From IMG/VR virus record IMGVR_UViG_3300027580_000008, positions 1-37,519 of that record: a stretch of DNA of 37,519 nucleotides; one strand, given 5' to 3'. Positions within the stretch are counted from its first letter, which is position 1. The number at the start of each line of letters is the position of its first letter. Below the pieces are notes generated by a model. The model made no database searches. It was not told the DNA's origin and was given only the letters and a program-made list of their open reading frames with translations. The position numbers were made by a program, and so were the translations under genes. Below, piece by piece: positions 1 through 37,519 of this stretch. This DNA comes from a virus.

Positions 1-750
1 ATAATCAATTGCAGTCGTAAGATCATAATTTCCAGGAATTACTCGATATGCGGCCCCATCGAGTCCATGATCGGTACGAGCTTGATTTATAGCCGCCCCT
101 ATATCGGAGTAATCCACTAAATCATAGACGTATTCAGTGCCTCCCTGTCGAACTATAAGACCGCCGCTATATTGATTTGTAATTGAGTTCCCGTTATGAT
201 CCATATCGTCCTCAACATCTATCGCATCCCCGCCACCGTCGATGGATTTGATGTCGTTGAGGGCATGGTCTTGTATGTCAATGGTTCCGTCAGACCTGAA
301 GATTGCTATCATCGAGCTGGAACCTTCGTCATAGATTTCTAATTGATCATCGGTGGAATTGTATTTGATCGAGTAGTCTGAGTCTGAACCGAAAATTGCT
401 TTGATATCATCTGGAAACGGAAGGTTGCCTGTTAAATCCTGGGATCCGTCTCGGTCAAGCTTGTGTTCTTCTAATTCTTCAAACCATTCTACGATGACGT
501 TTTGAGCTACTGTACTTCCGCTACTATGGTTGGCTGCTGCTGTGCTATCGTATCCTCTGGTTAAACTTTCTAGTGTGTCTGCGTTCCTATTCCCTACCAG
601 GATTTTTTCGTCTCCGACTCTGATTACAAAATTCCCTGTCGGAAAGCGGTCTCCCGTTCCTGCTTTTAGGTCGAAACTGGTTTGAGTTGCTGTTATATCA
701 TTTGCGAGCTGAGATCTAGCTCGGTCTTTCTTGTTAAGATAGTTTGCCAT
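1..750 (-). CDS. Baseplate/tail fibre protein, 3' end cut by window
   Basis: The reading frame starts with ATG at 750, three bases after the tape-measure stop, with a GGGAGCGTGA ribosome site. It runs 250 codons to base 1 without a stop, so the C-terminus is missing. Residues 10-90 resemble the small domain found in many phage baseplate and collar proteins: a TGNFVIRVGDEK strand, then LTRGYDST and a His-containing loop before VIVEWFEEL. After about residue 95 come repeated short Asp/Gly-rich strands, and the last visible part (IPGNYDLTTAID) resembles the entry into a pectate-lyase-like beta-helix. The position directly after the tape measure fits a distal tail or host-binding part. A tail role is likely; the exact part is unknown. 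Confidence 0.7.
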   Translation of the reverse strand, partial: MANYLNKKDRARSQLANDITATQTSFDLKAGTGDRFPTGNFVIRVGDEKILVGNRNADTLESLTRGYDSTAAANHSSGSTVAQNVIVEWFEELEEHKLDRDGSQDLTGNLPFPDDIKAIFGSDSDYSIKYNSTDDQLEIYDEGSSSMIAIFRSDGTIDIQDHALNDIKSIDGGGDAIDVEDDMDHNGNSITNQYSGGLIVRQGGTEYVYDLVDYSDIGAAINQARTDHGLDGAAYRVIPGNYDLTTAIDY

Positions 751-752
751 TT

Positions 753-3700
753 TTAGGTCACGCTCCCACCTTTTATGCTAATTCTGTCAGCTAAGGGCTG
801 TTCAAGTTCCCTGGCTAGGGTCTTCCCGTCTATTTGGAAGGTTATTTCTTCGATCTTTTGCTCTCCAAGTGTGTTTCTTATTGCTTTTAATTGCTCTGTT
901 GCCTGGTTGGCTGTTTGCCCTATATTAACGACTTGAGTGTTTATATCTGTTATATGGTCCCTAATTGTTTTGACTATATCAAGCTGCTCGGAACTTGAGG
1001 AAGAAATACTTCCGAGTTCTTCTGATTCTATTGAACTCATGTCTTCGATGCTCGTATCTAAGTTTTCTATTGAACTTTCTGTGGCCTGCTTTTCATCTGG
1101 TGTCTTCCCTTCGTAAGCTGGCCCGTATTCTACGTCTCCGGGCTTCCTATCTTTTCCACCTCCGAATCCTAAAAGTCCGCCTATGTCTTTTATAAGGTTT
1201 CCGCTTCCGAATATGGAACTTAGCCCCTGGCCGACTGCTGCTGCTCCACTAACCCAAGGAAGTGCGGATCCTATAGCTGACATGATCCCTCCACTTCCTC
1301 CCCCACCAAATACGCTGGCTATTCCGCTAGTTACTGAACTGATTATCCCGCCGCCTCCGCTTTTCTGGTTGCCCCCACCGAGAAGGTTCCCTGCTATGCT
1401 GGCTATTCCGTCCCAAACCTGATTCCCGAGGAAGGAAGCTGCTTTGTTTAATATAGTATCGAATATAGATCCCCAAAAGTCGCTGAAGGCCTTTCCGAAG
1501 CCCTTAGTGCCTTTTAAAAGGGCTACGAAATTATCCTTGAAGGAAGACTCTATGCCGCTAGTTATATCGTCTACAAGTGTCGTTACGTCCTTCTTGAGGT
1601 CTTTGTATGCCTGTGTCATGTTATCAGTTCCGTCATCTACGGTTGTTTCCTGGTCGTCTACTCCATCGCTGAGTGTCTGGTTCCCTTCTTTGACCATAGT
1701 TAGAAGTTCTTGTTTTGAGCTTTTGCTAAGATTACTATATTCGGACTCGATCCTTTTTCTCATATCCTTGACTTTTCCCGTAGTATTATTCTTTAAGTCC
1801 TGGTATATTTTCTTTAAGTTTACGGACTCTGCTTTGGCGGTCTGCTCTACGTTTGCCTTTTCTTCTTTTTGGTCGGCTGTAACTTGGTTTTTCTTTCTAG
1901 TAAAAGCCTGGCTTGCTCCACGGCGAGCCTTGTCTGCTTCCCTTGTAATTGCCTGTTGAGCTTTCTTTGCGTCTGTTTCCGTGTTGGATTTAAATTCTGC
2001 TGTCTTTGCGGAGGTTTTGGCTACCATGTTTTCCATACTTCCTACTACGTTATCTACTATTCCTTGGCCGAGGTCCTCTGAAACGAGTTCTAGGTTTTTG
2101 AGACTTTCCTGAGCGTTGTCGAACATTTCTTTTGATAAACCAGGGACGATTTTGTGTAACCACTTGAACTTGCCAATTATGTTGCTGATTGCTTTTCCGA
2201 CCTTGCTTGCTATGGTGTTGAGTCCACTCGTGAAAAGATCCTGCGCCCCCTGAAGGAAGGTATCTATAATGCCGATTGCTGATTTGGCTAAGGATCTCCA
2301 ATCGTCTACGAATAGCTCTACGAAATCTACTAGGAAGGTCCCAAGCATATTAAGATAGTCCGAAAATATGTTTTTAATCGAACTCCATACCGTGTCCCAA
2401 ATTCCCAGGAGGGCTTGACCTACGGCTTCCCAGTCTCCGGTTATGACTCCCTTCCAGGCCTCTACGAAACCTGCTATTATGTCGAGAACTGTCCCGATTA
2501 CTTCCTTTATTCCGTTCCAGGTGTATTCGCCTATGGCTATAATCGTATCTCCGAAAGCTTCCCAGAAAGATTCGGCCCAACCTACGAATACTGTGATAAT
2601 TTCTTTGATTGTTTGGAATATCTCTCCGAAAGTTATGCCAAGATCCTTGAGAAATCCTTCGGCTGCTCCACCTTCTCCGAACATCTGTCCGACAAAATTG
2701 GTTATATCTGCGAATACCTTCTGGACCTTAGGCCCCCATTCTTCAATCAGGCCGAGAGTGCTTTCGAGAAGTGAAATTAGCCCGGTCCCTAAAGTCTCCA
2801 TAAATGGGGCTAAGTATTTACGCTTTATTAGGGTCCAGCGTTCTCCGAGCTGTTTGTCGTATTGCTTACTGGCTTCTTTTACGGTCCCCTTGGAATTTTC
2901 TATAACTTCCATGAGGTCTTCCATGCCTTGCTCGCCCTTTTGAAGTCCACGGTACATATTCTGGCCTGAGCGTCTTCCTAAGATTTCGAGAGCTGATGCG
3001 AAGTTGTCTGATCCCTTTTCGGCTGAAGCGAGACTGTCGATTACTTGCTGCATAGCGTCATCTGATGTACGAAAGCCGTCTTCTGTTTTCTCTACTTCGA
3101 TCCCGAGCTCTCTGAGGGCTTCTGCTTGAGATTTTGTGGGGTCTTCTACCCTTACGACTGCTCTGGCTAGTCCTGACGCAGCTTCTTGTGCGTTTACGCC
3201 TTGATCCTCGAAATGACCTAACATGGCCGCCCCTTCTTCTACTGACATTCCCATAGATTTCATGGCTGGTTGGGCTTCTGCTAGGGCATTTTGCATATTC
3301 CCTATGTTGGCCCCTGTGTCTGCTGAGATTGCTTTGAGTTGGTCCATAAGCTTGCTGCTTTCCTGGACTTCTAGGCCCCAGGCCCTTTGGATCTCTGTAA
3401 TATCTTTAATTGCCTGACTTGTGTTTTGGTTAGTAACTTTGGCGTAGTCGAGGAAGTCCTGCTCCATACCTTTGGCTGCGTCTCCGTGCCTTTGCCTGAG
3501 GGTTGTAACTGCGTTACCCAGTTCTTCGTAACTATCGGTGTTCTGTTTGTGTAAGGATTGGACGGTATCTCTGAATTGTTTTGCCGCTTCTTCTGAAGCT
3601 CCTGTTTCCGAGCGGTATCTTTGAGTAGCGTCTTCGAGCCTTTGAATGTTTTGCGCCCCTTCCCTTGCTAGGCCTGCGAGAGCTGCTCCCGCTGCTGTAA

Positions 3701-3836
3701 CAGTTCCGATTAGTCCGGCTTTCCCTAGGTTTTTCATAAGACCTGCTGACATACCTTTTGCGGACTTGATGCCAGAGATAAATCCTGAAGTGTCTAGGTT
3801 CATCTCCTGGTATAGCTCTCCGACTTTCATAGCCAT
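753..3836 (-). CDS. Tail tape measure protein
   Basis: The 1027-residue protein fixes tail length and occupies the tail lumen. The N-terminal 300 residues match the phage minor-tail / TP901-type tape measure region, with alternating Ala/Gly-rich helices such as ALGHFEDQGVNAQEAASG-type repeats. A hydrophobic, Trp-rich stretch follows (about 340-580), with several candidate membrane-inserting helices. Next is a charged coiled coil rich in Lys, Glu and Gln (about 590-740). Gly-rich stretches lie at about 800-880, and a Ser/Glu-rich coil with a short folded tail closes the protein. It follows the frameshifted chaperone pair, the standard order in siphoviruses. The first ATG (3836) has GGCGTGATATT in front of it; a second Met lies two codons in. 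Confidence 0.95.
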   Translation of the reverse strand: MAMKVGELYQEMNLDTSGFISGIKSAKGMSAGLMKNLGKAGLIGTVTAAGAALAGLAREGAQNIQRLEDATQRYRSETGASEEAAKQFRDTVQSLHKQNTDSYEELGNAVTTLRQRHGDAAKGMEQDFLDYAKVTNQNTSQAIKDITEIQRAWGLEVQESSKLMDQLKAISADTGANIGNMQNALAEAQPAMKSMGMSVEEGAAMLGHFEDQGVNAQEAASGLARAVVRVEDPTKSQAEALRELGIEVEKTEDGFRTSDDAMQQVIDSLASAEKGSDNFASALEILGRRSGQNMYRGLQKGEQGMEDLMEVIENSKGTVKEASKQYDKQLGERWTLIKRKYLAPFMETLGTGLISLLESTLGLIEEWGPKVQKVFADITNFVGQMFGEGGAAEGFLKDLGITFGEIFQTIKEIITVFVGWAESFWEAFGDTIIAIGEYTWNGIKEVIGTVLDIIAGFVEAWKGVITGDWEAVGQALLGIWDTVWSSIKNIFSDYLNMLGTFLVDFVELFVDDWRSLAKSAIGIIDTFLQGAQDLFTSGLNTIASKVGKAISNIIGKFKWLHKIVPGLSKEMFDNAQESLKNLELVSEDLGQGIVDNVVGSMENMVAKTSAKTAEFKSNTETDAKKAQQAITREADKARRGASQAFTRKKNQVTADQKEEKANVEQTAKAESVNLKKIYQDLKNNTTGKVKDMRKRIESEYSNLSKSSKQELLTMVKEGNQTLSDGVDDQETTVDDGTDNMTQAYKDLKKDVTTLVDDITSGIESSFKDNFVALLKGTKGFGKAFSDFWGSIFDTILNKAASFLGNQVWDGIASIAGNLLGGGNQKSGGGGIISSVTSGIASVFGGGGSGGIMSAIGSALPWVSGAAAVGQGLSSIFGSGNLIKDIGGLLGFGGGKDRKPGDVEYGPAYEGKTPDEKQATESSIENLDTSIEDMSSIESEELGSISSSSSEQLDIVKTIRDHITDINTQVVNIGQTANQATEQLKAIRNTLGEQKIEEITFQIDGKTLARELEQPLADRISIKGGSVT

Positions 3837-3847
3837 AATATCACGCC

Positions 3848-4189
3848 TTATTCGAGACCGAGTATATTATCGAGAACTTGCTCTTGCTCTTCGGGGTCCT
3901 CTATTACTTGAACTGGTTTGCCTGTTTCTGGATCAACTTTCCCTGTGTCTTCGTTTTGGAAGGACTGTACGAGACTTTGGTGTAAAGCGGTATTAGGTTT
4001 CACGGTTATAGCTTCCTTGAGTACGTTAAACCTTCGCCAGCTATGATTATAAGGCCAACTTCCAGACAGGTCGATTCCGTATTCTGCCTGGAAGTCAGCC
4101 TCTATTGCTGTCCAATGTTCTGTTAGCTTCCAGCTTTTCCCTGACCGCCCTGCCCTGAGGTCCCTTTGCCGGACCTCCACTTTGTCCAA
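3848..4189 (-). CDS. Tail chaperone T-frame extension (gpT-like)
   Basis: This open frame lies in the -1 frame relative to the upstream chaperone and overlaps its end. It has no convincing start of its own: the only candidate is a TTG inside the upstream gene without a good ribosome site. It is therefore read as the second half of a gpG-gpT fusion made by ribosomal slippage at 4135-4141. The fusion would have 123 residues from the upstream frame plus 95 from this frame, 218 in all. The T part contains HSWRRFNVLKEAI and an acidic C-terminus. In lambda-like phages such fusions bind the tape measure and recruit tail tube subunits. The next gene is the tape measure, as expected. Confidence 0.8.
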   Translation of the reverse strand: MDKVEVRQRDLRAGRSGKSWKLTEHWTAIEADFQAEYGIDLSGSWPYNHSWRRFNVLKEAITVKPNTALHQSLVQSFQNEDTGKVDPETGKPVQVIEDPEEQEQVLDNILGLE

Positions 4190-4503
4190 ATCCAGCGAAA
4201 GATTTCTTCGATCTCTGGCCAGGAGCAGTCTTCTTTAAGTTGATAAACTTGATCCCCGAGGGTTTCCTTGAGGATGTTCATAATTACGCTTGCTGGAATT
4301 TCTTTGTCATCTTCTAAGCTTTGCTGTGCTTCCAGGGCGTTAAACATGACTGACGCTGGGGGCGATTGTGGTACTTCGTAGACCTCCCCGTGTTTCTTAA
4401 AAGTTAGCTTTTGGTTTTTTCTTTCTTTCTGGTATTCGTCAAAGTTATGGTCTATTTGAGCTTCGGGGTCCCCAGTTTTATGGCCCTGAGGGTCTTGAGT
4501 CAT
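4123..4503 (-). CDS. Tail assembly chaperone (gpG-like)
   Basis: The 126-residue acidic protein lies between the tail tube module and the tape measure, where siphoviruses encode the gpG chaperone. Its ATG overlaps the previous stop (ATGA), with GGAGGTCG upstream. The last codons hold a slippery heptamer. Ribosomes that do not slip end at residue 126 in a Gly/Gln-rich tail; those that slip make the longer G-T protein. Sequence similarity to lambda G itself is not evident. The call rests on position, size and the frameshift. Confidence 0.85.
   Translation of the reverse strand: MTQDPQGHKTGDPEAQIDHNFDEYQKERKNQKLTFKKHGEVYEVPQSPPASVMFNALEAQQSLEDDKEIPASVIMNILKETLGDQVYQLKEDCSWPEIEEIFRWIWTKWRSGKGTSGQGGQGKAGS
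4135..4141 (-). promoter_or_regulatory. Programmed -1 frameshift slippery site
   Basis: Read on the minus strand the heptamer is GGGAAAA, in the phase X XXY YYZ (zero-frame codons GGA AAA). This is one base different from the GGGAAAG site of lambda G-T. A -1 slip here joins the upstream chaperone frame to the frame ending at 3848. The two frames are open together for about 67 bases around the site. Confidence 0.85.
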
Positions 4504-4838
4504 ACTTTTACGACCTCCGTTAAGACATCCGTAACTGCTGAGTAGTCTATGTGAACGAGTTTGTCGGAGTCGTTAAACCAATCTTTGTCAAAAGGCCCGA
4601 TAACCCTTGATTCACCTGCCGGTATTGATATTGACGGATCGCTAATTGTAAGTGTTACTCCACCTACCTTTTCTGTTTTTTGGACGTTGATGGTAACGTC
4701 TACACTTCCACCGCTGTTATTGATTATATTTACGAAGGTTTTCCCGTCGTTTATGAACGAGTCCCCTCCGCTTGATGCGGAGTTCTGAGTAGGGCTTAGG
4801 CCTGTAAGATCTGCTTTTTCGACTGTTAGTTCAGCCAT
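4500..4838 (-). CDS. Ig-like/jelly-roll structural protein
   Basis: The 112-residue protein is predicted all-beta. It shows the pattern of a small phage structural family: an N-terminal TGLSPTQNSASSGGDSF, then alternating strands with DVTINVQ, SIPAGESRVIGPFD and a C-terminal DYSAVTDV. Family members sit among head or tail-tube genes and are thought to decorate the particle. Here it lies between the tail tube and the chaperones, so decoration of the tail tube is possible. AAAGGTGATAACTC precedes the ATG. The exact role is inferred. Confidence 0.65.
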   Translation of the reverse strand: MAELTVEKADLTGLSPTQNSASSGGDSFINDGKTFVNIINNSGGSVDVTINVQKTEKVGGVTLTISDPSISIPAGESRVIGPFDKDWFNDSDKLVHIDYSAVTDVLTEVVKV

Positions 4839-4867
4839 GAGTTATCACCTTTGTTAGTTATTAAGCT

Positions 4868-5299
4868 CTAAGTCTTGTTGACACTACCTGAGATATTGAA
4901 GGTTGCGGCCCAGGAAGACTTTTCGTTTCTTCCTCCGAGAGCTTCTCCGAGACTTACTGTAGCGTCAAATTCGTAGATAGTTCCCCCGGGACTTGTTAAC
5001 TTCATGGTCCCGATTGAACTTAGCCCTACTTCGTTCCCGAGTGTTTCTACTCTTTCCTGGCCTGGGTCTCTGGATCCGTCGTCCGGGTCTTCCATCCAGT
5101 CCCCTTCTAGCGAGACTGCTTGTGATCTTTCGATAATCATGTTTTCTGCTTTCCCATTAGAATTCATGTTTGTAGTGTCGAGCTGTTCGTCTGAATGGGA
5201 CCAGGTCATAGTTTGAAGTCCGTCAATCTCTATAAAACTGTCTCCGGCAGAGTTTTCTACTTCGATGGTCCAATTCCTTGCTGGTATAGCTGTAAGCAT
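4868..5299 (-). CDS. Major tail tube protein
   Basis: The 143-residue beta-rich protein has the layout of phage tail tube subunits: an early W-x-I-E-V strand, a central Asp/Asn-rich loop with SLEGDWMEDP, and C-terminal strands ending in a W-A-A-T-F-N-I-S-G motif. It follows the tail terminator and precedes the chaperones and tape measure. GGGAGTGATCCAAT is the ribosome site. Many copies should stack to form the tail tube. Confidence 0.8.
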   Translation of the reverse strand: MLTAIPARNWTIEVENSAGDSFIEIDGLQTMTWSHSDEQLDTTNMNSNGKAENMIIERSQAVSLEGDWMEDPDDGSRDPGQERVETLGNEVGLSSIGTMKLTSPGGTIYEFDATVSLGEALGGRNEKSSWAATFNISGSVNKT

Positions 5300-5313
5300 A
5301 TTGGATCACTCCC

Positions 5314-5715
5314 TTATTGTGCGTTTATATCGAAATTGTGCGTAAAAATGTGTCTTCCGTTCTCGTCCTGGTCTCTGTAAACAGGACGCTGATTATTTGT
5401 GGTTATAAAGTCTACCCAGACCCCTCCGGGCCAATATCCTGACGTAAATGCTTGTAACTCTCTTGAGATCCTATCTGCGATATTATAAGCAGTTAGTACG
5501 TTTCTGTCGCCCCTGGTTAAGATCCTGACGGAGGTATTATTTTCTTGTGCTTGTCTGTCTTCTGGCCCTCCGGTTGGTTCTATTGATACGGCTATGTCTG
5601 GTTCGGGAGGAAGCCTGGGGGCAAATATGTTCCCTATGTCTGGATTGTCAGGATCGTAATAAATGTCTTCTATATTATCACTTAGGAAGGCCATAAGCGA
5701 CTCAAAAATTGTCAT
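5314..5715 (-). CDS. Tail terminator / minor capsid-type protein
   Basis: The 133-residue protein resembles the phage 'minor capsid' or tail terminator family. It has an N-terminal helix (FESLMAFLSDNI), a strand with IAVSIEPTGG, the helix NIADRISRELQAF and a C-terminal strand pair ending HNFDINAQ. Such proteins cap the tail tube and join it to the head. It overlaps the previous gene by four bases (ATGA), with AGAGTGAA as ribosome site, and sits exactly between the gp10-like protein and the tail tube. Confidence 0.7.
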   Translation of the reverse strand: MTIFESLMAFLSDNIEDIYYDPDNPDIGNIFAPRLPPEPDIAVSIEPTGGPEDRQAQENNTSVRILTRGDRNVLTAYNIADRISRELQAFTSGYWPGGVWVDFITTNNQRPVYRDQDENGRHIFTHNFDINAQ

Positions 5716-6062
5716 GGTAGTTCACTCTTGATAACTTCTGCAACTGTTTCGAGAGCTTCTTCGCCTTTCCTGTCTCCTGTCCTCTCTAACCACTTACGCT
5801 CCCCGTCCCCTTTGAAGTTAGTTCCTGAATCCATTTCGTGAACTGGTGCTGCGTACTCTTGGGTGTATGCGACTACTGCTTTTAATTCTTGTCCGTCTAC
5901 GTCGTTAAACCCTGATTCTTCTAGTCTTCCTGAGTCGTGAGGACAAATCTTGTTAGCTTCTGTGAGCAGAAAGCCTGATCCTTTGGCCAGTCCTTTGACT
6001 GCTGCTGCTCTATTTGCCTCTATGGCCTTTTTGTCGTTAAATTCGTTATAGCTTTTGCTCAT
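5712..6062 (-). CDS. HK97 gp10-like tail completion protein
   Basis: The 116-residue protein contains the features of the HK97-gp10/minor capsid family. The segment ICPHDSGRLEESG matches the conserved 'P.dtG.L..s' turn, and YTQEYAAPVHE matches the 'Y...vE.G' strand. The C-terminal helix includes RKGEEALETVAEVI. It probably takes part in head-tail joining. It is coupled to its neighbours by ATGA overlaps on both sides. Confidence 0.75.
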   Translation of the reverse strand: MSKSYNEFNDKKAIEANRAAAVKGLAKGSGFLLTEANKICPHDSGRLEESGFNDVDGQELKAVVAYTQEYAAPVHEMDSGTNFKGDGERKWLERTGDRKGEEALETVAEVIKSELP

Positions 6063-6376
6063 TTTAGCTTCACCTCGGTATGCGATCTTTCGTCAGAAAG
6101 TCTGTTAACTTTTGGTTCTACCTTGAGGACTTCCCGTTCGTATCCGTTAAATTCGATTAAATCTTTTGGTTCTGGTGGTTTTAAATCCGGTGGTAGGAAG
6201 ACCTTGGCGCTTGAGGTTACTAATTCACCTTCTTGGTTGTATGTTCTGCTCTGAGATTGCTCGTAAACGCAGCGTACTGTAATTGGATCGGCGTATCCTT
6301 CCTCGAAAGCGTTGTGTCCTTGGTATCTTTTTAGCTTTGCTGTTTGTTTGAAAGCCCAGTCCGGGAACTTTCTCAC
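6059..6376 (-). CDS. Head closure (stopper) protein
   Basis: The 105-residue protein is beta-rich and resembles SPP1 gp16 / head-closure proteins. Those have an N-terminal strand with TAKLKRY, a central TYNQEGELVTSSAKVFLP segment and a final strand pair with FNGYEREVLKV. It starts with GTG, and its first bases overlap the stop of the upstream gene (GTGA); GGAGTGA lies upstream. Its place between the gp15-like and gp10-like genes is standard for a connector cassette. Confidence 0.7.
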   Translation of the reverse strand: MRKFPDWAFKQTAKLKRYQGHNAFEEGYADPITVRCVYEQSQSRTYNQEGELVTSSAKVFLPPDLKPPEPKDLIEFNGYEREVLKVEPKVNRLSDERSHTEVKLK

Positions 6377-6747
6377 TTTGTCTTCACTCCTGTATATGTT
6401 AAACCGACCTGCCCGAGATGTTGTATAGTTCGTGGAGCTAACTGTTGGCCCTCTGCGGTGCTTGAGTTATCCCCGGCCTTGGTAGCACTAAAGCCTCCGA
6501 TAGAAATGCTCTCATAGTCCTGTTCGGACCCTATTTCGTCATCTCTGCGTATCCAGAACTGTAGCTGTGCGCAGGTAGCTTTCCTGACGGCTTCCTCGAT
6601 TTTTGGTTCGGTGGTATCTATTTCTACAATAACGTGGTAGTCTATTAGCTCTGAAGCCCTTTCGAGTAACCGACTGTAATCATCGGGTAGGTCGGCCTGG
6701 TCTTCACCTGTATATTCTGCGTAATCGGACAGGTCTGCGTAGGACAT
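6373..6747 (-). CDS. Head-tail connector (gp6/gp15-like)
   Basis: The 124-residue protein has the helical layout of head-tail adaptors of the HK97 gp6 / SPP1 gp15 group. It opens with YADLSDYAEYTG, then helices with LLERASELIDYHV and IEEAVRKATCAQLQFW, and ends in a beta extension. These proteins form a ring under the portal. It begins four bases after the previous gene's stop and overlaps the next by four. Confidence 0.75.
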   Translation of the reverse strand: MSYADLSDYAEYTGEDQADLPDDYSRLLERASELIDYHVIVEIDTTEPKIEEAVRKATCAQLQFWIRRDDEIGSEQDYESISIGGFSATKAGDNSSTAEGQQLAPRTIQHLGQVGLTYTGVKTK

Positions 6748-6751
6748 GGTT

Positions 6752-7141
6752 TTATTCCTCTGTGTATCCGATAGCTACGAAGAAACTGTCGCCTCCACCG
6801 TTGAGTAGTACGTCCTTGTCGATAGCTCCTTCTTTTGTGAGGTTGTTTAATAAAATTCTGGTATTTTGACTTGTGTATAGCTTCCCGATTTTGTCTCCAC
6901 TGTCAAAGTCTAGGTCTATTTCACCTACGTTTCCGTTTGAATGGATTAAGATATATTCTACGATAATCTTATTTCCAGAATTAGGCGAAATTATACTGGT
7001 GTCGGTTTGGCTGTTAGAAAATTCGCCAGTAAAAGTTTTTATAGATCTTTGAGGGTCGACCTTGAGGTATTCCTGGTCATTTGCCTTATTATATCCGAAA
7101 AGACGGTTTAAAATCTCTATAGTTGAGGTCCCTGCGTTCAT
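6752..7141 (-). CDS. Unknown virion-region protein, beta-rich
   Basis: I do not recognise this 129-residue acidic protein. After a short N-terminal helix (TSTIEILNRLFGY) it is mainly short strands and Gly/Asn-rich turns, ending GGGDSFFVAIGYTEE. A small decoration or fibre-like head protein is plausible from the position between the capsid and connector genes. The ribosome site GGTGAG lies before the ATG. It shows no signal peptide or membrane segment. Confidence 0.6.
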   Translation of the reverse strand: MNAGTSTIEILNRLFGYNKANDQEYLKVDPQRSIKTFTGEFSNSQTDTSIISPNSGNKIIVEYILIHSNGNVGEIDLDFDSGDKIGKLYTSQNTRILLNNLTKEGAIDKDVLLNGGGDSFFVAIGYTEE

Positions 7142-7154
7142 GTTAGCTCACCGC

Positions 7155-7631
7155 CTATATACTGATTGTTACGGAAGCCGAGCTTATGGTATAGCCGCAA
7201 ATGTCTTGAGAGTCTACCGTGAGTGTAAAGGAATCGCCTTCCTGCCAGTTGTCTGCGAATGTTACTGTTACTGTCCCGAGACCGTTGCTGACAGTTATGG
7301 GGCTGTCGGTACTTGTGGATCCCGTGTCGGCTGACGAATCTGAAGTTGATACGGTTACTTCGCCTTCAAAAAGCTCATTTTTATAGCTGTCTTCCTGGAC
7401 TTCGAAATTAACCTCTATGGTATCTGAGTCTGAAGGAACTGAGTCAAGAGTATAGTTATCTGGAAGTGCAAAACCTATATTCCCACTTACTAAGGCCGAT
7501 AAATCTTTTATTTCTCTGGCTAGTCTGCGTAAATTATCGAATAAATGCTTGAAGCTGTGCCGATGCCTGTTTCTTTCGTTTTTAGCCTCTGCTGGTAGTT
7601 CTGGTATTGGTTCCTCTCCGCCTAAAGCCAT
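7155..7631 (-). CDS. Head-region Ig-like protein
   Basis: The 158-residue protein begins with a charged helical part (residues 1-50, with HRHSFKHLF and REIKDLSAL). It continues with an Ig-like beta domain rich in Ser, Thr and Asp (DTIEVNFEVQ, GEVTVSTSD, GTVTVTFADNW, SFTLTVDSQD). The helical part could anchor it to the capsid, with the beta domain outside, as in head fibres. That reading is inference. It lies directly after the capsid gene, with GGGGTGA as ribosome site. Confidence 0.6.
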   Translation of the reverse strand: MALGGEEPIPELPAEAKNERNRHRHSFKHLFDNLRRLAREIKDLSALVSGNIGFALPDNYTLDSVPSDSDTIEVNFEVQEDSYKNELFEGEVTVSTSDSSADTGSTSTDSPITVSNGLGTVTVTFADNWQEGDSFTLTVDSQDICGYTISSASVTISI

Positions 7632-7696
7632 TTTAGTTCACCCCTTTATAGAAGCCGGGGCTATTAAACCCCGGCTATTATTAGTCTGTGGCTAGT

Positions 7697-8692
7697 TTAG
7701 CCGTTAGTTACGAGCTTTACGAGCCTGACGTTTTTAGGTTCGTAAACTCTGTCCCAGTTAGCTTCGTTTTCTAGTTCTGTGTTAGTTGGAAAGTCGCCTG
7801 AGACTGAACTTTCTTGCCAGGCTACTCCACGAGGATGTACGAGGAAGTTCCTACGGTGGATTAAATTAGTTTCGCCCCTGGTTCCGTTTCTTTCTGTTTC
7901 TACTGGAACTTTTGGGGTCCCTTCTCCGTATCCGACTGCTCCCTCCCCGAATATGTAACTGGTGTATTCGTATTCTGCGTTATCGGCTGAAGAATTATCC
8001 CGTGGAAGGCTGTCGTCTACGATTACGGTGTGGTTCATGTAAGTCCCGAACCCTACATCCTGCTCTGAATCAGGTATATAGTCGATTAGGTCGTTTTTCT
8101 GTAGCCTCGTGTGTAGCTCTGATCTCATAGCGATAGCTGTAAGCTCGCCTTTCTTGTCTCCGAGAAGCTGTTTTGCGTCTAGGATGTTCTGACCGGAGAT
8201 TAAGGCATCTTCTGTAAGGCTGTCAGCTCCAGAAATTGTTACGTCTAGGATGTGGTCCCCTGAGTCGTTTGAAGAATTGTCTGCGAAGACACCCTCGAGA
8301 CTTGCTATCAGTACGTCCTGGTATCTCCGTGCCCAGTATGCTGCTACACGTTCTGAGATAGCTCCGAGAGGGTCGTCCCCTGAAAGTTCGTCCGTGAGGT
8401 CCTCTGCTCCCCAAACGTTAGCACGTCCTTGAAGCCTTGCGATGTCTTTGCCTGTGCTTATGTTATTGGTGCTTAGTTCTGAGTCGCTAGAGCGAACCTG
8501 GTCATCCTGGTCAATATCTTTCCAGAATGGCATTTTCACCATTTCCCCCCCACCTTCTAACTTCTCGTCTAGTTCTGGATCCGTAGCTATAATGCCGCTC
8601 TGCCAAAGTGCAGAGACTTCTGGAAGTGTCTCCTGTACGTAGTTATTGAAGACCTCTGGTACGATTACGTCTGAAAGTAGCGTGGTAGCCAT
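7697..8692 (-). CDS. Major capsid protein (HK97 fold)
   Basis: The 331-residue protein follows the scaffold gene, as expected. It matches the HK97-fold coat family with an N-terminal LLSDVIVPEVFNNYVQE, MPFWKDI, a long central helix region with AAYWARRYQDVLIASLEGVF, then AIAMRSELHTRLQKNDL. The closing part HRRNFLVHPRGVAWQ is typical of Bacillota phage coats. It forms the capsid shell. GGAGTGATTTATT precedes the ATG. No protease gene is visible nearby, so maturation by an encoded protease is not supported. Confidence 0.9.
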   Translation of the reverse strand: MATTLLSDVIVPEVFNNYVQETLPEVSALWQSGIIATDPELDEKLEGGGEMVKMPFWKDIDQDDQVRSSDSELSTNNISTGKDIARLQGRANVWGAEDLTDELSGDDPLGAISERVAAYWARRYQDVLIASLEGVFADNSSNDSGDHILDVTISGADSLTEDALISGQNILDAKQLLGDKKGELTAIAMRSELHTRLQKNDLIDYIPDSEQDVGFGTYMNHTVIVDDSLPRDNSSADNAEYEYTSYIFGEGAVGYGEGTPKVPVETERNGTRGETNLIHRRNFLVHPRGVAWQESSVSGDFPTNTELENEANWDRVYEPKNVRLVKLVTNG

Positions 8693-8709
8693 AATAAATC
8701 ACTCCGTGT

Positions 8710-9390
8710 TTATAGACCGAAGTTGCTTGGGTCCTTTCCTGCTGCTTGGATCAGAGACCTTGCAACTTCTGGCTGATTTTGAATTAACTCACCTTGTTTT
8801 GTTGCGTTCTTATTTTTGTCCTTGAATGGGTTTTCTTCTGGCCCTTCCATGTTCCCTCCACCTTCGACCTCTGATCCTGAGCGAGTAGGTCCTTCGTCTT
8901 CTTCGGTGTCGAAAAGGTAGCTTTCTGATTCCTTTATTTCTTTGAGTTGGTCTTCGAGGCCTTTTACAGACCCGTCTTCTTCGACCTCTATTTTATCTTG
9001 GTCCAGGAGCGCTTTGACTGCTTGAGTGTTTCTGGCTTTGTCTGACGCTAGTGCTACTTCTATTGCGTTTTCCTTGCGTTCTTTCTGAAGTTTTTGCTCG
9101 TATTCTTCCCTGGTCTTTTTATTTTTTTTCTGTAAGTTGTCTATTTTGTCCTGAAGTTCTTCTGTTGCCTGGGTGTCTTCTTTGAGCTGTTTAATTTGGT
9201 CGTCTCTCTCGTCTAATTGGTTTTCTAAAGCTTTAATTCTGGACTGTTTATCGTTTAGTCTTTCTCTGGGAACGTATTCGTTGTCTTCCGAATTGACTAA
9301 AATACTGTTTACGTCTATGTCTGAGTCTTTTAATTCGGACTTTACATCTGAGTAAGCTTCTTCAGAAAGTATAGTTTTAAGTTTAGGCAT
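8710..9390 (-). CDS. Capsid scaffolding protein (GP20-like)
   Basis: The 226-residue protein directly precedes the coat gene. It has the GP20-type scaffold layout: a short N-terminal domain ending YVPRERLNDK, a long coiled coil of charged residues (about 45-125, with DERDDQIKQLKED), and a flexible acidic tail rich in Gly, Glu and Pro. The segment IEVALASDKARNTQAVKALL matches the conserved helix after the coil. It should guide capsid assembly and then leave. GGAGCGTGAG is the ribosome site. Confidence 0.9.
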   Translation of the reverse strand: MPKLKTILSEEAYSDVKSELKDSDIDVNSILVNSEDNEYVPRERLNDKQSRIKALENQLDERDDQIKQLKEDTQATEELQDKIDNLQKKNKKTREEYEQKLQKERKENAIEVALASDKARNTQAVKALLDQDKIEVEEDGSVKGLEDQLKEIKESESYLFDTEEDEGPTRSGSEVEGGGNMEGPEENPFKDKNKNATKQGELIQNQPEVARSLIQAAGKDPSNFGL

Positions 9391-9530
9391 AGTAGCTCAC
9401 GCTCCTGTGTGTGGTAGGATTCGTTTGGTTACGGAGTGACGATCTCCGACCTAAGCACTTTGACGGTGTGCTATAGCCGAGAGTGGTCGTTACTTCTATT
9501 ATATATTTGTCTATTGATCTTTCAAGCTGA
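9391..9530 (-). promoter_or_regulatory. Capsid-operon promoter and hairpin leader
   Basis: On the minus strand TTGAAA (9520-9525) and TATAAT (9498-9503) are separated by 16 bases, a near-consensus sigma-70 promoter. About 100 untranslated bases follow before the scaffold ATG. They contain two small hairpins: GCAC/GTGC arms at 9455-9458 and 9468-9471, and CGGAG/CTCCG arms at 9432-9436 and 9444-9448. This could give the scaffold, capsid and tail genes extra transcription independent of the long operon. A 52-codon frame across it lacks a ribosome site. Confidence 0.6.
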
Positions 9531-10019
9531 CTAAAAGACATATTGGAAGGTTAAGGTCCCTTTATATATCCGGTCTTTACTTAGTGGGTCCTGGACCCCG
9601 AACTCTGGACGGATTCTGGTGTTAAATTCGTTTAATTTAAAAGCTGTCCCTACGAATACCTCAAGATCCCCGTACTCGAAAGTTACTTCGGAAGACGCTG
9701 GAAAGTTTAGCCCTGCTTTGGTTCCGATATATGTATCTGTAAGCCCGAAAGGTTCTAGGTATTTGATGCCGAGGTTAGCTTCCTGTAATATGATTCTTCC
9801 TCCCGAAGCGGCTTCTGGTTTGATCTCGATAACTGTAGGAAGTCCGAACGGTTTAGTATCTGCTCTCATGAGTAAGTATGGGTCTTCCTCGCCTTCAAAA
9901 AATGTGGCTGATACGCCGAGATCGAGTACGCCTTCTTCCTGAAGCTGCTGGCCTGTAACTGCTAGGCCTCCGAATCCGATAATTCCTGTTGCTAAAAGTA
10001 AGATTAAAATTCTTCTCAT
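9531..10019 (-). CDS. Exported outer-membrane-barrel-like protein
   Basis: Translation from the ATG at 10019, which has GGAGGTGGAACT in front of it, gives 162 residues. The N-terminus MRRILILLLATG plus a further hydrophobic run and an Ala/Gly-Gln junction is a clear secretion signal. The rest alternates polar and hydrophobic residues in strands (LGVSATFFEG, LGIKYLEPFG, FVGTAFKLNEF) and ends in Phe (FQYVF), as outer-membrane beta-barrels do. It lies between head genes and has no obvious virion role. It may alter the host surface, for example to block superinfection, or be a host-derived cargo gene. Function is inferred; the export signal is clear. An upstream in-frame ATG would bury the ribosome site and is not preferred. 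Confidence 0.7.
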   Translation of the reverse strand: MRRILILLLATGIIGFGGLAVTGQQLQEEGVLDLGVSATFFEGEEDPYLLMRADTKPFGLPTVIEIKPEAASGGRIILQEANLGIKYLEPFGLTDTYIGTKAGLNFPASSEVTFEYGDLEVFVGTAFKLNEFNTRIRPEFGVQDPLSKDRIYKGTLTFQYVF

Positions 10020-10059
10020 AGTTCCACCTCCGAAACTATTGATTGGATTGAATGGCTTT

Positions 10060-10236
10060 TTATCCATCGTAGCCTGACGCTCTTGCTGCTGCTTGCTGTT
10101 TCCTGGCCCTTGCTCTTGCTCGTTTCCTGGATCTATCGTTCCCTGGTGTATAGTAGTATTTCTTTCCTGAATCTCCCCATTGGTAGTAGCCTTTACGTTC
10201 TCCGCTCTTTGTAGTGTAACCTTGTTTTATAGGCAC
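10060..10236 (-). CDS. Small basic head-region protein
   Basis: A 58-residue protein starts with GTG at 10236 behind a full GAGGTGATC ribosome site. It opens with PIKQGYTTKSGERKGYYQWG and GKKYYYTPGN, a pattern of short tyrosine/glycine strands seen in small proteins of phage head clusters. It ends in a strongly basic Arg/Lys/Ala helix that could bind DNA or RNA. The function is not known to me. Confidence 0.65.
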   Translation of the reverse strand: MPIKQGYTTKSGERKGYYQWGDSGKKYYYTPGNDRSRKRARARARKQQAAARASGYDG

Positions 10237-10250
10237 TATAGATCACCTCG

Positions 10251-10460
10251 CTATCCTTCAAGGTTATTTTTTCTTATATATTCTTCGGCTTCTTCAACTT
10301 CTTCTGGACTTTGCGGTAAGTGTGTTTCCCAGGTAGATCCAAGTACGTTTTCTAAGGTCTCCCGTATGTCTTCGGGAGCGTCTTCAGAAATTTTAAGTCC
10401 GTTGGGTGGATCTACCTCTACGTACTTTTTTTCTTCTTTTGTTAGCTCTATTTGAGTCAT
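10251..10460 (-). CDS. Small acidic protein, possible MuF partner/immunity
   Basis: The 69-residue, strongly acidic protein begins with an ATG inside the stop of the MuF-like gene (ATGA). It has two helical stretches (APEDIRETLENVLG and SPEEVEEAEEYIRKNNL). I do not recognise a family. Tight coupling to a capsid protein with a toxin-like C-terminus suggests an antidote or chaperone. That is inference from gene arrangement alone. Confidence 0.6.
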   Translation of the reverse strand: MTQIELTKEEKKYVEVDPPNGLKISEDAPEDIRETLENVLGSTWETHLPQSPEEVEEAEEYIRKNNLEG

Positions 10461-12283
10461 TGCTGGCTCTCACCTCCGTAACTCCACTTTTCTTGAGATT
10501 TTTCAACTATCGTTTTGGCTATTGGTTGAGTCCTTCCGCTGCAATAATAATTTTCAAAAGATTGGGCGTAAAGTTCGTGGTCATCTTTAAGGGCGTATTC
10601 GCCTAGCTGATTAGCAATATCATCTTGAAAAGATATATCATCTGTGTAACCGAGTTCTTGTTTGGTTTCTTCTACGAGGCCAAACATATCCGCTCTCTCC
10701 ATCCGAGAGTTCCACTCATGCTTTTGCTGGATTGATAAATCGTCCCAGGACTCTTTGCCTGAAAGCCCCATGCTTTGCTGAAGTCTTTCTGTATTGGCGA
10801 CTATGTGTCCTTGCTCGTGTACGAAAACACCTCCTGGGTCAGGATTTTTTATATCCCATCCGTGGGTCCCTGTGTCCCAATCTGATTTATGTTCTTCGAT
10901 TCTGTCCCATACTTGATCTTCGTCTCCCCAGTTATCCTGGTTAACGTAGTATCTTTTCATGTAAGCGATACCGTTATTCCTGTAAGGGTCGTCGAAGACT
11001 CCCGAGTGCCTTTTCTTTGATGCTAGTTCGTCGATTGAATCTGCTATGCCCGGGAAGTCTTCCTTGACTTGCTCAAACTTACGCATTTCGTCCTTGACTA
11101 CTTCGAGATCCTGGTCTCCGAAATCTGCGTCTATATTGTAGTTCTGTATAAGGTAGTCTTCGGCTTCTGTTGTATTTTCTAGGTCTTCCGGGTCGAATGT
11201 CGTTCCTTCCTTCATACCCTGCGGGAGGTCTATGTCAGCTACTTGCTCTCGTCTATATTTTCTACGTCTTCCTGTTTTGTCTAGGAATTGTCTCTGCTTC
11301 TTTTGCCACTCTCTGATTTTATTCTTGGCTTTTTCGCAAGCTTCTTCTGTCATGCAAGCTGCTTGACGCTTTTTCCACTTCCTTATTTGTCTTTCGTTAT
11401 ATCTCTGTTGCTGGCGTTCTTGGTATTTTTCGGCCCCACCTTCTACTGGTTCTGGCTTTTCTGTATGGCCTTCTATATATGGCGATATAGCGTGAGTACA
11501 ATTTGGGTGGAACAGTCCGGCTGCTCTGGCTTCGTCTACTGTCGGATAGTCCTCTGAACCGTCCTCCGAAACATCGAGGATCCTTCCTTCCCAGGGGTCG
11601 CAGAGGGGGCATGGTTCTGAAGATGTCCCGACTACGGCTAAGGTTTGGTCGTATCCTCTCATGCGCTCTATTGACCCGTCTATTGCTGAACGGTTTAGGG
11701 CTGTCCGGGTGGCCATCTCTGTATAAGCCTTCATGGACCATTGCTTGTTATCTGAATCCGTAAAGCCTGTTATTCCTCTGTCTGCAAAATCGTTTAAGGC
11801 CCTTTGTATTGTTTTGCGTTGATTTTGTGTTCCTACGATCTCTGGCCTGGTTGCCTTTTGGATTACGTCCCTGTAAGCGTCTTCTGTGGATCTCAAGACC
11901 CGAAGCTTTGTACTATCAAGTCGATTATATAAATCATCTGTTAAGGCCTGGACTCTTTTGCGGTCTACCTTGAGGAAGTGGCCTTCGAGAGGGGTTGGAA
12001 GGCCTGCTGATTTGAGTGTAGCTTCGGTTCGATTCATTCCCTGCTTATAGGATTCTTTTATCGCACTATTTATTTTATCTTTGTCGACTTTTTTATTTAT
12101 CCTTCCGATAGCTCTGTCTCTGACTCTGGCCCGTAAGTTTTGGATCTCTTGTAGCTTGCCTTTTGCCCAGGCAGCCTTTTTCTGGTTTCCTTTGTCGAGT
12201 GCATCTCTGAGGGCTTTTAACGCTTCCTTCTCTGCGTCAGCATAGGTCCTCTCAATATCCTGAGCGTAGCTACTTGCTGCCAT
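10457..12283 (-). CDS. MuF/minor capsid protein with HExxH metallopeptidase-like domain
   Basis: The 608-residue protein follows the portal. Residues 1-190 are helical and basic. Residues 190-270 carry the phage minor capsid 2 / MuF core: TALNRSA, then CPLCDPWEG (Cys225, Cys228), and FHPNCTHAISPY, which together look like a metal site. A basic linker with extra cysteines follows (about 280-345). The C-terminal 250 residues hold VHEQGHIV, a zincin HExxH motif (His489, Glu490, His493), with a possible third ligand near Glu570 in HELYAQSFENYY. MuF proteins enter the capsid, and many carry polymorphic toxin or enzyme domains at the C-terminus. Here the domain would be a peptidase injected with the DNA or acting in the virion; its activity is not shown. 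Confidence 0.85.
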   Translation of the reverse strand: MAASSYAQDIERTYADAEKEALKALRDALDKGNQKKAAWAKGKLQEIQNLRARVRDRAIGRINKKVDKDKINSAIKESYKQGMNRTEATLKSAGLPTPLEGHFLKVDRKRVQALTDDLYNRLDSTKLRVLRSTEDAYRDVIQKATRPEIVGTQNQRKTIQRALNDFADRGITGFTDSDNKQWSMKAYTEMATRTALNRSAIDGSIERMRGYDQTLAVVGTSSEPCPLCDPWEGRILDVSEDGSEDYPTVDEARAAGLFHPNCTHAISPYIEGHTEKPEPVEGGAEKYQERQQQRYNERQIRKWKKRQAACMTEEACEKAKNKIREWQKKQRQFLDKTGRRRKYRREQVADIDLPQGMKEGTTFDPEDLENTTEAEDYLIQNYNIDADFGDQDLEVVKDEMRKFEQVKEDFPGIADSIDELASKKRHSGVFDDPYRNNGIAYMKRYYVNQDNWGDEDQVWDRIEEHKSDWDTGTHGWDIKNPDPGGVFVHEQGHIVANTERLQQSMGLSGKESWDDLSIQQKHEWNSRMERADMFGLVEETKQELGYTDDISFQDDIANQLGEYALKDDHELYAQSFENYYCSGRTQPIAKTIVEKSQEKWSYGGESQQ

Positions 12284-12389
12284 TGTTAGTCCTTCCTCTC
12301 CTGTGGTCCACCTTATTCCAGAAGTCTTTTATGGCCCTTTGAATATGCTTAGAAAGAAATTTCTTTTCTGCCTTTGTTAGCTTAGTCAT
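12270..12389 (-). CDS. 39-residue basic protein
   Basis: A small frame starts with ATG at 12389 behind an ideal GGAGGTACGAGG ribosome site. It ends 14 bases inside the MuF gene. It encodes a lysine/arginine-rich helix beginning MTKLTKAEKKFLSKHIQ with one Trp. No family was recognised. Similar tiny basic proteins often lie between portal and MuF genes in this phage group. Confidence 0.55.
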   Translation of the reverse strand: MTKLTKAEKKFLSKHIQRAIKDFWNKVDHRRGRTNNGSK

Positions 12390-12468
12390 CCTCGTACCTC
12401 CGAAGGTATTTATTCTTGTGTCGTTCCTTGAATCTTTTGCGTTTGTCTGGATTTTTTTGTCGGGCCAA
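12382..12468 (-). CDS. 28-residue basic peptide (TTG start), tentative
   Basis: A TTG codon one base after the portal stop opens a 28-residue frame, MARQKNPDKRKRFKERHK and onward, that ends overlapping the next start (ATGACTAA). The composition is almost entirely charged and basic. The upstream ribosome site is weak (CAGAGCA), so translation would rely on coupling to the portal gene. It may be a chance frame. Confidence 0.35.
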   Translation of the reverse strand: MARQKNPDKRKRFKERHKNKYLRRYEDD

Positions 12469-12469
12469 T

Positions 12470-13969
12470 CTATGCTCTGAGGTTGGGGCTTTCTACGTTC
12501 ATGCCCTTTTCGTCTTTGATCCTCTCGACTTCTTCTTCGATTTCTGATTCTGAGAGATCTGGGTTTCTGTACCGAACTTTTGTTTCGATGCTGGCTGCTT
12601 GTGCGTTTTCTAATTTTGTTAGTGTGTCAGCTCTGGTAGCCATGGAAGGCTTGAAAGCTTCCTCGAATTCTATCCGAGGCCTTGCTATTTCATAGTTTTG
12701 GTTGAGGAATTGATTGTCTATTTTTTGTAGGGCTTCGAGGATCCCGGTTACTGGCTTTTCGAAAAAACGCTCTTTTTTAGCCTTAGTTTGAACTGATTTT
12801 CTTTCACGGGTCCTTAGGGCCGTACCTGATTCTGCTCTCCCGGAAGTTTTCATGCCAAAAGTTTGAGGGCTATAGCCTGCTGAGTCTACGATCCTCATGA
12901 ATAATTCCATAGCTGTTTCTTTGTGTTTTGCTGAACGGATATCGAATTGCTGCATAGTTATCTTTTTGTCGCCGCCTGGTCCCGTGTTGAGAGGTAGGTA
13001 AACTGATTTTTCTGGATCAAATATCAACTCCCCGGCCTCGTTTTTTAGAAAGTTCCTTGGTACAAGTATTCTGGCTTTTGCTAGTTTTAGGTCCCTGATC
13101 CAGGAGGTGTATGTAGCGTCTAAGCTGTCCATTATCCCTTCGATGCCTTGATAGTCAGACTGCCCGAGCGAACTGGTTCTCCAAAGTCTATTGGGTTTTT
13201 TATTTGGAACGTAGCGTACTAGAAGGTCGTCTAGGCCGTGGTTTATTTCTGGTTCTAGGTACTCGGTACTTGGGTGTTCTGTGAGTGGTACTTTTCTTCC
13301 GAGGTTTTGTTTGGTCCCTCTATATAGCCCGTGTCTGATTATTCCTGGTTCCCTATATTCGATATGTCTCCACCAGTATTCTGTATCGTCGAAGTCGCTA
13401 ACAACTTGATGGAATAATACCTTGTCGAGGAAGGAATAGCGGAACTGTGGCAAGGTGTTATCCTGCTGGACTACACTTACGATCGGTGTGTCTTTTAATT
13501 CCTTGTCCCAGTCTGCTTTGAGGTAGCAGCCCCCGATTGCTGCTGCTGTCTCTGCTGCTTTAACTAAACGCCCGAATAATTCTGAATTTTGTATGATATA
13601 ATTTAGTCTGTCTTGGGTTTCTTCTGTCCCTGGTCCCCCGTCTCCGTGTGCACCTGGTATTTTGAAGTTAGGCGAGGACCCCACGAGTAAGTCTGCGTTT
13701 ACTGAAGCTATATCCCCGGCTGCTGGAACGTGTAACATGGTCCTTATGTCTTCTTCTATTTCTTTCGACCAGAGTCTTCCTTGAATGTCAGGAGACGATA
13801 CTAAATCGGAATATACATCTGAAAGCCTTGTAGGGTCTCCTGAGTACCAGGCAGCCCACTCTCGAAATTTACGATATTCTGTCTCCCAATTGACTGGGGG
13901 CCACTCGCTTCCTGGTTCTGGAAGTCCCTCTGGTGTGCTACTGGGTCCGATTATATCTTTGATAGCCAT
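12470..13969 (-). CDS. Portal protein
   Basis: Translation starts at ATG 13969 (AIKDIIGPSS) with AGAGTGATAAT upstream and gives 499 residues, the normal portal size. Further upstream codons in frame lie inside the terminase gene and are not used. The protein has the SPP1 gp6-like pattern: an early WEAW-type region (EYRKFREWAAWYSGD), SLDATYTSWIRDL in the stem, KITMQQFDIRS, the GYSPQTFGMKTSGRAES turn and a C-terminal helical crown. It forms the dodecameric DNA channel. TerL precedes it and MuF follows. Confidence 0.92.
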   Translation of the reverse strand: MAIKDIIGPSSTPEGLPEPGSEWPPVNWETEYRKFREWAAWYSGDPTRLSDVYSDLVSSPDIQGRLWSKEIEEDIRTMLHVPAAGDIASVNADLLVGSSPNFKIPGAHGDGGPGTEETQDRLNYIIQNSELFGRLVKAAETAAAIGGCYLKADWDKELKDTPIVSVVQQDNTLPQFRYSFLDKVLFHQVVSDFDDTEYWWRHIEYREPGIIRHGLYRGTKQNLGRKVPLTEHPSTEYLEPEINHGLDDLLVRYVPNKKPNRLWRTSSLGQSDYQGIEGIMDSLDATYTSWIRDLKLAKARILVPRNFLKNEAGELIFDPEKSVYLPLNTGPGGDKKITMQQFDIRSAKHKETAMELFMRIVDSAGYSPQTFGMKTSGRAESGTALRTRERKSVQTKAKKERFFEKPVTGILEALQKIDNQFLNQNYEIARPRIEFEEAFKPSMATRADTLTKLENAQAASIETKVRYRNPDLSESEIEEEVERIKDEKGMNVESPNLRA

Positions 13970-13973
13970 ATTA

Positions 13974-15350
13974 TCACTCTCCACTTTGTGCGATTGTATT
14001 GTATAAGCCAATATCAAACAAACCGTTGATGACGTACCTGATTGCGTCCATGGCGTGATCGTCCTTCTTTTGGGGCTTGTCCTCGCCTCTCTGTTGAGCT
14101 TTTTCATCCCAAGCGTAATTGTAAAATTCGTCTATGACGTGTTCGCAGCTTTGGTGAACGAGTAGCTGGCCTGGCCCTATTAAGGCAGAAGTTCTTCTGA
14201 TTCCGTCCATGACTTCGTTATTCGCTGGTTCTGTAGCGTGTAGTTGCTTGGCCTTGGTAGTGTCTGCTCTTAAACGATTGATAAACGATAGACTTGAGGG
14301 GTCTACGAGTATATATTGGGGCTGTGCGTAAACTTGATCGATCCCGAGTATTTCTGCTACCTCCCTTAGGAAGTCTCTCATAGCTTTGCTATAATCTGAG
14401 TCCGTTAATTGCTCTGTATCTGGCGCTCCACCTTCGTGCCAGTATTCGTGGAAGACTACTAATTTATTTTCTTCCGTTATTCCTATTGCGATAAAAGTTG
14501 TGGGGTTACTCATACCGTAATCAACACCGACCCAAAACCTGCGAATTGATGGAATCTCTGCGATGATGTTCTTTTGTGTGAAGCTGCTATATATGGCGTT
14601 TTGGTTGGTTTCCCTCCAGGACCCTTCTAGTAGCTTTTCTTTTGTAACTTCGTCTAACTCTGAAAGCGACTTTTCGTATTCTTCCTTATCAATATGGGGG
14701 TTGTCTTCTAAGGTTGCTAGTATTGCTGGATTGTTCCCCTTTATAAAGCGTTCCCGTACCCAGTGGAAGCCCTCCCCGATAGGGTTGGAAGCCGACCTTT
14801 GCCTGAGAGGTACTGGGTTGCCTTTATTCTTCCTGAGTCTGGAAAACAAAAAGCGATATTGTTTTTCTGTAAATTCTGTAGCCTCGTCAAATCCTATAAA
14901 TTGGAACTCGGCTGTATTGTAATTGAAACGGTCGTCTTCGTAGTTCATGTGGCCGAAACTGAGTGTGGCCCCTGAGGGAAACGTCCACTTATGCTGGCTT
15001 CCGTTGTAATCTGCTGGTGTATGGTCAAGCCATTTCTTTGATCTTGGAATCAAAGATCCTTCCTTTTCTAAGTTGGGGTAGGTCCTGCGAAATAAAATTG
15101 CGTGGTAGTCTCCGTGGTCTACGTACATGAGGGCTGCCATAAGTAAAGCGTCTGTCTTCCCTGGACCTGCGGCCCCTCCGAAAAACACTTCCCGTTCTGG
15201 CCTGGCTAGGAAGGACCATTGCTTTTCGGTAGGGTAGTGCGGTATATATCTATTCGCTGCTATCCTCTGACCTATCCTGAGTTCCCTCGGGGTCAGATCC
15301 AGCTTCTCGAGCTTGCTGGATTCCTTCGAGGAAGGCTTCAGCTTGCTCAT
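13974..15350 (-). CDS. terL: Terminase large subunit
   Basis: The packaging motor ATPase and nuclease. Starting at ATG 15350 (GGAGG nine bases upstream) it has 458 residues. Walker A is GGAAGPGKTD (about 58-67), Walker B is FIGFDEATEFT. The C-terminal nuclease domain shows GVDYGMSNPTTF and the late KDDHAMDAIRYV acid motif. A TTG two codons earlier is too close to the ribosome site. The gene overlaps the small subunit by about 100 bases, longer than usual for this genome. The packaging type (cos or pac) cannot be told from the sequence. Confidence 0.95.
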   Translation of the reverse strand: MSKLKPSSKESSKLEKLDLTPRELRIGQRIAANRYIPHYPTEKQWSFLARPEREVFFGGAAGPGKTDALLMAALMYVDHGDYHAILFRRTYPNLEKEGSLIPRSKKWLDHTPADYNGSQHKWTFPSGATLSFGHMNYEDDRFNYNTAEFQFIGFDEATEFTEKQYRFLFSRLRKNKGNPVPLRQRSASNPIGEGFHWVRERFIKGNNPAILATLEDNPHIDKEEYEKSLSELDEVTKEKLLEGSWRETNQNAIYSSFTQKNIIAEIPSIRRFWVGVDYGMSNPTTFIAIGITEENKLVVFHEYWHEGGAPDTEQLTDSDYSKAMRDFLREVAEILGIDQVYAQPQYILVDPSSLSFINRLRADTTKAKQLHATEPANNEVMDGIRRTSALIGPGQLLVHQSCEHVIDEFYNYAWDEKAQQRGEDKPQKKDDHAMDAIRYVINGLFDIGLYNTIAQSGE

Positions 15351-15795
15351 GATCAATAGCCTCCGAGTTAGCTGCTGCGGCTGATCCCGCTTCTACGTCT
15401 ATGTCGATGTTAGCGGTATCATCTCTGGAAAGATTGGCAATAATACTTTTGAAGCTGCTATAAAACATCTTTTGCTCGTCTGTTAGTTCTTCCCCACTTA
15501 CAATATCGCGTACTATCTTATTAAGTTTTGGTAAATGATTCAGCACGAATCCGAGCGCCTTTGCTATTGCTGTATCTTTTCTGGCTTGAGTCCTTCCTGA
15601 GCGGAGTTTGACTAAACGCCTCCACTCTCTGTCGATCTTGTCTTTCTGTAGTAAATCGTATGCGTATTTGCTTGCGTTATCCCTATTCTTTGGGTCGTAC
15701 CCTGCGTCTAAGTATGCTTGAGCACCCGACTTTCCTTTTGCGTACTCTATACAAAATTTCTGTTGCCTGCTTGTAAGATCGTTGGTTCTACTCAT
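15250..15795 (-). CDS. terS: Terminase small subunit
   Basis: The 181-residue protein begins with the Terminase_2-type DNA-binding helix-turn-helix: LTSRQQKFCIEYAKGKSGAQ, then AYLDAGYDPKN. A central coiled region mediates ring assembly and an acidic tail (EAGSDPEGTQDRSEDSSE) contacts the large subunit. It recognises the packaging start on phage DNA. It overlaps the glycosyltransferase gene by eight bases and TerL by about 100. Confidence 0.92.
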   Translation of the reverse strand: MSRTNDLTSRQQKFCIEYAKGKSGAQAYLDAGYDPKNRDNASKYAYDLLQKDKIDREWRRLVKLRSGRTQARKDTAIAKALGFVLNHLPKLNKIVRDIVSGEELTDEQKMFYSSFKSIIANLSRDDTANIDIDVEAGSAAAANSEAIDHEQAEAFLEGIQQAREAGSDPEGTQDRSEDSSE

Positions 15796-16678
15796 GGTTA
15801 TCCCCTCGTGCTTTTTGATATTTGGGGTCGAGAATCTTTGGAACTGCGTATTTCCAGTTTATCTTATGGTGGATCCGAATATAATTATCACCCATGAGTC
15901 CTATTTTTGCACATGACGGAGAGTACAAGAGTGTATAAAAGCTTTTAACGTAGGTTCCCTGGTCTAGGTATAGCTCTGTCAGCCCGCCCTCTCTCTGCTG
16001 TGTATTAGCCTGTACGATGGAAGCGTGGTTTAGCATGAACATGATTTTCCCGAGTTGCTGATTTCTTATATAAGTATTTACGTCATTATTCATACGCCCG
16101 AGATACGGGAATTCCCTGTCGGGAGATAGTAACCAGGTATTCATTGCCTTTCGTTTGATTTGGATTTCTTGTGCTAAGACGTTGTCGGCCCCTCCGATAA
16201 AATCTCTACCTTGGGCGAGAGTCATAGTATCTACGTCTGTTTTTTGATAGTATTCGACCCACTTTTCTAGGAAGTGGTCTAGGTCTTCCATTTTCCAGTC
16301 CCCGGAGCTGTCTTCTGAGTACATAGAATTTGCGTTTTTATCGAAACGATAATGGAAGGAAGTGTAGTCGTCGTCAAGGACTAAGAAAGTGTCTAGGTTG
16401 AGGTCCCTTGCTATTCCGAATAGTGCCTGTCTAGGAAGTAGGGCCGTGTCGTTATTGGGCCGATTGTCTCCCATGTCTACTTGCTTTCGGACTTCTTCCT
16501 TATTAAACTCTATGATCCTTCCTTCCTTGTATTCTTTGTAGTACTTTTTTTTCTGTGGGTCTTGGTCCTCTATTACGATATACCAATCTCCTGTATAGCC
16601 TGCTGATTTCATGGTATCGATCGTTTGGATCTTTCCGGCCCGTTTATAGCTGATTATAAAGATTGCGAAATTTTTCAT
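15788..16678 (-). CDS. TET-associated-type glycosyltransferase (TAGT/GREB1-like)
   Basis: The 296-residue protein has a GT-A fold layout: an N-terminal FIISYKRAGKIQTIDTMKSA strand-helix, then YIVIEDQDP, ALFGIARDLN and the metal-binding acidic triplet in FLVLDDDYTSF (Asp102-104). Further motifs are ARGRDFIGGAD-like (QGRDFIGGAD), MNTWLLSP, FPYLGRMNNDVNTY and a late GDNYIRIHHKINWKYAVPKI. This matches the phage glycosyltransferases described with TET/JBP DNA hydroxylases, which add sugars to modified bases. It overlaps a ParB-like gene, a known companion. No hydroxylase gene is visible in the window, so the acceptor base is unknown. Family confidence is good; substrate is inferred. Confidence 0.78.
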   Translation of the reverse strand: MKNFAIFIISYKRAGKIQTIDTMKSAGYTGDWYIVIEDQDPQKKKYYKEYKEGRIIEFNKEEVRKQVDMGDNRPNNDTALLPRQALFGIARDLNLDTFLVLDDDYTSFHYRFDKNANSMYSEDSSGDWKMEDLDHFLEKWVEYYQKTDVDTMTLAQGRDFIGGADNVLAQEIQIKRKAMNTWLLSPDREFPYLGRMNNDVNTYIRNQQLGKIMFMLNHASIVQANTQQREGGLTELYLDQGTYVKSFYTLLYSPSCAKIGLMGDNYIRIHHKINWKYAVPKILDPKYQKARGDNHE

Positions 16679-17463
16679 TGCGTTAAAGCTTCCTTTGTGA
16701 AAGTTGTAAGCCCCTTTTCTATTGCTTTGTCGCTATCTATAACTACGAGTGCTAGGTCTTCCATGAGTTTTTGAATTTCTGGATTAGTGTGAGCGTAATA
16801 CTCGGCTATTTTCTCGTAGTTGAAGCGTATATGTCTGTAGGAAGTTAGCTCGAGGAAGTCTTTTACTTCGTCAGGTATATCTGCTTGCTGAATTTTACTT
16901 TTAAGCTCTACGAACTTTCCTGTTTCTAATAATTCTTCTATTCGTGGAGGTTCGTCCTGTTGGGGTTCGTAGGTAGGGGGTCGGATTTTGTCGGTATATC
17001 TTTCTTCCTCTGCGTCTTTCATGTTAGTGTCTTCTGAATCGTAGACCTCTGTGGCTTCTTCTTCGCTGAAGCCTGTTTTGCCAAGGTCGAAACCTTCTTC
17101 GTCTAGCTTGCGAAACTCTTGCTCTAAAAGGTCGTCGTCAAACTTTCCTTCGTATGCTGTCTTCTGGATTGCTATACGAAGCCCTTTTATGTCTTCTTCC
17201 GAAAGGTGGTCTACGGTTATATATGGTACTTGGTCCATCCCGAGGTCCTTCCCTACTTCGAGTCGTAAATGTCCGTCTGCTATTTCGCCAGTTTTGTCCT
17301 TGCAGAGTATTGGTACTAGGAAGCCGTAATTCTGGATTGATTTTTTGACGTTTTCTTTCTGCTTATCGGGGTGTATGACTGGGTTATTTTTATATTCTTG
17401 CAGGTCCTCTATTGGTCGAAGTGGGTATGCGTCTGGTACGAAAACCTGTGATATTACTGGCAT
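16675..17463 (-). CDS. ParB-like N-terminal domain protein
   Basis: The 262-residue protein opens with a ParB/sulfiredoxin-like domain: a proline-rich strand (YPLRPIEDLQEYKNNP), the helix ENVKKSIQNYGFLVPIL, and the catalytic-type loop EIADGHLRLEVGKDLG. Residues 120-180 are an acidic linker. The C-terminal third is helical (SYRHIRFNYEKIAEYYAH, LALVVIDSDKAIEKG). Such proteins accompany phage DNA methylases or TAGT glycosyltransferases and are thought to direct or regulate base modification or packaging. It overlaps the glycosyltransferase by four bases, supporting joint action. AGAGGTGAG precedes the ATG. Confidence 0.8.
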   Translation of the reverse strand: MPVISQVFVPDAYPLRPIEDLQEYKNNPVIHPDKQKENVKKSIQNYGFLVPILCKDKTGEIADGHLRLEVGKDLGMDQVPYITVDHLSEEDIKGLRIAIQKTAYEGKFDDDLLEQEFRKLDEEGFDLGKTGFSEEEATEVYDSEDTNMKDAEEERYTDKIRPPTYEPQQDEPPRIEELLETGKFVELKSKIQQADIPDEVKDFLELTSYRHIRFNYEKIAEYYAHTNPEIQKLMEDLALVVIDSDKAIEKGLTTFTKEALTQ

Positions 17464-17473
17464 TTTCTCACCT

Positions 17474-17617
17474 CTATTTGCTGCTTTCTTTGTAGCCCTC
17501 GGCCCATACTAGGATTAATATAGCTCCGAGTAAAAGCCAGGGGTTTTGAAAAACGTGGATCCCGTATGCGAGTAGCGCTGTTAACGATAGTGCGGTTGTG
17601 GTTGCGATTATGTCCAT
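17474..17617 (-). CDS. Small membrane protein, two hydrophobic segments
   Basis: A 47-residue frame starts with ATG at 17617 behind GGTGATATT. It encodes two hydrophobic helices, IIATTTALSLTALLAYGI and PWLLLGAILILVWA, with a short polar tail. An inner-membrane hairpin is likely. A holin-like or superinfection-related role is possible, but the gene lies far from the late lysis region and the role is unknown. Confidence 0.6.
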   Translation of the reverse strand: MDIIATTTALSLTALLAYGIHVFQNPWLLLGAILILVWAEGYKESSK

Positions 17618-17625
17618 AATATCAC

Positions 17626-17805
17626 CTATTCTAGGTTGATTAAGTCTTTGTCGATACCGAGGTCTTCCTTGATCCCCTGGATTTCTTCTAGTGTGGTCGC
17701 TAGGTCTACCGCTACTTCTCTGGCTTCTTTGAGTTGCTCGATAAATTCGTCTATGTTCGTTACTAAGTCTAAATATACTTCGGAATTATTTTCAGGTCTA
17801 TTCAA
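17626..17805 (-). CDS. 59-residue acidic helical protein (TTG start)
   Basis: The frame starts with TTG at 17805, with GAGGTG eight bases upstream. It encodes a single amphipathic helix region rich in Glu, Asp and Leu (VTNIDEFIEQLKEAREVAVD). A coiled-coil dimer is likely. No family was recognised. It sits between RusA and the membrane peptide in the same operon. Confidence 0.6.
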   Translation of the reverse strand: MNRPENNSEVYLDLVTNIDEFIEQLKEAREVAVDLATTLEEIQGIKEDLGIDKDLINLE

Positions 17806-17824
17806 AACTATTCACCTCTATTTG

Positions 17825-18211
17825 TTAAAAGTTTTCTACCTGGTGAAGCCAAATAATTGTCTTTTCTTCTTTTTCTGTTTCTACTAAACATTTGTAGCTA
17901 TGTGCTTTTACTATTTGCTTATCGTCGAAAGGTCTCCAGTCTTCGGAGGATCCCCCACCGAGAGCGTCTGCTGCTAACTTGAAAAGATTGTCTACGTCTC
18001 CCCACTTTTTGTCCGAATAATAGAAGCCGCAAACCATCTCTATTGGACCTTGAATTGTTTCCCTTCCGTAAAGTTCCTGGTACTTCCTTAGGATTTTATT
18101 TTCTGCTTTCTTGGTCTTCCTGGGTGTAAAAGTATGGCTTTTGGTAGAACGTGGTCGCCCTTTTGGTACTGGCCTTCCGTAGATTTTTAAAGTCTTTGCT
18201 GGCTTGCTCAT
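17825..18211 (-). CDS. rusA: RusA family Holliday junction resolvase
   Basis: The 128-residue protein carries the RusA hallmarks: an N-terminal IYGRPVPKGRPR strand, the metal-binding DNA motif WGDVDNLFKLAADAL, and FDDKQIVKAHSYK near the end. RusA enzymes cut four-way junctions, which helps resolve recombination and packaging intermediates. The length is normal. AGAAGGTGAAATC precedes the ATG, which overlaps the upstream small gene. Confidence 0.92.
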   Translation of the reverse strand: MSKPAKTLKIYGRPVPKGRPRSTKSHTFTPRKTKKAENKILRKYQELYGRETIQGPIEMVCGFYYSDKKWGDVDNLFKLAADALGGGSSEDWRPFDDKQIVKAHSYKCLVETEKEEKTIIWLHQVENF

Positions 18212-18375
18212 GATTTCACCTTCTTTTCGACTACTTTGTAAGCGAAATGGCGTATGTTTCTACTGTATCCGAAGAACGCCCTTAGGGGGTCGCCTTTTGG
18301 AAGCCAGCGAAATCTTTCCCACCCTCGCTTGGCCCTGATCCTGGCCGATAGCCCGTATTCTTTCTTTTTATTCAT
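18208..18375 (-). CDS. 55-residue basic protein
   Basis: The frame starts with ATG at 18375 behind AGGAGCG and ends overlapping the RusA start (ATGA). It encodes a basic, aromatic protein (YGLSARIRAKRGWERFRWLP, then FFGYSRNIRHFAYKVV). No known family. Coupling to RusA hints at a role in DNA metabolism. Confidence 0.6.
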   Translation of the reverse strand: MNKKKEYGLSARIRAKRGWERFRWLPKGDPLRAFFGYSRNIRHFAYKVVEKKVKS

Positions 18376-18390
18376 AACTTTTCGCTCCTG

Positions 18391-18678
18391 TTATAATTTG
18401 ACTGGCCACTTAGGTCCTGGAAAGTACACTTTGTATCCTTCCTGTTTGCCGTCTACCTCTAAGTATTCTTTTTGAATTGACTTTTGGAAGACCTTTTCGA
18501 TCCTGGGGGTTAAGGTGTTGAGGGCTTTTACTATTCCGCTCTGTTTTACCTTAGGAAACGAATTGTCTTCCCTCTGCCTGATTCTGGCTGCTATAATTCC
18601 GAAAATTTCTTCGTCTAAGTGGTCGAAATCTGGGTCTTTTAATATCTTTGGTGGTATTGTGCACCACGGATACGCCAT
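18391..18678 (-). CDS. Hypothetical protein, 95 residues
   Basis: The protein has an ideal ribosome site (GGGAGGGAAAAT) and an early Cys (YPWCTIPPKILKDPDF). Its central part (FGIIAARIRQ, FPKVKQSGIVKALNTL) may be a winged-helix-like fold, and a charged C-terminus ends in PGPKWPVKL. Not recognised. The gene begins 18 bases after the structured element at 18696-18954 and may be controlled by it. Confidence 0.65.
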   Translation of the reverse strand: MAYPWCTIPPKILKDPDFDHLDEEIFGIIAARIRQREDNSFPKVKQSGIVKALNTLTPRIEKVFQKSIQKEYLEVDGKQEGYKVYFPGPKWPVKL

Positions 18679-18689
18679 ATTTTCCCTCC

Positions 18690-18989
18690 CTATCTTGGGT
18701 GTAGGACCCCGCCCTCAGAGATCCTACTATAACGACTCAGTCCGGAGGTGTTGAACACCTCGTTAGTTAAATTTTTGAGGGCGGTATTTTGGTCCCTTCT
18801 GTTATGGGCAGCTTTCCCGGAAAGGTGGATCTCTGAGAGATCGAGATCCTGCTCGCTGCCAAAACGTTCACTCACGGTTTTATAACGGAGGTAAACAGCG
18901 TGAGCTATTGAAAAGGCAACTGGAACGCTTAACTTTCCGGGAAGCCTACACCCAGTTGGTGCCGTGCGGGCGCTGAAGGTATATTCCAT
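18690..18989 (-). CDS. Questionable 99-codon frame over structured element
   Basis: An uninterrupted frame starts with an ATG that overlaps the stop of the upstream gene (TAATG), with only a weak ribosome site (CAGAGT). It covers the whole structured element at 18696-18954. Its codons (GCC, CGC, AGC, CTC, GTG) look unlike the neighbours, which prefer GCT, CGA, TCT and GAA. The predicted protein (with VSERFGSEQDLDLSEIHL and FNTSGLSRYSRIS) matches no family I know. Either a foreign coding insert or an accidental open frame over an RNA gene; I favour the RNA reading. Confidence 0.35.
   Translation of the reverse strand: MEYTFSARTAPTGCRLPGKLSVPVAFSIAHAVYLRYKTVSERFGSEQDLDLSEIHLSGKAAHNRRDQNTALKNLTNEVFNTSGLSRYSRISEGGVLHPR
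18696..18954 (-). ncRNA. Compact structured element, candidate ncRNA
   Basis: The ends pair perfectly: TGGGTGTAGG (18696-18705) with CCTACACCCA (18945-18954). Inside are CCGCCCTCA (709-717, last three digits) with TGAGGGCGG (776-784), and CCCGGAAAG (816-824) with CTTTCCGGG (933-941). There are also CTCACG/CGTGAG (871-876 with 899-904), GGCAGC/GCTGCC (807-812 with 855-860), GGATCTC/GAGATCC (827-833 with 843-849), CGTTC/GAACG (865-869 with 923-927), and a GAGGTG/CACCTC hairpin (745-750 with 756-761). The 816-824 helix crosses the 807-812 helix. So many perfect helices in 259 bases is unlikely by chance. The strand is set by operon direction. No known RNA family was recognised; a small mobile element with inverted ends is the main alternative. 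Confidence 0.5.
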
Positions 18990-19288
18990 TACTCTGTGTA
19001 AAAATCTTTGAGTTCTTCTGCGATAATTTCGTCTGCAATTTCTAATATCTTTTTACTTTCGTCTGTGGTTATGTTCTGTTCCTGGACTTCCTTTTCCAGA
19101 GCTGCGAGTATTTCTTCTGTTGAGTAATAGCTTCGTAGTTGCTGTAGGTGTTTCGATTTCCTGGCTTTGATCGAACCTGAAAGCTTTGCCTTTTCTGCTG
19201 GATTTGTCAGTGCGATTTTCCTTTGTGAAAACGGTTCATACTCAGTAAAAGCTTTGTCGGTTATATCCTTTCGCTCAGGTGTCTTCAT
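18989..19288 (-). CDS. Hypothetical protein, 99 residues
   Basis: The preferred start is ATG 19288 (KTPERKDITDKAF) with GGCAGGAT upstream; a longer in-frame start lies inside the zinc-ribbon gene. The protein is helical and charged, with LQQLRSYYSTEEILAALEKE and a C-terminal DESKKILEIADEIIAEELK segment. No family was recognised. It lies in the replication operon just before the structured element. Confidence 0.65.
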   Translation of the reverse strand: MKTPERKDITDKAFTEYEPFSQRKIALTNPAEKAKLSGSIKARKSKHLQQLRSYYSTEEILAALEKEVQEQNITTDESKKILEIADEIIAEELKDFYTE

Positions 19289-19451
19289 GGCTATCCTGCC
19301 TTCTATATTTGCGTAAATTTTCGCCACAATTTAAGCAAACTGTTGATAGGAAGGAAGCCTGTTTGTCATCTTCTGTAACGCCCCTCTGCTCTCGATATTC
19401 TTCGCCACAGTTAGGACAGACGACTCTGGCCCGATTTAGTGTTTTGCTCAT
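19275..19451 (-). CDS. Small zinc-ribbon protein
   Basis: A 58-residue frame starts at ATG 19451, overlapping the upstream stop (ATGA). It has two CxxC knuckles, CPNCGEEYRE and CLNCGENLRK, about 26 residues apart, so it probably binds one zinc ion. Zinc ribbons of this size in phages often bind nucleic acid or RNA polymerase, for example as transcription regulators. The role here is not known. It overlaps the next gene by 14 bases. Confidence 0.75.
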   Translation of the reverse strand: MSKTLNRARVVCPNCGEEYREQRGVTEDDKQASFLSTVCLNCGENLRKYRRQDSHEDT

Positions 19452-19903
19452 AACTGCTCACCTTCTTCGAGATGTTCCCTGAAGGTGTCAAGAAATGTAT
19501 TTTTAATTTCTTCTTCTGTCGCTTCTCCAACCCCTCTGATTTTTTGTAAGTCGGCTAACTCGAGAGTTCTTTCTACGATATTTTTGATTTGATTTTTTTG
19601 GGTTTTGGCAAGAACTTCGTCTTTGGCTTGCTCTATTTTCTCTGAGATACCTTCTACGGGGCCTAACAGCTCGAACCAGAGCTTTGGGTCGCCCTTGCCT
19701 GGCCCTGCTAGGCCGTGTTCGTCTAAGACTTCTGCGATACTGTTAACTGTCTCTACGTCGATTGTGTCTTTTGGCGATTTACCTGGAACTTTGTATGTTA
19801 GTTTTATGGTTTTTTGAACGAGCTCCGAAAATTTGCCTGTAATTTCTAGGCGAGCGTATGACTTTTCTTCTTTTCTCTCTAATTCTGAGAGTTGAAGTTT
19901 CAT
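19448..19903 (-). CDS. Hypothetical protein, 151 residues
   Basis: The first half is a strand-rich domain (YARLEITGKFSELVQKTIKL) and the second half is helical (ISEKIEQAKDEVLAKTQKN). Near the end is LADLQKIRGVGEATEEEI, which resembles a helix-hairpin-helix DNA-binding turn (RGVGEAT). A DNA-linked role is plausible given the replication neighbourhood. CACGGAGGTC is the ribosome site, and a consensus promoter lies just upstream. Confidence 0.65.
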   Translation of the reverse strand: MKLQLSELERKEEKSYARLEITGKFSELVQKTIKLTYKVPGKSPKDTIDVETVNSIAEVLDEHGLAGPGKGDPKLWFELLGPVEGISEKIEQAKDEVLAKTQKNQIKNIVERTLELADLQKIRGVGEATEEEIKNTFLDTFREHLEEGEQL

Positions 19904-19927
19904 TAGTTTTGACCTCCGTGTATTTTT

Positions 19928-19955
19928 ATTATATATTGTTTCGTGTGAATGTCAA
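19928..19955 (-). promoter_or_regulatory. Internal consensus promoter
   Basis: On the minus strand TTGACA (19950-19955) and TATAAT (19928-19933) are separated by 16 bases. Both hexamers are perfect sigma-70 consensus. The -35 box overlaps the end of the DnaI-like gene. Transcription would start near 19921 and feed the 19903-to-structural-gene block. Confidence 0.75.
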
Positions 19956-20455
19956 ACAGAATACTCCGAACTTTTTACCGGACAAGTTGTGTAGCTGATA
20001 TAAAGCCTGTCGTGTTGGTATATTAGCCCTGGTCTATAACAAACGTATTTAACCCACCTTGTGTCTCCGTCCTTCCTTTGGGTTTCTTGGCTTCTAAGTG
20101 TTGTAACTGCTATTGATCCTTCCGAGACCCCTTCCTCTCGCTCCCACTTTCTGGCTTGCTGAATTTGTTTGCTGTCGTAAGGACATTTTTCTGGACTTTC
20201 GACCTGGCAACTTTCGCAGAATTTTCGAATTTTTATTAGTTCTTTGATCCCTTCTATATTTGACTCTACGAATCCTTCTGGTATTTCCAAAGATCCTGGA
20301 ATTTGTTTTAAACGAGCCCTTCCTGAATTTGCCGAGATATTCCAATGATTTAGGATTTTTGTACTATTTTCTATGTCCTGGTTGCTGTATAAATCGTAAC
20401 CTGCTATGTCTACGCTTTCGTATAATTCTTGAGCTGCTTGTGTTAAACTTTTCAT
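19952..20455 (-). CDS. DnaI N-terminal-domain-like protein, no ATPase
   Basis: The start at ATG 20455 overlaps the stop of the loader-inhibitor gene; GGAGGGC lies upstream. The product has 167 residues. Its C-terminal half shows the zinc-binding layout of the Bacillota helicase loader DnaI: IKELIKIRKFCESC, a third Cys in KCPYD, then YRPGLIYQHDRLYISYTTCP followed by VK. In DnaI this domain contacts the DnaC/DnaB replicative helicase and is followed by an AAA+ domain; here the protein stops eight residues after the last Cys. About 35 residues are inserted between the knuckles. It may bind the host helicase as a loader part or a blocker. Similarity is from memory of the DnaI pattern. Confidence 0.65.
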   Translation of the reverse strand: MKSLTQAAQELYESVDIAGYDLYSNQDIENSTKILNHWNISANSGRARLKQIPGSLEIPEGFVESNIEGIKELIKIRKFCESCQVESPEKCPYDSKQIQQARKWEREEGVSEGSIAVTTLRSQETQRKDGDTRWVKYVCYRPGLIYQHDRLYISYTTCPVKSSEYSV

Positions 20456-20850
20456 TTGGTGTTGCCCTCCGTTAAGACTTCTTCTACTCTGGTTAATTCG
20501 TCTCCGTATAAGTCTGGATTTTCTGTAAGAACTTGGTCGATTGTTTTCTGTATTTCTTCTCTGTCTTCTTCCGAAAGTTGCTTGCGTTTCTTTCTTTTCT
20601 GCTGCTGTTGCTGCTTTCTGATTTCGTTGCAAGTCTTTTCTAATCGTGGAGCTGAAGGTGGGAAGTCTGGATTTTCCCTTGATAGTTCTTTTATAGCCTG
20701 GAATACGGTTTTTTTATTGTAATCTCCGAGGAAGGAAGACCAGCTCTGGACTTTACGCTTGGTTGACCTCTCGGTTTCTTCTGGAAACGAAAAGTTTGGG
20801 TATATGTCCGAGAGGTAGATTAAGACTTTATTTACTTGTGATTCTTTCAC
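20452..20850 (-). CDS. Replicative helicase loader/inhibitor (G39P-like)
   Basis: The 132-residue protein starts with GTG behind GGAGGTGAGCGAGA. Its N-terminal 70 residues match the helicase loader/inhibitor family typified by SPP1 G39P: KVLIYLSDIYPNFSF, then VQSWSSFLGDYNKKTVFQAI and FPPSAPRLEKTCNEI. The C-terminus is a basic Gln/Lys stretch followed by an acidic helix that would be flexible, as in G39P, where that tail contacts the helicase. It lies between the initiator and the DnaI-like gene. Confidence 0.75.
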   Translation of the reverse strand: MKESQVNKVLIYLSDIYPNFSFPEETERSTKRKVQSWSSFLGDYNKKTVFQAIKELSRENPDFPPSAPRLEKTCNEIRKQQQQQKRKKRKQLSEEDREEIQKTIDQVLTENPDLYGDELTRVEEVLTEGNTK

Positions 20851-21733
20851 TCTCGCTCACCTCCGTTGAGCTTTGAGAGTTTTTTTCTTCGGCCCATCTT
20901 TGTACTGAGTCGAGGATCCTCTCGTCTTTTGAAGTGGCCTCGGCTTTGTCTGCGTATTTTCGTTCTAAAATTTTGTTATAATGTTCCTCTGAGTCTATGA
21001 TCCAGGAGAAGTCTGCTGCCCAACCCCTTTCGTTCTGTCCGAGAGCGAAGGGTTGCTCTGAAAGTGCGTTAATAATTTCTTGTAACGAGAAGTCTTCTTC
21101 CTTGTAGCGTGTTCTTAGTTTACGCTTTCTTTTATCTGTCATACGTTTAATCTTGAGAGGTTCTGGAACCGAACTATTCCACTTTTCTTTGATCTTTTGG
21201 TAGTTGAGACCCCTCCCGGTTGTAGGTGCGAATTTGTTATATTCTTCCGCTGGTTGATTCTTATTTTGATCCTTATTTGAGGATTTTCGCTTATTTGACT
21301 CTAAAGAATCTATTGATTCTTTAAGTTTTTTATTGTTTATATTGTTTACTTTGTTATTAGTGTTCATCTGATGTTCATCTGATGTTCGTTTGATGTTAGG
21401 GTCGTTGTCAGGATTTTGATAGTGGTCCCAGTTTTTTATAGTTACAATGGTCCCTTTCGGGCTTGTTTTGATGTCAAGAATGTTGTCAGCTTCTAGTTGA
21501 TGTATCCAACGCCAAGCTGTTGATCCCGACATACCAATTGAATTTCCGAACTCTTCCCGGCCCATAAAGAACTGGCCTGGTTTGAGTTCGATTTTATCCT
21601 GACCTTTGTAAACTGCTGTCTTCTCGTAACTGGCCCGTAATAAACATTCTAGTAGAACGTGGACTGCTTTTGACTCTGTATAAATTGGATTTTTCCGTAA
21701 CTTCCTATAGATAGCGACCCAGCCTTGGTTCAT
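20828..21733 (-). CDS. Replication initiator (DnaD/replisome-organiser type)
   Basis: The 301-residue protein opens with WVAIYRKLRKNPIY and a winged-helix region (LKPGQFFMGREEFG, GSTAWRWIHQLEADNILDI, TIVTIKNWDHYQ), as in phage replisome organisers. A low-complexity Asn/Lys/Ser linker follows (about 115-165). The C-terminal helical domain (RKLRTRYKEEDFSLQEII, GWAADFSWIIDSEEHYNKIL) resembles the DnaB/DnaD-type tail that contacts helicase loading factors. It should bind the origin and recruit host helicase. The Asn-rich linker could contain the origin, as in other phages. No helicase gene was seen, so host helicase use is inferred. The ATG overlaps the stop of a 19-residue leader peptide. Confidence 0.8.
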   Translation of the reverse strand: MNQGWVAIYRKLRKNPIYTESKAVHVLLECLLRASYEKTAVYKGQDKIELKPGQFFMGREEFGNSIGMSGSTAWRWIHQLEADNILDIKTSPKGTIVTIKNWDHYQNPDNDPNIKRTSDEHQMNTNNKVNNINNKKLKESIDSLESNKRKSSNKDQNKNQPAEEYNKFAPTTGRGLNYQKIKEKWNSSVPEPLKIKRMTDKRKRKLRTRYKEEDFSLQEIINALSEQPFALGQNERGWAADFSWIIDSEEHYNKILERKYADKAEATSKDERILDSVQRWAEEKNSQSSTEVSESERITSK

Positions 21734-21789
21734 GGCTGACCGACCCCGCCTGGAAGACTATTTTCAGTTTGTAAGTTTGAAGACCTCAT
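21730..21789 (-). CDS. Leader peptide, 19 residues
   Basis: A 20-codon frame starts with ATG at 21789 behind an ideal GGAGGTGAGACAAA site and stops exactly at the initiator start (ATGA). The peptide is MRSSNLQTENSLPGGVGQP. The coupling suggests translation of the initiator depends on this leader. The ribosome site lies in the loop of a 7-bp hairpin (21791-21797 with 21810-21816). Confidence 0.6.
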   Translation of the reverse strand: MRSSNLQTENSLPGGVGQP

Positions 21790-21820
21790 TTTGTCTCACC
21801 TCCGTGTGAGAGACAAGGCT

Positions 21821-21849
21821 ATTATACCTTGGATTCGGAGGGTTTTAAA
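21821..21849 (-). promoter_or_regulatory. Promoter of replication/late operon
   Basis: On the minus strand TATAAT (21821-21826) is preceded 17 bases upstream by TTTAAA (21844-21849), a weak -35 box with four of six matches. Transcription would start near 21814, just before the leader-peptide hairpin. The weak -35 fits a promoter needing an activator. Confidence 0.55.
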
Positions 21850-21860
21850 CACCTTTTGCG

Positions 21861-21889
21861 TTGATTGAAGGGCTGTCTTTCCGTATAAT
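21861..21889 (+). promoter_or_regulatory. Promoter of candidate small RNA
   Basis: TTGATT (21861-21866) and a perfect TATAAT (21884-21889) are separated by 17 bases on the plus strand. No plus-strand gene follows before the terminator at 21964-21986, so the product would be a short RNA. Confidence 0.5.
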
Positions 21890-21895
21890 GGGACC

Positions 21896-21992
21896 CGAGA
21901 GACCGTAGTCGACTTCTGTGAAGTATTAGTCTACCACAGTCTCACCTCCAATGTTTTAATAAAAGCCCCAGGTCCTTCCTGGGGCTTTTGCT
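21896..21992 (+). ncRNA. Candidate small RNA, about 95 nt
   Basis: The unit has its own promoter, a nested hairpin and a terminator. Hairpin arms are GAGAC/GTCTC (21899-21903 with 21939-21943), GTAG/CTAC inside it and ACTTC/GAAGT at the tip. The terminator stem is AGCCCCAGG/CCTGGGGCT with TTTTGCTTT behind it. It runs opposite the gap between the repressor operon and the late operon, much like the OOP RNA location in lambda. Either strand can fold, so a leader role for the minus strand is an alternative. Confidence 0.45.
21964..21986 (-). terminator. Bidirectional rho-independent terminator
   Basis: A 9-bp GC-rich stem (21964-21972 with 21978-21986, loop TCCTT) is flanked by T runs on both strands: TTTTATT on the minus side, TTTTGCTTT on the plus side. 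It ends the repressor operon that stops at 22090 and also the candidate small RNA. The 100 bases between the operon end and the stem hold no evident gene. Confidence 0.85.
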
Positions 21993-22089
21993 TTAAAATT
22001 AACGGGGTATCTTATAATTTCTTTTTAAGTTATGGCTTATATTTTCAAGTTTTTGTCCTTCTGGTCAACTCTCGTCTTGTTTAGTTAAG

Positions 22090-22644
22090 TTAATCCTGCT
22101 CGGTCGTTTGGCCTGTAGTCTCGAAGTCTTCCTCTGGTATCGAATCTCTCTTGATATACAAGAGATCCTGGTAGCCCCTTTTGACTTTTACGGATTCGTA
22201 CTTCCCTTCCCGTGCCTTCTTTTGAGCTTTTGCAGTCTTTACTGGTAGTTCTGTGGCCCGGAACCAGCCGTCTTTTTCGATATACTCTGGTATTCTTTCT
22301 TCTAGGAATTCTTCCCAGGAGTTTGGTTCTACTCCCCAGACTCCACTAACTTTTCTGGCCTTTATGTCGTCTTTATGTATTGCTCTGATAATGGTTTCCC
22401 TACTTAGTTTTGAGTCCCTGGCTGCGTCTTTAACTGGTAGTAAACCTTGCTCGATTATTTCGCTTGCTGGTACTGAACTATCTTTACCGTTGGCAGCTTT
22501 GAGGTCCGGATTTCTTTTGACTTCCTTGCATATCCAAACGTAAAACCTGGTTACGTCTAGTTGCTCTGCTAGTATATAATCGGGAGTTAGCATATGATTT
22601 CTTATATAGTCTGGCTTTGATACGGGATTTACCTTTTCTGTCAT
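22090..22644 (-). CDS. Helix-turn-helix DNA-binding protein
   Basis: The 184-residue protein contains an excisionase-like helix-turn-helix around residues 65-115 (LLPVKDAARDSKLSRETI, then IRAIHKDDIKARKVSGVWG). It may have a second winged region near 125-170 (WFRATELPVKTAKAQKKA). It is the third gene of the repressor operon and ends before the strong terminator. A regulatory or plasmid-like partition role is possible; it is not close enough to a known family to name. The ATG overlaps the previous stop, with GGAGGGC upstream. Confidence 0.7.
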   Translation of the reverse strand: MTEKVNPVSKPDYIRNHMLTPDYILAEQLDVTRFYVWICKEVKRNPDLKAANGKDSSVPASEIIEQGLLPVKDAARDSKLSRETIIRAIHKDDIKARKVSGVWGVEPNSWEEFLEERIPEYIEKDGWFRATELPVKTAKAQKKAREGKYESVKVKRGYQDLLYIKRDSIPEEDFETTGQTTEQD

Positions 22645-22871
22645 TTTCTGCCCTCCGTAGGATCCCCAGGTTCGCCCTCCCGGAAGGAAGGCCTGTCCGG
22701 TTCGTTATTTGGTACGAAATCTTTTAGTTTTATCTCTACAGTTCTGGACTTGATCAAGTCGCCTTCCTCGATGTATCTTATGCTCTCTATTTCTTCTTTG
22801 TGATTTTGTAGCCCCCGTAGAATTTTCTCTATTGAATCTGACTTAGTTGAAAAGCTCTTTTCTTTTCTCAT
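22641..22871 (-). CDS. Hypothetical protein of repressor operon, 76 residues
   Basis: The protein is short and charged, with a helical N-terminus (SDSIEKILRGLQNHKEEIES) and a strand SRTVEIKLKDFVPNNEP. The C-terminus is Pro/Gly/Glu-rich. It overlaps both neighbours by four bases (ATGA). It may modulate the adjacent repressor; no family was recognised. Confidence 0.6.
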   Translation of the reverse strand: MRKEKSFSTKSDSIEKILRGLQNHKEEIESIRYIEEGDLIKSRTVEIKLKDFVPNNEPDRPSFREGEPGDPTEGRK

Positions 22872-23071
22872 GAGAAGTCTTCCAGGAAGTCCTGGATCTT
22901 GATAAGACCCTCTACGTCTGGAAGCGAGTTATCGTGAATCCATTGATTGTATCTGGTCCTTTTGATCCCTACGCGTTGAGCGAACTCGCCTTGAGTCATC
23001 CCCAGTTTATCTCTGATTAATTCTAACTTATCGATCTTTTGCCTGAGTTTGTCTTTGGTTTTTTTGTCCAT
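22868..23071 (-). CDS. XRE-family repressor (CI/Cro-like)
   Basis: Starting at ATG 23071 (GAGGTGG site upstream; an earlier in-frame ATG would lie in the ribosome site) the protein has 67 residues. It is a bare HTH_3 domain: RDKLGMTQGEFAQRVGIKR then TRYNQWIHDNSLPDVEGLIK. The first gene leftward of the divergent control region, it is the best candidate for the switch repressor that binds the repeats at 23084-23214. It has no C-terminal multimerisation or cleavage domain, so control by RecA-induced self-cleavage is not expected. Confidence 0.85.
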   Translation of the reverse strand: MDKKTKDKLRQKIDKLELIRDKLGMTQGEFAQRVGIKRTRYNQWIHDNSLPDVEGLIKIQDFLEDFS

Positions 23072-23083
23072 ACTACCACCTCT

Positions 23084-23214
23084 CAACCCTGATTATATAA
23101 GCTAACGCCCCCTGTTGTCAAGGCTGTAACAGGGTTGGTTTTTATAATTTTGAACTGTATCGTGGAGATTCTAAAAGAAACGGGTGTTAGGGGCTTGACA
23201 TGGGTATGGGGTTG
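23084..23214. promoter_or_regulatory. Operator repeats between divergent promoters
   Basis: Two kinds of short repeat occur in the control region. CAACCCTG (23084-23091) is repeated inverted as CAGGGTTG (23130-23137), with a related GGGGTTG at 23208-23214. CTAACGCCC (23102-23110) is matched inverted by GGGTGTTAG (23182-23190), eight of nine bases. They lie at the repressor start site, in its spacer, upstream of its -35, upstream of the early -35 and in the early spacer. Occupancy could block either promoter. Which repeat binds which XRE protein is not known. Confidence 0.5.
23092..23121 (-). promoter_or_regulatory. Repressor promoter
   Basis: On the minus strand TTGACA (23116-23121) and TATAAT (23092-23097) are separated by 18 bases; both hexamers are perfect. 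Transcription should start near 23085, leaving a leader of about 14 bases before the repressor ATG at 23071. Confidence 0.8.
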
Positions 23215-23223
23215 TTATATAAT
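23195..23223 (+). promoter_or_regulatory. Early promoter, perfect consensus
   Basis: TTGACA (23195-23200) and TATAAT (23218-23223) are separated by exactly 17 bases. It faces away from the repressor promoter and drives the early block. Transcription should start near 23230. Confidence 0.9.
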
Positions 23224-23229
23224 AATGTT

Positions 23230-23462
23230 GAAGAAAAGGACGGAAGAAAACAAAAGATCTTTGAGAGACCGAACAAAAGACGAAAGCGAGCGGGGGTCGA
23301 AATCCCTCCCGGTCTGCACAAAGGACCATGCGGGAAAGTCCCTACAAGGGGTCTGAGCAGGCCAAAGAAATATAGCACAAGGCTAGGGGTCAGGGCGGAG
23401 ATGCCCTGGTTCCCTGGACTGGTTCTATATTTCACCCCTAAATCTACCAGGAGGTTTTTAAA
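23230..23462 (+). ncRNA. Structured pseudoknotted early leader RNA
   Basis: About 230 untranslated bases separate the early promoter from the first gene. 5' part: a GGGGGT/ATCCCT hairpin with loop CGAA (23292-23297 with 23302-23307). Middle: GGTCTGC with GCAGGCC (23311-23317 with 23357-23363), enclosing GGACC/GGTCT (23323-23327 with 23350-23354) and GGGA/TCCC (23332-23335 with 23339-23342). 3' part: GAAATATAG with CTATATTTC (23367-23375 with 23425-23433) crossed by TAGGGGT with ACCCCTA (23384-23390 with 23434-23440). The result is an H-type pseudoknot with the two 3' strands directly adjacent; a CAGGGC/GCCCTG hairpin (23391-23396 with 23403-23408) sits in its loop. The ribosome site of the first gene follows within 15 bases. 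No known family was recognised. Confidence 0.6.
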
Positions 23463-23642
23463 ATGACCGAAGCTACTACAGAAATGACTGAGACTGAACG
23501 CCTTGCGGATCTTGCTCAAGCTCTCACGGAGGAAGCAAACAGAGAGTTTGCCACTAATTGTCTTGATTGGCTTAACAGTAAAGACGAGGAAGAACGGGAA
23601 GAAAAGCTTAGTAATCTCGAAGACGAAATGGGGCTTTTATAA
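23463..23642 (+). CDS. Small acidic protein, 59 residues
   Basis: The first gene of the early block, with CCAGGAGG upstream and the structured leader in front. It is almost entirely helical and acidic (TERLADLAQALTEEANREF, then EEEREEKLSNLEDEMG), with one Cys. No family was recognised. First early genes often encode host-takeover factors; that is inference from position. Confidence 0.65.
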   Translation: MTEATTEMTETERLADLAQALTEEANREFATNCLDWLNSKDEEEREEKLSNLEDEMGLL

Positions 23643-23670
23643 ACTAAAAGATTATACCAGGAGGTATATC

Positions 23671-23925
23671 ATGGACAAGCTTGACTATAGAGAAAAGATT
23701 GAAGCTCTGGCAGATGGAATCTACGAAGACCTTGAGGAAGACGACTCCGAACTTGACGCTGCGATTGAGACCCTGAATTTCTCTGATTGGTTCGCTAAGC
23801 GATATACCTTATCGACTTACTCCGATATAATTGCTTTGGCTGAGACTGATCCTTCTGATACTGATTGGAAAGCACAGCTTGATTGGTCTAATGGTCCTCG
23901 GTATAAAGAAATTGAAAACAGGTAG
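23671..23925 (+). CDS. Small acidic protein, 84 residues
   Basis: Begins at ATG 23671 with CCAGGAGGTATATC; longer in-frame starts would overlap the previous gene. The protein is acidic (EDLEEDDSELDAAIETL) and Trp-containing (FSDWFAKRYTLSTYSD). It could be a DNA mimic, given its charge, or a simple regulator. No family was recognised. Confidence 0.65.
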   Translation: MDKLDYREKIEALADGIYEDLEEDDSELDAAIETLNFSDWFAKRYTLSTYSDIIALAETDPSDTDWKAQLDWSNGPRYKEIENR

Positions 23926-23995
23926 CTTTCGCTGTAGCCCTTCAGGACTTACTGGCTGAATTACAAGATAGGTCATAAATCCCTCCTTCGCCCCG

Positions 23996-24017
23996 GCCCG
24001 GAGGGCTAAATCCGGGC
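23996..24017 (+). other. Hairpin directly before ribosome site
   Basis: GCCCGGA (23996-24002) pairs with TCCGGGC (24011-24017), loop of eight bases. The AGGAGG site of the next gene starts one base after it. It may adjust translation or limit read-through from the previous gene; it lacks a T run and is not a classic terminator. Confidence 0.45.
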
Positions 24018-24029
24018 AGGAGGTTAAAA

Positions 24030-24200
24030 ATGACTAAACAACAAATTGAAGAACCGAATGATTGGCCTTGCCCGTATTGTGGGCATTTTGTTACGTTTTC
24101 TGAGATACAACATGATGACGAGTTTGGCTGGATTTGCGATGATTGTTTAAAAGAAAACAAAATAAAAGGACAGGAGGTCTCTAATGCAAAAAACAAATAA
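24030..24200 (+). CDS. Small zinc-ribbon protein
   Basis: A 56-residue frame with AGGAGG upstream. It holds CPYCGHFV and ICDDCLKE knuckles with 19 residues between the pairs, so it likely binds zinc. It overlaps the start of the next gene, whose ribosome site lies in its last codons. Role unknown. Confidence 0.7.
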   Translation: MTKQQIEEPNDWPCPYCGHFVTFSEIQHDDEFGWICDDCLKENKIKGQEVSNAKNK

Positions 24201-24420
24201 TTTGGTTACAGACGAAATAAATTGTATGACGTTTGAGGAATTTTGCGATATTGACGGTGTGGGGCACCAAACCGCCGATATGATTATACAACAAAGAAAG
24301 GCGTGGGACGGATTCTTGGGGGCTTACGAACTAAAGCGAGTTCCTGGTGTTGGCCCGACTACCAGTAATCGAATAGTCTCAGAAGTTGTAGGTAAGTTAT
24401 TTTCGGAGGTGTCAGAATGA
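24184..24420 (+). CDS. Helix-hairpin-helix (ComEA-like) protein
   Basis: The 78-residue protein has two helix-hairpin-helix motifs: FCDIDGVGHQTADMIIQQRK and LKRVPGVGPTTSNRIVSEVV. This is the ComEA/RuvA-type module for non-specific DNA binding. It lies among early genes and could act in recombination or DNA protection. CAGGAGGTCTCTA precedes the ATG. Family confidence is good; the role is unknown. Confidence 0.75.
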   Translation: MQKTNNLVTDEINCMTFEEFCDIDGVGHQTADMIIQQRKAWDGFLGAYELKRVPGVGPTTSNRIVSEVVGKLFSEVSE

Positions 24421-24959
24421 AAGACGAAGAACGTATTAAACTTGGCGAAGAAATTGCTAGTTTTTGTGCTGAGGTCCAGCAGGATGTTGGAAGTATGGAA
24501 GCCTTGGAACTTGCCGAATACCTTGAGGGTCTTCCGGATGAAGCTGCTCGCGAGACTCTGGAAAGATTGCAGGAAGGAAGACCCGAGCCTTCAGAGCCTT
24601 ATAATGTGGAAGAAATTGACGGGGCTTCCCTGAGTAGGCAGTACGGAGAAGAACTGGAACAACGGCTTGATTTTGAGGCTATACGGGAGGAATTACAGAA
24701 CGGAGAGGTCTATAAAGACGTGGAAGGGCGAAAATTCCGAAGGGTTTACTTAGGAAGGACGTATTCCTTCTTCCCTTCCGGTAAACATCCTTCTCCGTGG
24801 GCTGATCAGAGGACACGTAAGGAAGTTGAAAGGGACCGTATCTTTTGGCAAACTCTTGAGTCTATGTGCGAGACTTACTTTGATTTCCATGTTCAAGTTA
24901 GGCAGAGTCCTGCTGATCCTACTAATTTGATTCTTCAAACGGAGGTCTACAATGGCTAA
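24417..24959 (+). CDS. Hypothetical acidic protein, 180 residues
   Basis: Helical, acidic N-terminus (ELAEYLEGLPDEAARETLER), then a basic strand-rich part around residues 100-150 (GRKFRRVYLGRTYSFFPSG, then SPWADQRTRKEVERDRIFWQ), and a final strand region. No known family. It overlaps both neighbours slightly, and GGAGGTGTCAGA is its ribosome site. Confidence 0.6.
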   Translation: MKDEERIKLGEEIASFCAEVQQDVGSMEALELAEYLEGLPDEAARETLERLQEGRPEPSEPYNVEEIDGASLSRQYGEELEQRLDFEAIREELQNGEVYKDVEGRKFRRVYLGRTYSFFPSGKHPSPWADQRTRKEVERDRIFWQTLESMCETYFDFHVQVRQSPADPTNLILQTEVYNG

Positions 24960-25227
24960 AAGATTTCAAAATACTGCTACTGCTGCTGTAGCTCAACAAA
25001 ATTATGAAAAGGAAGCCCTTCCTAAGGTCCAGGCTTCTTTGGAAGACAAAATTCGAGAAGTGTTGAGTATCGAGCTGGATTCTATTATGGAAGACCTTAG
25101 TAAACCGACTTATAGGTTTGTTTACGAAGACTTGCTGGAATTCGCTTTGGTCGAAGAATATGACGAAAAGATCGGACGTGATGCTCTCGAAATTATGGTA
25201 GACGATTTGGTATCTGAGGCGATTTAA
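24952..25227 (+). CDS. Hypothetical helical protein, 91 residues
   Basis: An Ala/Gln-rich start (QNTATAAVAQQNYEKEA) leads to acidic helices (ASLEDKIREVLSIELDSIME, LEFALVEEYDEKIGRDAL). It overlaps the previous gene by eight bases, with GGAGGTCTACA upstream. Not recognised. Confidence 0.6.
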   Translation: MAKRFQNTATAAVAQQNYEKEALPKVQASLEDKIREVLSIELDSIMEDLSKPTYRFVYEDLLEFALVEEYDEKIGRDALEIMVDDLVSEAI

Positions 25228-25228
25228 T

Positions 25229-25483
25229 ATGATAAATCGGTACGAAGTTGAGACTGTTGAAGACGCTAAAAATGCTATCTCTCAGGTTACAGAAGTGAAA
25301 ATTAGGCCGACTATGGATCTTCCGGTTTGGGTGAGCGTGGAGAAGGATAAAGCCCGTCAGATGCTTAGGGACAAATACGTTAATTCTATTGAAGCTTTTG
25401 TTTGTGAATTTTATCACCCCGGAGATTTTTCTGAGGACCTTCCACCTTTTAAAATTATTCTTTATATTCACGAAATTTCGTAA
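25229..25483 (+). CDS. Hypothetical protein, 84 residues
   Basis: Starts one base after the previous stop with only a weak ribosome site (GAGGCGATT), so translation is probably coupled. It alternates strands and helices (AISQVTEVKIRPTMDLPVWV, then SVEKDKARQMLRDKYV). Last gene before a hairpin-rich gap. Not recognised. Confidence 0.6.
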   Translation: MINRYEVETVEDAKNAISQVTEVKIRPTMDLPVWVSVEKDKARQMLRDKYVNSIEAFVCEFYHPGDFSEDLPPFKIILYIHEIS

Positions 25484-25490
25484 TAGTTCC

Positions 25491-25559
25491 CTGTATTTGT
25501 TAAATACAGGTATAGATACTGGTAGAAACGGGGGCCGGGAGGGGGCTTTCCCCTCCCGG
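25491..25559 (+). terminator. Two hairpins, possible early terminator
   Basis: The gap after the 84-residue gene holds CTGTATTT/AAATACAG (25491-25498 with 25502-25509) and a strong CCGGGAGGGG/CCCCTCCCGG (25535-25544 with 25550-25559, loop GCTTT). The T run after the second is poor (GCTTTCTGCTT), so it may only weaken transcription. Confidence 0.45.
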
Positions 25560-25570
25560 ATGCTTTCTGC

Positions 25571-25599
25571 TTGATCCCTCGTTATATTATTGTTATTAT
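25571..25599 (+). promoter_or_regulatory. Possible second early promoter
   Basis: TTGATC (25571-25576) and TATTAT (25594-25599) with 17-base spacing lie just after the hairpins and before the next gene. The area is AT-rich and contains the imperfect palindrome GTTAT...ATAAC, possibly an operator. Confidence 0.4.
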
Positions 25600-25619
25600 A
25601 TGATAACGGAGGTTAAAAT

Positions 25620-25778
25620 ATGAAAACGACAGAAACTGAGTGCCCGAGATGCGGAGCTAAGATAAGACCGATTAAACCTTTTAGTTTGAAGCTATTCGTA
25701 TTTACTGGGGGGCTTTATATCTTTTATTGGCTTATGAAAGCCCCGAAATGTCCGGTATGCGAATACGAATTTAAGTAA
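25620..25778 (+). CDS. Zinc-ribbon protein with membrane segment
   Basis: A 52-residue frame with ACGGAGG upstream. CPRCGAKI near the start and CPVCEYEF near the end flank one hydrophobic stretch (LKLFVFTGGLYIFYWLM). Two metal-binding pairs around a membrane hairpin recall small membrane-associated zinc proteins. Function unknown. Confidence 0.65.
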   Translation: MKTTETECPRCGAKIRPIKPFSLKLFVFTGGLYIFYWLMKAPKCPVCEYEFK

Positions 25779-25789
25779 CGGGAGGTACT

Positions 25790-27688
25790 ATGCCACTTCA
25801 GAAAATTGCTCTTGAAAATTTTAAGGGACAGAGCTTTGAACTTGAGTTTAACCGGGACCAGGTTAAGGTCTACGGTAAGAATGCTACTGGTAAGACTTCC
25901 GCCTTTGATGCTTATTGCTGGCTGCTGTTAGATCAGGACTCTCGTGGACGGTCTCAGTTTAACTTGAAGCCCCGAGATGAAAACGGAGATGTAATTCATA
26001 AGAAAGATGTTATAGTAAGGGCTGAGATTGATACGAAGCTTGATGGATTTGAGACTCATACATTTGAGAAAGTTTATAAAGAAAAGTGGCGAGAGGATCG
26101 TGGCGGTAAGGAAGTCTTAAAAGGCCATAAGACTGATTACTATATCGATGGTACACCCCTGAAAGCTAACGAGTATCAAAGCCGGCTTACGGAGCTACTC
26201 GGGCCTTCTGATCGGTTGGCCTTACTGGTAGGACCTCGTGCTTTTCAACGGATACATTGGAAGAAAAGACGAGAAAAGCTGCTGGAATTGTCCGAAGGCC
26301 TGGAAGCTGAAGACGTAATCGAAGCTAACCATGAACTTGAAGGCTTGGAATTGGACGGGAAGGCTGTGAAAGATAAACGAAAGGAAGTTGAGTCCAAGCT
26401 GAAGGATTTGAAGGAAGAAAAGGATAAGATCCCTACAAAGATCGAAACTTTACGAGAGGAAGCTCCCGAAGTTGACCGAGACTATGAAACGGTAGTTGAT
26501 AGCCTGGATCAAGCTAAGGCTAAGAAAGCTCACCTGGAAGACGAATTACAGGAGTTGCGAAGTGGTTCTGGCCTGAGAAAACGGAAAGCTTCTATTCAAG
26601 CAGAGCTGACTCAGGTTAAGGAACGAATGATTAAGGAACACCGGAAAGAAAAGAATCAACTGGAAGACAAAGTTAGAGATTTAAATAAACAAATTGATGA
26701 AAAACAGTCGGAATATCGAGAGAAGGAACGAAGACGTTCTGAAAAGGTTAAAGATATTATCCGAAAACTTGAAAAGCTTGAAAGCTTCCGAGAGGAATAT
26801 CGGGAGAAAGCTGAGGTCTCTGATACCTGTCCACTTTGTGGCCAGGAGATCCCTGAGAAACTTCAAGCAGAAGTTCGGAAGAATCAGTCAGAGGAACTTG
26901 AAGCTTTAAACGAAAAGGGGCGTAAACTTTCCGAAAAGCTGGAAGACGTTAAATCTGAAGTTCGAGATCTGGTTCGTCAAAAAGCTGAACTTGAAGTTGG
27001 CATTCAAGAATTGAAAGAAAAGCGAGAGGAAGCTCAAAATAATTTAGAAGACCTTCCTTCCGATGTAAAATTTTCAAATAATTCAGAATATAGCGAGCTA
27101 AGAGAAAGCCTGGAAGAAATTGAACGGAAAATTACTGAAGACGATAACTCTGAAGAACTTGAGTCTACTCGAAAGCAGATAGCTGAGCTTGATAAAGAAA
27201 TCGACCGACTACAACGGGTCAAAAACCGAATTGAAGAAAAGGGGCGTATGTTGAGTAGGGTCGATGATTTGAAGTCTAAAAAACAGGAATTAGCTGGCTC
27301 TACGGCGAGACTCGAAAAACAGTTGGATCTTTTGGACAAATTTGAGCGAGAGCAGGCCAAAATGGTCGAAAAACAGGTAAATCAGTTGTTTGAGTCCGTT
27401 AACTTTAAGCTATTCGAACCTTATAAGTCGAGGGAAGGTTTGAAGGAAGTTTGTAAAATTACTTGGAAGGGTGTTCCGTGGTCTACTTTGAATAACGGAG
27501 GAAGGATCCGAGCTGGCCTTAGTATTATCAAGACTTTGCGAAAAGCCTGGGGTCTAAGCCCTATAACCTGGGTCGATAATGCTGAGTCTATAACGAACCT
27601 TCCTGAGGTCGAAAATATGGTAGCGTTATACGTTTCTCAAGATTATGACTCTCTGAAAATTGAAGGGGGGCAATATGTGGAAGGTTAG
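25790..27688 (+). CDS. SbcC/Rad50-like zinc-hook ATPase
   Basis: The 632-residue protein has an AAA_23-type split ATPase: Walker A GKNATGKT (residues 29-36), then long coiled coils. A CPLCG hook (Cys347, Cys350) lies at the apex. The C-terminal half carries the NGGRIRAGLSIIKTL signature and Walker B in WVDNAES (Asp596). It matches recombination ATPases in RecT-type phages; SbcC is about 1000 residues, so this is a short form. Asn follows the Walker B Asp where many ATPases have Glu, but VDNAES is common in this phage family. No separate SbcD nuclease is beside it. It probably holds or opens DNA ends for RecT. Confidence 0.85.
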   Translation: MPLQKIALENFKGQSFELEFNRDQVKVYGKNATGKTSAFDAYCWLLLDQDSRGRSQFNLKPRDENGDVIHKKDVIVRAEIDTKLDGFETHTFEKVYKEKWREDRGGKEVLKGHKTDYYIDGTPLKANEYQSRLTELLGPSDRLALLVGPRAFQRIHWKKRREKLLELSEGLEAEDVIEANHELEGLELDGKAVKDKRKEVESKLKDLKEEKDKIPTKIETLREEAPEVDRDYETVVDSLDQAKAKKAHLEDELQELRSGSGLRKRKASIQAELTQVKERMIKEHRKEKNQLEDKVRDLNKQIDEKQSEYREKERRRSEKVKDIIRKLEKLESFREEYREKAEVSDTCPLCGQEIPEKLQAEVRKNQSEELEALNEKGRKLSEKLEDVKSEVRDLVRQKAELEVGIQELKEKREEAQNNLEDLPSDVKFSNNSEYSELRESLEEIERKITEDDNSEELESTRKQIAELDKEIDRLQRVKNRIEEKGRMLSRVDDLKSKKQELAGSTARLEKQLDLLDKFEREQAKMVEKQVNQLFESVNFKLFEPYKSREGLKEVCKITWKGVPWSTLNNGGRIRAGLSIIKTLRKAWGLSPITWVDNAESITNLPEVENMVALYVSQDYDSLKIEGGQYVEG

Positions 27689-27836
27689 CTGCGTTAATCC
27701 TGATTGTAGTTATCAGGATAAATATAAGCAATGGCGTGAGATCCCTGGTATTTGTCCCTATTGTCATTCTGACTTGAAGCTTGAGAAAGAACGGGAGGTA
27801 TCCGATGAGAAAAAGCGAAGCTACCAAGAACGGTAA
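27675..27836 (+). CDS. Small zinc-ribbon protein
   Basis: A 53-residue frame overlapping the ATPase end. The pairs CVNPDC and CPYC lie about 16 residues apart with a basic stretch between. A zinc-binding knuckle is likely; the role is unknown. The ribosome site GGGGGGC is in the ATPase tail. Confidence 0.65.
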   Translation: MWKVSCVNPDCSYQDKYKQWREIPGICPYCHSDLKLEKEREVSDEKKRSYQER

Positions 27837-27978
27837 AATTAAGGTCGGGAAGTGGAAGGGCGAATCTGTTTATACTGACCCAAAAGGTAACTTTTATGTT
27901 GAAAAGGATAATTATTATTCGGTCGAGATGAACGATAAGGAAGCTCAAGAATTTGTTAGCCGGAAATTTAAATCTTAG
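27805..27978 (+). CDS. Small basic beta protein, 57 residues
   Basis: Starts at ATG 27805 (GGGAGGTATCC); a longer TTG-start version is less likely. Strand-rich, basic and Tyr/Lys-rich (KIKVGKWKGESVYTD, NFYVEKDNYYSVEM). Not recognised. It is the last gene before a strong terminator. Confidence 0.6.
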   Translation: MRKSEATKNGKIKVGKWKGESVYTDPKGNFYVEKDNYYSVEMNDKEAQEFVSRKFKS

Positions 27979-27982
27979 TTGG

Positions 27983-28015
27983 AAGCCCCAGGGTTGAAGT
28001 CCCTGGGGCTTATTG
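27983..28015 (+). terminator. Rho-independent terminator
   Basis: An 11-bp stem (27983-27993 AAGCCCCAGGG with 28001-28011) and loop TTGAAGT, followed by TATTGTTATTATT. It separates the ATPase group from the XRE/RecT group. The inner AGCCCCAGG stem is the same as in the terminator at 21964-21986. Confidence 0.85.
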
Positions 28016-28042
28016 TTATTATTCTATAACGAGGTGTTTAAA

Positions 28043-28240
28043 ATGAAAGACGTTGACTTCTCTAAGGAAGAAATCCGAGAAATTCGGGAAAGTTTGGGCA
28101 TGACTCAGTCGGCTTTTGCTGAGGAACTTGGTGTTACTAAAGAATCCGTGTATTTGTACGAATCGGGAGGTATGCATCCGAGAGGGGCTCACCTCGAAAA
28201 TCTTTTGGAATTACAGGAGCGAGCTGAGGATGAAAATTGA
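28043..28240 (+). CDS. XRE-family regulator
   Basis: From ATG 28043 (GAGGTG site) the protein has 65 residues and is a single HTH_3 domain: LGMTQSAFAEELGVTKESVY then LYESGGMHPRGAHLENLLEL. It is a second small XRE protein besides the repressor at 22868-23071 and may act as an early anti-repressor or Cro-like factor. No upstream sigma-70 promoter is evident, so transcription may leak through the terminator. Confidence 0.75.
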   Translation: MKDVDFSKEEIREIRESLGMTQSAFAEELGVTKESVYLYESGGMHPRGAHLENLLELQERAEDEN

Positions 28241-28475
28241 TACCGATAAAGTTCAGTATATGGAAGTCTCAGATAGGCGTGAGGAAGGCAGTATATTTTC
28301 TTCTAGGCTGCAAAATGTTGTAGATCGTAGAGATTTTGCTCTGTCTGCGATGACTTCCTTGGCCGGAGACAAAAAGAACTATCGTAAGTTAGCTTTTGAA
28401 CTGAAAAACGGATTCGAGGTTAAACTTTATTACGCTGAAGGACAGGACTCTACGGAGGTGTCTGACAATGAGTGA
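28230..28475 (+). CDS. Hypothetical protein, 81 residues
   Basis: Starts at ATG 28230 inside the end of the XRE gene (GCTGAGG upstream). Mixed strand-helix (VQYMEVSDRREEGSIF, then YRKLAFELKNGFEVKLYY). It overlaps the RecT start by eight bases. No known family. Confidence 0.6.
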   Translation: MKIDTDKVQYMEVSDRREEGSIFSSRLQNVVDRRDFALSAMTSLAGDKKNYRKLAFELKNGFEVKLYYAEGQDSTEVSDNE

Positions 28476-29397
28476 AAATGCGATTGAAGTTTTTGATAAA
28501 TCTACACTATCTAAGGTCCAAAAACGAGTTGCCGAAATGCGAGATGACGGAGAAATTGACTTCCCTCCGAACTACTCTCCACAGAACGCTTTGAAGGCGG
28601 CCTGGCTTGAACTTCAAAGAACTACTGATAAAAACGATAATCCGGTACTTCAGAGTTGCAGTAAGTCCTCTGTTATGCAGGCTATGCTCGAAATGGCTAT
28701 CGAAGGCCTGAATCCTGCGAAAGATCAGGGTTATTTTATTCCTTACGGTAATAAATTAGTTTGGCAGAGGTCATATTTCGGTGATTTGGCCCTCTCGAAA
28801 AGGGTTGAAGCTGTTGACGATATTTATCCTGTAATTATTTGGAAGGAAGACGAAGTCGAGATTAAGGTTACTAAAGGTCAGGAATATGTGGCGAAACACG
28901 AGACTTCTTTTGAAAGTCGTAACTCTGGTATAAAAGGGGCTTACGCTGTTATAAAGTGGTCTTCTGACCGCCCTGATTATTACGAAATTATGACGAAAGA
29001 CGAACTAGAAAAGGCGTGGTCTCAGAGTAAATTTGGCGGTAGTGGTTCTATGCAGGATTTCACCCAGGAGAAGGCTAAGCGAACTGTCATTAGGCGTGCC
29101 TCGAAAAGGGTTATAAATTCTAGCGATGACGCTTACCTGTTGAGTGGCCAAGATATTAGCCGAGAGGAAGCTCACGAAAAACAGGTCGAGGAAGAAATCT
29201 CCCAGGAAGCTCACTCTGAAGTGGTCGATATTGAAGACGAAAGCGATCAAAAGGAAAGCCTGGAAGCTGCTGAGGAAGCTTCGGGAGAAATGGAAGAAAC
29301 GGAAGACGATAAAGATTCTGGCGAAGCTGAAGACTCTGAGGATTCGGACGATGAGTTATTCGATATGCCAGAAGGTCAAACTCCACCAGACTTTTAA
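28468..29397 (+). CDS. recT: RecT single-strand annealing protein
   Basis: The 309-residue protein has RecT motifs: an N-terminal helical part, SSVMQAMLEMAIEGLNPAKD, then GYFIPYGNKLVWQRSYFGD, GAYAVIKW, and KWSQSK-like FGGSGSMQDF ahead of the AKRTVIRRASKRV helix. The final 80 residues are strongly acidic, a common RecT tail. RecT anneals homologous single strands during phage recombination. The gene is preceded by a small protein and followed by the UDP-glucose-dehydrogenase-like gene. A dedicated RecE exonuclease is absent. Confidence 0.92.
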   Translation: MSENAIEVFDKSTLSKVQKRVAEMRDDGEIDFPPNYSPQNALKAAWLELQRTTDKNDNPVLQSCSKSSVMQAMLEMAIEGLNPAKDQGYFIPYGNKLVWQRSYFGDLALSKRVEAVDDIYPVIIWKEDEVEIKVTKGQEYVAKHETSFESRNSGIKGAYAVIKWSSDRPDYYEIMTKDELEKAWSQSKFGGSGSMQDFTQEKAKRTVIRRASKRVINSSDDAYLLSGQDISREEAHEKQVEEEISQEAHSEVVDIEDESDQKESLEAAEEASGEMEETEDDKDSGEAEDSEDSDDELFDMPEGQTPPDF

Positions 29398-29409
29398 TCA
29401 GGAGGTTCT

Positions 29410-30216
29410 ATGCGATATTTAGTTGTGGGTTTTGGTACTGTTGGACAGGCCTGGGCCGGAGCTTTGAAAGCCTGGGGCCATGACGTTGGGGTTTATGATC
29501 CTGAAAAGGACCTCGAACCTTCTTCGTGGAGGTTCGAGGGGGCTTTTGTTTGTGTCCCTACGCCTACTAAAAGGAAGACATACTCAAATCAGTTTTACCA
29601 GGAAGGTTCCTATGTTATGGAAGCTTTGGAATATATTGATAATAAAGAAATACAACATAGCTCTGTAATCCCTTGGATCTCTATACGGTCTACTGTTAAC
29701 CCGAATGCAGAGAGTGTTATTAGGAATAGAATTAGCGAAGGCCAGGACCTTATAGCTGACCCTGAGTTCTTACGTGAGCGGTATGCTGATTACGAAGCCA
29801 GTCACCCACGATTACTGGTAGTTGGCGGTGATAGGGGCAAAGAATATATTAACGAAGTTTATCCAGATTCTTTATCTGCTCCCGTTTGGGTAGCTGGATC
29901 TTTCCGGGAAGCGTTTTGGGCTAAGTATGCTCTTAATTTCTTGTTTTCTTTGAAAGTTATTTACGCTAACGAAGCCGATAAATTGCGAGACCTTTTGACG
30001 GAGGATCCCGAGATAAATTTGGCTGAGTTTTTAAATACTGCTGATCAGTTATTTGCCGGAAGACATATGGACCCTGATCATGGAGATAAGCCTGGTTATG
30101 GCGGTAAGTGCCTTCCTAAGGATACGAAGCTTTGGTACGGTAGGGGGCTTGAGTTACTTGATAGGATGGTCGAAATTAACGGTCGGTTACGAGATTGGCC
30201 AGAATTTTCTGATTAA
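29410..30216 (+). CDS. Shortened UDP-glucose/GDP-mannose dehydrogenase-like protein
   Basis: The 268-residue protein has a Rossmann start VVGFGTVGQAWAGALKAWGH, then VCVPTPT, IRSTVNPN, ADPEFLRER, a central AKYALNFLFSLKVIYANE helix, and GYGGKCLPKDTK with the catalytic Cys (Cys234). This matches the NAD-dependent nucleotide-sugar dehydrogenases that oxidise UDP-glucose to UDP-glucuronate. It ends soon after that motif and lacks the C-terminal UDP-binding domain; normal size is about 400-450 residues. It may be a minimal enzyme or an altered one. Paired with the glycosyltransferase at 15788-16678 it could supply a sugar donor; this is inference. CAGGAGGTTCT precedes the ATG. Confidence 0.82.
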   Translation: MRYLVVGFGTVGQAWAGALKAWGHDVGVYDPEKDLEPSSWRFEGAFVCVPTPTKRKTYSNQFYQEGSYVMEALEYIDNKEIQHSSVIPWISIRSTVNPNAESVIRNRISEGQDLIADPEFLRERYADYEASHPRLLVVGGDRGKEYINEVYPDSLSAPVWVAGSFREAFWAKYALNFLFSLKVIYANEADKLRDLLTEDPEINLAEFLNTADQLFAGRHMDPDHGDKPGYGGKCLPKDTKLWYGRGLELLDRMVEINGRLRDWPEFSD

Positions 30217-30235
30217 GACCCAGGAGGTCTTTACA

Positions 30236-30745
30236 ATGAAACGTGTTCTTCCTTTATTACTAGTGTTGGTGTTAAGTTTTAGTCTTTTGGCTGTTGGTAT
30301 TGATGCTCCGGTAAAAGATGAAATTTGGTCGGAGATCCCTGCTAACGAAAAGTTTGTCTTGAGAACGGAGGACTTTTCTGGCGAATGGGACTTGCTATTC
30401 GGAGGGGCTTTGGTAAGTGAAAGGAATCTGAAGCTGTTTAACTTCTCAGAAGAAAATCGAGAGATTATTCAAGGAATACTGGAACAAAATTATCCGGGCC
30501 AGGAAGTCTTTTTGCTCTATGTTTATACTTACCAGACGACTTATTTCTGGCCTAACGAATTTTCTTTTGTCCAGGATAACTCTCAATATAATGTTGAAAA
30601 TTCGGACTTTATAAAGATTTCTGAGACGTTCTCTGGCGAATTGAAGAAAGACACTTACGTTATGGGTTATATGGCTGCCCCGAAAGGGGTTAACCTGGAA
30701 TATCAAACTGAGATTTGGTACGGAGACTATGCTGTCAATTTCTAA
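30236..30745 (+). CDS. Exported protein with signal peptide
   Basis: From ATG 30236 (CAGGAGGTCTTTACA) the protein has 169 residues. MKRVLPLLLVLVLSFSLLAV is a signal peptide. The mature part is acidic and aromatic with likely strands (FVLRTEDFSGEWDLLFGGAL, VFLLYVYTYQTTYFWP, YVMGYMAAPKGV). A periplasmic or surface role is likely. It is expressed early, so it may change the host envelope. Not recognised. Confidence 0.7.
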   Translation: MKRVLPLLLVLVLSFSLLAVGIDAPVKDEIWSEIPANEKFVLRTEDFSGEWDLLFGGALVSERNLKLFNFSEENREIIQGILEQNYPGQEVFLLYVYTYQTTYFWPNEFSFVQDNSQYNVENSDFIKISETFSGELKKDTYVMGYMAAPKGVNLEYQTEIWYGDYAVNF

Positions 30746-30869
30746 CTTATTTAAGACTGTAAAGGCGTATGGTCTCTGGTGGACTTTTCGAGAGGGGTTT
30801 TATCTTATACTTTCGAGAGTCCTGGAAGGCTTGATTTTCGGGCTAGGTTTAGGACCTGATTACGAATAA
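30729..30869 (+). CDS. Small hydrophobic peptide, 46 residues
   Basis: Overlaps the exported protein's end, ACGGAG upstream. One membrane-like stretch (LILSRVLEGLIFGLGLG) follows a positively charged aromatic part (KAYGLWWTFREGF). A membrane peptide is likely; function unknown. Confidence 0.5.
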   Translation: MLSISNLFKTVKAYGLWWTFREGFYLILSRVLEGLIFGLGLGPDYE

Positions 30870-30876
30870 ACCTACG

Positions 30877-30911
30877 GGTCAGAGGGTTGCTCCCCTCTGG
30901 CCTGTTTTGTA
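30877..30911 (+). terminator. Rho-independent terminator
   Basis: GGTCAGAGGG (30877-30886) pairs with CCCTCTGGCC (30893-30902), loop TTGCTC, followed by TGTTTTGTA. It lies before the MBL-fold gene and probably ends the RecT to exported-protein transcript in part. Confidence 0.7.
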
Positions 30912-30931
30912 TTATATTCCAGGAGGTAAGT

Positions 30932-31642
30932 ATGTTAAGGATTGAAAACGTAGCTTCTAGTTCTTCCGGGAATGCTTTGGCCGTAGGACGTTTGCTGTTT
31001 GATTGTGGTGTTTCTTACTCACGTTTATTAAGTAAACTGGACCTTTGGAATTTTGAAGCCTGTTTTGTTACTCATGAGCATTTGGACCACGCTAAGGCTG
31101 CCGAAGAACTGTCTAAGCGTGGTATTATTCCTGTTTATGCGTCCCCTGGTACTCTGGACTACCTGGAACTTGATAACGAATTTACAGAGCGAATAGATCC
31201 CTTAGAAAAGGTTTCGAGGTCGAATTGGGTTGTTAAACCTTTTGAGGTTGAACATGACAGTCAGGAACCGGTGGGGTTTTTGTGGAAGTATGGGGGCGAG
31301 AAGGGCGTTTATATTGCTGACGCTTCTTTTACAAAATATAAGTTTAACGGTCTGAATCACATCGCTATAAGTTGTAACTATTCGAAAGAAATCTTGGAAG
31401 AAAATGTCAAAAATGGTCTGGTTCCTTACGTCCAGAAACGTAGGTTGCTTGAAAGCCATGCGTCTCTCGAATATGTTTTGAAGTTCCTGAAGGATAACGA
31501 TCTTTCCCGAGTCCGAGAAATTATCTTGCTCCACCTTTCTGGCCGTAATTCTGACGCTAAAGTTTTTAAGCGAACTGTCCAGGAAGCTACTGGTAAACCT
31601 GTTAAAGTGGCTGCTAAATCTGGCGGTTATATGTCAGTCTAG
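30932..31642 (+). CDS. MBL-fold metallohydrolase (YycJ/WalJ-like)
   Basis: From ATG 30932 (CAGGAGGTAAGT) the protein has 236 residues. The metal site is THEHLDHAKAAEEL; further motifs are VYIADASF, IAISCNYSKE, ESHASLEYV and ILLHLSGRNSD. YycJ-like MBL enzymes are often next to recT in Bacillota phages, in the place of an exonuclease. It likely acts on DNA or nucleotides; activity is inferred. It ends tail to tail with the phosphoesterase gene: both stop codons share a CTAG palindrome. Confidence 0.82.
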   Translation: MLRIENVASSSSGNALAVGRLLFDCGVSYSRLLSKLDLWNFEACFVTHEHLDHAKAAEELSKRGIIPVYASPGTLDYLELDNEFTERIDPLEKVSRSNWVVKPFEVEHDSQEPVGFLWKYGGEKGVYIADASFTKYKFNGLNHIAISCNYSKEILEENVKNGLVPYVQKRRLLESHASLEYVLKFLKDNDLSRVREIILLHLSGRNSDAKVFKRTVQEATGKPVKVAAKSGGYMSV

Positions 31643-32658
31643 CAATCTAAGCGATCTAATATGCTTACGTCATGGAAGACGTTCCAATGTCTTCTTTCTG
31701 CTGACAGTTCTATTATTGGTGTATCCAGTCCAGCTTGAGATCCTTTGAAGCCCCTGGATCTTGCATATCTGTCGTTCTGTTTATAGGACCCTATGTTAAC
31801 CATGAGCTTCCTCTGGCCTTGCTCGACCTGATTAAGGAAGGCTGCTTGGTGCGAATGTCCCATAATTGCTATATCTGCTTTTGGGTATTGCTCCCTTATA
31901 GTTCTTACGCCTGAATGTAAATCGTTATACATACTGGACCCTTTGCCTTTGTGTGATACAGCTACCCGGTAAGTTTGCTCCCCAACTTTTACGTTAAGTA
32001 CACCGTGGTGGCCGAGATATGGTTTATCCCACCTTTGTGAAAGCTCTTTGATTGGGTTATGGTCGACTTCTTCTTCCTGGTGTCGTTCGTGGCAGCCTGA
32101 AGACATGGAGACGATTTTGTCTTTTATTAGTGCTAAGGTCATCTTTGCTAGTCTTCTGGCTTCCCTGGGGGTTGATATAGTCTCGAAGTTGAGGTCCATA
32201 TATTTTACTGCGTTGTCCGAAAGGTCTCCGGTAATTGCTACTCCGAGATTCTTCTGGCCTTTTATGGTTAAAAGGTCGCTTTCGTATTTGTCTAGGTAGC
32301 TCATTATATTTTCGATATGTATATCTCCAAGCCCGACTAAGTAAGCTCTTTTATTTTGAACTGGTAGCCTTATGGTAGCTTCCTCTGTTTGCGCCCTTTT
32401 TAGCTTTACGTTCTTTGAGTAGTCCCGAAAGGCTTCCCATAGATCCTGGTCTTCTGGCTCTAATAGTTTGGTAAACTTGTCTTTGTTTTCTTCTGAGACC
32501 TGATCGAGTAGGGCTTCTTTTGAGTATTCGTAATGGCAGTTATAAACAGTTTTTTCTGCTATTCCGAGAGCTTTTGCGACTTCTGCTGCTTTGACTTCTC
32601 CCTCGGTGCGTTCTTCGTATTCGTAAACTTCTTTACAGGTCTTTTCGCTTGGTGGCAT
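31639..32658 (-). CDS. Metallophosphoesterase
   Basis: The preferred start is ATG 32658 (PPSEKTCKEV) with GGGAGGAAGACC; 339 residues. An N-terminal helix-turn-helix-like part (EVKAAEVAKALGIAEKTVYN) leads to the calcineurin-type core: GLGDIHIE, ITGDLSDN, SGCHERH, VSHKGKG and GHSHQA. Such phage enzymes may cut DNA ends or nucleotides. The HTH-like part suggests binding to DNA. Position at the end of the late block is unusual for a nuclease of the replication module. Confidence 0.82.
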   Translation of the reverse strand: MPPSEKTCKEVYEYEERTEGEVKAAEVAKALGIAEKTVYNCHYEYSKEALLDQVSEENKDKFTKLLEPEDQDLWEAFRDYSKNVKLKRAQTEEATIRLPVQNKRAYLVGLGDIHIENIMSYLDKYESDLLTIKGQKNLGVAITGDLSDNAVKYMDLNFETISTPREARRLAKMTLALIKDKIVSMSSGCHERHQEEEVDHNPIKELSQRWDKPYLGHHGVLNVKVGEQTYRVAVSHKGKGSSMYNDLHSGVRTIREQYPKADIAIMGHSHQAAFLNQVEQGQRKLMVNIGSYKQNDRYARSRGFKGSQAGLDTPIIELSAERRHWNVFHDVSILDRLDC

Positions 32659-32815
32659 GGTCTTCCTCCCGTAATATAGAAAAGTCCAGCCCTTTGACGG
32701 GCTGGATAAAGGCAATTTCTTTCCCGTCTTTGTATAGGTAAGCCTTAGTACCGAAACGGGTATAAAAACGTCTTATTTCTAGCTCTACGTTGACTTTATA
32801 GCTCTGATGGTCCAC
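32633..32815 (-). CDS. Hypothetical protein, 60 residues (GTG start)
   Basis: Starts with GTG directly after the upstream stop (TAAGTG) without a clear ribosome site, so translation is probably coupled. Strand-rich, basic (YKVNVELEIRRFYTRFGTKA). It overlaps the phosphoesterase start by 26 bases. No family. Confidence 0.5.
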   Translation of the reverse strand: MDHQSYKVNVELEIRRFYTRFGTKAYLYKDGKEIAFIQPVKGLDFSILREEDHATKRKDL

Positions 32816-33184
32816 TTAAAAGTAGTTTTTCAATATTAGTTCTGTTGTAAGGTACCCCACCCAAGATATTATCCCGAAACCAGCTTTATATATCCTGCTT
32901 ATTCGTTTCCCGATATTTTGTATTTTACTCCGGTTTTTTGCTACCTGTACCGTTAGGGGTTTACTACCGTTTCCCTCGAGCAGGACTTTGTTTACAGTCT
33001 TCTGTAAATTATTGAAGTCTTCCTTTGTGGGTGTGTCTCCTACTTCTTCCTCTATGCACCCTAAGCGTCTCTCGATATTTTGTATATCTTGTTTATTTAA
33101 CCTGGACTGTACGTTTATGGACGCTGGTGGTTGGTTGTTTTGATCTTGGGGGCTTGCCTTATTACTTTCCTTTTGCTCTTTCAT
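32816..33184 (-). CDS. Coiled-coil protein with C-terminal membrane segment
   Basis: The 122-residue protein has a polar N-terminus, a central coiled coil (DIQNIERRLGCIEEEVG, FNNLQKTVNKVLLE, KIQNIGKRISRI) and a C-terminal hydrophobic segment (AGFGIISWVGYLTTELIL). The layout recalls XhlA-type holin partners. It is near the fibre genes, where lysis genes are often found. The lysis role is inferred. Confidence 0.6.
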   Translation of the reverse strand: MKEQKESNKASPQDQNNQPPASINVQSRLNKQDIQNIERRLGCIEEEVGDTPTKEDFNNLQKTVNKVLLEGNGSKPLTVQVAKNRSKIQNIGKRISRIYKAGFGIISWVGYLTTELILKNYF

Positions 33185-33581
33185 TGTCAGAGTCAGCCTC
33201 GTCTAACCAATCTATTTGGTCTTCTATGTCGTCTCTAAAGTCTTCTGTATATTTGACCCAATCGTGCCCGAGACGATCGTTTAACTGAGCGACTACTTGG
33301 TCGATTGCCTTTGATAGGAAGGACCTGACCATCCAGCCTTGAATCCACCCGAGATAGCCTTGGCTTTGTATGTAATTTATAACTGTATTGAGAACGAATT
33401 CCTTCCTTTCGCCGATTAGCTCTCCGTTATCCCACTTCTTTTCGGCCTTTATGATTGCGTCTTCTAAGACTTCCCAGGTAGAATCCCAAACAGCATCTCC
33501 GAGATCCTTCAGTAGGTCCTCTACGAAAGCCCCTAAAACTGAGAAGGTACGACCTTTAATTTTGCTGATCCATTTCTTCAT
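33162..33581 (-). CDS. Possible LL-H-holin-like helical protein
   Basis: Preferred start ATG 33581 (KKWISKIKG) behind GGTGAGG; the GTG three codons earlier is too near the ribosome site. The middle segment GERKEFVLNTVINYIQSQG and the following FLSKAIDQVVAQLNDRLG match the helix pattern after the membrane segment in LL-H-type holins, but here the N-terminus is amphipathic (FSVLGAFVEDLLKDLGDAVW) rather than a clear membrane span. Lysis role is tentative. Confidence 0.5.
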   Translation of the reverse strand: MKKWISKIKGRTFSVLGAFVEDLLKDLGDAVWDSTWEVLEDAIIKAEKKWDNGELIGERKEFVLNTVINYIQSQGYLGWIQGWMVRSFLSKAIDQVVAQLNDRLGHDWVKYTEDFRDDIEDQIDWLDEADSDNERAKGK

Positions 33582-33807
33582 TTTCCTCACCCCTTGTCTC
33601 CGTTTTGAAAGCTTTGATGTATCTTGAAAAGGTCATAGCGTCTTGGTTGTCAAGACCCCAAGCAGAAAGCTCTCTGTCTATTGCCTGCTGTGCTGTTTTC
33701 TTGCAGAAGTCTTCGAAAGTTATTCCGTTTAGTTTTGGTTTTATCTCTGCTTGGAAGTATGACCTGTCTACTTCCTCCCGTTCTATGTCAATATGGAAGG
33801 TAGCCAA
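33556..33807 (-). CDS. Hypothetical protein, 83 residues (TTG start)
   Basis: Starts with TTG at 33807 behind GAGGTGAATTATT. It has FHIDIEREEVDRSYFQAEI then a helical region (FEDFCKKTAQQAIDRELSAW, NQDAMTFSRYIKAF) and an acidic end. It overlaps the next gene by 26 bases. Not recognised. Confidence 0.6.
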   Translation of the reverse strand: MATFHIDIEREEVDRSYFQAEIKPKLNGITFEDFCKKTAQQAIDRELSAWGLDNQDAMTFSRYIKAFKTETRGEENEEMDQQN

Positions 33808-33826
33808 AATAATTCACCTCATATAT

Positions 33827-33854
33827 AGTATAATTATTTTGTAGATTATTTCAG
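33827..33854 (-). promoter_or_regulatory. Possible promoter of lysis-region genes
   Basis: On the minus strand CTGAAA (33849-33854) and TATACT (33827-33832) are separated by 16 bases. Each hexamer deviates from consensus, and the region is AT-rich, so this is weak support. Confidence 0.3.
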
Positions 33855-33857
33855 GGT

Positions 33858-34880
33858 TTATATAAGTTCGTTCCAGAGAGCTGTGCGAGTACCAAATGTT
33901 CCTGGGGTTACCGAAATGTCTCTGGGTGTAGAATCTAAGTTTACGCCCCATGAATTGTTTAAGCTTGAATCTAATTTAAGTAAGGTATTATACCATCCGT
34001 CTATTACGTATATGTTCCTATTTGGGGTCCACTTTACTCCGTTTCCGTCTGATACGTTGGTGGTTTGCTCAAGCGTTAAATCGAAAGTTCCGTCTGAGTA
34101 TTTGTATAGGGTGTCGTCCATGGAGCTGGCTAATACTTCCCTGTTTGTCGGATGAAAGCTTACGTCCTTTACGTTTCCGGTAGGGTCCCCTGCGTCGTGT
34201 GCGTAAGTTAAGTCCCACTGACTGTAATCGTAAACCTCGACTTCCGGATAACCATGTGCTATGTAAAATCTTCCGTTTTCCGGATCTAACTCGACTCCGA
34301 ATGTATTGTAGTTCCCTTCATCTCTGGTTACTTTCTCTGAGCCGTCCGCAGAATCGTATAATCCTGAGTATTCTTGCCCAGCTACCGCTAAAACGCCTTG
34401 GTTATCTACTTCGATGTCGTAAATCATCTTATTATTATTAGCGAAAACTGTGTTGCTGTTTTGCCAAACTAAGGTAGCACTTTCGTTTAACTTTCCTATG
34501 TAACCGTCATCTGTAGCGTAATAAATGTAATCATCTGGCCCGAATGTTACTGCTCTAACGTTATTCCCTGTTGAGTAAGTCCAAATTTCGTTACCGTCTT
34601 CGTCTACAAACCGTATAAGATTATATTCGTAACCTATAACTGCTTTCTCGTCCTTCCTAGCCTCTATGGCAATTGCGTTCCCGTCTGTATCGTTTCTATG
34701 CCACTTTAAGTTACCTCCGCTATCAACTTTGTACGTATGGCTTGATCCTGCTGCTACATAAGCGTATTCGAGATAGTTGTAACTTTCGTAAACTAGCGAG
34801 GATCCTTCGTAGACCTTGTCGATCTGATTGCCGCCTTCGTATAAAGTATCTATTTCTGACGAACCTTCGTAAATTGGCAT
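33858..34880 (-). CDS. Beta-propeller-like tail-region protein
   Basis: The 340-residue protein begins with three short tandem units (IYEGSSEIDTLYEGGNQIDK, then VYEGSSLVYES), seen in phage tail proteins as a possible attachment arm. The rest is a series of PQQ/WD-like blades (NLKWHRNDTDGN, NEIWTYSTGNN, ATLVWQNSN, FDLTLEQTTN, NNSWGVNLDST). A beta-propeller is likely. It may bind host surface sugars as a fibre tip. It follows the repeat fibre gene by two bases. Confidence 0.7.
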   Translation of the reverse strand: MPIYEGSSEIDTLYEGGNQIDKVYEGSSLVYESYNYLEYAYVAAGSSHTYKVDSGGNLKWHRNDTDGNAIAIEARKDEKAVIGYEYNLIRFVDEDGNEIWTYSTGNNVRAVTFGPDDYIYYATDDGYIGKLNESATLVWQNSNTVFANNNKMIYDIEVDNQGVLAVAGQEYSGLYDSADGSEKVTRDEGNYNTFGVELDPENGRFYIAHGYPEVEVYDYSQWDLTYAHDAGDPTGNVKDVSFHPTNREVLASSMDDTLYKYSDGTFDLTLEQTTNVSDGNGVKWTPNRNIYVIDGWYNTLLKLDSSLNNSWGVNLDSTPRDISVTPGTFGTRTALWNELI

Positions 34881-34882
34881 AA

Positions 34883-35467
34883 TTACTTCCTCACAAAGTA
34901 TAGGGTTGTGCTATCGGGAGTTGAAGGAAGGCTGTCTACTACGGCTACGTCATAACCGTCTACTGACTCTACGTCTTGGTTGGCCGGATCATGGTGTTGG
35001 TTAGAATATACGTTTGATAAATCTCTATGATCTCCTGAAAAGTAGTTGTGCGAAGCTGTAGATCCGTGGTCTCCGTCGTTGTTTATGGCTGATCTGGCCT
35101 GGCTGTCCGTGTAATAATTATGCGGAGCTGTAGATCCGTGGTCTCCGTCGTTGTTTATGGCTGATATAGCTTCGCTATCTGAGTATCGAGTGTGGTGTGC
35201 GGAGCTGTTTCCTTTATGGTTATTGAAGTCTGTAACCTTAGTATAATCGTTATTATGTTTTGAGTTATCGTGAGCTTGTGGGGGTTGGTCGTCTGCTAGG
35301 ACCCCGGTTAAATTGGTTACGTCTATTTGGTCGGACCCACCTTCTTGATGCCTTCCTTTGTGTGATTCTACCATGTCTGTTGCGTCTTTTATACCTTGGT
35401 CCATCTGATCTAGGTTCGATACGTTTACTGGTGTTGTTTCTGTCCACCCTACTTTTGTGTAAGCCAT
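34883..35467 (-). CDS. Tail fibre protein with His/Asp repeats
   Basis: The 194-residue protein starts after a TMP-like GGTGATATT site. Its N-terminus (AYTKVGWTETTPVNVSNLDQ) is common in baseplate/fibre adaptors. The centre has repeats AINNDGDHGSTAxHNY with paired His and Asp residues, as in trimeric fibre shafts that bind metal. The C-terminus (VVDSLPSTPDSTTLYFVRK) is a conserved end found in phage fibre attachments. Likely a short trimeric fibre. Confidence 0.75.
   Translation of the reverse strand: MAYTKVGWTETTPVNVSNLDQMDQGIKDATDMVESHKGRHQEGGSDQIDVTNLTGVLADDQPPQAHDNSKHNNDYTKVTDFNNHKGNSSAHHTRYSDSEAISAINNDGDHGSTAPHNYYTDSQARSAINNDGDHGSTASHNYFSGDHRDLSNVYSNQHHDPANQDVESVDGYDVAVVDSLPSTPDSTTLYFVRK
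35054..35165. repeat. 40-bp direct repeat in fibre gene
   Basis: The 40-bp sequence at 35054-35093 is repeated without change at 35126-35165, a 72-bp (24-codon) period. It encodes the shaft repeat around NNDGDHGSTA. Identity at the DNA level, including synonymous sites, suggests a recent duplication or ongoing unequal recombination that changes shaft length. Confidence 0.85.
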
Positions 35468-35471
35468 AATA

Positions 35472-37295
35472 TCACCACTTGTAATCGTATTTCTCTATTT
35501 GCCAAGCCTCAATATCGGTTTTTTCGGTTCCTTGAGCTTGTTTATCTAGCTCGTATCCGCTTCCTTTTGTCCCGGATGCGTTTTCGCCGCCCCACCAGCC
35601 GAGGTATCCTATTGTACCAACGGCTTCCTGGGCTTCGAGCCTGGTTAAGGTATAGACTTCGTTTATAGGATCTCCTGAAAGTTCCCCTTGTGATATTTGC
35701 TTCCTTCCTATTTCGTTTCCTGAAGAATCATACCAGGCAAGATATTCGATGCGTTTTTCCGGGAACATAGGAAGTTCTGAATCCCCGGCGTTGTAAGTTC
35801 CGTCTGCGTAAAACTCTTGGAATATGTTCGGTGTTTCTGTTTCTGACCATGTTTCGCTGAAAGTATAATTTTGTGTAACTTGAGACGCTGAGATCGCACT
35901 TTCGGATATAGCCCTCTCTGTGTATTTCTTTAATTTCCCGAAGATCTCCTGCCAGGTATCGTGCTTAGGCCCTAGATTACTTTCTATTTCATAAACTAAC
36001 GTATCGCCTTGAGGTTCTATTACCACTTTACTGATTAAGGTATTTGGTAGCCCGTTGCTTTGATCAAAACCGTATTGGGCGAATGCTGTTTCGTCTAATT
36101 CCTGTATTTGTCCAGCGTGGATCCCGCCAGAAAGGGTTTGATACTTTAATGTTTTGCTGTCTCTCGAATACTTAGCTAATAAAGCCCCTGCCCTCTGGAA
36201 GGCCCTGTCTTGTCCTTCTATATCTGGTCTACCTGTAACGTGGTCGACCTCACCGGATGTTATGTTATTCGAGAGTTCTTTCCTTTTATTTATTTCGTTT
36301 TGCTTGCTGGCTTCTATTATTATTTGAATAAAGCCACGGTACTCGACTGTTAAGGTGTCGGAACTTGTCAGAGAGATATTGTCGGAATCCTGGGTTATTG
36401 TGTCTTTGCCTTTGCTCCAGTACCAATCTGCGTCTCCTGTCCCTTTGGGGGCGGTAGTCTTTTCTGTCCCGTTAACTTTAATCGTGGGGCTTTCAGCTAT
36501 GTCATATGCGACTGTAAATGTTGTCCTCTCTCCATCTCCGACAAAAGATTCTGTTTGTGGGGCGGTTATATCTTTGACCCCGTTTATAAATTGCTTGTTT
36601 CTATATTTGTAATTGCTTTCGTTTATATTGATTTGGCCCTTGATATTGGACGGAGATAATGTCCAGGTTTTATCTCCTGAGTCGTAAGCCTTGAAGTGTA
36701 GAATCCGGTTTTCGTCGATCATCCACCAGAAGCCTTGTCCCTCTGCTAGTTCGTTTAAAGCGTCTTCTACTGTGAGGAAGTTGAAGCTTACAGAATCGAG
36801 AGTTTTACCTTCTTCTATAGAATCGGATGTATAGGTAACGCTTTCCTGTGTAAGCTTTTCGTCTACGAGATCCCTGGCTACTTGACCTGCCGATATATCT
36901 TTTGCTGTGTATCTTATTCTACGTTTGCTTGCGAGATAATGGTTGTCTTTACATTGTATCGAGAAATGCTGTATGTTGTTATCTTGGTCTTTATGTAATT
37001 TTGATTTTCTATTAAGGTCATAAATCCAGCCCCGGAAAATGACCTTATTAAGGGCTTGAGAAATGACCTCTATCGGGTGGCCTTGCTTAGGTGTGAAGCT
37101 TAAACCTCTCCGGGCTATCATAAATTCTGCTATGCTTTGGCGGTCTACTTCGTTTTCGACCCTGAGTGTTCCTCGTTTAACTGGTGCTCGTTCGCCTGCT
37201 ATTGTAACTGCGAGAGGGGTCCCGATATAAAGTGAAGAATCTGGTATTTCTTGATCTGGTGCGAAGCTATCCGGGACTGCTGTGTCAATAGCCAT
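35472..37295 (-). CDS. Tail hub/baseplate protein (gp27-like)
   Basis: The 607-residue protein has a phage tail hub layout: strand-rich N-terminus (GTPLAVTIAGERAPVKRGTL), FRGWIYDL, IQHFSIQCKDNHYLASKR and a hub helix region AGQVARDLVDEKL, then EDALNELAEGQGFWWMIDEN and LHFKAYD. These fit the gp27/Tal hub domain. The C-terminal half is beta-rich with a coil (QNEINKRKELSNNITSG). It joins the tail tube to the fibre. No peptidoglycan hydrolase motif was seen. Confidence 0.78.
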   Translation of the reverse strand: MAIDTAVPDSFAPDQEIPDSSLYIGTPLAVTIAGERAPVKRGTLRVENEVDRQSIAEFMIARRGLSFTPKQGHPIEVISQALNKVIFRGWIYDLNRKSKLHKDQDNNIQHFSIQCKDNHYLASKRRIRYTAKDISAGQVARDLVDEKLTQESVTYTSDSIEEGKTLDSVSFNFLTVEDALNELAEGQGFWWMIDENRILHFKAYDSGDKTWTLSPSNIKGQININESNYKYRNKQFINGVKDITAPQTESFVGDGERTTFTVAYDIAESPTIKVNGTEKTTAPKGTGDADWYWSKGKDTITQDSDNISLTSSDTLTVEYRGFIQIIIEASKQNEINKRKELSNNITSGEVDHVTGRPDIEGQDRAFQRAGALLAKYSRDSKTLKYQTLSGGIHAGQIQELDETAFAQYGFDQSNGLPNTLISKVVIEPQGDTLVYEIESNLGPKHDTWQEIFGKLKKYTERAISESAISASQVTQNYTFSETWSETETPNIFQEFYADGTYNAGDSELPMFPEKRIEYLAWYDSSGNEIGRKQISQGELSGDPINEVYTLTRLEAQEAVGTIGYLGWWGGENASGTKGSGYELDKQAQGTEKTDIEAWQIEKYDYKW

Positions 37296-37326
37296 AACTT
37301 TCTACCTCACTTAGCTCAATATACAT

Positions 37327-37500
37327 TTAGTTGCCTTTTCCTTCCTTTTTCCCTTTCCCTTGATTATTATCTTTGCCCTTCGCTTTCGCCCAAGGCGGCG
37401 GACCCAGTTTCTCTTTTTTCCCCTGCCCTTGTACCTCAACTGCGTTTTCCAGCCTTTCAATTCTGCTCTCTCTGTCTTTACCTCGTATAATTTTCGGCAT
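37327..37500 (-). CDS. Small Lys-rich protein, 57 residues
   Basis: Starts with ATG at 37500 behind GAGTGATC near the right edge of the window. It has a short charged helix (PKIIRGKDRESRIERLENAV) then a Gly/Lys/Pro-rich basic tail (QGQGKKEKLGPPPWAKAKGK) without structure. Not recognised. It precedes the tail hub gene. Confidence 0.6.
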   Translation of the reverse strand: MPKIIRGKDRESRIERLENAVEVQGQGKKEKLGPPPWAKAKGKDNNQGKGKKEGKGN

Positions 37501-37519
37501 CAAAGATCACTCTTCTTGT

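Follow-up and report, generated by a model that had tools for sequence, protein, structure and literature searches.

What is the role of the long leader that separates a perfect promoter from the first gene of a rightward phage operon? The question arises in a 37,519-base virus record (IMGVR_UViG_3300027580_000008), which was analysed in full and is denoted the window below. Among the leftward genes of this virus are those for terminase, portal, tape measure and a DnaD-like helicase loader. The rightward operon, which a short helix-turn-helix repressor gene faces from the minus strand, carries SMC/Rad50-like, RecT and MBL-fold genes. The same SMC-RecT-metallohydrolase set is found in phages AP45, NF5 and MPV1, and therefore it is a fair inference that the rightward operon is the early operon. 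For the terminase large subunit (13974-15356), the nearest phage records are those of Methanothermobacter phages psiM100, psiM2 and PhiF3, with about 39-45% identity; despite this affinity, the promoters and the RecT module look bacterial. The features relevant to the leader and the operon are:

22868-23071, minus strand, short helix-turn-helix repressor gene
23195-23223, plus strand, early promoter TTGACA-17-TATAAT, sigma-70-type consensus match 12/12
23255-23278, plus strand, boxA-like element AGATCTTTGAGAGACCGAACAAAA, at about +26 from the predicted transcription start
23266-23315, plus strand, helix A, AGACCG/CGGTCT, 6 bp, chance level, predicted probability at most 0.03
23311-23363, plus strand, predicted hairpin B, 53 nt, three nested helices, -21.2 kcal/mol, z -2.2
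23367-23433, plus strand, predicted hairpin C, 67 nt, 27 bp, GAGA tetraloop, -34.6 kcal/mol, z -5.9
23384-23390 / 23434-23440, plus strand, helix D, TAGGGGT/ACCCCTA, 7 bp, predicted probability 0.00
23449-23454, plus strand, Shine-Dalgarno sequence AGGAGG of the first gene
23463-23642, plus strand, first gene, 59 aa, acidic product with two predicted helices, gene-like codon log-odds of 0.228
25535-25559, plus strand, GC-rich intergenic hairpin from the terminator scan, no clear U tract
27985-28009, plus strand, predicted operon-internal intrinsic terminator, d 27.2, 5 nt past a stop codon and ~35 nt before the next start codon
30875-30904, plus strand, predicted operon-internal intrinsic terminator, d 31.3, ~5 nt past a stop codon and just before the next Shine-Dalgarno sequence

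The early promoter is the only 12/12 match in the plus direction and, judging from its position, transcription would start at about 23230, giving a leader of 233 bases up to the ATG at 23463. The perfect early promoter and the roughly 230 untranslated bases that an earlier note on this DNA had described are both borne out; by codon usage, the leader frames are not gene-like. The possibility that the leader encodes a protein draws on an 88-codon open frame (23200-23466) that runs through it and ends with ATGA across the start codon of the first gene. However, the codon log-odds of this frame is -0.055 per codon, compared with 0.137 ± 0.074 for real genes (taken as 234-base pieces) and -0.106 ± 0.070 for wrong frames; no early start codon with a plausible ribosome site was found in the leader transcript; and the minus-strand frame across the leader is equally open. 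We read the leader as non-coding and consider a coding role hardly credible. Two short frames within the leader, 23328-23375 (15 codons, whose stop is the TAG in the 9-bp arm discussed below) and 23401-23466 (21 codons, ending with ATGA over the first start codon), have no good ribosome site. A second perfect (12/12) sigma-70 promoter lies in the divergent orientation at 23121-23092, the divergent pair spanning 23092-23223; the sequence CCCTGTTGTCAAGGCTGTAACAGGG, at 23110-23134, overlies this left promoter and may be a repressor operator.

Two hairpins, B and C, separated by 3 nt (AAA), are predicted in the leader. Hairpin B, the nested three-helix hairpin of the earlier note, proved real: its energy compares with -15.2 ± 2.7 kcal/mol in shuffles, and its predicted probability in the partition function of the whole leader is 0.89-0.99. 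Hairpin C, which has a predicted probability of approximately 1.00 in the same calculation, consists of 9 bp at the base, two 2-bp steps with 1x1 mismatches between, and two 7-bp blocks. The shuffles of its sequence average -18.1 ± 2.8 kcal/mol, with 0 of 200 matching the native energy. Across the entire window, only four inverted repeats of at least 12 bases have arms no more than 60 bases apart, hairpin C being one. On the opposite strand, this hairpin is weaker (-27.7 kcal/mol) because its G-U pairs turn into mismatches there, and the better fold on the plus strand fits a function of the plus-strand RNA. Together, the two hairpins (23311-23440) reach -59.0 kcal/mol (z -4.7; 0 of 200 shuffles) and form a compact predicted unit of 123 nt (23311-23433), in support of the structured leader RNA that had been proposed at the head of the early operon. 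The z-score of the whole leader (MFE -74.0 kcal/mol) is only -1.7 because the first 80 bases are unstructured. A second very stable intergenic structure of the early operon, at 25484-25620 (27 bp, -34.5 kcal/mol, without a U tract), sits 28 nt before a ribosome site.

This architecture is, according to the folding models, a tandem of two hairpins and not a pseudoknot. The earlier note had described a pseudoknotted leader, with a 9-bp helix crossed by a 7-bp helix, and two exclusive folds at the ribosome site. The strings behind both proposals are present, each occurring once in the leader: the 9-bp arms GAAATATAG (23367-23375) and CTATATTTC (23425-23433), TAGGGGT and ACCCCTA of helix D, and CCTGGT (23405-23410) and ACCAGG (23446-23451). 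However, the 9 bp form the base of the 27-bp hairpin C, and the crossing helix D, which takes bases used in the middle of this hairpin (23384-23389), is not predicted to form. The partition-function model excludes pseudoknots, and the states were therefore compared directly by energy: -36.1 for the full hairpin and, in the pseudoknot state, -19.3 for C plus tip and about -8 to -10 for the helix D duplex. As the main fold, the pseudoknot was rejected on these energies, which leave it clearly less stable than the full hairpin with no pseudoknot penalty yet applied. Crossing perfect helices of 9 and 7 bp arose in 47 of 2000 dinucleotide shuffles (2.4%), and in 5 (0.25%) their 3' strands were also adjacent. 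At the ribosome site, the pairing of ACCAGG with CCTGGT has a predicted probability of 0.00 in the whole leader. The leader contains seven Watson-Crick helices of at least 6 bp, compared with a simple expectation of about six to seven, so that perfect 6-bp matches such as this one are at the chance level. Pairing of ACCCC with the ribosome site has a predicted probability of 0.1-0.55, varying with the length folded.

What would such a leader do for the operon? Terminators were scored with a d'Aubenton-Carafa-type d score. Only three strong sites were detected in the window, of which two, 27985-28009 and 30875-30904, are internal to the operon; in shuffles of the early region, d of at least 20 was reached in 0 of 40. 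The other plus-strand promoter-like sites in the operon are all 9/12 matches, present at the frequency seen in shuffles; one of these, with a TG, overlaps the 27985 terminator, which is a caveat for read-through. Given the predicted terminators inside the operon and no strong promoter beyond them, the operon, with its RecT and MBL genes, would need read-through if the terminators work. Intrinsic terminators within an operon are a good indication of processive antitermination according to the pLS20 group (PMC8955417). Hairpin C itself has no U tract and is not a terminator, and the d-score scan found no terminator directly after the leader. The third strong site, 21965-21985, is an intrinsic terminator that scores in both directions (d 34.5/33.5) and closes the leftward repressor operon; beyond it, 21734-21960 is highly structured (z -4.4 for a 356-nt region), and a minus-strand promoter-like site is present at 21849-21821. 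Directly behind the 331-aa gene 7697-8692, a minus-strand terminator-like hairpin (7654-7675, d 16.5) may act as a partial terminator within the late operon.

We tentatively read the leader as a cis-acting antitermination element of the rightward early operon, with a probability of about 0.45. The reasons are the tandem hairpins (z -4.7), favoured on the transcribed strand and located directly behind a 12/12 promoter; the two strong internal terminators, each immediately following a stop codon and lying tens of bases ahead of the next gene; the lack of a U tract in hairpin C, a boxA-like site (p about 0.01) and a layout resembling that of the lambda N leader; and the precedents of put RNA (PMC9378689) and of conAn and canT (PMC8955417, PMC11658703). 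Among the three functions offered in the earlier note, cis antitermination alone gained independent support, from the two operon-internal terminators. Under the antitermination reading, RNA polymerase would start at about 23230 and transcribe a largely unpaired, A-rich 5' segment, which may hold a boxA-type site for host Nus factors, followed by hairpins B and C with AAA between them. Once folded, this nascent RNA would remain associated with the elongation complex, either by itself or assisted by an early phage protein or host Nus factors, and the complex so modified would resist both internal terminators. The genes behind the terminators, including those for RecT and the MBL-fold hydrolase, would then be expressed only from transcripts begun at the 23195-23223 promoter.

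The layout of the leader is closest to that of the lambda N leader, and the likeness is one of layout only. We take the latter to span 222 nt from PL to the start of the 107-aa N, which is not annotated in the record; a longer N is, and so is nutL. Over this span, its MFE is -74.3 kcal/mol, compared with -74.0 kcal/mol for the 233 nt here. The lambda leader carries nutL in its first third, where the weak boxA-like site of the present leader, near +26, would also fall; in both leaders, the long hairpin ends about 15 nt before the ribosome site, and in both operons the first gene is small. Unlike in lambda, there is no boxB-like hairpin with a known partner in the leader, and whereas lambda N is arginine-rich, the first protein here is acidic and not N-like. 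No sequence similarity was found between the two leaders. The first protein had no match above noise in Pfam, PHROG or PDB and none among plasmids at E up to 10; its AF2 model, built from a single sequence, has a mean pLDDT of 82. The first two proteins of the operon are both acidic, and neither matches a family.

EAR, found in the Bacillus eps operon, is a cis antitermination RNA of Firmicutes; its covariance model, presumably included in the Rfam library that we scanned, gave no match to the leader at E up to 10. The HK022 put RNA, a pair of stem-loops that together measure about 70 nt and lie close to PL, acts without a protein in an operon that has terminators (PMC9378689). The leader resembles put in having two adjacent stem-loops near the early promoter, but the pair here measures 123 nt. 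A single-sequence model of the leader found no match in the HK022 region, where the put boundaries are unannotated. In Gram-positive mobile elements, the RNAs conAn (pLS20) and canT (Tn916) are found close to where a long operon begins, and that operon contains internal terminators (PMC8955417, PMC11658703), a setting comparable to the operon here with its two strong terminators. In pLS20, the most structured stretch falls after the first gene, and we took this stretch to be conAn2. Neither by sequence nor by model was a match between conAn and the leader found, and ConAn1 is unlike the first protein, whose score against the first operon protein of pLS20 was reached by 207 of 500 shuffles.

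The boxA-like element at 23255-23278 resembles TTCTTTGAAAACT(G/A)AAC(G)AACAAAA, the rRNA-leader boxA of Bacillus and Cytobacillus. In one Cytobacillus contig, this boxA lies ~107 bases upstream of the 16S rRNA, and in both Bacillus-type genomes the boxA-type matches are often near contig ends, as for rRNA operons in draft assemblies. The summed boxA alignment score was reached by 1.4% of the leader shuffles and by 0.6% for the first 80 bases. Two other positions in the window outscore the element, the window has 22 copies of the core TCTTTGA by itself, and we treat 23255-23278 as a lead at most.

In blastn searches of phages and plasmids, the leader had no match, and the Rfam scan at E up to 10 returned only PhotoRC-I, irrelevant and on the minus strand, with no riboswitch above the gathering threshold. 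No relatives of the leader were detected across phages, plasmids, some 200 IMG/VR and genome loci, and about 400 bacterial genomes (two phylum draws of 398 genomes each, overlapping almost fully). The pseudoknot-arm pattern had no match in IMG/VR, and the exact 16-mer from the B/C junction had 74 chance matches there, none with the fold (best E 0.36). The IMG/VR loci reached through the SMC/Rad50-like, terminase, RecT and first-gene proteins, as well as the profile searches with terminase and RecT, yielded only distant phages, none with the leader. One IMG/VR fragment encodes a terminase 100% identical over 201 residues and ends short of the leader. A single-sequence model is insensitive, and therefore the absence of matches does not show that relatives are absent.

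Several observations count against antitermination, namely, the lack of a leader homologue and of similarity to put, EAR or conAn, the whole-leader z-score, the weak boxA likeness, and the presence of a long hairpin upstream of ~6% of the ribosome sites tested in other loci, in a survey that did not control for GC content. Weak internal promoters, or terminators that are themselves weak, could also account for read-through. The main rival is a leader that controls processing or translation, in the manner of the RNase III portion of the lambda N leader: hairpin C would be cut by RNase III or opened, and the freed UAGGGGU would pair with ACCCCUA, unmasking the Shine-Dalgarno sequence of the 59-aa gene. 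The position of the 27-bp stem, 15 nt before that sequence, is the same as in lambda, and a fraction of the predicted ensemble has ACCCC paired with the ribosome site. However, the competing pairings are short and at the chance level, and this explanation leaves the operon-internal terminators unaccounted for. We regard it as unlikely, although it carries real weight, and such control could coexist with antitermination, as it does in lambda.

Improbable, too, is an ordinary structured 5' UTR, in which the hairpins would only stabilise the mRNA or set the level of translation, without a regulatory partner. Strong hairpins are indeed present in several intergenic places of this genome, and no conservation of the leader is known, but tandem hairpins with z -4.7 lie right behind the strongest promoter, and the leader is 233 nt long, compared with about 140-150 bp between the genes in the divergent early regions of NF5 and AP45, phages with a related module. 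The compactness of the folded unit would suit a stable small RNA, processed from the leader, accumulating separately and acting in trans; with no terminator following the unit and no target or relative known, we give this little credence. A ligand-binding riboswitch or pseudoknot switch could make use of helix A and hairpin B, which are mutually exclusive, 23311-23315 being common to both. Such a switch is very unlikely in view of the Rfam scan, with no relevant match at E up to 10, and of the alternative helices, which are at the chance level with probabilities of at most 0.03.

To our knowledge, few RNAs alter RNA polymerase in cis (put, EAR, conAn2 and canT). If the antitermination reading is correct, the leader would be one more cis antitermination RNA and would suggest that this strategy extends more widely among phages outside the enterobacteria. 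The case rests on one sequence, and its value is that of a testable lead. A bolder version, which we consider doubtful, is that the two tandem hairpins, 123 nt in all, represent a new class of protein-independent antitermination RNA, unrelated to put, EAR, conAn2 and canT, and used by phages whose bacterial lineage is sparsely sampled and perhaps halophilic.

Two other predicted proteins point to possible sugar modification by the phage: the product of 15788-16678 matches a beta-glucosyl-HMC-alpha-glucosyltransferase PHROG, and that of 29410-30216 is UDP-glucose/GDP-mannose dehydrogenase-like. Across the window, cysteine is scarce (0.4%) and D/E abundant in the predicted proteins, and the preferred codons are ATA for Ile and AGA/AGG for Arg, a combination that may hint at a halophilic host.
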